From assembly GCA_002685535.1 (NCBI GenBank), contig NYXK01000071.1, positions 62,001 to 126,000 of the forward strand: DNA of 64,000 bases, written 5' to 3'. Shown here piece after piece: positions 1 to 64,000 of the stretch. How positions within the stretch are numbered: the stretch's first letter is position 1; each line of letters begins with the position of its first letter. The notes under the pieces were generated by a model. It searched no databases. It was not told where the DNA came from and saw only the letters and a list, made by a program, of their open reading frames with translations. This DNA comes from Deltaproteobacteria bacterium (GTDB taxonomy: Bacteria; SAR324; NAC60-12). Position numbers and translations under genes: made by a program.

Positions 1-360
1 TATACAAGCAACACTCCTTCGTAACTGACATGTCAACGTAGACTTGTTATGGAGAACACATTACTATTGTCCGGCACCACTCCGTTCCGACACAGTAAAT
101 AATCCGAACCGAGTCAGGGGTCAATCGCTAATCCAGACCCACCAAATACCCCGCAGCCATCCTCCGGACTTATTCCCGAGTGTTCTTCTCCACTGCGCGC
201 GAGAACGGGCTAGATACCGTATGTTGCCTGAAATTACTTCTTCGTGAGTCTATTGTTTTCCAGAGGATCTGGACTCATGTGGAGCATATTCCCTACAGGC
301 CATATACCATCGCAACAAGAGTACTTTTCTTGAGTGCAAGCTATTTGATGTTTGTAGAAA

Positions 361-1510
361 ATGGCAATACTTGATATCCCCATTCAAGAGCATGAAGGTG
401 ACAAAGACGAAAATGATGTCCCCAAGAAGGTTTACAAAATGCAATATCAAAGGTTCGGACTCTTGCCCTCATCTCAGCCATCACACAACCGTGCCACGCT
501 AAGATTTTCGCAGACTGGGGAAGTCCGGCCTCAAAGTATCCCGTATAATTCTCGGATGTATGGCTTTCGGTTCGCCCTCCTGGGAAGGTTCCCCGTGGGT
601 TCTTCCCGCATCAGAAGCACTCCCTCTCCTCAAAGCAGCATATGACCACGGGATCAACACGTGGGATACAGCAAACACTTACAGCAATGGCGCTTCAGAG
701 ACTATGATCGGTCAAGCTTTGCGAGAATACTCAATCCCACGGAGCCGAGTCGTGATTATGACGAAGGTTTTCTACCCAGTCCTCGAGGGCAGCGACCAGC
801 GTCCTTCTCCTGCCATTAACGACGGGGACCTGGTGAATCAGATGGGGTTGAGTCGAAAGCACATTTTCGATGCTGTGGATGGAAGTCTGCGGCGTCTGGG
901 CACCGATTACATTGATGTACTACAACTTCATCGTCTAGACAAGGAAACTCAGCCCGCAGAGATCATGCGTGCCTTGCATGATCTGGTATGTTCGGGGAAA
1001 GTACGATACATAGGTGCATCATCTATGCGAACGTGGGAATTCGCAAGGCTTCAATACACGGCCAGACTGCACGGGTGGACTGAATTCGTCAGTATGCAGG
1101 GCTTGTACAATCTCCTGTACCGCGAGGAAGAGAGAGAAATGAATTCATTTTGCAACGCCGAAGGAGTTGGGTTGATACCATGGAGTCCTTTGGCACGCGG
1201 AATGCTCGGAAGGCCAGTCTCCCAAGTTTCTGAGAGGAGCGAATCAGATGCCAAAACCAAGCTGTGGTTCAAGGGAAGCAAAGACACGAAAATCGTACGT
1301 AGAGTAGAGGAGATCGCCCGGAGGAAAGGCGTGAGTATGGCAAGTGTGGCGACTGCCTGGTGTTTGAGTAAAGGCTGTGCACCAATTGTTGGACTGTCGA
1401 GCTTGAAGAGGATCGAGCAGGTTGGAGAGGCATTTGAGGTCGTACTTTCAGACACAGATCTACGAGAGCTAGAAGAGCTCTATGAGCCGCTTCAAGTTGT
1501 TGCGATGTAA
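361..1510 (+). CDS. Aldo/keto reductase; join(361..452,514..1510)
   Basis: Exon 1 ...KMQYQ-R joins across a 61-bp GT-AG intron (453..513) to LGKSGLKVSRIILGCMAFGSPSWEG; AKR hallmarks DTANTYSNGASE, DYIDVLQLHRLD, GKVRYIGASSM, GVGLIPWSPLARGML. Confidence 0.9.
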
Positions 1511-2331
1511 TGAAAGAAATTCTGGTTTGCTGGTGAACAAATTTCTTGATATTCCTACACGACCATTCGGAAGACAGTTATTGCTTCGACCTTCGCAGTC
1601 TTTATTTGACAAAGCGGTGGGCAGGAAAAGTTTCAGATCAATGACCACTGGCACTGCCGTAAATAGCTCGCTTATTTCGCCTGGTTGAAGCCTGTAGGCT
1701 CGTTGGCTTTCCAAAAATCGTGCTTGGTCAACTTAACTTAGAAACAAAGAACGTCTGTACGTACCATAAGACAATGTAATAGCGCGCACAAATCGGCAAT
1801 TTGATCTTTGGCCTGTGCCTCAGTGAGCTTTCGGTCTTCCCTCGGCTCTTCCTACATGATCTATATGACCGGCGTGATGTCTGGTGTGGCCCAAGCATCC
1901 GGTCTGCTTTCATAAAACCTACCGACTCCTCTGTGCTTACATGATTATCAACTACTATGTGATTCATACGCCAGGTCAGCGGCGATGTAGGAGTCAACCA
2001 CTTGATCATTGCGACGAGGATGCTTGCAACACCAAGGTGCGGATGGATCGTTGGCTACTAATAACAGATGCTTTTCCTAGGAAAGCGAACCTTGAGCGGA
2101 GCGACTTCTTCAGAAACCCCAACATCCTTCGTACAGCTACATGAGATCGGAGCTCTGACATGCTCTCTTGTCAGGCGATGACTGCCTTCTAGATGTCTCT
2201 TGACTGTCCAAACATAGCAAGTTACAGTATGATACTTCCGCTCATCGCGTTGTTTCTCTCAAGACGGTAAAGAACACCAAAAATAAAACTTATGTAGTTG
2301 TACACTAACCTTAGAGCTATTTCTCCGCATG

Positions 2332-4873
2332 TCATGTGGGTCCTGTGTTGTAATTCATTTGGAATCCAGGGAAATCGAAACCTGAGAAGTCTTGATATAT
2401 CGTATCAGATGACATGACGTACGGTTGCGAGGGAGGAATCATTCCGAAGGGTTCTGAGTTGGTGTCAAGACGGTTGGGTAAATTAGACTCCGTGCCAGCC
2501 ATGTAGTCAGAGTTGGAGTTTGGAGCATCAACTGGACGCCCAATCACCGATGGAAAGGCATGAGAAGTCCCCATCTGATTAGCTGTCTGGCTGCCTGTTC
2601 TGACTCCATTGCCCTCTATGTTAATGTTGCCATCGACTTGAGAATTGCCCCATTGTCGATCTATGACAGGACCTTTAGAGGACTGGAACATTCCGGGGTG
2701 AGAATCAGCTTCGGCAGCCCCGTTCAAACTCTCATGCCCTTGTTCCATCCCCAACATAGCCCTACATTCATGGAACCTTCTTTCGAGCGCTGCAGTCATC
2801 CTTTGGAGCGGGTGAGCTGCGACGCAAACGATTGACTTGAACATCGAGATTGACCTATGCATGAGCTCTATGTCATCTTTGGCCTCCACGCAGAGCTGTT
2901 CGCTTTGTGGAGCACAAGAGAGCATGAACTGACCAGCGAAGCTAATCATCACATGAAAGTAAAAAGGAACGCCGACCAGGGACTCTTTGAGAATGGAGTC
3001 TTCAAGCAGAAGTTCGAAGATTGAGCGAGAAGCGCTATGCGCCATGAGCGCTGTGGCGAGGAAGAAGGATGGGATCTGACCATTGGTCATGACTAGACCA
3101 CGAAATACGTGGTGTCCTAGATACACCTTTGCGAAATGGTAATGAAGAGTAAGCCCTTTGTGCGGAAAGTCTCCGATCTGGAGGTTTGATTCTGTTGATC
3201 AATCTCGTCAGCAAACTGACTTTCAGCAACTTGGTGTTTCAAGAAAATTCAGAAAGACAACAAAATGAGAAGAGAGGTTACATACTAAAAATTGGACTGA
3301 ATCGAAAATACCACCGGTCTATTTGCCTCTTGTAATCGTTCAGGGACGTCGTAAGTGCCTTGGGCACAGGCTCTCCAGTCTCTGACGACCCACAGGTTGT
3401 CCGGACTTGAGACATGATTTGAAGTAATGCTACCTGTGAGCAAATCCTGACATCAGAGTCACCTGTATTGCTGGATTCAAGGAATGTTTCCCATCCCAGC
3501 ACCAAATCTTGATTGCCATGTACGATCGGGTCGCGATTGTATAATATGGACAGGTGCTGGTCGCAAATGTAAAGAAGATACCACAGCCTTACCCGATCAA
3601 CCTTTGCTGGCATGGGCAGGTCACCCACAGTCTGCTCGTTGAGGGCCGTGGCTGCTGTAACCTGGTAGAAGTATCTCGGAAGTCTGACATCAGCAGCACG
3701 CCTTAATGCATCACTGTTGAGTATTCTGCTGGCATCCGACAGCCAGTATGAGCCAATACAAAGAGCGCGTAAGTACTCCAGTCCCCTTGTGTAAAATAGA
3801 GATTTCGACACAAGACGCTGAAACTCTTCGTTGCATGCTTCGTACACCTTCTGTTTGTCTTCGTCATGAAGCGCAGATATTGTGCAAACAGCGGCCAGCA
3901 AAATTGGAGAGGTTCGAAGAGTCTTCAAATCGGTATACACGCTTCCAATCCCGTATAGGTAATGGTCCAACCTGTCGAGATATCGCCGGACAAGCAGATC
4001 CCCTGTTTCAGCTGAGATTATTCCAGAGCTGATCAAATCCGGCTCGGATGGTCCTTTCCTCGAGTGTGTTGAGTACGGCGAACCTCCCAACACGTGAGCA
4101 GGAGCAGGCTCTGTACTCTCCGATACTTCCAAGAAACCATTTATAGGTGCTTCCATATCAGAAGGTGACATGGGACGGGACGCCACACATGATTCATTCT
4201 CTTCGTCATAGCTACCGTCCTGCAAATCTCCAATACGAGTCTTCGGCTTACTGTTCGTTTGTCGGATTTGCAAAGGTTTGGGAGGTTTCAGGTTGTTGTG
4301 GTGGCAGACTTCGGTAAGAGTTGTGAACAGATTCAGTATATCATTCTGCATCGCCTGCGTCTGAGAGGATGAGTCTAAAAGAGACTGTAGGCTTTTGTTC
4401 AAGACACAAGTTAGACCACGTCGCTCACATCGTGTGCATGGAGGTTGATCGCCTTCCATGTCACATTTCATCTTCAGTTTCCTAATGCAGACCCACCAGT
4501 TAATTTCTTACTGACTCTCAAAAGCAGCGACCACTATCACGTACCTACAGGCAGTACATGCCTTAATCTTCCTAGAGATGGCAGGCAGTGATTGCCTCTC
4601 GGGTGATTTGCGTGTGTGGAGTGGACCTGGAGCCTGCATGGCAGAAACAGGACCACTTCGCCGCCGGCCACCAGACGCTCGTGGCGATGTCGAGCTCCTA
4701 GACGTCTCGAGAGGCATTGTCGGCGTTGATGAGTGTGTAATTACGGGATTGGAGCCGTTTGTTGTATATGGTGCTGAGCCGTCCGTTCGGCATCTTGATT
4801 CCGGCGGCCAGTTCATCGAGTCCAAGACATCGAAGGATGGATTCGCATGGCTCCAGTTTCTCTTCATATTCAC
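2332..4873 (-). CDS. Zn2Cys6 fungal transcription factor; complement(join(2332..3191,3286..4481,4545..4873)), 794 aa
   Basis: Splicing restores KACTACRKLKMKCDMEGDQPPCTRCERRGLTC (Zn2Cys6) and, across intron 2, SPIFKSNLQIGDFPHKGLTLHYHFAKVYLGHHVFRGL, typical of the fungal-specific TF middle domain. Phases agree at both introns. Confidence 0.9.
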
Positions 4874-5722
4874 CGACTACCGCCGAGTTTGAAATTCTGG
4901 TCTTCCTGCGGCTTTACTCAAGTCCGATTTCGTGTCAGATCTGCAGCCAAACGCGGATATCTCAGCGGTGATGGATGATTGAAGGTTTGCAATATCGGCG
5001 ACGTGTGCGACGGTCAATCGGAATGAGAGTCGAGGCGAAGAAAGTCTCCAAAAGGTTTTGTCCGTAGACACTAGTCACAGTCGTTGTCCGAGCTTTACGA
5101 CCGACATTCTCTATTAGCATGATGAACGATGTGGAGATGGGGTATGGAGCAAAGGTGGGATTGAGGGGCAGGATTGAGGGGTAACAGGGGCATTAGAACG
5201 AAACCCAACAAAAGCGTGTAAGCATACTTACGATCTCCCTTTCATTTCCGCAATGTTCTCCGGATATACTCTGGAGATGGCGAGTCATGGCTTGGTTTTC
5301 CGTATGCCTACCCTTGTTTCTTGACTCGCTTCTCTATGTTTACCTTGTCAAATTCCCCCACTTTTGATTTGAGCGACCCACTGTAAGATGAGCAGGGCAA
5401 GTGATCACCAGCAGCGAGCAAAGGCTCGCAAGCAATTTCCCGGTTTACGCGAAGTACATGCACTCAAGGTTCCGGCGACAAGTCCGGGTCAGGATGATGT
5501 CTTCCGGCCTTTCGTCCCCACCAAGATAAATCTTAGTAGGTCACCCTATGGTATACACCTAGTGCTACTGCTGGGCCAGCATTATCGAGAGCTAACATCA
5601 CAAAGCCAAGATCTAGAGTAAATTCCCTGAAGAGAACAAGGCTGAAACTCTTTCGCCCAGCCTCATCCATTGTATCTCGATCCAGCTCATCTTTTGACCT
5701 TACGCACATCTTCGGGCCCATC

Positions 5723-6786
5723 ATGACTTCTACAATCGCAAGCAAAGCGAAGCCGCTCCCACCTGGAGTCTACTGTCCAGTACTTTCTATCTACGACACA
5801 ACACCGGCCCAAGATATCGATTTGAAAGGCTCATACGATTACTTCTCCTACCTCATTTGTGGTGGGGTTACGGGCCTCGTCCTTGCTGGAACAACCGCTG
5901 AAGCAGTGCTACTCGCACCATCCGAAAAACAAGACTTGATACGAGAAGCCCGAAAAGCTGCACTTGATCTCGGGTTCCCAAATTATCCTTTGGTGGCTGG
6001 AATCAGCGGGCATTCTACACGAGAATCAATTCAACTCGCCAAAGACGCTGCATCAGCAGGCGCAGATTTTGGTCTTCTGCTTCCGCCTTGCTTCTGGGCC
6101 AAGGCTGTAAACAAAGATGTGATTCTAGGATTTTATCGAGATGTGGCAGATGCAAGCCCAATACCGGTTGTGATATATTGCGTCAGTCATTCCGGGCCTG
6201 AGAATTCAAATTCTTGCTAACCAATATACAGTTTCCAGCCGTCTGCAACGGGGTGGACCTCAATTCTGACGTCCTTTCAGAGCTCGCTCAGCATCCAAAC
6301 ATTGTAGGCGTCAAATTGACTTGTGGAAATGCTGGAAAAGTCACTCGTCTAACACAAGAATTCTCACACGACCAGTTCGGTGTATATGGAGGCTCCTCGG
6401 ATTGGTTGATACCGTGTATGATTGGTGGAGGTTCTGGTTGTGTGACTGGTATCGGGAATGTCTTTCCCAAGAGCGTGTCGAAACTGTATGCACTGTGGAC
6501 AGAAGGTAAGACGAGTGAGGCAGTCAAGCTACAGGGGCTCGTAGCTCAAGCAGAGAAGGCATGCAAAGAGGGTATTGCGCCGACCAAATTTGGCGCATCA
6601 CATTTTGCGGGTCCGAAAGCGGGCATAACGAGGCCGGAAGCATTTTGGCCTAGGAACCCATTTCTTCCGTCTCCAAAGGCAATGCAAGACTGGGTGGTAT
6701 CTGTGATGAAGGATTTGGATGAAGTTGAATTGTCATTACCGGATGTCAAAGGGCCAGGGTTGAAAGCTGTAAATGGTACCAAGTAG
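5723..6786 (+). CDS. Dihydrodipicolinate synthase / N-acetylneuraminate lyase superfamily aldolase; join(5723..6181,6232..6786)
   Basis: GGVTGLVLAGTTAEAVLL (GTTGE-like motif), PIPVVIYC-FPAVCNGVDL, Schiff-base lysine context NIVGVKLTCGN; 50-bp phase-0 GT-AG intron. Confidence 0.9.
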
Positions 6787-7133
6787 CATAGATCAATGTA
6801 CAGAATGAACGGTCCTGATACCCAGCTCGCCTCACTACTGAATTTCGCATATAAGTTGATACAAGAACATCTCTACCATGTGTCCGTAGATCGAGTTTCA
6901 ATTGAAGAGGATCTCAATTAATGTTTAGCCTCCAGAAAACTACTGTCTCAGAAACTAGAGGATTAATGTCATGATGCGCTTCTTCCATAGACTTGGCAGC
7001 ATAACGACTTTGGGAACACACGGCACTGCTGTGACTGATTCAGTCAAAAATACTTCTTAATTCGGTACATCTTGTACTGGAAGTCGCAGGAAGTAAATGG
7101 AAATGTTCATTGTGAAGTATATTATATATAAAC

Positions 7134-8309
7134 CTAATCTGCGTAGCTCTCTGTCAATCTAACATACTTGATCTTCTGCCTCCAAAAGGTAAACGCTACA
7201 TGTACCACACCATCGTCCTGCACGAAAATTGACGGGTAAGAAAGCTCCCTATTCAGCTTCTTCAAGCTGTTGTTCGTCATGCAATACCCATCACCATCCT
7301 CAATCACTCTCGTTTTCCAAGTCTTCCCCTCATCGTCCGAAGCTGCGAAATTCAACGGCGCTCTTGGGGCCCCCCAGAAAGCTGTTTTTCCATTATGCTT
7401 CGCCGGCTGATTGTTTCGCTTATCGTCATCGTCACCAATATCATCGTACAGCCCTTCGCGACGCTCTGAACTCTCAGCTGCCGAAGAGTGGTTGTAGATC
7501 ATGATCAGACGTCCGGACGGCATGACGTCGATACATATACCAGCATTGGGATTGGGAAGATCTGTAGTTTTCGGTTCACTCCAATGAATTCCATCTGGTG
7601 AAGTAGCTGTGTAGATGAAATCCGCCCAGCGACTGCGGAAGACTGCAAAGTATGATCCGGACTTCAAAGGTCCGATCGCCATATGGACGCATCCGTAGCT
7701 ATTCGGGACTTCGTTCTCTATCCAGGAAACGCCTTGATCGTATGAGACTCGCACACATGAGATATCGTCGTTGCCGACCCATCGCTCGCCAGGCTCAGCA
7801 CGGCATTTGAACGTTGGAATAACCCAGCCTCCATCTCGAAGAACAACCATGGGTGATCGGATGAACGTTCCTGGCTCCGGGAACAGAGTGTCGACAGGTC
7901 CCCAGGTATGACCATTATCGTTTGAGATGCGTCTCTTGACGATGGCGGTCTCTTGGTTGCCGCCTTGCTGTGATGTGTAAAGCAGCCAGAGAGGACCGTC
8001 AGGCGTTTGAAATAGGACCGGGTTCTGCTCACTGCGTGTGTTATCGTTGCTCAGCTTCTCGGCTGGTATCCATGTGTCTGATCCAGCTGGTAAGCGAGAC
8101 ATGTAGGTGCTGATGTCTGGGATTCCTTGGGTGCCACCGAACCAGGCGCAGAGCAAGTCGCCATTTTTGAGACGGAGAAGATTCGAGGCATGTGATTGAC
8201 CAGTTGCACTTGGTAGATAGCACTCCCAACGCCCTTCTGTCGTGGACTTGACAGTTGTGCCGAGATGAGGCGGACTTGATGGTGCTGGTGGGAGGATTGT
8301 TGAAGGCAT
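7134..8309 (-). CDS. BNR/Asp-box sialidase-like beta-propeller protein, 391 aa, no evident signal peptide
   Basis: Asp-box-like repeats SNDNGHTWGPV, SYDQGVSWIENE, SPDGIHWSEP, SDDEGKTWKTR; NLLRLKNGDLLCAWFGG N-terminal blade; single exon. Confidence 0.85.
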   Translation of the reverse strand: MPSTILPPAPSSPPHLGTTVKSTTEGRWECYLPSATGQSHASNLLRLKNGDLLCAWFGGTQGIPDISTYMSRLPAGSDTWIPAEKLSNDNTRSEQNPVLFQTPDGPLWLLYTSQQGGNQETAIVKRRISNDNGHTWGPVDTLFPEPGTFIRSPMVVLRDGGWVIPTFKCRAEPGERWVGNDDISCVRVSYDQGVSWIENEVPNSYGCVHMAIGPLKSGSYFAVFRSRWADFIYTATSPDGIHWSEPKTTDLPNPNAGICIDVMPSGRLIMIYNHSSAAESSERREGLYDDIGDDDDKRNNQPAKHNGKTAFWGAPRAPLNFAASDDEGKTWKTRVIEDGDGYCMTNNSLKKLNRELSYPSIFVQDDGVVHVAFTFWRQKIKYVRLTESYAD

Positions 8310-8836
8310 GGCGTTTGTGGTGGATATGATTGGATTTCCTCAAGCGACAAAAACACAGTTGCGCAGAAGAATTTTGATTTTCAGAATACAAAGCACTCCT
8401 CTGACCTCTTAATATTTCAAGAGTTTATTTCACAGATGCGTGGTACGTTGATACGTGTGTCTTTGAAAATCCACCTCTATCCGCTTGGATGGACCCTGTA
8501 GAGCACCAAGAATGGGGAAGCGGGGAGTAAGAAGCGTATGTTCGTTTTCACGGCTTGCTAGCCGGGCTGTCATGCGACCAAACATATGAACCCCGACAGC
8601 ATCCGGAGAACTGTCGATCACGGCCAGACTACTGCAGCATGATAACAATGGCATCTGTACCTGAATCGGCATGAGTTTGGACCTACTAACCGCAAAACGT
8701 GTACATGGGGATCTTCGTTAATTCGATATTGAAAAGTTTGAGAAGCACAAGACTTTGTTTTCTTCGATATCACTAAAACTTCCTTTCAATAATTGATACC
8801 AAAGCAATCGATTCGTAGAAAGATTTATTGCTTACA

Positions 8837-9937
8837 ATGGTCTCTCATGCTGAAAAGCTCCCGACGCAATTCACCTTGAACACAGGCGCAAAGATTCCCT
8901 CAATTGGCTTTGGAACATGGAAGGCTGCCAAAGGAGGTACCTACCCTCTCCGACAATTTCAGATATTCACAGCAGAATATTCAGCTTACTCACATTTTAA
9001 TTACAGAAGCAGGAAAGGCAGTTGCTCTGGCATTTGATGCTGGTTACAGACATTTCGTAAGTCTATTCAAATTATGAAGAGGGGACTGTTCGACTGACAC
9101 AAATAGGATTGCGCACCACTGTGTAAGCCAACATTTTCACCCACTTAGCACACGGAACTGAATCCTGTAGACTACAACGAAAAAGAAATCGGCGAAGTCT
9201 TCAAATCCACCACCGTCCCCCGCTCAGACTACTTCGTAACCACCAAACTCTGGTCCTCAGACCACACGCGCGTCGCCTCCGCCCTCGACAAATCCCTCTC
9301 CGACCTCCAACTCTCCTACGTCGACCTCTACCTGATGCACTGGCCAATCACACTCGATCCCTCCACCGGCGCTCCCTATGGCCAAGAAGACAGACATAAG
9401 CACCTTTCTGGTTGGGATTTTCGGGATACCTGGCGAGAGATGGAGGCGCTCTTGTCTACGGGCAAAGTTCGTGCAATCGGCGTAGCTAACTTCTCGACTG
9501 TGAACCTTGAATTGTTGTTGAAGACGGCGAAAGTCGTGCCAGCTGTGAATCAGACGGAAATACATCCTTTCCTGCCGCAGGAGAAGTTGAATCGGTATTG
9601 TCGGGAGAGAGGGATACATCAGACTGCGTTTGGGCCGTTGGGGGGGAGTGGTGGGGGGAGCTTGCATGAAGAGGAGGTTGTGGTGGGGATTGCGAGGGAT
9701 AGGGGGGTGAGTATCGCGAATGTGTTGTTGAGTTGGGGAGTGCTGAGGGGGTGGAGTGTTGTGCCGAAGAGTACAAATGAGGGGAGGATTAGGGGGAATT
9801 TGGGGGGTTGTATGGTGTTGAGTGAGGAAGAGATGCGACTGATAGACGAACTTTCCAAGACGAAAGGCAGGAGGTTCAATAGGCCAGACTGGGGGACTGC
9901 GGTCTTTCATGATGATGAGGGCTTGGATATTGCTTGA
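8837..9937 (+). CDS. Aldo/keto reductase (Gcy1/glyceraldehyde-reductase type); join(8837..8936,9007..9056,9107..9122,9171..9937)
   Basis: Spliced product [55 protein letters not shown]...SYVDLYLMHWP...GKVRAIGVANFS...PAVNQTEIHP...VVPKST; includes a 16-nt micro-exon. Confidence 0.92.
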
Positions 9938-10697
9938 TGTTGGTGTATATGAGGATACAATGATATACATAGAATAGTAATGTTGTTAGCAGCAAGATCT
10001 TTGTTTATCATATCATGCAAGCGAAGCTTCCAGCTTATTCGAAAGAATGTGTCGACTGCTAGAATAAATGATATCCACAAATATAATGCGAGCTAATTTC
10101 ATATATCATTTGAGCAATGTTTTTCATCACACTTTTGATTGAGTATTGCTGTGCGTGAAGCTGTAGTGCTGCACTCGAGCACTTTGCCTATGCCAATTAA
10201 CAACAAAGAAACATGCACCAGCCTCACCATTACCCCGCGAGCAGTCACCCCCACCATACAGATTTCCTCCTCCAGGAACCACCTGACCATCTCTCCATTT
10301 CAATTCAAATTAAGACAATTCTCCGCATCGCATCACGCACTCCACCCCGCAAGTCCGACGAAGCGAGTCATGTCCGCACTTCCCTCCGGTATTGACACAG
10401 CCAGGCTTTCGTCCCACTCTCCAGGTTGCCCCGTATGGGGAATTGATTCGCTACCCCGCCGCGCTATGCCCCATACCCCAGATATGTCAAACTGTGAAAA
10501 GAAGGAGAAGTTACCGGGTGATGATGATACATATAACAGCATATGTTCAGACTCGAAGATACTACTCACAAGCTTCGAGATTCTCTGGATTGGCTCGTGT
10601 TGTTTTGATTGACTTTGTTGTTGGTTGATTGAAAGTAGCAGATTTTATGTGTATTGGGTTCTCGGCCCTTTCAAAGACCACATAGCCAATTGTCAAA

Positions 10698-12638
10698 ATG
10701 GGTGGTGCAGCTTCGCCATGGGCGACGCCGGATTACAAGACTGATCCGAAGGAGATCTTTAATCGTAGGCTTTTGTTGCTGGTGGTTGGGGCGTGTATGG
10801 CTGGTTGCTTTTATGGCAAGTTCAGTCATCTATTCCAATGATCTATATCGATCGCCCAGTACACAATGCTAACGTGTCTATGATCGTAGGCTTCGATACA
10901 GGAAACATCGGGTTCGTGCCTTTCATTCTGCTTGTTGCCAGTGCAAGACTAATCATCAGCAGCGGTGTCTTGACACTTCCGTCATTCTCCCATGCTTTCG
11001 AGTTCGATAAAATGGAACCTGCAGAGCTGGCGACTAAGAAAGGTGATATAGCTGCCATGCGTACGTCTTGCTCCAACTCCAGCTCCAGCACAATATACTC
11101 ACAGAAATTATAGTGGCCGCTGGAGGAGCAGCAGGATCCCTCCTCTCCGCCCCCGTCTCCGATATCGCCGGTCGCCAAAAGGCACTGCTTGTGTACGGCA
11201 TCACTTTCCTCGGTGGAGCCGTGATGCAGATGTTTGCCAACTACCCTGTCTTCATGGCCGGTCGGTTCATCGCTGGCTTAGCAGTCGGCGCCACCTCGTC
11301 ACTCACACCACAATACCTAGCTGAATGGGCTCCGAAATCGATTCGAGGATCTTGTGTCTCGCTGTACAACATTGCGATCATTGTAGCGCTAGCCTTGGCG
11401 TTCTGGATTAATTATGCAGTTGAGAGATGGAAGTATGTCCCAGGGAGTCACGATAATGGGCAGTGGCAGATGTCGCTTGGTGTGCAACTGATCCCGGGCG
11501 CGATCTTCGTGGTGTTGATTGCGTTTGCGCCGGAGAGTGCGAGGTGGATGATTGCGCATGGGAGGAGGGAGAGAGGGTTGGGAAATTTAGTGAGGATAAG
11601 GGGTTTGCCCGAGGAGGATGTTTATGTTATGACGGAGTATGGGGAGATTGTGGCGCAGGTTGAGGAGGAGCAGGAGTTGAGAGCTGGTGAGTTTTGCGTG
11701 CTGACGAGTTGAGGTGGCGAGTGGGTGCTGATGTGACTTGATAGGCCACTCGTATGTGACGATTGCGAAAGAGATTTTCGGAAGTGCGAGTAATCGACGA
11801 CGTCTTGGCCTGGCCCTGGCGCTGTTCTTCTTTCACAAGGGAACGGGTACAGATGCGATCAACTACTTTGCTCCTGAGATCTTCAAGAGCATTGGGGTTG
11901 TTGGCAATTCGTCCACGCTTCTCACAACCGGCATTTACGGAATCGTCAAATTGGCTGCTACCCTGATCTACGTTCTATTCATCATCGATCGGGTCGGTCG
12001 CCGAGTTCCGCTGTTGGTGGGAGCCACGATCCAAGCAACGGCAATGTTGGTCCTGGGTCTTTTTGTAGGCATTGCGGATCCAGTCAATAACCCGAACGGC
12101 AAGGGAGTCCATGGTGGTGGCATCTTCGCTATCATTGCGATTTATATGTACGCTGTTGGCTGGGCAATGGGTCATTCGATTGCGTGTTATGTCGTGGCGG
12201 CTGAGATCTTCCCGTCGCGTATTCGTGCTGTGTGTATGGCGCTGTGCCTGTTTGAGAATTGGTATGTTTTGGCCTCGTCCTGGGAAAGTTCTTTCAAAAG
12301 TGCGCCAAAAGCTAACTCCACCCAGGATGATCGACTACGGCATCACGAAAGCCACGCCGTCAATGCTTCTAAAGATGTCTTATGGAACATACCTCTTCTT
12401 CGCGGTATGGACATACATTGGGGTGGTGTTCATCTATTTCTGTCTTCCGGAACTGAAAGGTCGGTCGATCGAGTCGATGGATGATCTATTCGAGCGGCCG
12501 CTGTGGAGTATGTGGAGACATGCGTACCCAACTGAGGAGGAGAAGGTGAGACATGATATTGCGGAGAATGTAGTACACAAGAGAGAAGAGCTGAAGGGGA
12601 GCGGGGGTGTGAGCTCGCAGCACGTTGAGACTGCATAG
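10698..12638 (+). CDS. MFS sugar/quinate-type transporter; join(10698..10815,10890..10911,10963..11060,11114..11686,11745..12261,12326..12638), 546 aa
   Basis: GCFYGFDTGNIGGVLTLPSFSHAF, SDIAGRQKALLVYG, GRFIAGLAVGATSSLTPQYLAEWAPKSIRGS, DRVGRRVPLLVGA, CLPELKGRSIESMDDLFE. Intron 1 is GC-AG (gcaagt...tag); all junctions keep frame. Confidence 0.92.
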
Positions 12639-13501
12639 AAGAGGAAGATACCTAAGCTAGATGTTTGATTTGAAACGGAAGATAGCCATGAACGTGATTG
12701 GAATTGAGTGGAACGTAAGAGAGGATGAAAATGACACAAAGGTTCATGAAGATGATGTTTCACCCAATATATATGCCTAGAGAAGATCTGTTCTCCATTC
12801 AGTGAACTCCGTGAAGATTGCTGCCCAAGATCATGGCTTGAGTGATTGACACTCAGGAGCGACCATCAGATTTTGCAGCTCCGAGGGTCCATGGAGCTAA
12901 GTGTCAACGAAGGACGGCAAATGTAGACACTGGTGTAAGCACCACAGTAAAGCATTTGTACCAAGTAATGGCGATTCAAGGGAGCTTGTCAGCTTGATTT
13001 GAGAAGGCGATGCTAAAGATATGAGGTGAAAGTGGCTGTAACTCGAGAAGTTTGGGTGAATCAGTGATATGCAGAAAGATGGTTTGAGTAAGCAGTGCAT
13101 CCCGAGGTGCCATAGAATGGAGTAAATGGTAATAAATGAATTGGTACCGTTCAAAATGGTAGGATCTGATTGAATTGAGATGCCTATCCAGCGTCAATCT
13201 GACTTCACTGGCTGTGAGCTCGAGGATGAGAGCTAGAGAGATGCGAGATGGCGTTGCGTCGTTCAGCGGCCGCTAGCGCTAGACAGAGTGACAGCACGTG
13301 ATTGGCCCAATAAGCGAAGACGCCACAGCCCAATTTTTGGTGAGGCCGTCGGCATCTTCATGACCCCGCCATCATCAAAAAATATCGAGCTCGACGACCA
13401 ATTCGGACAACCGCGACAACACAGGACCCTCGATATCGGGCCTTACACACCTGCGCATCATCTCTCAAACTATCGAGAATGATCAAGCAACAATTATCGA
13501 C

Positions 13502-16500
13502 ATGTCTGACAATGCTGACCCGGTGATTGGGTGGGTGCTGGGCGAGCTGCGCAAGGCTGCAAATGAAGGTGAGTCGATGACTTTTGGTCGATACCTTAGA
13601 GCTTGGGTGGCTTTTGCTGCATGGAAGTGGAGATCTGGCGCGACAACGCAATTGGAGAATGTTTGATTTCGATGGAGGCCTGCCAGAGCTGGGTGTGCAG
13701 AGCGTGGTTCGATGTGCTGTGCTGTGCTGGTTCAGTGGTCGTTCTCCGTGCCCACTCTCCTCTCTTCGGCGGGGTTGCAGTCATCTCACGTGATCACTTT
13801 CAAACTGGCTTTGCTCGGGTGAGCTGCTATGTATTTCCTGGGAGTGCCAAAGCCATCTGCCAGAGCTCGGTCTCTGAGTTTTCCCTACTGTTATGTAATC
13901 GGTTCAGCGCTCAATGCCATCGGCGTGGTGTATGGTTTACCAAGGCCAAAGCTAACAATCACGACCAGGCATCTCTATTAATGAACTCTCTGACCTCCTC
14001 GACAAGTCTTCCAGTCCAGATCAAGATGCAAAAAATGCTACGTGGAAGGCTCTCACGGCCAGAACCGACGTCCACTTCATCGACGAGACCAAGACGCCCT
14101 TGCAAAATTTGACCATGACGGATGTGTTGCTTGTGGGCCAAGGAGATGTACGAATCCGAGCAGCGACACAGAATGTCAATAGAGCTGCAGCCGCGTCGAA
14201 TGCTCTGGTTACATCCATTGAGTCTGATACAGAACTTGAGGTGAGCTTTGACTCCAAACAGACAGAAGAGTACCCGATTGACACAACAAAGCAGAATGAT
14301 CAGCCCGAACCACCACCTCCCAAGAAAAGGGGTCGCCCTCCAAAAGCAAAGAAGGATGTGTCAGTAGCGACCCCTCTCACAGCCAGCCAGCCACCTGCTT
14401 TCAATTCCCTCGCTGCTTCCTCTCGGTCGACTCGGCGTCGATCGCAGCTTGGCATTCAATCCAGTCCTATGACTCCCCAGGACCTGCCCTCATCCACGAA
14501 TACGCCATCCACCTCCGTATCTCGTACTACTCGCCGTCGAAAGCAGGTTACTTCTAGCTCTTTGCCTCTGCATGAGTCGGCGTCTCTTGAGAAAGCTACG
14601 ACTGCCGAACCTCGCAAGATACGACGTCAATCAGAAGCTCTGGTCACTCAACAACCAACAAGCCCCGAGAACGATACCGCTGCTGTCGACTCTAGTGTAA
14701 CTCAGCATCAGGTAGACTATACAAACGCGCCAAGTATACCTGCGTCTCATGGAAGCCGTCAGCCGTCTCAAGATGCTGTTGACCACGAGTACCAGCCAGC
14801 CCAATCAGCCACGACTTTTGCGGACCCTGATACAATTGTCGTGGACTCAGGCGTCGGAGTACCCAAGGAGAGCACACCTGTATCTCAACGACAGGAAGCA
14901 ACCGAATCACTTGCTTTTGTAGCTGACGACAATTTCATGTCGAATCTTCCTCCGTCGCCCGAAGCCTCTACCGGCCCCCCAATGTCCTCTCTTCACAATG
15001 TCATTGGCTCCAATGAATACACTAGTGGAGGTTCCATCGAAGCTCCCGTCTCAATGTCCCCACCTCCATTTTTCCCTCCTCAAGTCGCTACATCTCCAAT
15101 GGAGCCTACTCCGGAACCCCTGGACGAAGACGATCCAGTTGAGCCTACAGAGCCAATACAGCGTCGCTCCAGTAGTCGATTCAGTGCTGCCGAGCTACTA
15201 CCAGAGGCAACCTTCACTTCACAAGCCGATATGGACTGGGAAGATGGCAAGGATGGAGTTTACGTAAATCCACCAGGCGTCAAGGTCAAGAAGCCGCAAC
15301 ATTTCAAAAAGAAGAAACACTCCACCTTGGTTGTATTCAGATCACCAAAGCTCAAGGATCCGAATCGATTAATGAATGGCAAGGATACTTGGCAAGAACG
15401 AATCATGCCAGTAGTGACACAAGCACGACTCACATCTGCGGATGATGCAGTTGAGCAAGGCTTAGTCCCCAAACTGAATAAGAAGCGCAAAGCCGACTTG
15501 GAGGTAGAACCAACACCAAGGAAGAAGGTGGTCAAGAAGCGTGCTCCTGCTGAAGGCGAAATTGACCCGTCTTTGGCTCAGGAATGGGGTGAGGGCTATC
15601 CGAATGACGACTCTGAAAGCGAATACTCCGGAATATCAATCCTTGAAGCCGATGTTCCGCCTGTGCCTGAGAACCCCAGCAGCTGGTCAACAGTCTGGAC
15701 ACGTGATGGCGCTGAGGAAGCCAGACTTAATACCAATCATCGGAATTTCAACCACAATGATCGTGCAAGCTCATTCACACCATCTGACTCACAGACCCCT
15801 TATGGATCTCCCTCTCCTGTTGACTTCGACGATTCTACGACATCTCGAATGGCAGCAAGCAACCTAAACTCACAAAGTGCTGGGCCCCAGCCGCCTCCGA
15901 TGGATCCTCTCCTCTCTATTACTTCTAGCGCTCCCGCACCTTCACCTATACAAGACTCGCATCCTCCTTTCACACCAAGCAAAAAAGGTGTCCTCACTCT
16001 GCCAGCCTTCACACCACCTCCAGCACGGACCTATAGGAGCCCTTATGCACCTGTCGAGTCTGCGGGCCCTGTCGGATTTAGCGCAAATGTCGAGTCGAGA
16101 ACTAGCGATGGCTATGCCCAACCCCAGATCTCCCCGTTTGCTTCGTTTGGCAAATCTACAACACCCATCACTGTGGTCCAGTCCTCTCTTGCCACCGAGC
16201 AACGAGAATCCTCAGCCGCATCTGTGGAGAAATTTCCTGCTCTGAAGGTTCTTCAGTCCAGTAATAAGGTGCCATCCTACAGATCACCATACGCTCCACC
16301 AACGCAGAACTCAGAGATATTATCTGAGAGTCCCGCTGCTGGTACCTTACCCAATTCCCACCAACACGTTCTGAATGGCTCTGCACTCACCCAAGCCACT
16401 GCGGAGACTCCAGCGAGCACGCAGACCGCAGGTTCCCAGTCAAGCGCTACAGTCAAGGACATAGTTCGACCGACTGAACCATTTACAGTCGCGACTGAGG

Positions 16501-19500
16501 CGAGACCAGGCATCGCTAGCGCAGGCGATTCTTCTACACCTGGTGATGTTGCAGACTTTCTTAGCTTCATGGAACGAGATCTTTCAACGCCTAGCGGAAG
16601 TAAAGAGGGTAAAGGAGTTCGAGGGAGGTCAAGCACTCATGGAAATTCACGTGGTAGAGGTCAAGGAGGCACACGCGCCGGTCGTGGTAGAGCTCGCGGT
16701 AAAGACAAAACACTTATTCCACCTGCAGCAGATCAAACTGCCGTCTCATCAAGCGGTATAGTTGGTAGCACAGCTTACATTCCCTTGGGTACTGGTGGCA
16801 CACCAGAGTTTACTTCTGTCCCCGCTCTAGCTGGAGAACAATTGCTAGTTCCGGATACGCCAACACAGGGAGCTTCTCAGACAACTTCTGATAATGTATC
16901 TAGCGTTCTCGAGAGCCTCCGTACAGCTGCCTTGAACGGACCTTACCCAATGGTACCGCTTGATTTCGTTCCCCAGACTGCCTTCCATCAGGCCCCGCCT
17001 CAAAGTCAGAGTCTTGATAATGCCCCAATGTCAGACTACGGAACGCCCAGTTTTGTTCAGCCTGGTATTATTCCAACCACGGAAGTTGAGCACGCGGATA
17101 GTTGGATGGCCAATAGGATTGAGCAAAACATACCCGAGACACCGGCGCAATCTGCAACCAGGGACGCTGACGGAGAGGTCAACATGATGGAAACACCGCA
17201 AACGACCCCATCCCAGTCAAAAGCTCCAGGAATTCGAAGCGCAAAATCTAAAGCTAATACTATACCAAACTCCAAACGTACCCCTGCATTGAAAACAACA
17301 AAAGTCCGATCCGATCCAGACGAAAGGTTGAGGATCAAGGTCGCCGAAGCTCAGGATGTTGAGGTTGCTGACGGAGCGACCAAATTTCCGTGCATCTACA
17401 AAGATGCTGTCGGCAACCTGGTTCTGTCAAGCGATCAGAAGTTCTTGGATTTCGTTGCCCTCACTCAAACCCCACCTGAGTTGCCTATAGCTAGCATGAA
17501 GGTGTTCCATATCAATGGCAACCCAATCATGTCTGCAAAAGGTTCGTTTCCAATGGAATTGCATATCAAGACAAAGGATGAGAAGAATAGAAAGAGAGCT
17601 TATCGCTTCACCTATGCCTCAGCAGAGACTGATGCTGCACAAGAGATGCGCACGAAGATCGTCACGGCAATGATCGCCTCGGAATTCACTGCTGGTGATT
17701 TTGCCAGCGTCGCCGAGGCTCAGGCAGCAAAGGTCCGACCCTTCCTATGTGAGCTCTGCGGTGATAGATTCAAGAATCCAAACGGCTTGGAGTACCATCT
17801 GAACAAGGCCAAGACCAAGTGCAATCCAAATTGGGATCCAGAGGCCGACACTGGGAAGAGAGTGTATCGGAGAAAATCCAAAGGGGATAAAGTTGTCTCT
17901 TCAGAGGGTGCCCCGCGTACACCTCGGAAGAAGAAACCCAAGGCACGTAATGTACAGGATGAAGACGATTTGGGATCAACCACTAGCGAAGAGGAACCAG
18001 TCCTTATTCCCCGATCGGCGAGAAGGGTCACATCAGAGAGAGTCCTCGACTCCGATGGTGAAGAAGCACCTCGCTCTACACGACCTGCAAGAAAGTCGAA
18101 ACAAGTCGAAGATGACGATCTAGATGCGGACGGCGACTCCGATGATTCCATTTTCAACTGGGCTCGCAACAATGCGACATCTGGGTATGCCAAGTCACGT
18201 CGATCTGCCAGCGTCTCAGAAACACCTCGTCCACCGCGATCAGCCAACAAGTCAACCTCAAAGCGAAAGCAAACTGGAAATTTAGATGCCGACGAAGATA
18301 GCGATGCATCTCTGGTGGAATGGTTCGAGAAGCATGGAAAAATTGATTCCAATGCTCCAGCTTCAACAAAGACTCCAAGAATATACAAAGCTTTGAATCG
18401 CGAAGCCGAGGTCGCTGATCAAATCGTCAAAGAGTTTGCCGATCGCATTCGTGATGGGGAAGAAGAGATCTTTGGCCTCGCCATCACCCCTACTTCTCAA
18501 CTGACTACTGCTTACGAGATTGCAACTAGCATGACCTGCAAGGAACTGAACAGCAAGTGGTACGAAGAGGTTGTGACACAATTGGTGCAGAGAAACGAGG
18601 GTATGTTCCCAGCTGAAAATAGTGTATGGTTTGCCAGTGTGGCTATCTGGTTGAAGCAACATCCTCTTACCACGGTCCTTCCGGAATCCAAGTTCTGTAA
18701 TATGGCTGTAGACGACCTTGTTGCATCGAAAACCTTTACTAGAGTGGTGTTCGAGTTCAAAGACCGGAATCGCAATCCCAGATCTATCACTCGCAGCATT
18801 CTTACAGCAAATGGGCTAGATATGAGCACTCAGCGTGCTGATCTAATCAAGGAGCTGGTCCAAGAAAGCCATCCAAAGGCATACGTTCCCTCTCAACTAG
18901 CGCCGCCACCGTCTGCGCTTGACAAGTTGCAAGCCGTTGTTGCCCGGCTGCTTCCCAGCCTGACTGTCTTGGCGGATTCCCAGGAAGAAGATCGAGATGA
19001 GTCTCCGATTCCTGATTTCGGCGATGATTCGGACTCAGATGACTTCATGGAAGATGCCCAAGCAGATGTTGAAAGCCAAGAAAGCGAGGACGATATGGAT
19101 CTGGATGAGGAAGAAGATCCAGTCTCTGCACTTTCTGAAACCAAGAAGTCAAAGAAGCGGGACCGTACATCGACTGGCATTGGTCCAAAGCGACGACGAG
19201 ACGCAGGACACAACGCCAAGATTTCAGAAGGTGTGCGAAGACGATTCGCCGAGATCAGAGCTGGTGGTGAGAACCCGTATCCATGGCACATCAAGACGAA
19301 GACAAAGTATGTTTCAGCTGCCGAGCGACTAAAGATCAACGAGGACAAGAAACGTCGAGACCAGGAAACTGCTGCTGCCAAGCGAGCATGTTGGGGAACC
19401 GCTCTGGCATACATGCCCAATACCGAAACTGGTGCTTGGGATCAGATTCCTATTCCGCATGGAAACTGGATGATGGACGACAAGACGAGCAAATCGAGAT

Positions 19501-22190
19501 ACGCAAGACGTCAGCGTCTACCTGAGCCGATCACCTTTCTGCAAGCCCTCGACGGATCGTGGTCAGTCCGGCCCTTTGGTCATGGAGTCAATCCTATCTA
19601 TTCACGACCATCACGCCGAGCAGAAGGAAACCCAACTCATCACCTCTACCTCAATCGTATCGAAAACAGCCATCGTCCTATAGTCTACCCTCCAGTAAAG
19701 AACCGAGTCAACCTTCCGGCAGTGCCATCTAGACGTCTCCTGGAGGCGGTGGAATCTGGCAGACCAATCGACGAGAAAACCGGTCTGCCAGTTGTGTCCC
19801 GATATGCTGCTACAAGAAAGAGACGCGCCTCTTCTGCCATGTCGCCCGAAACTGACGAGCAGCCTGCACCGAAGAGAAAGAGACGTGCTGCATCTGTCCG
19901 ATTTGCGGGCCTTGACTCCGACGAAGACTCACCAAGCGGGATTATCTCCAGGGCGACAGGTAAGCCACTTCGTCGCTATTCGAGAAATTTCCCCAAGCAA
20001 GTCTTTGTGCCGGTTGTTGGCGATCCAAGATTGTCTGGATCAAGGAGCTTTCCAGCTAGAAAATCCTCCAGAAAGCCCAAATTTACCGAGGTCGAAATCT
20101 TGAATTTCTACGAGCCAAAGAAATTGGCTGCTGGTGGGCCGAGAAACCCTGGCTTGGACACTATACCAGCACAGTATGGATTGGATGCACCAAATGGACC
20201 ATCGGACTGGAATTACTCGCCTGTTTACAGTGGCATCATTTTCATCGCCGCTGGATTTGTCAGTGAGGATCAAGAGCCTGGTAACAGTTCTTGGACGGTC
20301 AAACAATTGGACACATATCGACCAGCAGACTACAGTCTCAGATGGGACGACGCCACTGCATTCACCGCCGAGGATCTTCCGTACTCCGATTTGCAGGAAG
20401 AGAGTTCGTGGAATCCCGGACTCGGCATTTCTGGATATAATGGTGCAGACTTCAATGCGGAAAATGCCGTTGATTTGATGTCAGATGACGAAGTCGAGGA
20501 ATACGAGGAGCCGAAACGCAAGCGTCAACGAAAGGATCCCAAAGAAGCCAAACAAGGAAAGCAAGCAAAGGACGATAGAGGCGAGAAGTACAGCTATGTC
20601 CGACAACACACTGCTCTAGCCATGGATTTCGTCGACCTCTTCGAGGATCCTGTCGTAGCTGGAAAGTACTTTGGCGTTGAGATCGGCACACCTAACGAGT
20701 CAACTTTGAAGCGATCAAGAAACCTCGGCAGCAACATCATGTTACCAGACATGGAGAGTCGATTTGCGGTATCTGTCATGGTCATCCGTATCCTCACAGG
20801 TGGCCTTGATCTTCAAGTCGACTGGATCCTCGTCTCGCAAATGTTCCCAGAATACTCTTTGAACTTCCTCAAGAAAGTCTGGAACGGCATCCTCCTGCGG
20901 AAGAAGCCGGCCATTCTGAGACTTGAGGACCAATTCCGTGAGAAGTTCCTCGTTGCGTATCAGGAGAATGAAATACCACGCATCAATTACGAGCGCTTGA
21001 CCGAGTATCCGTGGGCCGAGCTCGTCGAATGGGTGATAAGGACCACCGATTGCTCGATGAACAACAAGACCATCTTCCTTCCATCGACCAGAGAGGAGGT
21101 CGTCGAAGATTACGATCTCCGCGAAGCCAAAGAGGATGGCTGCCCATGGCGAGAAAACTACTTCAGTATCACCACCGCAGTCTACAAACGCATCATGGCA
21201 TCAGCTGCAGTCTCACACGCCATCCCCTTCCAACCACGTAAACGCCACCGTAGCCTCGACAACGAAATTGACGACTTCGCCGTCTGTAGATCCTGGGTCC
21301 GCGTCGCTGCCATCACGCCCAACGAAGACTGGAACCGCGACTTCGCCAAAAGCAAACTCGCGTCGTTCAACAGATCTCTCCTCTCCGACGTCCTCGACAG
21401 TCTCACCTCGCAGAAAATCGTCAAGAAGCGCGCCGCCAACAAAGCCAAGAACGGCCGCGTCTACGAGATCCACGATACGTGGTCTACCTCGCTCCGTCGG
21501 CACATGAAAGAGAGCCAATTCATCGAAGCAGTCACCTTCAAGCGCTGGATGGACGCACAATTCGCTTCAGGCGTACAATCCGTCAAAGCCGATTATTTCG
21601 CCAACGAGGGCACAATCATGTGTCTCACGTCCCTCCAAGCACACGGTCGTATTCGTTTCTTAGGAGCTGATATCCCGATGAACAGATTCGGACTCGGGGA
21701 TGGCGGGTATGAAACCAAGAAGATCCCGAAGGAGAGATTGCGGTTTACTATCGATATCTATCCTACCTCTGAATACATCTTCGATGATTCGAACCCCGTA
21801 CTGTCGAATATCCTGTTTCGGGACCCGCCGCGTGGTGGCGAGCAAGGCGAGATTCCGATCTGGTATGGATTGACGGGGAAGCCGATTTGGCGGGTCTGGT
21901 ATAAGATTCTTGCTGCTGTGGGGCAGGTTGTTGCGTTGAGAGCCGGGGTTAACATCACTGGCTTGAAGGAGAGCTTTAGGGTTACGTTGGAGGATTGGGA
22001 GTGGAGGTTGTTGTTGGAGTGGGGTGTTGAGGTGGGGATGTTTGTGAGGCTGGGGGAGGAGGGTATGGGTGGGGGAGGTGAGGGATGGAGTGTGGGGGAG
22101 TGGTGGTGGGCCGTCGTTGGGAGTGGGTGGTTGGATGGGGAGGGGATGGGGATGGCTGTTGACCAGGGTGGGGTTGGAGCGGTGCTTTGA
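13502..22190 (+). CDS. Very large (~2,762 aa) nuclear protein, possibly a TFIIIC Tfc3-like (B-block-binding) subunit; join(13502..13568,13969..22190)
   Basis: Winged-helix-like N-terminus MSDNADPVIGWVLGELRKAANEGISINELSDLLDK...; AT-hook-like PKKRGRPPKAKK; C2H2-like FLCELCGDRFKNPNGLEYHLNKAKTKC; C-terminal winged-helix-like LLSDVLDSLTSQKIVKKRA..GRVYEIHDTWSTSLRR. CDS and splice are strong; functional name is tentative. Confidence 0.6.
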
Positions 22191-23038
22191 TTTCTGGTCA
22201 TTGCCATCGGGCTTTTGGAGATGGCGGAAGTGGATGGGGAGTGTATGATACGAACATGGTCTGGTAAGGAGGGGTTGCTTTGATATATCGCTTTCGTCTA
22301 CAGCGATGGCGTTTTCGACTGGATATGCAAGTGTATTTTCTCCATTGCATGCTCTGCCTGAGGCGTTGGGGGAATCAAGCATTTGCAGGCGCATAATCGA
22401 GTGATCATACACGGGTCTGGAACTGGTGTTGCATGTATTTCATAGACATGCGAGCACACTGCGTGATCTTGAGGTGCAATTTGTAGAAAATGTATGATTG
22501 AATGGATCTGTAAATCGGTCCTACTGTCTTTCTATATCTGCAAATATACTGGCATATGAAGTAAATATCACGTAGCATCCTCGTTGAATCGAGGTTGTTG
22601 AGAAGTGAGCACGCTCACGAAGGTCATTGAGTAAAACACGGTCTGCAGACGACCTGAGTCGGATTCATTGTGGCAGAACATTGTATTCTGTCATCAATAC
22701 GGATCGTGTTCTAGTCTGGGAATCTGGGAGTGCTATTCATACTTTTGAAAACACATCATGGAGTCTCCCATGTCCAGGTTCTCAGTAGGGACATGAGTAT
22801 ATGACCCGCCAATAATTATGGTCTCCTCCTCTTCCCCCGTCCTTTCTCGTTCCCTTCCCAAGCCTCAGATAGAAAAAAAAACGTCGACTTCCGGTCATAC
22901 AAAAAAACAACACAGACACGCACGCAAATACAAAGAACCATTCCAGGAATACAACTTTCGACCCAAACCTCGAGATCTCTCAAAGGATCACACCAGTCCT
23001 TGGAAATCCCAAAAAAATGTGCACCCACACCCCTACTT

Positions 23039-23323
23039 CTACACCCCCCAAGTCCCGCGGCATTTTCTACAGCAATACGACCTACAATAACCATACCCAC
23101 TACTACCCAACCTGCATATCTCTCTCACAGAATCAGGCGCAGTAACTCGTTCAAGCACAAGCTCAGGCTCAGGCTCAAAGGTTCGAGATGGTGAAAGCAC
23201 AATCCGCGAAGTATCACTATACTTCAGTATTCCAGGCGCCGTGTCGCTGTGGGAGGAAAAACCTTTTGGGTTCATGTCCGGATTCGTATCCATAACCATC
23301 AGGTCAAACTCTTTGGAAGCCAT
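23039..23323 (-). CDS. Possible small orphan protein (MASKEFDLMVMDTNPDMNPKGF...), 3' end uncertain
   Basis: ORF preceded on its strand by a ~250-nt pyrimidine-rich stretch resembling a fungal 5' leader; no family recognised. Confidence 0.25.
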   Translation of the reverse strand: MASKEFDLMVMDTNPDMNPKGFSSHSDTAPGILKYSDTSRIVLSPSRTFEPEPELVLERVTAPDSVREICRLGSSGYGYCRSYCCRKCRGTWGV

Positions 23324-24008
23324 ATTGGGGTGGTTATGGCTATGTTCCTGTTTTTGGTTGGGCGATTTGGGGCTGGGTTGGGTGGTGGGTTTGGAAGGGG
23401 GAGAGGGCGAGGTTAAGGGCGAGGTTGAGGTTCAGGTTGAAGGGTGTGGTGTGGGAAGGGGGAGGGGGAAGAATGTGAATGAAAGTGAAATAGGAGGAAT
23501 TTTTGGAAGGAATGGAGGATGAGGAGCGTGGAGAGACAAAGCGGGGGAGGGCGAAATCTAGAGTGTAGCAGGTGTAGGCTTGGGGTCATTAGGGGAAGGT
23601 TTTGTAGCATGTTTTTAGAACCGTAATCTTCTTAATTCTATGTCTGTGATTGTGAAAAGCTTAAAAGATATCATACGTCTCAAGCTGAGAAGTCTCTTTC
23701 TTTCAATATTCATTTTTCACGTCTTTGTAGATGATTCCTAATTTTCCCCAGTTCTTCTGCTGTAGCTCCATGTTTGCCAGTGGTGAATGGACACGGCCAG
23801 GAAAATGGTGGAACAAGCATTCACCGACTTTGTTCAATTGAAAGGGAGCGAATCTAATAACTATAAGAGCTCTCATCCTTGCAGCCACAACCAAATTTCA
23901 TCTTCTGTTACTTGTCCGATTCTCTAATTGAAGGTGAGACCCCGTCAACCGAAGCCCAGTCTTGCGCTCGAAAGCAAGATCAACAAATCTACCAAACACG
24001 CAGGACTA

Positions 24009-24202
24009 TGTCTGAACAAGATCAAAACAAACCAGTCTCTTCATGCACTCAGTCGAGCAAATCATCCTCGGCAAATACAACAATAACGGCGTTTAGCAGT
24101 GGCGCTCAGCTGAAGATCGAGTACGAATGCAACTGCAAGGTACATAGCGAGCAGTGTCGAATGAAGAAAGCTACTTGGGTCAAAGACCGGAAGAGGATGT
24201 AG
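24009..24202 (+). CDS. Possible small Ser/Lys-rich orphan protein (64 aa from internal ATG)
   Basis: ATG MSEQDQNKPVSSCTQSSKSS...ECNCKVHSEQCRMKKATWVKDRKRM*; no family recognised. Confidence 0.2.
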
Positions 24203-24630
24203 CTTGGAGGCATGTAAGTGATGGTGTAGAGGAAGGGGAATGTTGATATTCGGGAGGTAATGGATGATGGGCGTGATGAGCATGGCTTTTTGTAAAATAC
24301 TCTCGACACAAGAGAGCTGTGCTTGAGGCTAGGATAAAAATTCTGCATATGAAGTACCTTCGCCGTAACTGTTCTGCTATGGTAATCTCTAGACACTTGA
24401 TTCATGCCCCCTCTGTTTCGGGATACATCTCAAAGGGATCAGTGCCAGTTGTGACGCTCTCAACAGTTTTCGACTTCTTTGAATCATGGGGTGCTGAATC
24501 ATGAGGTGAAGTGTATCAAGCGTCAACTTCTTTCGATCCACGCTTCAAAGCCGACCTGCCAGTAACCGCCGCCTAGTTGACATCCGAGCAGTCACCAGCC
24601 CCCGAAGAACTTTCAGACCCCGCTCCGCCA

Positions 24631-24639
24631 CTATATAAC
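24631..24639 (+). promoter_or_regulatory. TATA-like box (ctatataac) ~80 bp upstream of ORF 24719
   Basis: ctatataac followed by pyrimidine-rich stretch and gtcaacATGG start context. Confidence 0.5.
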
Positions 24640-24718
24640 CTGTCGAGCGTTCCTCTCTGCTTGTTATCCCTCAACATCAACTATTAAACAGATTTCAGAA
24701 CATAGATACAACGTCAAC

Positions 24719-25198
24719 ATGGAACAAGAAAGATGTATCAGCGGCACTGAAGTTGCTAAATTTGCTAAGGAAACAACCTCAACGTCTCGCAAGGGAACTA
24801 CCGACCCAGACATTGGCGCTATCATCCACTCGTCTAAATGTGATTCCATAACACCTGTCCAAGCGAAGTCAGAAAGTGTCGCGATGGCAAAGGATGCCAC
24901 GGCCGAGGTATCGAAAACGTCTCAGGAATCTGAGAAATCCAAGAGCGTCCAGGTGTCAAAAAATTATGAAGATGAGGTAACGATGAAGGGCTCAGAGCAG
25001 GCAATTTTGATCGTCAAAAGCCGCGAAGAAGAAGTAAGTGGAGAAGAAGAGTATCGAGAGTTCCAAGCTGCCTCCCAGAGTACACAAGAGTTACTACTGC
25101 CGCGACGGTCTGGAGTGGGGGCGCGTGGCCAGGAATTGGCGTTAAACCTGGAATTGGCTTCACACCTGGAAGGAGTTTCATTTATGGTATGGGCATGA
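24719..25198 (+). CDS. Low-complexity Ser/Lys/Glu-rich orphan protein, 159 aa (3' structure uncertain)
   Basis: Intact ATG ORF with TATA-like promoter; a +1-frame alternative 3' segment exists (see findings). Confidence 0.4.
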   Translation: MEQERCISGTEVAKFAKETTSTSRKGTTDPDIGAIIHSSKCDSITPVQAKSESVAMAKDATAEVSKTSQESEKSKSVQVSKNYEDEVTMKGSEQAILIVKSREEEVSGEEEYREFQAASQSTQELLLPRRSGVGARGQELALNLELASHLEGVSFMVWA

Positions 25199-26495
25199 AG
25201 CCTTGGAATCTTCAAAGCTCTATACCCAAGCCTGGAAACTAGTATGCCATGTTTCTGGAAAAAGGATACTTGGACCATGTCAGCGCTGGAGATGTCCGTG
25301 TAAAAGGTGGAGGAGAACTTTTCTTAGCCAGACGCCATTGTATGTTACATTATATCAGATGATATGACCCGAAGAAACGAATCTCAATTATAATTGATAA
25401 TTGGGTACGCTGAAGAAGCAGTCATTCATATGCTGTGTCGGGAGGGTTCGTGCCTCCGTCATCTTTAAAAACCATTGCACATTGCACATCGTAAATTTAA
25501 CATTTTATTGTCACTTGTGGGTGGTTGGAGTTAGTCATACCGATGGACTGATATTGATATGGCTGGTACTATGATTGAGGAATTGAGTTGCATCGAGACG
25601 AAGCCTGGTATAACTCACCAGCTGTACATACTGAAGGAGGTCAGCAGCCTCCAAGCTACACTCACACTTTGTTTATCGTTTGCTTTCGATTATGTCTTAT
25701 ATCACAGTGCGTCCTACGTAACAAGATATGTCATCTCGTGTGAGCGTTGATTGGAACATATAGTGACTACTACTGGTTCCTGGGTCTTGTACCACATGGT
25801 TCGTACTCAAAGATCTGCCGATTTTACGTGCTGATAATGATTGCCAAGAGCGCCCACGGTAAGCAGATTGCATTTTTTGAAACGGTGGATGCGATCTACA
25901 GTATGCTGGTAATTGATGCTAAGTACGCCGATGATCAGCCCTATGGCTCCAGCAAAATGCTAGCCGAGCAGTCGACAGGATCCGTGACGGAATGATCTCG
26001 GAATGCCCATTGAAACAACCGGACTCATGCGCGGGGAGCTAACATGGCTAGTATGACTAGGCTTGAAACTCTTAAGGCATGTCAGTTATAGAGAATTCAG
26101 CACCTGTACGAACATTTGAGGGGAACCTCTGGACTAATTCCCAACAGATATGATCATCGACCACCTGTCAAATTCTCTAGCACTACAGCGCAGTCGCTTC
26201 CGACTCGAATTGTTCAAGTTTTCCAAGTTCCCGGCAGTATCTTTGGAGGAACTTGCAAGCAATTTTCCCGGCATTTATCCACGCATACCTAGGGACATCT
26301 GAAGGGGATCGTCGCTTGGCAGCACGGCAGTATTACCAAAATGGGCTTTCGAAGCAAACACAGGTTGAGCCGATGTTTCCCCGCGCCACTTTCGAGCCAT
26401 TTCAGAGCGGAGGCACTGTCGGTATAGACAGGGTTGTGATCCAGAGAAAGAAGTACTGGTAGGACCACAATGGTGGATTAAAGTGACTACAAGCT

Positions 26496-26503
26496 GTATA
26501 TAA
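26496..26503 (+). promoter_or_regulatory. TATA-like box for the esterase gene
   Basis: gtatataag ~90 bp upstream of ATG 26590. Confidence 0.5.
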
Positions 26504-26589
26504 GACTGTAGGTTCAAGGCAGTAAGAAAGCAGGCAGACACCTTCCTCTTTCTCATTTGCCCCTTGGATCACCTATAAATTATCTCACG

Positions 26590-28185
26590 ATGTGGCCGAA
26601 GTCTTTCCTTGTACTTGCTTTCTTGGCTCATATTACCTCCTCGACATCAGTGATTAAGTCCTCCGATGAGTTCCGCTCCGACTGTAGGGCTTTAGCCTCT
26701 TATCTGAACATCCCGCATGGCAATGTCTCATCTTCGTCCTTGGTCACCACTGGCACGACACTACAGTTCCCAAATAGTGATCAGACTTGCAACCGACCCT
26801 CTCAAACTGTCTCTGTTGACCTTTGCCGAGTTGAATTGACAATTGCCACCTCGAACCGCTCCAGCATCTCCATGGAAGCATGGCTGCCCGCGAATTGGAC
26901 AGGGCGATTCCTCAGTACTGGCAACGGCGGTCTCGGTGGCTGCATACAATACGAAGATATCGAATATGGTGCATCTCTGGGATTCGCAACTGTCGGCACG
27001 AACAATGGCCACGATGGAATGACAGGTGAATCATTTTTGGACAATGCGGACGTGGTTGAGGACTTTGCTTACCGGGCGCTTCATATTGGTGTGGTTATTG
27101 GCAAGAAAATCAGCGCTTCGTTCTACGGATCGGAACACTCGAAAAGCTACTATCTTGGCTGCTCGACTGGCGGAAGACAGGGCATGAAGGAGGCGCAGAC
27201 TTTTCCAGATGACTTCGATGGTATTGTCGCTGGTGCTCCCGCAATGGCGTTCAATAATCTCACATCATGGAGTTCGAGATTCTTGCCCCTGACAGGTCTC
27301 CCCGGCTCCCCAACATTCATACCTTTGGACATGTGGCCAATCATTGCGCAAGATATTCTGGATCAATGCGACGATAATGACGGTGTATCCGATGGGATTA
27401 TGGAGTCACCAGATCTCTGCGACTACAACCCCAAAGCCTTATCTTGCGGGGTTTCGGAAAATGCTACCAACTGTCTCACCACACAGCAACTCCAGACCAT
27501 CAAGAGCATCTACTCCCCACTTCTAGATGCAAATAGAGACCTCGTCTATCCACGCCTTCAACCTGGTGCCGAGCTCCTCGGTGTACCACAGACTTACTTC
27601 ACCGGCCAGCCATTTGGAGCATCTGACTGGTTCAAATACGCCATCTTCAATGACCCGAACTGGGATCCTATGTCCCTAGTCCCGGCAGACTATGTTTTAT
27701 CTTCCACAATGAACAGATTCAACATTGAGACATGGGACGGTGACCTCTCCGCTTTCCAGAAGAAGGGAGGGAAGCTTCTCCACTATCATGGCCTTGCCGA
27801 TCCAGTAATTTCCAGCGAGAACTCTCCTCGGTACCATCAGCATGTTTTGAATACAATGGGACTGTCTTCTGCGGAGCTCGATGAGTTTTACCGTTACTTT
27901 GCTGTCTCCGGGATGGCTCATTGTGGAGGAGGGCCAGGTGCGGCCAATATTGGGAATAGTGCGAGAAACTCCGTATCATTGGATCCACAGGAGAATGTGC
28001 TGATGAGAATGGTCGAATGGGTGGAGAATGATAATGCTCCTGAGACGATCACTGGAATCGCGCTTGTGAACGGAACGTTGGGATCTGGCATCGCATTCAA
28101 GAGGAACCATTGTAAATGGCCTGCCAGGAACCATTACCGGGGTTCAGGAGATCCGAATAACGCTGATAGCTGGAAATGTATCTGA
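26590..28185 (+). CDS. Secreted tannase/feruloyl esterase (FaeB-like) family protein
   Basis: Signal peptide MWPKSFLVLAFLAHITSSTS; AWLPANWTGRFLSTGNGGLGGCI; nucleophile motif YYLGCSTGGRQGMKEAQ; CDDNDGVSDGIM Ca-binding-like segment; LLHYHGLADPVIS; GMAHCGGGPG. In-frame ATG at 26590 (ORF-track start 26557 is a non-ATG codon). Confidence 0.93.
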   Translation: MWPKSFLVLAFLAHITSSTSVIKSSDEFRSDCRALASYLNIPHGNVSSSSLVTTGTTLQFPNSDQTCNRPSQTVSVDLCRVELTIATSNRSSISMEAWLPANWTGRFLSTGNGGLGGCIQYEDIEYGASLGFATVGTNNGHDGMTGESFLDNADVVEDFAYRALHIGVVIGKKISASFYGSEHSKSYYLGCSTGGRQGMKEAQTFPDDFDGIVAGAPAMAFNNLTSWSSRFLPLTGLPGSPTFIPLDMWPIIAQDILDQCDDNDGVSDGIMESPDLCDYNPKALSCGVSENATNCLTTQQLQTIKSIYSPLLDANRDLVYPRLQPGAELLGVPQTYFTGQPFGASDWFKYAIFNDPNWDPMSLVPADYVLSSTMNRFNIETWDGDLSAFQKKGGKLLHYHGLADPVISSENSPRYHQHVLNTMGLSSAELDEFYRYFAVSGMAHCGGGPGAANIGNSARNSVSLDPQENVLMRMVEWVENDNAPETITGIALVNGTLGSGIAFKRNHCKWPARNHYRGSGDPNNADSWKCI

Positions 28186-28456
28186 GGTCGTGAAGAATGC
28201 TGTTGTTGATATGGCGGAATTCTTTTTTGCTGTGGAGTTTCAAATGAAAAGAAAATGCAAAACCACGACTTTGTTGAACAACTTGACCATAGACCGAGTC
28301 GCGCGGCATGAAATCAATCATAATATTTAAACGCAACCGAATCACTTGAAGTATCCAAGGTAAATTTGACACGCACAAAGCATCTTGATCTTACTTGATA
28401 TTTGTGTACATGGCAGAAGAGAAAGGCCAGTCATTATATTGTCCACTTCAGCCGAG

Positions 28457-30916
28457 CTACTGGATGCGAACATCCCTGGCGAAGGGACTAATCACAACCT
28501 CGTCTTCACCGCTCTCGTGGGACAGTGTTATTGGTATCCTGAGATTCTCTGCTCCCTTCTTCAATTCTATCGTGACACCCGCGATATCATCACCTTTTCG
28601 CCCCCAACGAACATGGGCAACCGCCATTCCCGAGCTCCCACGGATTGGGATCGGCACTTTGGAATCCATCGTCTCGAAAAGAGCTAATCTCGGCTTGAAA
28701 GAAATAGATCGCCATCCAGGCTCCAAGGGCCTCAATCCCACGACCTCAGCCATGAACTCGTAGATAGGAGCACTGCCCCAGGCATGGCATTCCGAGCGCT
28801 GCGACACATTGTCTTCGACCCAGGTAGTTACGTTGTTAGAAAGCTGTTCAATCCAAGGCGCCCAGAAGTCGTTGAAATGCAAATCATAGAGGTCTCCACC
28901 CACCAGAGAGACTGCTTGCAGTGTATAGAATGACATGGCGATAGAAGGTGTTGTGAGATCGTGCCGAGATAAAGTCTTAGATAGCAGCTGCCGTGCCTCG
29001 TCGCCAATGACAGCGCCACTTAGGATTGCCCATACTTGGTTGTGTTGGCTATACTCGCTGTTTAGAGCGGAACCGGCCAGACCATCTGTGAAATACTGCC
29101 CGTCGAAACAGTGTTGCCAGATGGATGCTGCAACTTCAGCAGCACTCTGTCTGTACTCTTCAGCAACACCTTTCCTCCCATATTCCTCGACAGCGGGAGC
29201 AATAAGATTTAGTGTGTACGCATACAACGAGCTTGAGAAAGTCTGATATCCAGTACGCTTCCCCGCAGGTGGAATGCCTCGAGGTTTCCAAGCTTCGGTC
29301 CAGTCAACGAAATCCCAGAAATCGTCAGTGTCGTAGCAGCGCACAAGTCCTAGATCGGGATCGATTCTGCGTCTGAAGGAGTCCAAGACAGCGTCACAGA
29401 CGGGAAGAAATTGCGATGTAAACGCCATGTCTCCATAATGTAGATAGTGATCGGCTACCATGCAGATCCAGAATAGTGAAAAATTGGGAATGATTTGAAG
29501 GTGCTCGCAGGGAGCGCGACTGGCTGTCAGTCCGATAGAAGGTTGAAAAGAGTTTCGAGTTTGCGTGATCGCTTGTCGCGCTAGACGATCGTCACCAGAA
29601 AGGTAGTATGTGAATAGTGCTGAACTGCGGGTATCCATGGCATATTGGAGCTGCTCGTAGAAGGGGCAGTCCTCATAGCAGTCGTGCATACAATTTTCGA
29701 GTGTAAGGATACTTGTTTCCCACATTTTTTGAACCGGCAGGGTCACATCCCGGCCCCCCGGAGAGAATTGAGCTAGGACATCAAGGGGATACTTCGTTCG
29801 TGTAATTTGGACGCCGTGAAAGATGAGGTCTGAATCTGAGTTGACTGCAATATCAATGGCGATAAACCGAAATGTGCGAAAGTGGAAGGGCGCAAATATG
29901 ACCATGTCTTCTCCTGACTCGTGATAAGCAGATGACGGATCTTCTTGTTCGTAGATTCTGCCACCCAAGATGAATGTGTCGTATGGGCCAAGAAGTTTCT
30001 TGGATGTATCTCGACGATCGGCCTTCTGGCGGAACTGGGGATTGTCTGGAACATCTTCGTAGCACTCGGAATACGTGATCTTAATCTCAGCCCCGGGATT
30101 CTCAGGTCGCTCAAAGAGGAAGGACATGAATGCTGTCAAGTGATGACTGGCTTCGAGTTCGACATGGTGTATGGTACCGGCGGCTAAACGTACTGGAGTA
30201 CGATTGCTCGACTTGGCCAGCAGACATGCCTGCCAGTCAACCACTTCAGCATCATTTGAAGTACTCCGAATGTTGTGAATTGTACTGAAAATCGCTGGGC
30301 GGAAATTCGCGAATGGTATTTGACGTGGTGACAGCTTCCATGGTGACACAAGTCCAAATGCGTTGAAGATCTTGTGCGGTTTCGCAGAAGTCCATTGCAA
30401 CTTGCAATCATTTCTCCTGTCGACTGCCTCGAATATGTGCAGAAACATATCATCTTCAATAATTGGCAAGAAAGAAGATCTATCTACGGCCGTCTTCCAA
30501 CTGCCATTGGTCTCGATACTGAAAATGATGGGTGGATCATTAGAGTCTCGAATATGCTGTATGCGTAAACCTCCTAGCGGCATCCGCGGAAAACTGGTTC
30601 CAAATCTTGTTCCATGATATAGACGAAGGACTCGAACAGCGATGGTGTTTTTTCCAGCCTTCATGTACGGTTGTATGTCGAGCTCATCGTAGTACCACAC
30701 CTGCGAGTCGCCTTTGACAGGGCCATGGTGTACGAATTTTGAGTTGATATAGAGTTTGTAGCGGGTGTCAGCTGTTATGGAAATAAATATCGGTCGAGAA
30801 GGTCGCTTTTCGAGATCGATTTCTCTTCTGAAATGGACAAAGCCCCCGGCAGAGGTTTCTTTTCGGCTTTCATTCCAGTCTGGATTCCAGACCCAAGAAC
30901 GGTCGTGAAGTGACAT
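28457..30916 (-). CDS. GH78-type alpha-L-rhamnosidase-like six-hairpin glycosidase, 819 aa, no evident signal peptide
   Basis: N-terminal FVHFRREIDLEKRPSRPIFISITADTRYKLYINSKFVHHGPVKGD; catalytic-region EDCPFYEQLQYAMDTRSSALF and DFWDFVDWTEAW; RSECHAWGSAPIYEFMAEVVGLRPLEPGW. Confidence 0.85.
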   Translation of the reverse strand: MSLHDRSWVWNPDWNESRKETSAGGFVHFRREIDLEKRPSRPIFISITADTRYKLYINSKFVHHGPVKGDSQVWYYDELDIQPYMKAGKNTIAVRVLRLYHGTRFGTSFPRMPLGGLRIQHIRDSNDPPIIFSIETNGSWKTAVDRSSFLPIIEDDMFLHIFEAVDRRNDCKLQWTSAKPHKIFNAFGLVSPWKLSPRQIPFANFRPAIFSTIHNIRSTSNDAEVVDWQACLLAKSSNRTPVRLAAGTIHHVELEASHHLTAFMSFLFERPENPGAEIKITYSECYEDVPDNPQFRQKADRRDTSKKLLGPYDTFILGGRIYEQEDPSSAYHESGEDMVIFAPFHFRTFRFIAIDIAVNSDSDLIFHGVQITRTKYPLDVLAQFSPGGRDVTLPVQKMWETSILTLENCMHDCYEDCPFYEQLQYAMDTRSSALFTYYLSGDDRLARQAITQTRNSFQPSIGLTASRAPCEHLQIIPNFSLFWICMVADHYLHYGDMAFTSQFLPVCDAVLDSFRRRIDPDLGLVRCYDTDDFWDFVDWTEAWKPRGIPPAGKRTGYQTFSSSLYAYTLNLIAPAVEEYGRKGVAEEYRQSAAEVAASIWQHCFDGQYFTDGLAGSALNSEYSQHNQVWAILSGAVIGDEARQLLSKTLSRHDLTTPSIAMSFYTLQAVSLVGGDLYDLHFNDFWAPWIEQLSNNVTTWVEDNVSQRSECHAWGSAPIYEFMAEVVGLRPLEPGWRSISFKPRLALFETMDSKVPIPIRGSSGMAVAHVRWGRKGDDIAGVTIELKKGAENLRIPITLSHESGEDEVVISPFARDVRIQ

Positions 30917-32271
30917 GGCTGCTTCCGAACTCGAATCTCGGAAATGGTAGGGCGTAGCGACGCTGCCTCAAGATATGATGATGGCGCTATTGGATCCAGA
31001 TCTAACTCGCTGCTCCGTTCTGAGGCCAAATCGTGAGTTTCATCTCCTTGGAAATGCCGGGACATGACAGTATTCCCAGTGACTCAAACTATATGTGTTT
31101 CTTCTAGGTGTAAGCAATGCTCTCCCGAGTCGCGCATAACATTGTGCCGAAGATTGTTGTCGCCCTTGACGGCATTGAGTAGAAATATCAATCTTGGCTT
31201 CGCCGGAGCTATTGGTGGCTTTACCAACATCGATAACCAGTTGATCTCCTCACCCGGCTCAACATCGGGTGCAGGATACCAAATAATGTTGGCGTGGCCA
31301 GTGACATTGAACCTGAAGTTTACCCCTCACTCTTGAGTGTACGGATTGAGCACATCAGTATGTAATGCTCGGTGGGAAAAGTACCGAAAGAGAATGATTT
31401 CAGATTTTGTGGCGGTTTCACAATATTGTGACCACCATAATGCCAGGTTCTGGCTGGCTTTGTATTGCATATGTAAGCTTGATGTTGACTTGTATCTCGG
31501 CTGGCTTTACTTCGGCTCATAAAAGACGGCACAGCGACGCCCAACGAGGACTGATATATCATTCGCCAGACTTGACAACACTTGGCAATCATTACCTCAT
31601 ACGGTCTATGTGGCTGCGGAAGTGTCCCGCTCTGTTTGGATGGTCTCATGGGCTCGCAACTGTCAGGCTCATAGGTCAACAAGGACTTAAGTATTATCCA
31701 ACCAATACAAACACTGGTTTGAAATGGTGAAGAGACCGTTTACTGGGACGCCAAGCGATGAACGATAAGCAGACTGCAGACCCAAGACGGCATATGGGGT
31801 AGCGGGGAAGCATATGGGGAATGGGGTTGAGTTCCGCGCAATTTCCGAGCGCATGAGTACGGATACGACATACCTGATGGGGATTCTTCGGTAGACTAGG
31901 AACTCCTCCGCATTTCATTTGCGAGTCGTCGCAGAGATCATGAGGGGCTTTAACTACATTCATATACTAAAGCCGGTGTTGTCGTTACAATTCTATGGAC
32001 TCTCCAAAGCCACCGGGTGAACTGCTGCCGATGAGGAGCAGTTCTGATTTCCTTGGGAGACTTGGCAGACGAGTACACCGAAATTCTCAAGTACAGCGAG
32101 CGGATGGCGACTCCTAGGACAATGACATATAACTGCATATCATTCCATCTGTCTTCTGATCAAAGGCCAGTAACAGAATCGACGGCTTTTGTTCACCACT
32201 CATACCGCTTCCACTTCTACGAAACCAGGCCCTGGTTGGAACATCTGTTAGCCTACATCAACTTGCCGAAC

Positions 32272-33921
32272 ATGGTTTCAGCATCCCTAGAAGGAGGCAA
32301 AGCGACCGCGGTTCTGCGGGAGATAGCTTCTATGGCAATGCCCGAAGGAACAGTCGACCATACTAAGTGGTGGAAATACAAGAACCTCCGAACATTGAAC
32401 CTCCTCCTGTTCTTTCCGCTCCTGTCAATCTTCACACTTGGGTTTGTACATCCTCGAATACTCATATTTGAACTCAAGAAATACTGACGGTGATACTCGT
32501 ACAGATTCGATGGCTCGATGATGAATGGCTTACAAGCTGTCGATAAGTGGCGAAGCTACTTCGGTCAACCAACAGGTGTCACTCTTGGTCTCTTCAACGG
32601 CGCATACCCCATTGGCGGCCTCATAGCTGTTCCATTCATCTCTACGATCAGCGATCGCTACGGACGACGAGCAGGAATTGCAGCTGGTGCATTGACCTGC
32701 TGTCTCGGAGCCGCTTTACAAGGAGCGGCCGTCAACATATCAATGTTTGTTGTCTCACGAGGCATCATTGGCGCTGGCAGTGTCCTGATCAATGCCTCTG
32801 GTGCGCCACTCATTACGGAGATTGCACACCCACATCATAGGACTACTGCAACGGCATTATTCCAAACTTCGTATGCCCTTGGATCAATCGTTGCCGCGTG
32901 GACCACTTTTGGAACGTTCCGGATAAACAGTACGGCATCTTGGCGGATCCCCTCTGCGATGCAAGGACTGCCGTCAGTGATCCAACTGCTCGGTATCTGG
33001 TTCGTCCCCGAAAGCCCAAGATGGCTCATCTCTCGCGACAGGTCGGCTGAAGCCTTGGACATGCTGGCGAAGTATCACGCCGAGGGCAATGCGGAAGACC
33101 CGATGGTACTATTCGAATACCATGAAATCCTCGATACACTCGCCGAAGACCGCGCAAATGATCGTGGCAGCTGGTGGAAGAACTACCTCGAGTTTGTGCG
33201 AACTCCCGGTAATCGACTCCGGTTCTTCATCCTGATCTGGTGCGCCTGTATTAGTCAGATGTCTGGCAATGCTTTCATATCCTATTATTTGGCCCCCATC
33301 TTGACATCAGCGGGATTGAAGACGAGCTTGCAGCAAACTCTTATCAATGCGACGTCGCAAATGCTCTCCTGGTTTTCTGCGTTGTATTTCGCCACACTTC
33401 CAGCCAAACTAGGTCGTCGAACTTTGTTTCTTTGGAGTTTGGGCTGTGTGCTCGTCTGCTTGGTCGCTATAACAGCAGGTAGCGCAGTCTTCGCTCAGAA
33501 TCCTTCCAATCGTTCAGCTGGCTATGCGGTTGTTGCATTCTTGTACCTGTTCTCTCCCGCGTACAACTTGGGATTGAACGGTAACCTGGGACTATACATC
33601 ACCGAGATCGTTCCCTACAACCTACGTCTTCGTGGTATGGCGGTCTTTCAGTTCTGGACTCTGGGATTTATTCTTCTATCCACATTCGCCATACCCGTAG
33701 GATTGGAAGATATGAACTGGAAGTTCTATACCATTTTCATCGGGTGGGTTGTGGTAGAATGGGGTGTTGTGTTTTGGCTGTATCCTGAGACGAAGGGGCC
33801 TTCGTTGGAAGAAATTGCTTGGATATTTGATCGGCCGAGAGACTCTGATTTGAAGCAGAAACAAGACATTGTAGCTGAAGAGGAGATAGGAAATACTGTG
33901 GAAATGGTGGAGCATAAATAA
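32272..33921 (+). CDS. MFS sugar transporter (lactose-permease-like clade); join(32272..32441,32505..33921), 528 aa
   Basis: LLLFFPLLSIFTLGFDGSMMNGLQAVDKWRSYFG joins across a 63-bp intron; SDRYGRRAGIAAGA, PESPRWLISRDR, YITEIVPYNLRLRGMA, YPETKGPSLEEIAWIF. Confidence 0.93.
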
Positions 33922-34798
33922 AGTCTTTGGCGTAACATGGAACAGGAGAATCACTGGATCGCGGGTAAGTTCTGGATTGGCGGAAACGATACAGGTTCGA
34001 AGTCCTCGTGTATGATATGATAAATTCAATGTTGATATGAAATAAAGGTGGCCAGGCAGGCTTCTATGCTTCTTCAGTATGGCGAGGCTCGTGCTTACGT
34101 ACACGGCATCTTTCCCCTCTTCGGGGCGGGAAAATATGATTTTCGTTTCGTCATTAGACTCATGTGACGGATATGCTGCACGTAACTGGTAAATATTGGA
34201 GGGACCCTCCTACTCTTTTACTCATTTTGTCGAATTTGATTTGATTAGCATATGGGAGAAGCTTTCGTGCCCTCCAGCCTCACATGCAGAAAGGTCAGCT
34301 AAGCGAGGTAAACAAACCCCGCAATTCCCCTTTCAATGCCTGATTCGGAACTTATCCAGAGAGTCATCTAGCTTAAAAGGTGATGTCCGGTCAATCCTTA
34401 GCAAGAAGAATGACACTGTTGTTGTAATGTAGATACTGTCAAGCTGAAAGTATACAAGCATTCGCTTAGACGCTTGACCTCGATTGGCATCGGTACAACA
34501 CTACCAAAGCCTTCTAACTTGAAAGCAACGTCCTGATAGTGCTGATATTATGCATCCATCTTCGGTACATATATATGTCTGCCTCATCATGAGATGACTG
34601 TCCATTCGTTGCTCCTCTCGGAGTTCTAGACTTGCAGGGAGATATGACACTGCTGTGAACTCATTCATTTATGCCACATCCCACTGTCAAAGGTCAAATT
34701 GCCAACCTCGGCGCCTGAATTAGAGTTATCTCGATGAACGATACATGCCTCTAGTCTAGCTCTACTACACCTTTATCTCACTCAAGTATTGTGCCTGA

Positions 34799-35444
34799 AG
34801 AACGCAAGCAACACAGCAACAATCGAGTACAACCCCGAAGTCATCGCCATCAAAGATTAATTTCAAGGCAGCGCAACACTCACCAAAAGGGGGATCCCCA
34901 ACCTTTTCAGCGACACCAGCATCGACCTAGCTAGCAACGCCGAAACACAAGCCCTTCGCAATTTCGCCTCCCACGAGAACCTTCACGTTATCTATACGGC
35001 CTGCGAAGTATACTATCGAATCATCGAGAACAAGACAGCTGGAGCGGGCATTACGTTGCTGAAAGATTTGAAAGGGACGAGGATCGGGACTATGCTGAGT
35101 AGGTTTGCTGCGTATTTCATGCCGAAATATCTGTCTACTTTTGGGTTGAAGGGGTCAAGTTACGGTTGTGTTGGGGAGCACATGTCTTTGCGCCCTGTGG
35201 AGCAGGGACTTTGCCGTATATGTTTGCTGATGCGGTGGGGATGTGGGAGCCGACTGTCGAGCTTTCTGCTCAGGCTCTTGGCGCGAATGCGATCATCTTC
35301 CAGGATCGATCGGTCTATCGGGAAGTGTTCAATCTGTATACCACGACTGAGAAGCTCACAGATGCAGCGACGAGGAAGAATATCGTGGCGTTTGTTCGGG
35401 CACTGACTCAGGCCGAGAAGGTGTTTTCAAGACACGCCGGATAA
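34799..35444 (+). pseudogene. NMT1/THI5-like (SsuA-type substrate-binding-like) gene relic
   Basis: TATIEYNPEVIAIKD*FQGSATLTK...NAETQALRNFASHENLHVIYTACEVYYRIIENKTAG..LLKDLKGTRIGTMLSRFAAYF then frameshift into GAHVFAPCGAGTLPYMFADAVGMWEPTVELSAQALGANAIIFQDRSVYREVFNLYTTTEKLTD; one in-frame stop and one frameshift. Confidence 0.7.
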
Positions 35445-35763
35445 AGTTGATTCACGAGTAGCGTCCACGTTGAACATGAATTCGACGTTATCGACCTGTT
35501 TAGTTCTTCGATTCTATTCAAGATCGTTACTTTGAAGAGAATGTGACGAGTGTGTAAGTCAAAATCCGCGGATGTGAATGAAATGGACGCGATCCTATTT
35601 TATGGGACGCAGAGTTCTTGACTGGAGGTAAACCATTCAATCATCCCAGAAAATCCTATAAAACCTTCCTTAGTCTCCACCTCCCTTCGTCCTGCTCAAG
35701 AGGTCTGGCAACCATAACTTTTTTCCAACTTCAGGATCCAAACAACTAAAGATATCGCTCACC

Positions 35764-37164
35764 ATGGCACCAAGTTCCAAATCCTCCTCTTCCTCTCCTT
35801 CCAAGTCGAAATCCACCAAATCCTCTTCGTCCTCAAAGAAACCATCCAAGCACGACTCCGACTCCGACGATGAGTGCCCCTCCTCGTCTCGTAAATCGAT
35901 TAGGAGCAGCAGCAAAAACCCCGAGAAGAAAGAGAAGACATCCCTGCTGAAAAGCATGTTTACGAAAGATCGGTCTGACGCACCGAAGATGCTGGAGTCG
36001 AAGTACTTTAAGGATGAGAGTTCGAGTTTGAGAGGGCAGAAGAGTGGGAAGAGTGAGAGGTTGGATAGTGCGATGTTTAGGGATGAGAGTCGTGCGCCAG
36101 CGTCGAAGAGGGCGAAAAGTGAGAAGGTGAAGAATGAGAAGAAGAAGAAGGTAGAGAAGATCGTGGAAGAGGAGGAATATACGGAGGAGCCGGACTTTTC
36201 GGATTTTGTGAGTAAGTATGAGATTCCGGAGGAGGTGAAGAAGGTCGAGAAGAAGGTGGAGAAGAGTGCGAGGCCGGAGGTGTATAAATCAGAGGTGGTG
36301 AAGTCGAAATATGAGAGTGTCAAGGTGGAACCATCGGCAAAGTATGAGAGTAAAAAGGTGGAGAGTAAGATCAAGAGTGTTGCCAACTTCAAGACGGCTT
36401 TCACGGATGATCGTGACATCGAAATGGCGGCCAAGCAGACGCAAATCGCAGAGTTGACTGGCCAGGAGCTGGAAGAGCAAGAGAAATGGGCGTTTGAGAA
36501 GTTGAAAGCTCACGCTGGAACCTGTCCAGCGGGATTCGCTTGGGGACGATGGACCATAGAAGAATGCGGTGAGCAGGTCCGGCTCGATGGCTACAGGTGT
36601 AGGGGTGGGTCCCATTTCGTCAGTCATGAGATGGTGGCTGAAGGGAAAGGCGGCGTGATGATGAGGACGGATGCCTTCATCGATTGGGACGCTGCTTACC
36701 GTAGAGCTGGGATGCAAGAGCCTTCGCCGTTCATTGGCGTGCGGTGGGAAGTTGTGAAGGACGAAGAACTGAGTCAAATGGGTTACAACACCTTTAGCAG
36801 CCTGGGGGCTCGATTGTCTGGTGGAGCACAGCAGCCACGAAGATCACCATTTGGTAACTTTGGAGGTGGAGCGGGTAGCGGAGGATTTGGAAACTCGTCC
36901 TTCGATCCAGTTGGACGATTCAGCCTACCTCAAGCTACCAGCCATTTCCTAATTCAACAACACGGGCAACCAGGAAGACAGAGACTCTCCGTGCTGAATC
37001 CAAACTATAACTCCAATCAAGCTGATGACGAAGATGACCAACAGCAAGAGCAGGCAGGATATGGAGATCCCTGGAGCAACGGTGGACAGGGTGGTTTGTT
37101 TGGCCGAGGGTATAATGGTCAAGGCGGTGTTGGAATGGGCGGTAATGGCGGTAGACGGAGGTGA
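35764..37164 (+). CDS. Conserved-looking hypothetical protein: Ser/Lys-rich N-terminus, Cys-containing globular core, Gly/Gln-rich tail (466 aa)
   Basis: Long intact ORF; TATA-like tataaaa at ~35658; core EKLKAHAGTCPAGFAWGRWTIEECGEQVRLDGYRCRGGSHFVSHEMVAEGKGGVMM. Confidence 0.8.
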   Translation: MAPSSKSSSSSPSKSKSTKSSSSSKKPSKHDSDSDDECPSSSRKSIRSSSKNPEKKEKTSLLKSMFTKDRSDAPKMLESKYFKDESSSLRGQKSGKSERLDSAMFRDESRAPASKRAKSEKVKNEKKKKVEKIVEEEEYTEEPDFSDFVSKYEIPEEVKKVEKKVEKSARPEVYKSEVVKSKYESVKVEPSAKYESKKVESKIKSVANFKTAFTDDRDIEMAAKQTQIAELTGQELEEQEKWAFEKLKAHAGTCPAGFAWGRWTIEECGEQVRLDGYRCRGGSHFVSHEMVAEGKGGVMMRTDAFIDWDAAYRRAGMQEPSPFIGVRWEVVKDEELSQMGYNTFSSLGARLSGGAQQPRRSPFGNFGGGAGSGGFGNSSFDPVGRFSLPQATSHFLIQQHGQPGRQRLSVLNPNYNSNQADDEDDQQQEQAGYGDPWSNGGQGGLFGRGYNGQGGVGMGGNGGRRR

Positions 37165-38264
37165 GGATCTAGGAGACTTTAGTGATAGAGTGAGGTGAAC
37201 GCTGGGATGGGTGAGAGAGGTGAGAATAAGGATATGGTAGGGTGGGTAAGGACGTACAGATATACGAGAATGCATGGCGTACATATCCATGATGATGTGT
37301 CTGTCAGGATCTTTGTGAAGTAAGCGAACTGTAGTGGACATACACCAGGGCTTACGCTATGCCGCACAATGACCGCAAGGGAAGGCGACATGGATGCGTG
37401 ATTTCATCCTCTGCCAGTCAATAAGACTTTTAGATATACCCATGAGAAATTGTGAAGAGGTCAACGTCATGCTGCCAATAAAGATTAAGTGTACTCTGCA
37501 AAGGAAGCCTTCCGTGTAAGGGGCCCCTAGCGAGTATTAAGAGGATATAAGAACGAGGTCAAACGCACGCAAAGGATATATATGTAGGAGGGACAAGCGT
37601 TGAACAAAAGGATAAGAACTTTCATAGGTACCACGTGACCTTCTTCACAACTCACATGTCCCAGCAGGTTTGCATCACCGGGATTGGCAGTAAATGCCAC
37701 GACAACTTGCTGGCATACTATAATGCGCCAAGAATCAAACACAAAAGAGAGAGAACCACAGGAAGGATGCGAAAAGAGGTGCCTCTGAATGGTTTCTGTA
37801 TATTAATCCACCGTTGCGGATGTCTTTCCATCTGATCTATTCCTGGAAGCCGAAAGTGACAAGATATCCGTTATTCATGTATGTGCTGGTCATTTCGTTT
37901 CGCGAATTTGCTGGCAGAAGCTAGTACTCTCCTTTCCCACCAAAACCTAGCAAATGCCAAGCTTCAGATTGCCGGTTTCCTACTGGTTCTCTATGCGTCC
38001 CTCCGTTGCTGGAGAGAGACACCGATCCATGCTTTCGTTCGTCTTTGTTGTCCTTGTATCTTTTCTCTTGTTGGAGAGAGCGTATTTACCGCCAGAAATG
38101 TATCGTAATTCTGCTCTTCCACCTCTGCTTCCTTTTCTCGTTCCCCTGGATCAAGAGCCGGTCATCCTCCTTCCCTCATGCCACGAGCAACCCAAGCCCT
38201 GACCATTTCTTCCCAATTAGCACCCGTCGCATCGAATCTTATCTCCCGGTTTGCAACACTCCGG

Positions 38265-38999
38265 TCAACTATCCATAATAATATCATTACAAGCCCCAAT
38301 ATCGCCCCCAAACGCATCCAAATCCAGGACCTCAATCCTCCTCATCCACGTCTCAGGCCAGAGCAGGAAAACCCCATGCACATCCTTCATGTGCGCCTGC
38401 CACTCCTCGTCGAAGATGGTCTCGCGGTTGTAGCACGGCACGCGGTCTTCGCCGCGGGAGACGGAGAGCGATTTGCAGAGGTCGAGGATCCGGAAGCCTT
38501 CGCTGGAGGGGATGGCCGTCCAGGCGTATTTGGTGGTTATGTGGTGTTCGCGAAGGGCGCGGAAGGGGTCTGGTGGAGGGTTGGAGTGGGAGTGGTGGGA
38601 GGAGTGGGAGTGGGAATGGGTTATGGGGTGTGGGAGGGAGGGGGTGGATGAGCTGGATGAGGGGAAGGCGGTTGGGGTTAAGGCTGGTGAGGGGGAGTGT
38701 GAGAGGGAGTGAGTGAATGGGGCGCCGCTGTGGGTGTACCCTTGGAAGGGAGAGGTTGAGGCTGATATGCTGTAGGAGGGGTAGGAGGACCGTGTTGTTG
38801 AGGCCATGGACATGAGGACTGCTGAGGGGGAGAATGAGTCGGGTGTATGCTGGGAGGAGGATGAGCCCGATGGGAGGAAACTCCGTTTGTAGGAGGACAT
38901 TGATTCTGTGTCCATGGAATTAGAGTCTGAGTCGTCGGTCTGAGAAGAGATGTATGATGATGTAGAGCGGGAGGTGCGGTCGAGAGTTGCAGTGGGCAT
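38265..38999 (-). CDS. Hypothetical Ser/His/Pro-rich protein with C-terminal globular segment (244 aa)
   Basis: Intact ATG ORF; C-terminal ALREHHITTKYAWTAIPSSEGFRILDLCKSLSVSRGED...FDEEWQAHMKDVHGVFLLWPETWMRRIEVLDLDAFGGDIG looks like a real fold. Confidence 0.65.
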   Translation of the reverse strand: MPTATLDRTSRSTSSYISSQTDDSDSNSMDTESMSSYKRSFLPSGSSSSQHTPDSFSPSAVLMSMASTTRSSYPSYSISASTSPFQGYTHSGAPFTHSLSHSPSPALTPTAFPSSSSSTPSLPHPITHSHSHSSHHSHSNPPPDPFRALREHHITTKYAWTAIPSSEGFRILDLCKSLSVSRGEDRVPCYNRETIFDEEWQAHMKDVHGVFLLWPETWMRRIEVLDLDAFGGDIGACNDIIMDS

Positions 39000-41492
39000 T
39001 TCTCTGGTGGTGTGTTAGTAGTTGCGTTTCAGTATCTCAACAAATCTTTGGAATTGAAGAACGATGAGGATCCAATGGAAAGAATAACACATACAATCTC
39101 CCCCTTCCACTCGATCCCTCAGCGATACTCAGATTCAAGCCCTCGTTTTTGATATGTATTGCAACATGCTTTTCAGGTCAGCTGACATGTCTCGTTTCCC
39201 ACCGACCTCATCCCAGAAAGGACAGAAGTACATACCTTTCTCAAATTTGCAGCAGTCTTCGTCTCTTTCTGACAGAATCCACACACAGATTCGCATTTCG
39301 CTATTCGCAGTACACCAGTTGTGTTCCAAGGTGGATGCATATGTCCTTTACTGCAAGTTGTTGTTCCAAGTGATGAGGTTTCGCTGCTGCTGGGGCGGTC
39401 GTGTGTTGGCCGGCGGGAGGACGTCATGTTATCTGAATACCATATGGATGTTATGGGGTATTCGAGGTCGTGTGCCCACGTTTCCAAAAACTGCGACCCA
39501 ATGACGATGCTTGGTTCCTCCTCTCAGATATATGCCTATCGAGCAACAATGGAAAGAACAATGTTGCGAACTCGAGTTAACTGAAGCAGCGAACCAGCGA
39601 ACCACTAGGAATATAAATAGACTTAAACAAGCCTTGTCTTCCAAATAAACCTCCGAGTCGGGTCGTCGGGCTGTTGAATTCAGTTGTGGAGAGGAGGTGG
39701 AGGGCACGGAACTGAAGAACCTTTTTGCGAAGGGGTCGAGGAGTAGCACAATAGTTGAAGCAAGCGAGGAACAGGAACAGGACAGGATACTCAATGAAAC
39801 AAGCGACGTCTTGAAACCATCTTCCTTCCACCGTCAAGAGAAATGGAAGAACGGGAAGGGACCGTCATATATACCCTACCATACCCTATTCTCATTACTT
39901 ACCTAGTTTAGATCTTATATTCAGCCCTCGTTCACCGTCCCCTACCTAACCTTACCTCACCCTACCGTACATTAGTTGCAATCGAAGCGGAGCAGGGGCA
40001 CAGGATCATGTCGCTCGCTCGCTTGGTGGTTGAGTGTGAGGAATATTCCATCGGCACCAAAAGTTCGTGCGATTAGTGGGGTCGCAAATGCACCCTTACC
40101 CTTGCTCTGGCGTATCCCAGCAGAGCAAGTGTGTGTTCGAACGCAGACTCGTGCGTGCGCGCGGTGGGTTGCGTTGTGTTGCGTTGCGAGTGGAAGATTA
40201 GGAACTCGGTTCTCACAAGTTGCAGAAGATGGGATGGATGGTCGTCTAGGTCCGACTCTCACTCGGGAAATGCTCGCGAAGTGGGTCCCGGCCAGAGGGA
40301 CTGGCGTCGAGGATGCAAATGATGCGATTGGCTGTGACTTGCAGCGGGCGTCCCTTCCAGCGGTCTTGCACCCCTGGATTCCCGAGCCGCAACTGTATTT
40401 TGGAACGCCCAGCGGTGTCCCAGCGGTGTCCCAGCAAGCTAGCATGCCTGAGCCGAACGCTTGTGTGCGTGTGCTGTGCAGACAAGTGCAGTAGGCGAGC
40501 GCCAGGGGCTTGAAGGTTGCGCTGGGATAGGAGGGCTTTGGGACTGGTGGGGATACTTTTGGGGACATGTGAGGCCCCCGATGGAGGGATGCGAGACAGG
40601 GGTTCTCCGTTGGGATGAACCTGATCTACGGATCGGATGGGTTGCTTGCTTGGGATAGGCTCATACTGTGGCACGGCATGGCATCATGGCATGGGATGGG
40701 ATGTCACGGATGGAAAGCGAGAGGATGGGGATGTAAACGTGGCTTTTGATGTTGTGGAGTCTTGGGATTTTCTGATCGAGATTTGGAAGAGGTGGAGACT
40801 TCCATTAAGGATCGAGATTTGTGCGACGTGAAGAGGCGGGATTGTCACGATGTCAAGTAATGAATGTGCAATTCCGCCGTTTGCTGCATTAATTACATCT
40901 AAGAGGGCAAATTGAGAACACAGGCAGTAATATCAGAAAGAAGCAACAATGACGAAAACCTCGGGGTCGCATGTATCTACCGGTATCCTACCAGTCGACG
41001 TCTCAACTGCCATACCACAGTTCATCTCAATCCCATCGAAACCTCACCCAAACAGCAAGAAAAGGCGAGCAAAGCACGCACACACACAAACAAACGGCAT
41101 GAACCGCACGACATCCAATGCTCCGAGACAGACGAACGAACGAACTAGCTATCGCAACACGAACCAATCGATCGAACTTCCCCGAAGAAGTAAACAAACA
41201 CTTGGGCTTGATACCGGTAGAATAGGTCGATAATCGCATCTGTACACATAAGACATTTCGTTATCATACCTGAATTGGAAATAGCACTTTCGATACTTGG
41301 AGTCAATATTTGTTATTTGTTATTTGCTGTCTGCAACACAACGGTGACTTGTCAAATATTAAAAGCCGGACAGATTATTCTCCAGTAAGAGATACGATTG
41401 GCAGGCTTCTTGCTTACATGTCCTCGTTTGGAGCTGCATATGTATAATGATGGTACGTATGCGTGCGCCCGCGATATGCAGACTGCAGGCGG

Positions 41493-41624
41493 GCCATATG
41501 GCTTCGACTGCGTGTTGTTCTGAAATTGTTTTCTGGGGTCCCGGTCGGATATGTCTGTGCCATATGGCTTCGACTGCGTGTTGTTCTGAAATTGTTTTCT
41601 GGGGTCCCGGTCGGATATGTCTGT
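41493..41624. repeat. Perfect 2 x 66-bp tandem duplication
   Basis: gccatatggcttcgactgcgtgttgttctgaaattgttttctggggtcccggtcggatatgtctgt occurs twice with no mismatch (41493..41558, 41559..41624). Confidence 0.98.
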
Positions 41625-44600
41625 CAGTGTTAAATCTCACTTGCCGGATGGGCTCGACGCCGGGCAGTGGATGGTTGAATGGTGGTTGGTGAAAAAGGAT
41701 GGAAGTGCGGTGTGGAGGAGGTGGGGCTGCCGGGCAGACAGGGCTCATGTCCCGTTGTTGGGTCGGGAAGGACCTGTATTTGTGTGGAGAGAGGAAGAGG
41801 GAGCGAATCGCATTTCAGATGGTTGAGGTGATGGGAACGGTGAGTGTGAAACATGAAACATATATTTCCGAGAATAGAAGAAGTACAGTATGTATTATGA
41901 AGTATGATGAGGTAAGGAGCTGGTTCCAGGAGGGTTTAGTTGGTCGATCAGCTGGTCAATCTTCAACGGAATTGTTTCCTGCAATTGGAAGGTGTGAAAG
42001 ATCTCTCCTCTTCTGAACCGTTTATCTCTCTATCTGAGATAGAAAGGCCACTTCAGGTCCAGACCCGGTAAACTCAATCGCAGTTACGAAGTCAAAAGTA
42101 CCTCCCCTCTCCTTACCGACCTAGATAATCTCAAGTGGCTTTCCAACTGCACGGAAACCCCCCACGTCAACCTCACCTCCTAGCAAAATCCCAAAATGCG
42201 ATTCGTCTTTCCCTACAGGGTCCAAACTCTATCTTCGTAAGCTTCTCCTCTTCATCATGACGAACAAGGAATCTCATCAAGGTCCCTCCCGCTCTAATTA
42301 CTGCACAGAAGCGAAAGAAGAACGATTTAGAGTTTTTCTAAAATCCTTCGTTTTTTTCCTTCCAAGGGATAGGGGTTGATTTCAAGGGAAGTTGTGTGGA
42401 AAGGCAGGGATCGGAGGTTAGGAGAGCTCGCCGACTGACGCTGATGCTGGTGCTCGACGGGTGATCCCCGCGTCCGTTGTCTGTGCGAAAAAAATGCCAC
42501 GAGGTTGATGTTTTGGGAATTTTTGTGGAGTAGGGAGGAGTGGAGGATGATTGGGTTGGGGTCAAGGCAAAGTGAGAGAGATGTTTCGTTTCATAGAAGG
42601 AGAAGATGTTTTGTTTCTAGAATAATAGGACTGACGAATCGCATCGAAGAAGTTGTTCTTGGAGAGGAGATGGGAGTTTGAGATGAGGAGATATCAGATG
42701 GATTTGTTGCAGATGACCGGACGACGACGAGGATGGTTCCAGGACTCTGGACGAGGAGGCGCGTGATGCGATTGGTCAATTGTGCGTTGGGCTGACATGC
42801 TTTCTGTGGGGTTGCAGCCAGGCCAGGGTCGGGGATTATGGCGAGATTTTCGGGATGTTTCTTCTAGAACATTAAAATCTCTACGGGATGAGGGAGAGGG
42901 ATGTTTTCCGGGTTTCCATGCATAGATCTGAATCGTGGAGGATGGGATGAAGTGAAGATACCAGTGGACCCTGAATCGAACTTAGGGGTCTGAAGATTCG
43001 ACGGGGTCGAGCTGGATGAAGTTGCGATTGGGTAGTCCCTGGGTGGAAGTCGGTCCGGATCGAAAGTTCGACGAGCTGTCCTGGGAAATTGCCTGCGTGG
43101 AGGTGAGATGTTGCTAGGAAGTGTACTGGATGGATAGGATAAATATAAGAGAGTTTGGCGCGCCTACTGGAACTTGGGCGTGAACGATACATATGCGGAA
43201 CGGGAGGCGGGGGAGCTGGTGGTCCAGTCGCGATGGGATGTTTTGCTGTTGGGGATGAGGTTCAAAACTGGCTGGAGGAGAGTTACGCCAGCTATTTGGT
43301 GATCATTCTGAAAATAGTCGAGAGTATGACTTGAACGGGGCGGAATTGCGAGAAGAAGAAAGTGAGTCTGACAAAGGTTCGCGCTTGGAAAGTTGGTCCT
43401 TGAACTGGTGCTCTGAGAGGTAATGACTCAATGCAACGGACTTCAGTCTTTAAGAAGTTGCGTTCGGATCAAGAAGAAAATTGATGTGCCTGTCCCAAGA
43501 GTGAGAAGGAACATGGCTCTGCTGATCGTGCAGCCAAAAGAGTGATATATGACTCCAAAAAGCAGAGATACGAATGAGGGTCGAAGGGAAGGCATTTCGA
43601 GAGCTTTCATAGACGGACAGTATAGGAGAAAGACGCGATACGTGGAAATATGGAGAAAGGGAGTTTTCGTTGAATAGCCACGAGGAACTGTCGACCGTAC
43701 TTTGTCCTTTTGGCACCCTCGGTTACAACAGTCTTCCTAAAGGGTCGACGATGAAGTTGAAGTTCAGGTGTTCTATGTTTTCAAGAGTAAAGAAAGGGTC
43801 ATGAGAGGACGATAGAGACCGCTCTAGACTCTCCTGCGCCTCGACAATGACATCAGTGAAGCCAGTCAACGTGCAAAATGATGCATCGTGACATTCGTGC
43901 ATGTGGGAGAGAGCTTGAGCCACGATGGGGCGCAGTGCTTGCAGCAACATGACTGCATGAGCCGAGGTCCACCGACAGAGCATCAAACTGGACAGACTGT
44001 GGCACAGCTTGAATTGTCAAGCCATATATCTAAAGTTTGGGGGAAGGTTTGGGAATTGTCCGATGAGTTGCAGGTTTGGTGGAGTTTGAGGGGATACAAG
44101 ATTCGACGTCGGCGTGAACCGCTGAGGAGCCGAAGTGGCAGGCCGAGTATGAAGGGAAACACTCTGGTGGTACCAAGCAAGGTACCTCAAGCAGAAGCAG
44201 ATGAGGATGGATACACGAGTCTATAAGTCGCATTGATAGTTTCTTGGGATGCGCGCGTACCAAATGAGTACAGAGGTACAAGCCTTCCAGTAAAAATGAA
44301 AATATGGCGTTCTGGTTCATCTTCATTTTGAGGTTTGGAGCTGGCTAGCCAATGAGATGTCAAAAGAGCTCTTCAACGCAAGGTCCAGGAGTTTGAGCTT
44401 TCTTTTGCGTAATGCCGTTAGGAATGTGTATCTCCCGCCGTCCGTAGAATCAGGATACGCATTTGTATTGGTGCAAGCCGTTATTGCTTTCCATCTGAAG
44501 ACTGAATAAAGCTCATCATTGGCCACACATCAGCCTAGGTCTCATATGATAGCCCGACCTGGTTGGCTTGGCTTCGAAATACACCAGTTGAAGCTAGAAC

Positions 44601-45557
44601 GGTGATAACCAGGGCCAGCAAGCGGTCTGTCACTTACAATAGATCGGATTGGCAGGTCTGGACATGACATCGCAAGCACCCGTCAGCCCTAAATGAAGTC
44701 AGTGGGAATCTTCAGCCCTGTGACGATGCGCGAAGATGCACCCCTCGTCCAGCGACCAATATGATGCTGGCGACAATGTAAGCTGCAGCGCGCCAACAGG
44801 GCTGTGAAAGGCGGTTGATGCATGCGAGAGTATGGCGGTGGGATGGCACGGTGGGCGTCGGATAAATGTTTGTTGGTCTTAAAGGGGAGAATAACCCCTC
44901 GACTTCGCTCATGTCTCCAGACCGAAAGATTTGCACGCTTGCCAACATTTAATTTCGTGCACAGAATTGCGCCAACTTGTGGAGGCGCTGGAACTTGCCT
45001 GCTTTACCTTTTTGGACGGTATTTGCCCCTTTCACCTGCATCGAACGACCTGGCGGGCGTACGCATTCATCACACTGGCTTTGTGTTGCATATCGGGCTT
45101 CGAGGATTGAGTGGCCGAGGCGCCATTGTTGGTTTGATCTGCTTGGGTGTCTGGTGTCCTACCTGGATTGCGTGGTATTGCTGCACTGGTTGCTGCTGGC
45201 TGCTGCAGAGGAGTTGACCATCGCAGGGAACTGGCCATCCGTACCGTGCTTCATCAAAGGGCCCTCGATCCGACCTCGATCCCACGATACAAAGAAAACC
45301 TTACGACATACGCCACTGCAGGAAGGAAGCTATAGTAGCTACACCATTGTTGGAAATACGCAGATATACAAGAGCAACGGCATTTGGACGCACCCGCAGC
45401 AAGGAGAGGCATTTGAGGGCCTATTATTATCACCAACCCAGCAATTATCAATTGGCATCCGCCCAAAACGGAAGCCCAAAGCCAAAGTGAGATAAGCTCA
45501 TTAGGTACAACTCCGGCTCGTCCTGATTCCCCATCCGTCCCTGATCTTCATCTACCA

Positions 45558-45614
45558 CCCGACACTACCCACCACCCACCACCCACCAACCGGCACTCCC
45601 TCCCACTCCCTCCC
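45558..45614 (-). promoter_or_regulatory. Potential G-quadruplex cluster upstream of the Zn2Cys6 gene at 46183
   Basis: Minus strand carries GGGAGGGAGTGGGAGGG (45598..45614) plus a second four-run GGG array (45558..45584). Confidence 0.5.
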
Positions 45615-46182
45615 ACCTCCACCTCTAAACTCAAACTCTCTTTCGATCTCGTCTCCGTCCTCTGCAGACGGCAGAAGCCGCAGATCTTTCCCCCCCCTTG
45701 CGTTGAAGGAAGAAGAGAAGGTTACACGGGAAGCAAGGGACGCAACGATTACAAGAATCGCAAAGCCCGGTAGTCGTGAGCTTCCCCTCATCCTGTCTTA
45801 CTTCAATTGTCTTGTGATCCACAGGTCGCGCAGACTACTCCAGACTATCCTCTTCCATGGCACGTCAACCAGCAATTGACTAGCTTTGTACGACCTCAGT
45901 CTGGTAGTACCTTGCGCGACTTGCGCGACAATACACATTCCACCAGCTTCTTCATCTCCTCTTCATTAGTTCATTCGCCCCTCGTCTCGCCCTCCGAGAC
46001 AGAGAGAGAGTCGCATTCCGTGTTGCGCGAAACAACCACGAATCTCGACCTCGCAGATCTGGGCCTGATCTGCATCACCTACTTACCTACTTTATGATAG
46101 TTTCCTGCGGTTCGGAACGAAGGTATTGGCTGGAATACGAGCATAGAGGACAAGCGATGCATGAGCGGAGAAGGACCATACG

Positions 46183-48282
46183 ATGGAGGAGCCAAAACCG
46201 AAAGATGAGACTGTGAAGAAGCAGAGGAGGGCGAGTAGGCCCAAGGTTAAAACAGGATGTAATAACTGCAAGTGAGTTTCGCCCCTCCCCACATCTGCGC
46301 TGTGCCGTGCTGATCCAGGACCAGAAACCGGAGAGTGAAGTGCGACGAGACAAGGCCGCAATGTATGTTATGCGATGCGACTGGAGATGTTCCTGCTAAC
46401 AGCAGAAGGTCTGAAGTGTGTACGTTCAGGACGACAGTGCGAGGGGTATCCGGCATATAAGAGGACGGTGGAATCGGCCATACCAATTGCCCCGAGACCC
46501 GAAAATCCTTCAGGATCGTTTTCCTCCTCGATATCCTCTTTTTCTTCGACCGCTGGATCACCGCCAGCTACGAGACATCCCGTTCGAAAACACCCCAGAG
46601 TTATCCAAGTCCCTCGAGCAAGGAAACGGCAGGTTGTGATACCCGATAATCCTGTGGTGAAATACATATCCCCGCGGCAGACACCCGAGTTACCTTCCCC
46701 GACAATATATAGGCCAGGAGGATTTGCGTTCGATTCGTTAGAGGGCCAATACTTTCAAGTGTTCAGGACGCATACTGCAAGTGAACTTTCTGGGTTCTTT
46801 GACTCGGAGTTCTGGCAACGAAGTGTACTACAAGAGAGTCATTCCGAGGCATCTATACGACATGCTGTGGTTGCATTGGGGGCTTTGTACAAGACTTTAG
46901 AGAAGGCTTCGGAATCGCCACCTGGATCGCCAGACAATGGATTGGGGACGTTCGACACGGCACCTAGCCATTATAACTTTGCCTTCCAACAATATGGAAA
47001 AGCGTTGACTAGATTACGAGAATCACTAGAGAACAGGGAGATGAGATCAGAGAGGACAATTTTGATATCGATAGTTCTGTTTACTTGTTTCCAGTCATTT
47101 ACTGGAGACCACAAGGCGGCGATATCACAAATCCAACATGGACTAGGACTCCTCGAGGAGCGACGACAGGACTCAAAACAGCCGCTGATAAGAAGGAAAG
47201 AAGATGTCGTCGAAGATGAACTGGTTCAGATATTTACACGCCTCGCCATCCAGGCAAAATCATACGACATGGCATTTCACTTTCCACATCCATATGTGAT
47301 CCGTCTTACGCCGCAATCACGGCAGGATCCCACGTCGCCACAATCCCAGTCATCTCCTTCGGATAGCTCTAGTACATCGACGAGTGCACACATCCCGGAG
47401 ATTTTCTTCAACGCGCAGGAGGCAAGGACTGCCTTGGACTCACTCTGTGAGCGGATCATGCGGTTTCAGGAATTACTGTCCTCGTACCACCATGGACCGA
47501 ACAACATTCTTCCCAAATCAGTGCAATCTCTGGGTATGGGATTTGGAATGCAGCTCAAGCAATGGGGGGCTGCGTTCGCACCCCTCTTGGATTCTCGTCG
47601 AAACCGTGGAGTGTCTATCACAGAAAGAGCTGGCATCGACGTCTTGAAGATGCTACAGCTCATGACTGGAATCCTCTATCAGATGGGCTTCAGCACAAGC
47701 GAGATGGACTTCGACAACTTCTACCCACAGTTCAAAGAAATTGTGGAACTCGCAAAAGAGGTCGTTGTGGACGAAGAACTCAATCTTGCTCAACAACGGT
47801 GTGGCAACATCTCATCCTGCCGCCACAAACAACCTCCAAGCTACGACTTTCCCGGCTTAACATCTCATCAGCCTGGCACTTCTAGGGAGGAAGTTGACTA
47901 CTCGCACATCAAAGCCTCTTTCGCTCTCGATCTCGGTATTGTCCCTCCCCTCTTCGTCGTAGCGACCAAATGCCGCGACCGCAAACTCAGACGCGAAGCC
48001 ATCCGTTTGCTTATGTCTAGTCCAAGACGAGAAGGAATGTGGGATTCCATCCTTAGCGGCAGAGTCGGAAGCTGGCTCATGCATATCGAGGAGGCGGGCT
48101 TGACACCTTGGGACGGAAGGGGTGCTGGGTTTGGGGAGATCGTGAGCGATGAGAGGAGAGTCATGATCAAGGAGATTCTCTTCGATATGCAGAGTCGTGA
48201 GGCTACGCTCAGATGTGGGACGAGGGGTGCGAGGGAGGGCGATAGGGATGATAGGGCGATGGAGACGCATATTTGGTGGTGA
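46183..48282 (+). CDS. Zn2Cys6 fungal transcription factor; join(46183..46271,46325..46362,46409..48282), 666 aa
   Basis: Splicing gives KTGCNNCKNRRVKCDETRPQCLKCVRSGRQCEGYPAYKR, an exact C-x2-C-x6-C-x6-C-x2-C-x6-C; micro-exon of 38 nt; downstream fungal TF-type helical domain. Confidence 0.92.
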
Positions 48283-48625
48283 GGGGGATTGGATGAATGA
48301 GAAGACATCACAGATGTGGTATGTTGAGGATGGATGTCTGTGCTATTATGAGCGACATGAGCTATGATCTGATCGACGAGCTTTAGGAGCTACGGATGGT
48401 GGTGGAAATTTGGTTCGGAACGGACTTACTTGAACGACATCTCGAGGGATCTGTACCCGGATCAGGGCCAATTCATGATCGGCATTTCAGCTTCGGGTGG
48501 TTCACGATAGGAGAGAACTGGGATGAATCTGTCATGCTCTATCACGCGGACAAGGCTCTATTTGGCGCTTGGGATTTGGACCTGGATGGGATAGCTCAGT
48601 CAGCGACATATCATTCTCATTTCCC

Positions 48626-48653
48626 GATTGCGGATTGCGGATTGCGGATTGCG
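48626..48653. repeat. Short 7-bp tandem repeat (gattgcg)n
   Basis: gattgcggattgcggattgcggattgcg, about four units. Confidence 0.9.
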
Positions 48654-49404
48654 AATATGCATTCAGCGGCGTCGGGTTCTGTTTTCCAGGAGATCAATCG
48701 GCTCAAGAGATGGAGAAGAAGAGGATGTAGGTAGGGGGACCCTGAGCCCAAGAGGGGATCCAGAGGGGAAGGAAATCGTGTTGATGGTTTTGGTGTTTAT
48801 ACCCTCAAATGTTCTGCCATCTATCTAAGGAGCTATCTATCTTTCAAATTTACAAAGTCTTCAATCTACTTCATCAGCTCTTAGCCCACATAGATATTGT
48901 GCAGACTTGATAATCATCCAGGACATCGATCGAATCCCCGTTAAGCTCATTATTATCCAGCTCGCTCACGGGATTCCAAATCCCATGCTCTTTAAGTAGC
49001 CTGCCTGTCCGAGCGTCCACACGCTTGCAAGCTTCAGTTGATCACTGCTTCGTCCTATGCGGCAGGCATTCATTACATACCGGGATCTGTATCTGTATCT
49101 TAGAAATGATTGATCGTGGGGAAGTCCTCGGAGAAAGGAGAATGGAAAGGGGGTCTACTGCACAGAGATGGTGATCCGGAAACGTGGGTTCGGGGTTAAC
49201 CCGGCATTCGAGCTGCAGCCGAGGACGGGAGGGAGGGGTCATGACGTCCCATCTGCTGGGTCGCCGCGGGGTAGCTGGATATAAACACCATAGCTATTTT
49301 TCTCTCCCCAAGAGAATTTTTGATCTGCATAATTTCTGACTCCATTGCAGAGAAGTATTTACGGATTTTCGACATTCGAGATTTTGTTTTTTTGATTGAT
49401 CAAT

Positions 49405-50590
49405 ATGGCGGATAATAAGAATATCGCTGTTCTGGACGTGAGTTTGGTTTCTCTTTGGTTTTGTTACCCCGCATAGAATTCACAAGTTTCTTTCGAATTT
49501 GAGGATGGCCCTTCCCCTTCTCGCCTCGAAGGTCAACTCTGTCGGTCTATGATCGACTATACAAGAAGAAATCAAGGACCTCAATTGGCTCTACTGGGAC
49601 CTTTAAAGCTGCCAGGCAGTCACTGGCTTTCGATTGAGGCAAATGAAGTTCGTCGACATCAGTGCTGTACCACCAGGAGACCAAGTGGCGCCCAATTTTC
49701 CAATCGCTACCCTGCTTCTCCAGCTTCTCCTCCCTTCACAAACCCAAACCTTTCCCTCTCCCCGCAAACCCAAACCCTACCAGCCAGCCAGCTAACCCCT
49801 CTCCCTCCCACAGTCCAGCATAGTCGACCGCCTCCCCACCTCCTCCTCAACCCTCTTCGCCGCCAAAGCCTCCAAACGCCTAACCTTCGAATCGATCGCC
49901 TCGTCCCTCGGCCGTTCCGAAGTCGCCGTAGCAGCCCTCTTCTACGGCCAAGCGCAAGCCAGCGTTGAAGACGTGAAGAAGTTGTCGGAGATATTAGGCG
50001 TTGATGAAGGGAAGTTGGGGGAACAGTTGTTGGGGTTTCCGGATCGCGGGAGGGCGGGACCTATGCCGCCGGTGGAGCCGTTGATCTATAGGTTGTATGA
50101 GGTGGTGCAGAATTATGGGTGAGTTTGGATTTGTTGTGGTTCTGGTTGGGGGCGAGAGGGGGGAGGAGAAGAACGGAGAGGTGGGCGGGATAGGATGGGA
50201 TAAAAAGGGGAGAGCGAACGGGGAAAGAGGACACTGCTGACGAGAAGATGATAGGTATGCGTACAAGGCTATCTTGAACGAGAAGTTTGGGGATGGTATT
50301 ATGTCTGCTATCTCGTTTAGCACGAAGGTCGATAAGGAGGTTGATGAGCAGGGAAACCAATGGGCTGTTATTACAATGAGGGGAAAGTGGTGAGTTCAAT
50401 GTTTTCTTTCCCTTTCTCTTATGTGCTCGAGTTTGAGTATGGAGGGTCAGTCTACAATCTGTACACGGACGTGACACAAGGGTTGCGATGCTATTGGCAG
50501 GCATTGAAAATCTGAGGAAGGCGAAGACGCGAGGTCATATGAACAATGTCACTGACTCCATATTCAAGGTTACCATTTACCCGCTTCTAG
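49405..50590 (+). CDS. cyn1: Cyanate hydratase (cyanase); join(49405..49437,49814..50118,50255..50389,50569..50590), 164 aa
   Basis: Spliced protein ...[28 protein letters not shown]...[69 protein letters not shown], the canonical cyanase catalytic and C-terminal region. Confidence 0.95.
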
Positions 50591-51682
50591 ATGTCTCTTG
50601 CTTTTGGTCTGGAAAGTAGAAGAATGACGGAGCGACTTTCGCATGTACCGAGATGCTGTTCAATTCGTCAATATAGCTGGAAACAAACTCCTGAATGTTA
50701 TGTTTGCAGTTTTGATTCCCGAGTTCGAATCTACTCTCCATGGTCGACGTCTCGTAGCACTCGCTTATGCTACCCGCTTCCCCTTGTTCAACTTCACCCT
50801 TCAACCAGTCACTCCCGCCCTGCTACATACAAAGCAGATCTCCCCTCTCCTGTCTCGTTGAAGTCAGGCCTCCATAAATACTATAGCTGTCATCTTTTCG
50901 TCCTCCAGAATATATCATCATAACTTCAAGATACCTTGCGTACGACCCACAGTGTACCTGCTGTCGATGGACATGTTGATTTAACAGCTACACCCACGTA
51001 ATGGCTTCGTCTATGGCGATGTTAATACTTGAATGGATGAGGGACATCTTACGACCATTCTTAGTCACGGGATACTTCCGCTACGAACTCTGCACGGAAT
51101 TGATAGTGTAAGGCAGCATGACAGCCAAGAAAGTTGTGACAATGGTAGTGCTTGTTGGTGTGGAGGAAAGCGTGAGATCGGGTCGGTGAATTTCAAATTC
51201 TTCATCTATTTCGGCATTATTGGTATCTTCATCTCAGGCGCCTGCTTCACGAAGCCTTGTTTTGTTTCAAACACCCGAACTCAACTACACCTACAGCGCC
51301 ATCTTACTGTGATCTAGCAGTGTCTCAGGTTAGCTCAGTAGGAGACAACTGTTCTTATATTCGCTCTCATACGAACTGTTTTCGTCGCAACATGCCCTCC
51401 CTACCCTTCTAGTGGCAGGTGATTTGACTTAAGAGCTTGTAGTTCCTTTGAAACGTTCGGTTGAACCATGTTTGACCCGGTTGGTCATTCTTCTGTACCA
51501 GGTCACCGAAGTGGAACATATAGCTTCCGCTACGGATGCATTCAAGCGGACAGCGATACGAGTCGCGATACTCCACCAATGACACGGAGCACGATAGCGA
51601 ACCTATTCTACATTCAAGGCATCCAGATAACCCCAGATCAAGTTTCACTCTCTAGGATAATAGCCTTTTTTTGAATGTGTTC

Positions 51683-51740
51683 TTCCGATGTTCCTTGTAA
51701 CCATAGCCTCCTAGTCAACGTGAGACAAGGAACATCGGAA
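51683..51740. repeat. Perfect 16-bp inverted repeat with 26-nt loop
   Basis: ttccgatgttccttgt (51683..51698) and acaaggaacatcggaa (51725..51740). Confidence 0.95.
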
Positions 51741-54343
51741 TAGCATCATGCCACAGCCACAGAGAGATCGATGATAGAAAGCAGCGTGACAGTCAGAAAT
51801 TGCCTTTTCGCCCCATCATTAACGGATTCGCAGCCCAAAGACGAGGGACACAGTTTTATTGGCGCAGCATATGCATGGGCAAACATCGATACAGTCAGCA
51901 ACACAATTCGAGTCAGAGAGTTCGATTTTTCGAGCATGGTTGTTTCTCCTTACCTGTTGAAGTTCAGTCAAGGGCTTGTGGATGAATAGTTGCAATCAAG
52001 AGATCCCGGTGATTGTGAATAGAGTCAGGTGTTTTGAGAACTGAAAAAGTGAACTCCTCAGGGTCACCTCTCGAGGCATGGAATCAAGAATTTTACAATG
52101 TCTTGAGTTAGCCGCTGCATTCCTTCGACTGTCGAAATCCACTGTCTTGATAAACTGAACGTGAGCTTCTAATCACTCATGCTTTCAAGTCACTGCTTTG
52201 AGAACGTAGCCGAGGCATTCGCATATTAAACCCCTAAACTTCCTGGGTTCAAACTTCCTTCTTCACACAGGGCTTCACAATGAGATCGTACACGCATCTG
52301 TGAGGCCATTTAGCTCTAATGCTGCCTCTCAGTTGGAACACAGGACCCTGCGTTGTGCATATTAGCGGTGAGTGCATGGTTTAGCAACCACGAACTTGAA
52401 TAATTCAGGCTGTCGTCGCTGCTTCTTCGCGCTGAGCACGCCAGACTTATGAAGCTTCCCGCTAACAGATGAGTTCGACAATGGTCATCAGAATGACAAG
52501 AGTAGGCCTTTGCTAGCAAGTTGAAGAATTAGAGCGTGGCTTTTAGCTTGTGGCTCTCATTTTTGACTTCAGTGAATCTCGCACGAGCTTTCCCTTACTC
52601 TGTTGTCAACTACAATCAAATTATTAATCGTTTTCAAAATGGCTTGTTACTCTTGGCCACCATAGTACAGTCCCAATGTTAAGTAGTATACTAAGTCCAT
52701 TCACTGCGTCTGCCAATCAAGGGACGACTTATCTATCTTTCCTCGAGTGGAGATTCATTATGCAGCTTCATAAAATTAGAAATAGTTCCAATTTTTACAA
52801 GGAGTAGAGCGTCCGCACTTTTGCACCTTGGGCCAGCGTTATAAAGCTTGCTAATCAGTATTAGTCCTTTCAAGGCCAGAAGACATGCTCATCAAACACT
52901 GCTTCATGTGGACGCTGAGTGTCTCTGGATAAGCGTCTGATAATAGTTTTGGCTTATAATGAAATATATTGGTGGTTGTTTCTTGAACATCAAATTACTT
53001 GCAACATTAAAGTCACAAAGATGTAATTGACCATAAATCTCCTAAAAGTGAATAATCAGTAAGCACTCGGATTTTTGGAAATGTTTTTTTGCTTGACAAT
53101 AATGCCTCCGAGAAATGATATAATCACTGCCATCATAACTTGACAATATATTGGACTTGCCTTTGAAGCCTTCGAAAATTGCAGCTAACTTACAGCATTC
53201 ATCAGCTTATTGATTTCTGAGTCCGTTTATCTGAAAGGCACGAAGAACCCTTTAAGCTAGCTTCACATACGTGCGTATAAACTACCTAAGTAAAAGAACT
53301 CGTGGTAGAGAATAGGTGAGTAGCCTCACAGTGGTTATGTCTAGTGTTGTAGGCTAGTAGAGAGAAAGTAGTGAGGTCATGGGGCAAACTATGGAAATCC
53401 GGAATGCCGAAGTAGAATTCGATATTCTGTGAAACAGCACCATCGAGTAGTGTGGCCTTAGTTAGGTCGAAAGACTGGGTCATAGTTGTCATGTTCGGCT
53501 GTCGGCTTTGCTAGGGTATTGTGGAGGCTCAGATCTACAGAAATGCCGGATGTAAGCCAGGGTAAACATGGAGTTTTTGCTACTGATTCTTAACATGACT
53601 TTGGCTGGATGTAGATTTTTGCAACATAAACAGGATTGGCTGCAATTTCCGAAAGCAAAATGAATGAGACGCTGCTTGGTGTGACTTGTTCTTTAGTATT
53701 ACTAGTTTTCGTTTGGAGGATCGGTAGGACGGGGTGAATCTGCACGAGAGCTTGGGCTAGACTGTGTTGCCTCGGTGAAAACGGTTCTTATGGGCTTTAC
53801 TTCTTGTTTCTCGGTCTATTTCAAAGACTTGGTTCAAGTCCTTGCGAATCGGAACTAGAGGCAATATAGAAAGATATTTGTATAAGCCTGGAACGCTTCA
53901 AAGTTCAAGTTTTACTCATAATCATGATTCAATCCAATGACAGTTCTGCGTCTGTTTCGAACAGATCGTTTCTTAGGGAGGATTAGCTGCCTAACATAGC
54001 AAGAAAGAATTCCCCTTCACGGCTTCTGACAGAACGTCCCCAGATACAACATTAGGCACAGAATCGAACCAATGATAATGTTTACATCACAATGTCAAGA
54101 GCGCTTGATTCCGTCGATTCAGTGAAACTATGAGGCAGCGACATATAACGTAGGAGTTAGGCTGAGCTCACATGATACTACTTCATCATGAGAAAACACG
54201 ACATGACCGGGAATGAAAGACACCCTGGTCATGATATTCCGGTCATCCGTTAAGGAACACGAAAGAACCAGCCCGCCACTATACGATGTCTGCACTGTAA
54301 TTGGACGTGAGCACCGTCGTTGGAATGATTGAAGGATTCTATC

Positions 54344-54688
54344 TTACACTTTAGGAAAAAACGATTCATTTTCTTCCTCGAGGGCTACAGCTGGCTCACG
54401 CGGTTTTCGATCGCGATCAAGTCTCGACTCTGGGCTCTGTAAGTCGGACTTTAAGGCATGGTACCACGAGAGCAGCGAAATGGAAAAAGAGTTACATAAT
54501 ACCTTTACTGAGACGTAGAGGGTTTCATGAAGCGAGTTGATTGTGTATCGATCTATAGTTGCTGAGAAATCGTCAAGTGTTTCTTGCGTGATTTGCTTGG
54601 CGTTCACTTCCTCGAAGTCAACTTGATGAAGGGGCCGGAGGTTGGTACGGATCGCGAGGCAATTATAGTCGAGCTCGAGGACCGGCAT
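54344..54688 (-). CDS. Possible small orphan protein or gene fragment (MPVLELDYNCLAIRTNLRPLHQVDFEEVN...)
   Basis: ATG ORF with plausible internal GT-AG intron; no family recognised. Confidence 0.3.
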   Translation of the reverse strand: MPVLELDYNCLAIRTNLRPLHQVDFEEVNAKQITQETLDDFSATIDRYTINSLHETLYVSVKVLCNSFSISLLSWYHALKSDLQSPESRLDRDRKPREPAVALEEENESFFPKV

Positions 54689-55817
54689 TGTGGATGTCGA
54701 GGTGGCTACCGTACAAGTCGCACCCAAACAATGTCTTTTTCGCTGGGGTGGTTCATTCCAAGTGTTTAGGTCTGTAGATCAGCTAGTGTCATCAGGTGCC
54801 TGACGAATGCGTGAGTGCACTAATGCTCCGTCTGATGAGTTGTAGGAGTATGTTGAAGAGTCGGCATGCAGTGTACGCGGATACCTTATTGCCAGTGGTT
54901 CAAAGAAGAAGATACTGTATTCAACTTGGAGGTGTGGAGTTCCTCGAGGCGGATAGCCGAGTCCACGACAGGACCAGAGGCATATCGGCGTCAACTGCAT
55001 CATCTTTGTTGACGAGCCAATAGATACTCCGTAGAATATAAACGGTGCAGCTGTCTTGAAGGTTCTCAGGGCGGATCCGATTAAGCGAATCGTTTGGTTG
55101 GACCTCGATTGTAGGAAGGAGATGCAGGGAGGCCCACTGCATGCACAGCATGCCACGAAAGCAATCTCGAGACACGTCGCTACCCAAGCAATTGTCGGTA
55201 TGCAGCTTGCAGATTTTCATGCGTCACACACAAATACACATACATATATATACAAGAAGGTGAGGTGCGGCCACCCATGCCGATCTGAAACCAAGCGCCA
55301 GAGAAATATCATATGAACTCCCCTTCTCCTCCAGCTTTCCCCAGCTGGGCAGATCAAGATACCGGCCCCAGAACGCCGATCTCTGTCTTGCCCAGAGATC
55401 AACATCCCGGACCGAGTTTTTGACCCGCCATTATATCCCTGAAAACGCCTCTACGTATCCTCCTTACTGTACTGTAATATTCGTGGTAATCGTGGTATTC
55501 GTGATTGTGTCTGCTGGAGAACTTCCCAGCCTGCGAATGATCGAGGGAGGAAGGGAAATCATCCTAGTTCTGTATGTGGTCCTCTCTTCCCCTGTTCTGG
55601 TACCAAAGTCAGCGCGTCGTTCGTCGCCCCGACCGCTCACGATGTTGGTGCGAACTGGAAGGCGGATGCTGTGGCTGTGACGTGACTCTCCTCGCGAGTA
55701 ACAGAGCCGATTTGAGATTCATCTCGGCAACTATGCTTGCCGCGAGAGCAGCCTCGGCTGGTGAGACGTCTCGGATTGGTAGTGCTCCAAACTGTTCATG
55801 TCTGACTTGAATTTTAA

Positions 55818-56637
55818 TTAGCCTAAGATCTCGGTGGCCCTGGAATGCTCCTCACTCATATTGTTACCTATCGACTGCTCTGGTGAATTCGAAGTGTCAT
55901 CATCATCATTATCATCGTGTTCTTCGTCTGTGAAGCTTTCTCCGTCATCCTCATCCTCTATGTCTTGCTTCCCACAGTCTTCGCCGAGCGCGACCTCACA
56001 GCCAGAGAGAAATTCTGGCTTGACGACAATGAACCGAGTATATGCGGGTACGTTTTGTTCGATATGGTACCATTTCAGGACCACGCTTGGCTTGTCGCTA
56101 TCGTGGATTCGTTCGCGCAAAAATCGCTCTGATATATAACTGATCTTTCCCTCACAGTTCTTCGCATCTCCGAGCCCGAAGTCACCAAACCGTGGCCGAA
56201 ATAAGCTGATGTTGACTATCTTCTAGAAGAAGATACGGTCAGCAGGATGCACACGCTGAGTCTCGCAACATTGAGGATGGCAGGATTGTTACCTCTGAGC
56301 AGAATACAGGAGGGGCAATGCCGCCAGCTTGGGTGCGATCATCATCTACTTTGAAGCCTTCACCGCGAGTGGGTGACACTTCGCTAGGGGGAGGCGATAG
56401 AGTTTTCCCCTTCCGTTGCTCGTCTTGGAGAGTACGATACTCATCCGCGAGGCTTAGATAGCAGTTAAAGACCTCTTTGCTGTGTTCCGTGAGGACGGTT
56501 TCCTTTACACCGGCATCCTCTAGATACTCGCTTACACCCTCATAAGATGTGAATCTCTCGCCCTCTTTGATTGCGATATCTAGGGCAGATCTAATCATGC
56601 TCTTCTGAGCTGTCTTCATGCGCGATCCTGGAGGCAT
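55818..56637 (-). CDS. Orphan acidic-tailed protein; complement(join(55818..56222,56293..56637)), 249 aa
   Basis: 70-bp GT-AG phase-0 intron joins ...GGIAPPVFCSE to KIVNISLFRPRFGDFGLGDAKNCEGKISYISERFLRERIHDSDKPSVVLKWYHIEQ...; C-terminal Asp/Glu-rich tract. Confidence 0.65.
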
Positions 56638-57545
56638 CCAGACCAAAGCTTATTTCATCTCGAAGGCATGCGCTTAAGGGGTCCGGAAGTTCCAAGTGGC
56701 TCGATTGATATCGTCGCCGCGTATACCGTGTACAGTCATACGCCGTCGTGCAATGAGGCTGGCTCCTTGTTTTGCCCAGGGAATCGTGGTAAGAAGACGA
56801 GTCGCAAGGTCTTCAATGCTTCAGGCTGGCTCCAGTTCGCGGGGTAATAGTGGCAGACCTGTATGATAAGACAGCCCAGCGATTATGCTGCGCGATTTCA
56901 AACGAAAATAACAATTGGTCGATAAATGAATGCGTATGTTAATAGGCGAGTTGATAAATGAATGGATGAATTAATGTATGGCGGGGAAAGGGGAGGGAAG
57001 AGTCGCGGTCGACAAAGCAACAAAGGTCTCGAGGCTTCAGTATTCTGACCGGCAGAAAAGAGCGGTGTACTCGGTCAGCGAGGTAGAACGCTTGGACCTC
57101 TCAGACTGAAACCAATCAGAATGAATGGTACTATTACCTAAGTCCGACTGTCGGAAACTCCCGACTATTGACAAAGCACCTTAACGACCACGAGTCGTGG
57201 TAGCAGCAATCGGCCTCAGTGTTCACTTGCTCTTAATGTTACGCATCCCACCTCCGTAGGATCCAAAGCTAAGAAGCTTTTCGACTATTTGGCATCCAAT
57301 CCTGATTCAATCTCCAGGTACCAGACCATACAATTCAAGGTTGGCGGCCGGACCGTACCCAATGGCAGATACTGACTTTACAATTCGATACATTGAACGC
57401 CCCTCAATGAGGTTTTACTAGAACTGCATGGAAACCGAGCTTAGTTACTTGACACTTCCTTAGCCATCTGGCTACATTCTTTGTGCTCAGTCCAATGCTT
57501 CTTGCTAGGCCGGGCAGGACTCTTGCGAGCTCGCTGCTCTCCCCA

Positions 57546-58457
57546 CTAACCTCGATTATGTTTCTGTTCTCCTCGTCGTCGTTGTCCTCCTCCTCGCTTC
57601 TCCTTGGCCTGCCTTTTGCTCTTCTCGATCTCGTCTGCCTGTGCGTTGGCTTTCTCTCTGGAAGCCTCCATTTGCAACTGCTCGTCTTTCTTCAAGAGCA
57701 AGTTAGCGTAGTTCCCTCGCCAAGGTGCAATAATGTCTGACTTACTCTCGCTTTCTCTGCAACAGTCAGCAGAGCTGGCGGTAATGCTCTCCGTTCTTCG
57801 AATGCATCTGGGTATTTCTTTGCAAATCTTGCGCCAAAAGCCATCACATCAGTCGGACCAGATTCAGGGCTGATGTAGAACGAGGTGTCCCTCCTTTTAC
57901 CATCCTTTCCAACCCAACTTACCGAAGCTTTTCCGTCTGCTGTGAATTCGCCTGACCAACTCAGCATCTCGATTGGTTGGGTCGGCTCTATAGTCAAGTT
58001 GCACCGTTGGGCTACGTTCGGGGACATGAAGTTTTCCCGGCATCCAGAGTCCACCATGACAGTCACTACTTCAAATCGACCCGTCCTTACATTGTGTACC
58101 TTGGCCACTTTGTACTCTATGTCCCCAGTGTCATCATCGCAATCCTCCTCTGCTTGCTCGTAGTTTTGATCATCATTCTGATCGTGTATCGAGCGTCAGC
58201 TTGCCCTTGTTGGAGATCTCATCACTAGGAAGTCTTACAGCAGCTGCCTGGTAGTTGGATGAACTAGTGCTTCGCCTTTCTTGCTCGTCCAAGTAGTTGT
58301 TGTAGGCTTCTTGTTCTGGCGATTCAGCAACACCAGCGATTGAGTAACCCATACGAAGCCAACGCTTTCTATCCAACCTTTTGCTATCGAATTCTCGACG
58401 TTGGTCTGAAGTCAAATTCGGCATGGCCCCGTCATAAGCGCCATAATTACTCGACAT
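57546..58457 (-). CDS. Retropepsin-like (aspartic protease fold) protein; complement(join(57546..57689,57746..58177,58239..58457)), 264 aa
   Basis: VTVMVDSGCRENFMSPNVAQRCNL (D-S-G active-site-like) and TDVMAFGARFAKKYPDAF (analogous to the DVxLGxxF motif); two phase-0 GT-AG introns (61 and 56 bp) keep frame; basic C-terminal tail KSKRQAKEKRGGGQRRRGEQKHNRG. Confidence 0.7.
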
Positions 58458-58896
58458 GTTGATTCGCGAAGAAAATAGCGGCCGACACCTTTCGAGCGTC
58501 GGTAAGTGCGAGGGGAATTGTCGAGCGACAAGTGTAGAATCGTTCCACGAGGCTAAAATGATACGTCAACGATCAAAATTTGGTACTCTCTCGGGATCAG
58601 AATTGGCATACCATGGCGGGGCGGAACCCCATACTTGTAGACCACTACCTGATTATGAGACATGAATGGAAGATATTCTCTTATTGGTTTCTATTAATAG
58701 CTCTACTTGCCAGCCTGCTGATGCCTTACCTGCTTTCCTTTGGGCACCGCTCGGTTTTATAAGAGGGTATGCCGTTAAATATACTGGTGCCACGTCGGCT
58801 TTCGTCTGTGATCAGGCTGCGTTAAGTCTGCCACACACTATAAAATTCTGTCGAGATGTTGCATTTAGGAGCGTTTAGCCTCACATAGACTCTTAG

Positions 58897-59335
58897 TTCG
58901 CCAGCCTTGCACAGTCTTTCCTGCAGGCTGAACGTATGTTCATCTCACTTTGCTAAACCAAAGTCAAAGATTTGTGCCACTAAGAAGCGGTGTAAATGCG
59001 CTGTACGGAATCGTCTGGAAGACTATAGCCTTCCGCCATGTTTCGCAACATAAAAGTATGGCTAGAAAAGTCCTTTGTCTTTCATACAGCCTTGGATTCG
59101 CCAGCCTTGTGCAGACTTTCCTGCAGGCGTGTCGGAGTCGCATCGCCTCAATTTACCAAATTGACCACAAAAACATGCGCTCATATGAAAAGGCCAAAAG
59201 GCCAAAAGGCTCTACTAAGATACTTGGAAATTGACGCCAGAGCCCTCCTTAGTTGGGAATACATGTGAAAGCGGTGCATCTTGTTCTGCACAGCCGGGCG
59301 GCATGCCAGCCTTATGCAACCTTTCATGCGGGCGT
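58897..59335 (+). repeat. Three degenerate copies of a ~30-bp motif at ~200-bp spacing
   Basis: ccagccttgcacagtctttcctgcaggctg (58901), ccagccttgtgcagactttcctgcaggcgt (59101), ccagccttatgcaacctttcatgcgggcgt (59306). Confidence 0.85.
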
Positions 59336-59470
59336 AACGACGTGTCGGGTATCACGCAGCCTCGCCTGGCTTTAATCACACCGACTAGGAAACATCCAGC
59401 CTCATAATGGAAACCTGAAGCTCCTACCCCAGGAGTCCACGAACGCCATAGCCTGGCCATCAACGCGACC

Positions 59471-60500
59471 ATGGAAGGATATGCAAAAGTGGCGCATTTG
59501 ATGGCAAGGCAGAAAGAAACCGCCATACTGCGACGATTCCGGAAGCTCAACCTTCAAAGGCTTTTGTATTTACAGGCTGAAATTACACACCTTGAGTATG
59601 AAGTCAAGCAGTTGGCAGAAAGAGACTCGGCTCACGAGGACCGGATCTATCATGCGAAAGATTGGTGGTCCTTGAGTCAGGCTGGCGAAAGGGAGGACAC
59701 AGAGCAATGGCGAGTGTTTTCTGAGCTCAGCGGAAAGTTGGATCTTTACAGTAAGCTCTCTTCGTAAATAGCACTCCAATTGGATCCATGAACATAGTTT
59801 GATTTTACCAGATGACTTGCTATTGAAACAGGTTTCTCTTGCCAAGCTAGAGCAACCCCGGAAGTATGATCTCGAATTCTTACGAGACTGGTTCCAGAGA
59901 CCAAGCATGGGGTCATTTCCTCTCCTCGGCGTCGACCGTGACTCCTGGGATACGAAGAATGAGAACGACTTGATAGCCATCAAGCCTCGCTCCCCACAAG
60001 ATTTATTCTCGGAGTGGTTCACCGAGAAGCTTGTTCCTCGCTATCATGGTTGTCTTGGAAGGACACTCAAAGTGAGTCCTGCACGAGCGTAGGCTTATCA
60101 AACTCCTTCTTGTTACTGATGAGGGGTTTCAGGAACCGATAGCAGAAGAGGTTGGTTCCGGCATATACAACTACGAAGAATCAGCTCTTGATTCCTTGCT
60201 TGGTATTTTGGTGACGGTAGTAGCGTCGCTTCTTCCGATTTGTTCTGTGGTTGCTCTTTATCTCATCACATCTAATGGACTGCGACTCGGCATGATTGCA
60301 ATTTTCTCTGCATGTTTTGCTCTTGCTTTGGCGCTCATGACCAATGCAAGGAGGATCGAGGTGTTTGCAGCTACCGCCGCGTAAGTGGTCACAGCAATCC
60401 ATCTCGAGGAGCACATGCTAACGGGGGTCACTGAAATAGATTTGCTGCTGTGAATGCTGTATTCTTGACAAATGGTCAAGAATGTTCATGTTCTGTATGA
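59471..60500 (+). CDS. DUF6594-family membrane protein; join(59471..59750,59812..60071,60133..60380,60440..60500)
   Basis: MEGYAKVAHLMARQKETAILRRFRKLNLQRLLYLQAEITHLE...LLKQVSLAKLEQPRKYDLEFLRDWF...DLIAIKPR...LGILVTVVASLLPICSVVALYLITSNGLRLGMIAIFSACFALALALMTNARRIEVFAATAAFAAVNAVFL*; all four exons join in frame. Confidence 0.88.
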
Positions 60501-60935
60501 TCGTAGTTAGAAGAGAATTCTATTGATTCTTTGTGTGATGCGAATGTGGGGGGTAAGCGGGCGGGGTGGACGGGAGATTCGGTGAACCATGGAAACTTTT
60601 CTAAAGACTGACAGGTCATGAAATCGGAATTTGATTTCATCAGCGCGGTCTTGACAGACTTCCTACAGCTGCTTGTGAAATAAGCTTTCCCTATAGCTTT
60701 CTCCCGTTTCTGCTTCGCTTGTCTTTGTTGACACTCCACAGCTTGACCCTGTTGATCATCACTACCGTCTCAAAGGCTTCAATCGTCTGACCGGCCGGCC
60801 GGGGTCAGGGCGGAGTCACTTTCTTGATCTATTCGGTCAAATATAAGATAGGTATATCTGTTAAGATACACTAATACACTATGGGGTTACGTTATGCGGA
60901 TTCTGATGCATTACTCCATTTTCAACAAAGACGAT

Positions 60936-61340
60936 TTCATCGTGTGTCTGATCTTCCTCAGGATTCCTCCAGCCTTCATATGCGCGGGGACTTACAGCTT
61001 TCTGTTACGGATCGTTCTGCTATATGCGTCGACTCTTTCGAGGTTCAAACCTAGGACACATGTGATTCTATTTTGCGGCTGAGATTTGGTCGGCTTGGTC
61101 ACGTATGCTGCGGGAGGGGCAATTGTTTCGGTTGCTACCGGTCAAGATGATATCAGAACCTTACAAAGCTCACTTCCAATATTGAGAAAGATGCTGGTAA
61201 AGCGGGAATCTGTCGATACACGAACTGATATCATGATCACGGGATTGTTTTTTCCAAGTCATCTCGCACGTCACATTTATCCTGCTCTACGTATTCAGAC
61301 TACACATAAATCGGAATGCTTGGAACACGCACAAGACTAA
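60936..61340 (+). pseudogene. RTA1-like (lipid-translocating exporter family) gene relic
   Basis: IPPAFICAGTYSFLLRIVLLYASTLSRFKPRTHVILFCG*DLVGLVTYAAGGAIVSVATGQDD...TDIMITGLFF; in-frame TGA at the position of a conserved residue. Confidence 0.55.
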
Positions 61341-63614
61341 AATCTATTCGTCTTGTAAATTCGAGGCCTTTCTCTACTGTAAGTGCTTTTTCTCCCCCAC
61401 CATATGGGAAATCTCGGTGGTGGTTTTTGCGTAAGCAACACTAACAAATAAATGAATAGCACTAGATATCGCAACCTGTTAGAATCTAGGGACGAAGCGC
61501 CAATATGGGTAATGCCCAAAATTGTGGGAGTGTGGATGATTAATATGGAAGGGCGGTGCAGAGATAGAAGGGCAACGTACTATGATACGTAAACAGCCCC
61601 CGCAGCCAAAATCATGCCCAACAGATATGGCTCTTGTTGCGTTCACTTCTCGATACGTGGAAATTCGATCCATGTTTTGATTTTTGTTGCGATTAGAATC
61701 AGTCTTTTATTTCCCTTTTATCACTAATCTTTTGGTAGTTGAACACAACCTTTTTTCTTTCTTAGTCCCAAGGTCGGTTAGGAAGCTCGCCGCTTCTACT
61801 CAAGCGCTAATCACCCTCGGCTCACCCTCTCGTCACCCGGCTCACCCGAGCCGCCCAAGCTGCCTGAGCTGCCTGAGCAGTCCCTAGGCAGGATCAGAAG
61901 AGCTAGAACGTCGGTGGGATGGGGATCAGGATAAGTTCCCTGTTACCGAAACAAAACAAGCGAATTGAACACCACCGATTCCTTCTAGAACCGGTCAGCA
62001 ATGACATTGCTTTCTGTTCGCAGATCACGGCTGGAAGTTAGAAACGACCACAAGGCCTGTGGGGGCTGGAGAGGCGAGACTACCGGGCAAGTAAATCATG
62101 GATGAGTCGAGCCTGAAGTTCAAAGCCCGCCAAGTCGCTTTCGCATTGCGGTAAATCCAAACCCATATAAACGAATTGCTCCTCCTTCATTGAAAGTCAA
62201 CTCCAAAATCACCAGGAACATTTCAAGCCCTGAGGAGACTTCCGTGTAAGTGCGAATTAGCTGAAGAGCGATCTCAAACACGATTTATCAACACACAATC
62301 CTTTGAATAAAGTTCAAATACCCGCGCGATCGACTGTTTTCCGACGGGCAGTAACTCTCTTACCTGGTCAATCTTTACTTTCGAACTTAAGCCCATTGGC
62401 AATGGAGACTTGATTGGCAATAAACAGTCATGAGTTCGGGCACTGTTACACTGTACCGGCATCAGGAGTGTAAGCACCAAATCTGGCATCTGATACAAAG
62501 TGAGGAGCATCCCGCCAAGCATGGACAGGAGAGTCCACAACGTGGGAAGTATTACCTCTACTTCTCTACGTGTAAGGATCGTGTTGTGAGTCGTGTCGAA
62601 TGGGATGCTTACCGGGTAAAGAAGCATCGAGTGCTACCTTTATCCTTAGGTCCTTGTAATTAATTTCGTCAAGAGCAAGATTGGTGAAGAATTCTCTGGC
62701 AATATCAAAGTGAATAGGTAAATGTATGGTCTCATGTGAATTTCCAGCTTCGTTGGGTTCCTTGTTCGGGAGAACTTCCGACTTAGGTATATATGAACAC
62801 ACTTGCGCGAGAATTCGAGAAGCAACGCGGGAAAGACTTTGCTTCTGTGACCAACAAAAAAAAAAGGAGGATAAAGTGTCTCACTGGATGAAATGCATGT
62901 GCCTCATCATCCGCCCACTCTTTGAATACATATGCATAAGTCCTCAAGGATTTCAGATGCTTCGGTATTCTACGATTTGTTTTACTGGGGAACGAAATTT
63001 TGGGTCTCAATTGTGCGAGAATAGAAATGGAGATGACAACAATCTTACGGTTGACGATAAAAAAAAGTCATCGAGTGAAGGAGAGACTCGAGGGACCTAA
63101 AAATCTTCGATGCGTCGAAAACTGTCTACGCCTTTTTATAGTAGAATTTTATCGTCAAATCGTGGAGTGTACCTCTAGTAGCTAGATTCTCCTAGTTAAG
63201 ATCGGGTTATTACTTAGTGAAGAGATAAAAGTAGTATTCTTATATTTATTCGTCGTAGCCAGGGATACAGTGGTAGCTACACGATGCAGCGAAGAGGAGT
63301 ACGAGATGGCTGATGTTGAGAAGCAGCCCAAGACTGCGCCTGTTTCTATACGTTCCGCAAGGTCTTCGACTGATGTCTTCCCCCTAGGGAAGTACTCCTC
63401 GAGATGATTCCTCGAGGTCCCCTATAATTAGAGCGGATAGCAAGCTGAACAAGAAGAGGCCAGACGCTGAGAGAAATCAAAATTAATACTAAGGGTCTTA
63501 TTACAAGGGTCGGAGGTGTGAGTAGAGAACTTGAAGGAGCCTCACAGACGAATCAGGAGGGGGGGGAGAGAGCTTCATTCGTGACAGAATTTGAGTATTG
63601 AAAAGTTTGAATAA

Positions 63615-63750
63615 TATATATATATTGTTTGATATATTCCCTACTTCTGGTATCTTGTCAACTACTGTGATTCTGCATCTGTGTAAGGACTTATGATTGA
63701 CCTTCTGACATATTTCCTTTCACTGTGATTCTGCATCTACATAAGGACTT
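63615..63750. repeat. AT microsatellite plus 29-bp direct repeat, possible LTR/transposon remnant
   Basis: atatatatatat then actgtgattctgcatctgtgtaaggactt (63664..63692) and actgtgattctgcatctacataaggactt (63722..63750), 3 differences, all transitions. Confidence 0.5.
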
Positions 63751-64000
63751 CTACTTCTGCACGTCTGTGATGAGAGATGTACCAGCAGGCTCGAAGAATC
63801 GGGGCAACAACGTGCTCAAGGTGGGTGCTGGCTCTCGCATACTGAAGCGGAGCAACATGACGGTGCGACGTACAGCATACACATCGTCATTGAAATTAAC
63901 CCCCCTCGAACACCGAAGTCTAGGGCTGCCCGTCTGGTCTCCGAACTAGTAATCAGCCCTACATGAGTCTGGGCCGTCTACCAAATTGTGAACTACAATA

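Follow-up and report, generated by a model that had tools for sequence, protein, structure and literature searches.

A spliced, stand-alone retropepsin-like gene on a fungal contig binned with a bacterial assembly

In retropepsins, two subunits join into one active site, and each subunit contributes a catalytic motif. Two mammalian proteins, ASPRV1 (SASPase) and PEG10, are retroelement-derived proteases that are now encoded by host genes (PMC7212762, PMC11402058). DDI1 and DDI2 have a retropepsin domain within a cellular protein. A survey of fungi described MEROPS A28 retropepsins across fungal groups, found no correlation with the number of LTR elements, and suggested possible domestication (PMC8778642). 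The survey left open whether the fungal matches are unmasked transposons (PMC8778642). A "retropepsin-like domain-containing protein" of Bipolaris sorokiniana is also listed in an expression table (PMC10993733). A literature search found no functional study of stand-alone retropepsin genes in fungi.

We analyzed a fungal gene that encodes a 264-aa protein with a retropepsin-like domain. Fungal proteomes are known to include retropepsin-type proteins, and this gene adds one more. It shares a retropepsin-type domain with the fungal A28 and "retropepsin-like domain-containing" proteins, which were compared by description only (PMC10993733, PMC8778642). Like PEG10, the 264-aa protein has an Asp-Ser-Gly motif (PMC7212762, PMC11402058). 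However, ASPRV1 and PEG10 retain Gag-like domains, whereas none was seen in the 264-aa protein, and the two mammalian genes are domestications separate from it. DDI1 and DDI2 provide the nearest solved structures when profiles are compared (below). Unlike DDI1 and DDI2, the spliced 264-aa protein had no Pfam match to a ubiquitin-like or UBA domain, and we rejected the idea that it is a DDI1 orthologue on this basis.

Our results are best explained if this is a filamentous-ascomycete nuclear gene for a stand-alone retropepsin-like protease, owned by the host and with a domain that most likely derives from a gypsy element. We consider this explanation probable. If the gene is under selection, then mammalian proteases such as ASPRV1 and PEG10 would have a counterpart in fungi, with a catalytic residue that is easily tested. 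It would also follow that some of the retropepsin matches in fungal proteomes are something other than unmasked transposons.

The contig and the gene model

The window, the whole 64,000-nucleotide stretch of DNA that was analyzed, corresponds to bases 62001-126000 of contig C75 (314,690 bp). This contig is part of an assembly of 7.28 Mb (244 contigs). Genus mates of the assembly are 1.3-3.3 Mb. Because the assembly is more than twice that size, several Mb of it are probably fungal contamination. Genes of fungal type in the window include those for a Zn(2)-Cys(6) cluster protein, a fungal-specific transcription factor, a tannase/feruloyl esterase, sugar transporters, and DUF6594 and DUF6581 proteins. 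Genes in the window also contain short GT-AG introns. Based on this gene set and these introns, C75 is a filamentous-ascomycete contig, a contaminant that was binned with a prokaryote. We infer from the same gene content and introns that the fungus belongs within the Pezizomycotina. Its genome is likely present only in part, so the copy numbers given below are lower bounds. The DUF6581 domain is near the end of a 2744-aa open frame at 13956-22187.

The gene is on the minus strand, at 58457-57546. An earlier note on this DNA had described an intact 264-aa gene with two phase-0 introns, and we reproduced that model exactly. The start codon at 58457 (context CAACATGTC) begins exon 1 (58457-58239), which is open from the ATG and encodes 73 aa of a charged N-terminal region. 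Intron 1 (58238-58178; 61 nt, phase 0) has GTAAGA at the donor site, GCTGACG at the branch point, and CAG at the acceptor. Exon 2 (58177-57746; 144 aa) contains the retropepsin-like domain. It is followed by intron 2 (57745-57690; 56 nt, phase 0), with GTAAGT, GCTAACT, and AAG at the corresponding sites. The donor, branch point, and acceptor signals match the consensus. Exon 3 (57689-57549; 47 aa) encodes a charged, helical-looking stretch and a basic tail and ends at the stop codon (57548-57546).

Among the three sense frames, the annotated one had the highest codon score in every exon. Synonymous-codon preference of the gene was weak (z 2.4). For comparison, the values for two long ORFs, both of which were also in the training set, were z 6.0 and 14.9, and that for the neighboring gene at 56637-55818 was z 1.5.

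The N-terminal region had been called novel. This is correct only in the sense that the region encoded by exon 1 had no significant match to a Pfam family. The C-terminal tail is basic, as had been described (pI 10.1, net +4.9 over 47 aa), and might conceivably bind RNA.

Genomic context and relatives in the assembly

We found no retroelement surrounding the gene. There was no match to RT (RVT_1) or integrase (rve) anywhere on the 315-kb contig. RT matches in the assembly were on contigs C165, C223, C84, C236, and C48, and integrase matches were on C165, C218, and C84. Within the 14 kb examined, no LTR-like, long direct, or inverted repeats flanked the gene. It was single-copy in the assembly by both DNA and protein searches, a count that is a lower bound.

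The gene is free of repeat-induced (RIP) mutation and is similar in composition to the rest of the window. Its TpA/ApT and CpA-type indices were 0.69 and 1.26, compared to 0.63 and 1.27 for the window. Degenerate RT loci in the assembly (L008-L010) had 25-31% GC and shifted indices, as RIP would leave. The lack of RT and integrase on the contig, the single copy, and the lack of RIP indicate that the gene does not belong to an element. The earlier description of a stand-alone gene outside any gag-pol element is thus borne out, and the many near-identical copies with linked gag or RT that might have spoken against it were not seen. We also rejected a gypsy insertion at the position of the gene, as RT, integrase, and long flanking repeats were all missing there.

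Searches for orthologues were done in non-fungal collections. There were no usable relatives among viral contigs, prokaryote genome contigs, phages, and plasmids, or in 51 other genomes from the phylum of the host bin. The sole plasmid match had E = 6. The gene is consistent with, and may represent, domestication in the strict sense.

A Ty3/gypsy retrotransposon is present on contig C165 (L013) of the same assembly. Its gag has a CCHC knuckle, and the element also includes a D-S-G protease, RT, and a match to integrase. The 264-aa protein matched the L013 protease by BLAST (36% over 36 aa around the DSG; pairwise E 6e-8), and 2000 shuffles yielded no score as high (z 12.4). The likeness was limited to the catalytic segment, in which the D-S-G motif and its flanks are common to the two proteins. 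In L013 the protease sits between the CCHC gag and RT-integrase. In contrast, the 264-aa gene stands alone, is spliced, and has other flanks. The similarity to L013 supports a gypsy-type origin. We suggest that a Ty3/gypsy (Metaviridae) retrotransposon was most likely the source of the protease domain, which came into a host gene context and would there have been combined with introns and with new extensions at both ends.

We found a second intact stand-alone retropepsin-like gene, on contig C190 (L015:759-2600), with a three-exon model encoding 573 aa and the motifs D-T-G and LLLG. The order of its parts is like that in the 264-aa gene: a single domain, here with D-T-G, is followed by an intron and then by a charged, Q/K/E/A-rich stretch. 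However, L015 has a long, different N-terminal region and a long C-terminal region, and the intron after the domain is in phase 1 rather than phase 0. Identity between the two cores was 20%, and 0.8% of shuffles reached the score, indicating that the similarity is weak. Judging from the sequences, common descent of the two genes as a host family is possible. The N-terminal region of L015 had no Pfam match; by eye, it may resemble the domains at the N-terminus of fungal STAND proteins.

Contig C190 also holds a frameshifted relic of this second gene, 36 kb away from it (L023:1468-1771, minus strand; E 3e-8). The DTG is still visible. The intact L015 gene and its relic indicate that stand-alone retropepsin-like genes come and go. 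Since the group includes dying copies, the 264-aa gene might itself be open by chance and without function, either as a fragment captured or left over from a gypsy element or as a gene of recent birth that contains such a fragment. The weak codon preference and the lack of orthologues in the non-fungal collections would also fit with this. However, the 264-aa reading frame stays open through all three exons, its splice and branch-point signals are clean, the gene has no RIP signature, and no trace of RT, integrase, or repeat sequence was seen next to it. Based on these properties, we consider a functionless gypsy remnant to be fairly unlikely, and we favor a host-owned protease gene.

Filamentous ascomycetes might keep an unnamed family of stand-alone retropepsins that turns over, swaps N-terminal regions (compare the 264-aa gene and L015), and is used for limited proteolysis in the biology of the fungal cell itself. 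We regard this proposal as speculative and quite unlikely. The uses of such a family may include, for example, defense against retroelements or self/non-self responses.

The retropepsin-like domain

We found the two motifs that the earlier note had reported. Exon 2 encodes VMVDSG at residues 113-118, a hydrophobic lead-in followed by D-S-G (D116). This is the sole D-[ST]-G with preceding hydrophobic residues in the 264-aa protein, and the core of the domain is ~108 aa, in the range of a single retropepsin lobe with one catalytic Asp (~100-130 residues). The hydrophobic-G motif is MAFG at residues 185-188 (G188), 72 residues after the Asp, where retropepsins have it roughly 60-80 residues downstream of the DSG. 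This motif is slightly unusual in that one hydrophobic position is occupied by a small residue, A.

The top Pfam matches were all to retroelement-type aspartyl protease families of the retropepsin type. These included PF13650 (E 6e-4; 20.8 bits, curated cut-off 24.3), PF13975 (E 1e-3; 19.9 bits, curated cut-off 28.2), and PF09668, each of them below its curated cut-off. A PDB search with the single sequence of the domain gave nothing. We then used a profile made from the domains of the 264-aa gene and L015, which holds no retroelement sequence. With this profile, six of the seven top PDB matches were to DDI1/DDI2-type retropepsins, with weak E-values (0.16-0.9), and the alignment with human DDI2 covered the DSG as well as the hydrophobic-G motif. 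Profiles that included the gypsy protease L013 also matched DDI1-type chains, but L013 is a known retropepsin and these matches therefore weigh less as evidence. In terms of ancestry, DDI1-type matches would fit just as well if the domain had an origin other than gypsy. AlphaFold2 without an alignment gave pLDDT values of 44 for exon 2 and 55 for the trimmed core, and fold searches with the low-confidence model of the trimmed core gave no match. Taken together, the sequence comparisons suggest that the domain is very likely a retropepsin.

The MAFG variant might indicate that the protein has a retropepsin fold but no catalysis and now functions as a dimerization or binding module. The residues before the G in this second motif are not the usual aliphatic ones, and the flap region is without an obvious Gly-rich tip. 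In contrast, the catalytic D-S-G is preserved, as is the hydrophobic VMV that leads into it, and we think that an inactive module is distinctly improbable. It is extremely improbable that the DSG arose by chance in an unrelated, beta-rich protein, as every one of the independent sequence comparisons points to retropepsins, even though the Pfam scores are sub-threshold and there is no confident fold for the protein.

If the 264-aa protein is an active protease, as we favor, then it would be expected to act as a homodimer in which the two subunits share one active site and contribute an Asp-Ser-Gly loop each. The charged N-terminal region and the basic tail may set its location and its substrate, which could be a fungal protein or the protease itself. 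Proteolytic activity, a substrate, and maintenance by selection are all predicted by this model.

Neighboring loci

The gene at 56637-55818, on the same strand as the 264-aa gene, is a plausible two-exon gene encoding 249 aa. Its product ends in a strongly acidic tail, with a net charge of -21 over the last 60 aa, and has no Pfam match. The start codons of the two genes are ~1.8 kb apart, and each gene has its own start. It had been suggested that the two proteins form a functional pair. We rejected this proposal: the only link is the opposite charge of the tails, nothing else ties the two genes together, and opposite charge of low-complexity tails does not imply an interaction.

On the other side of the 264-aa gene is a divergent, multi-exon DUF6594 gene (59408-60384, plus strand). 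Between these two genes, at 58897-59333, a 32-nt sequence is present in three copies (core GCCAGCCTTGTGCAGACTTTCCTGCAGGC) with spacings of 200 and 205 nt. The DNA separating the copies is hardly similar, and there is a weaker fourth copy at 58708.
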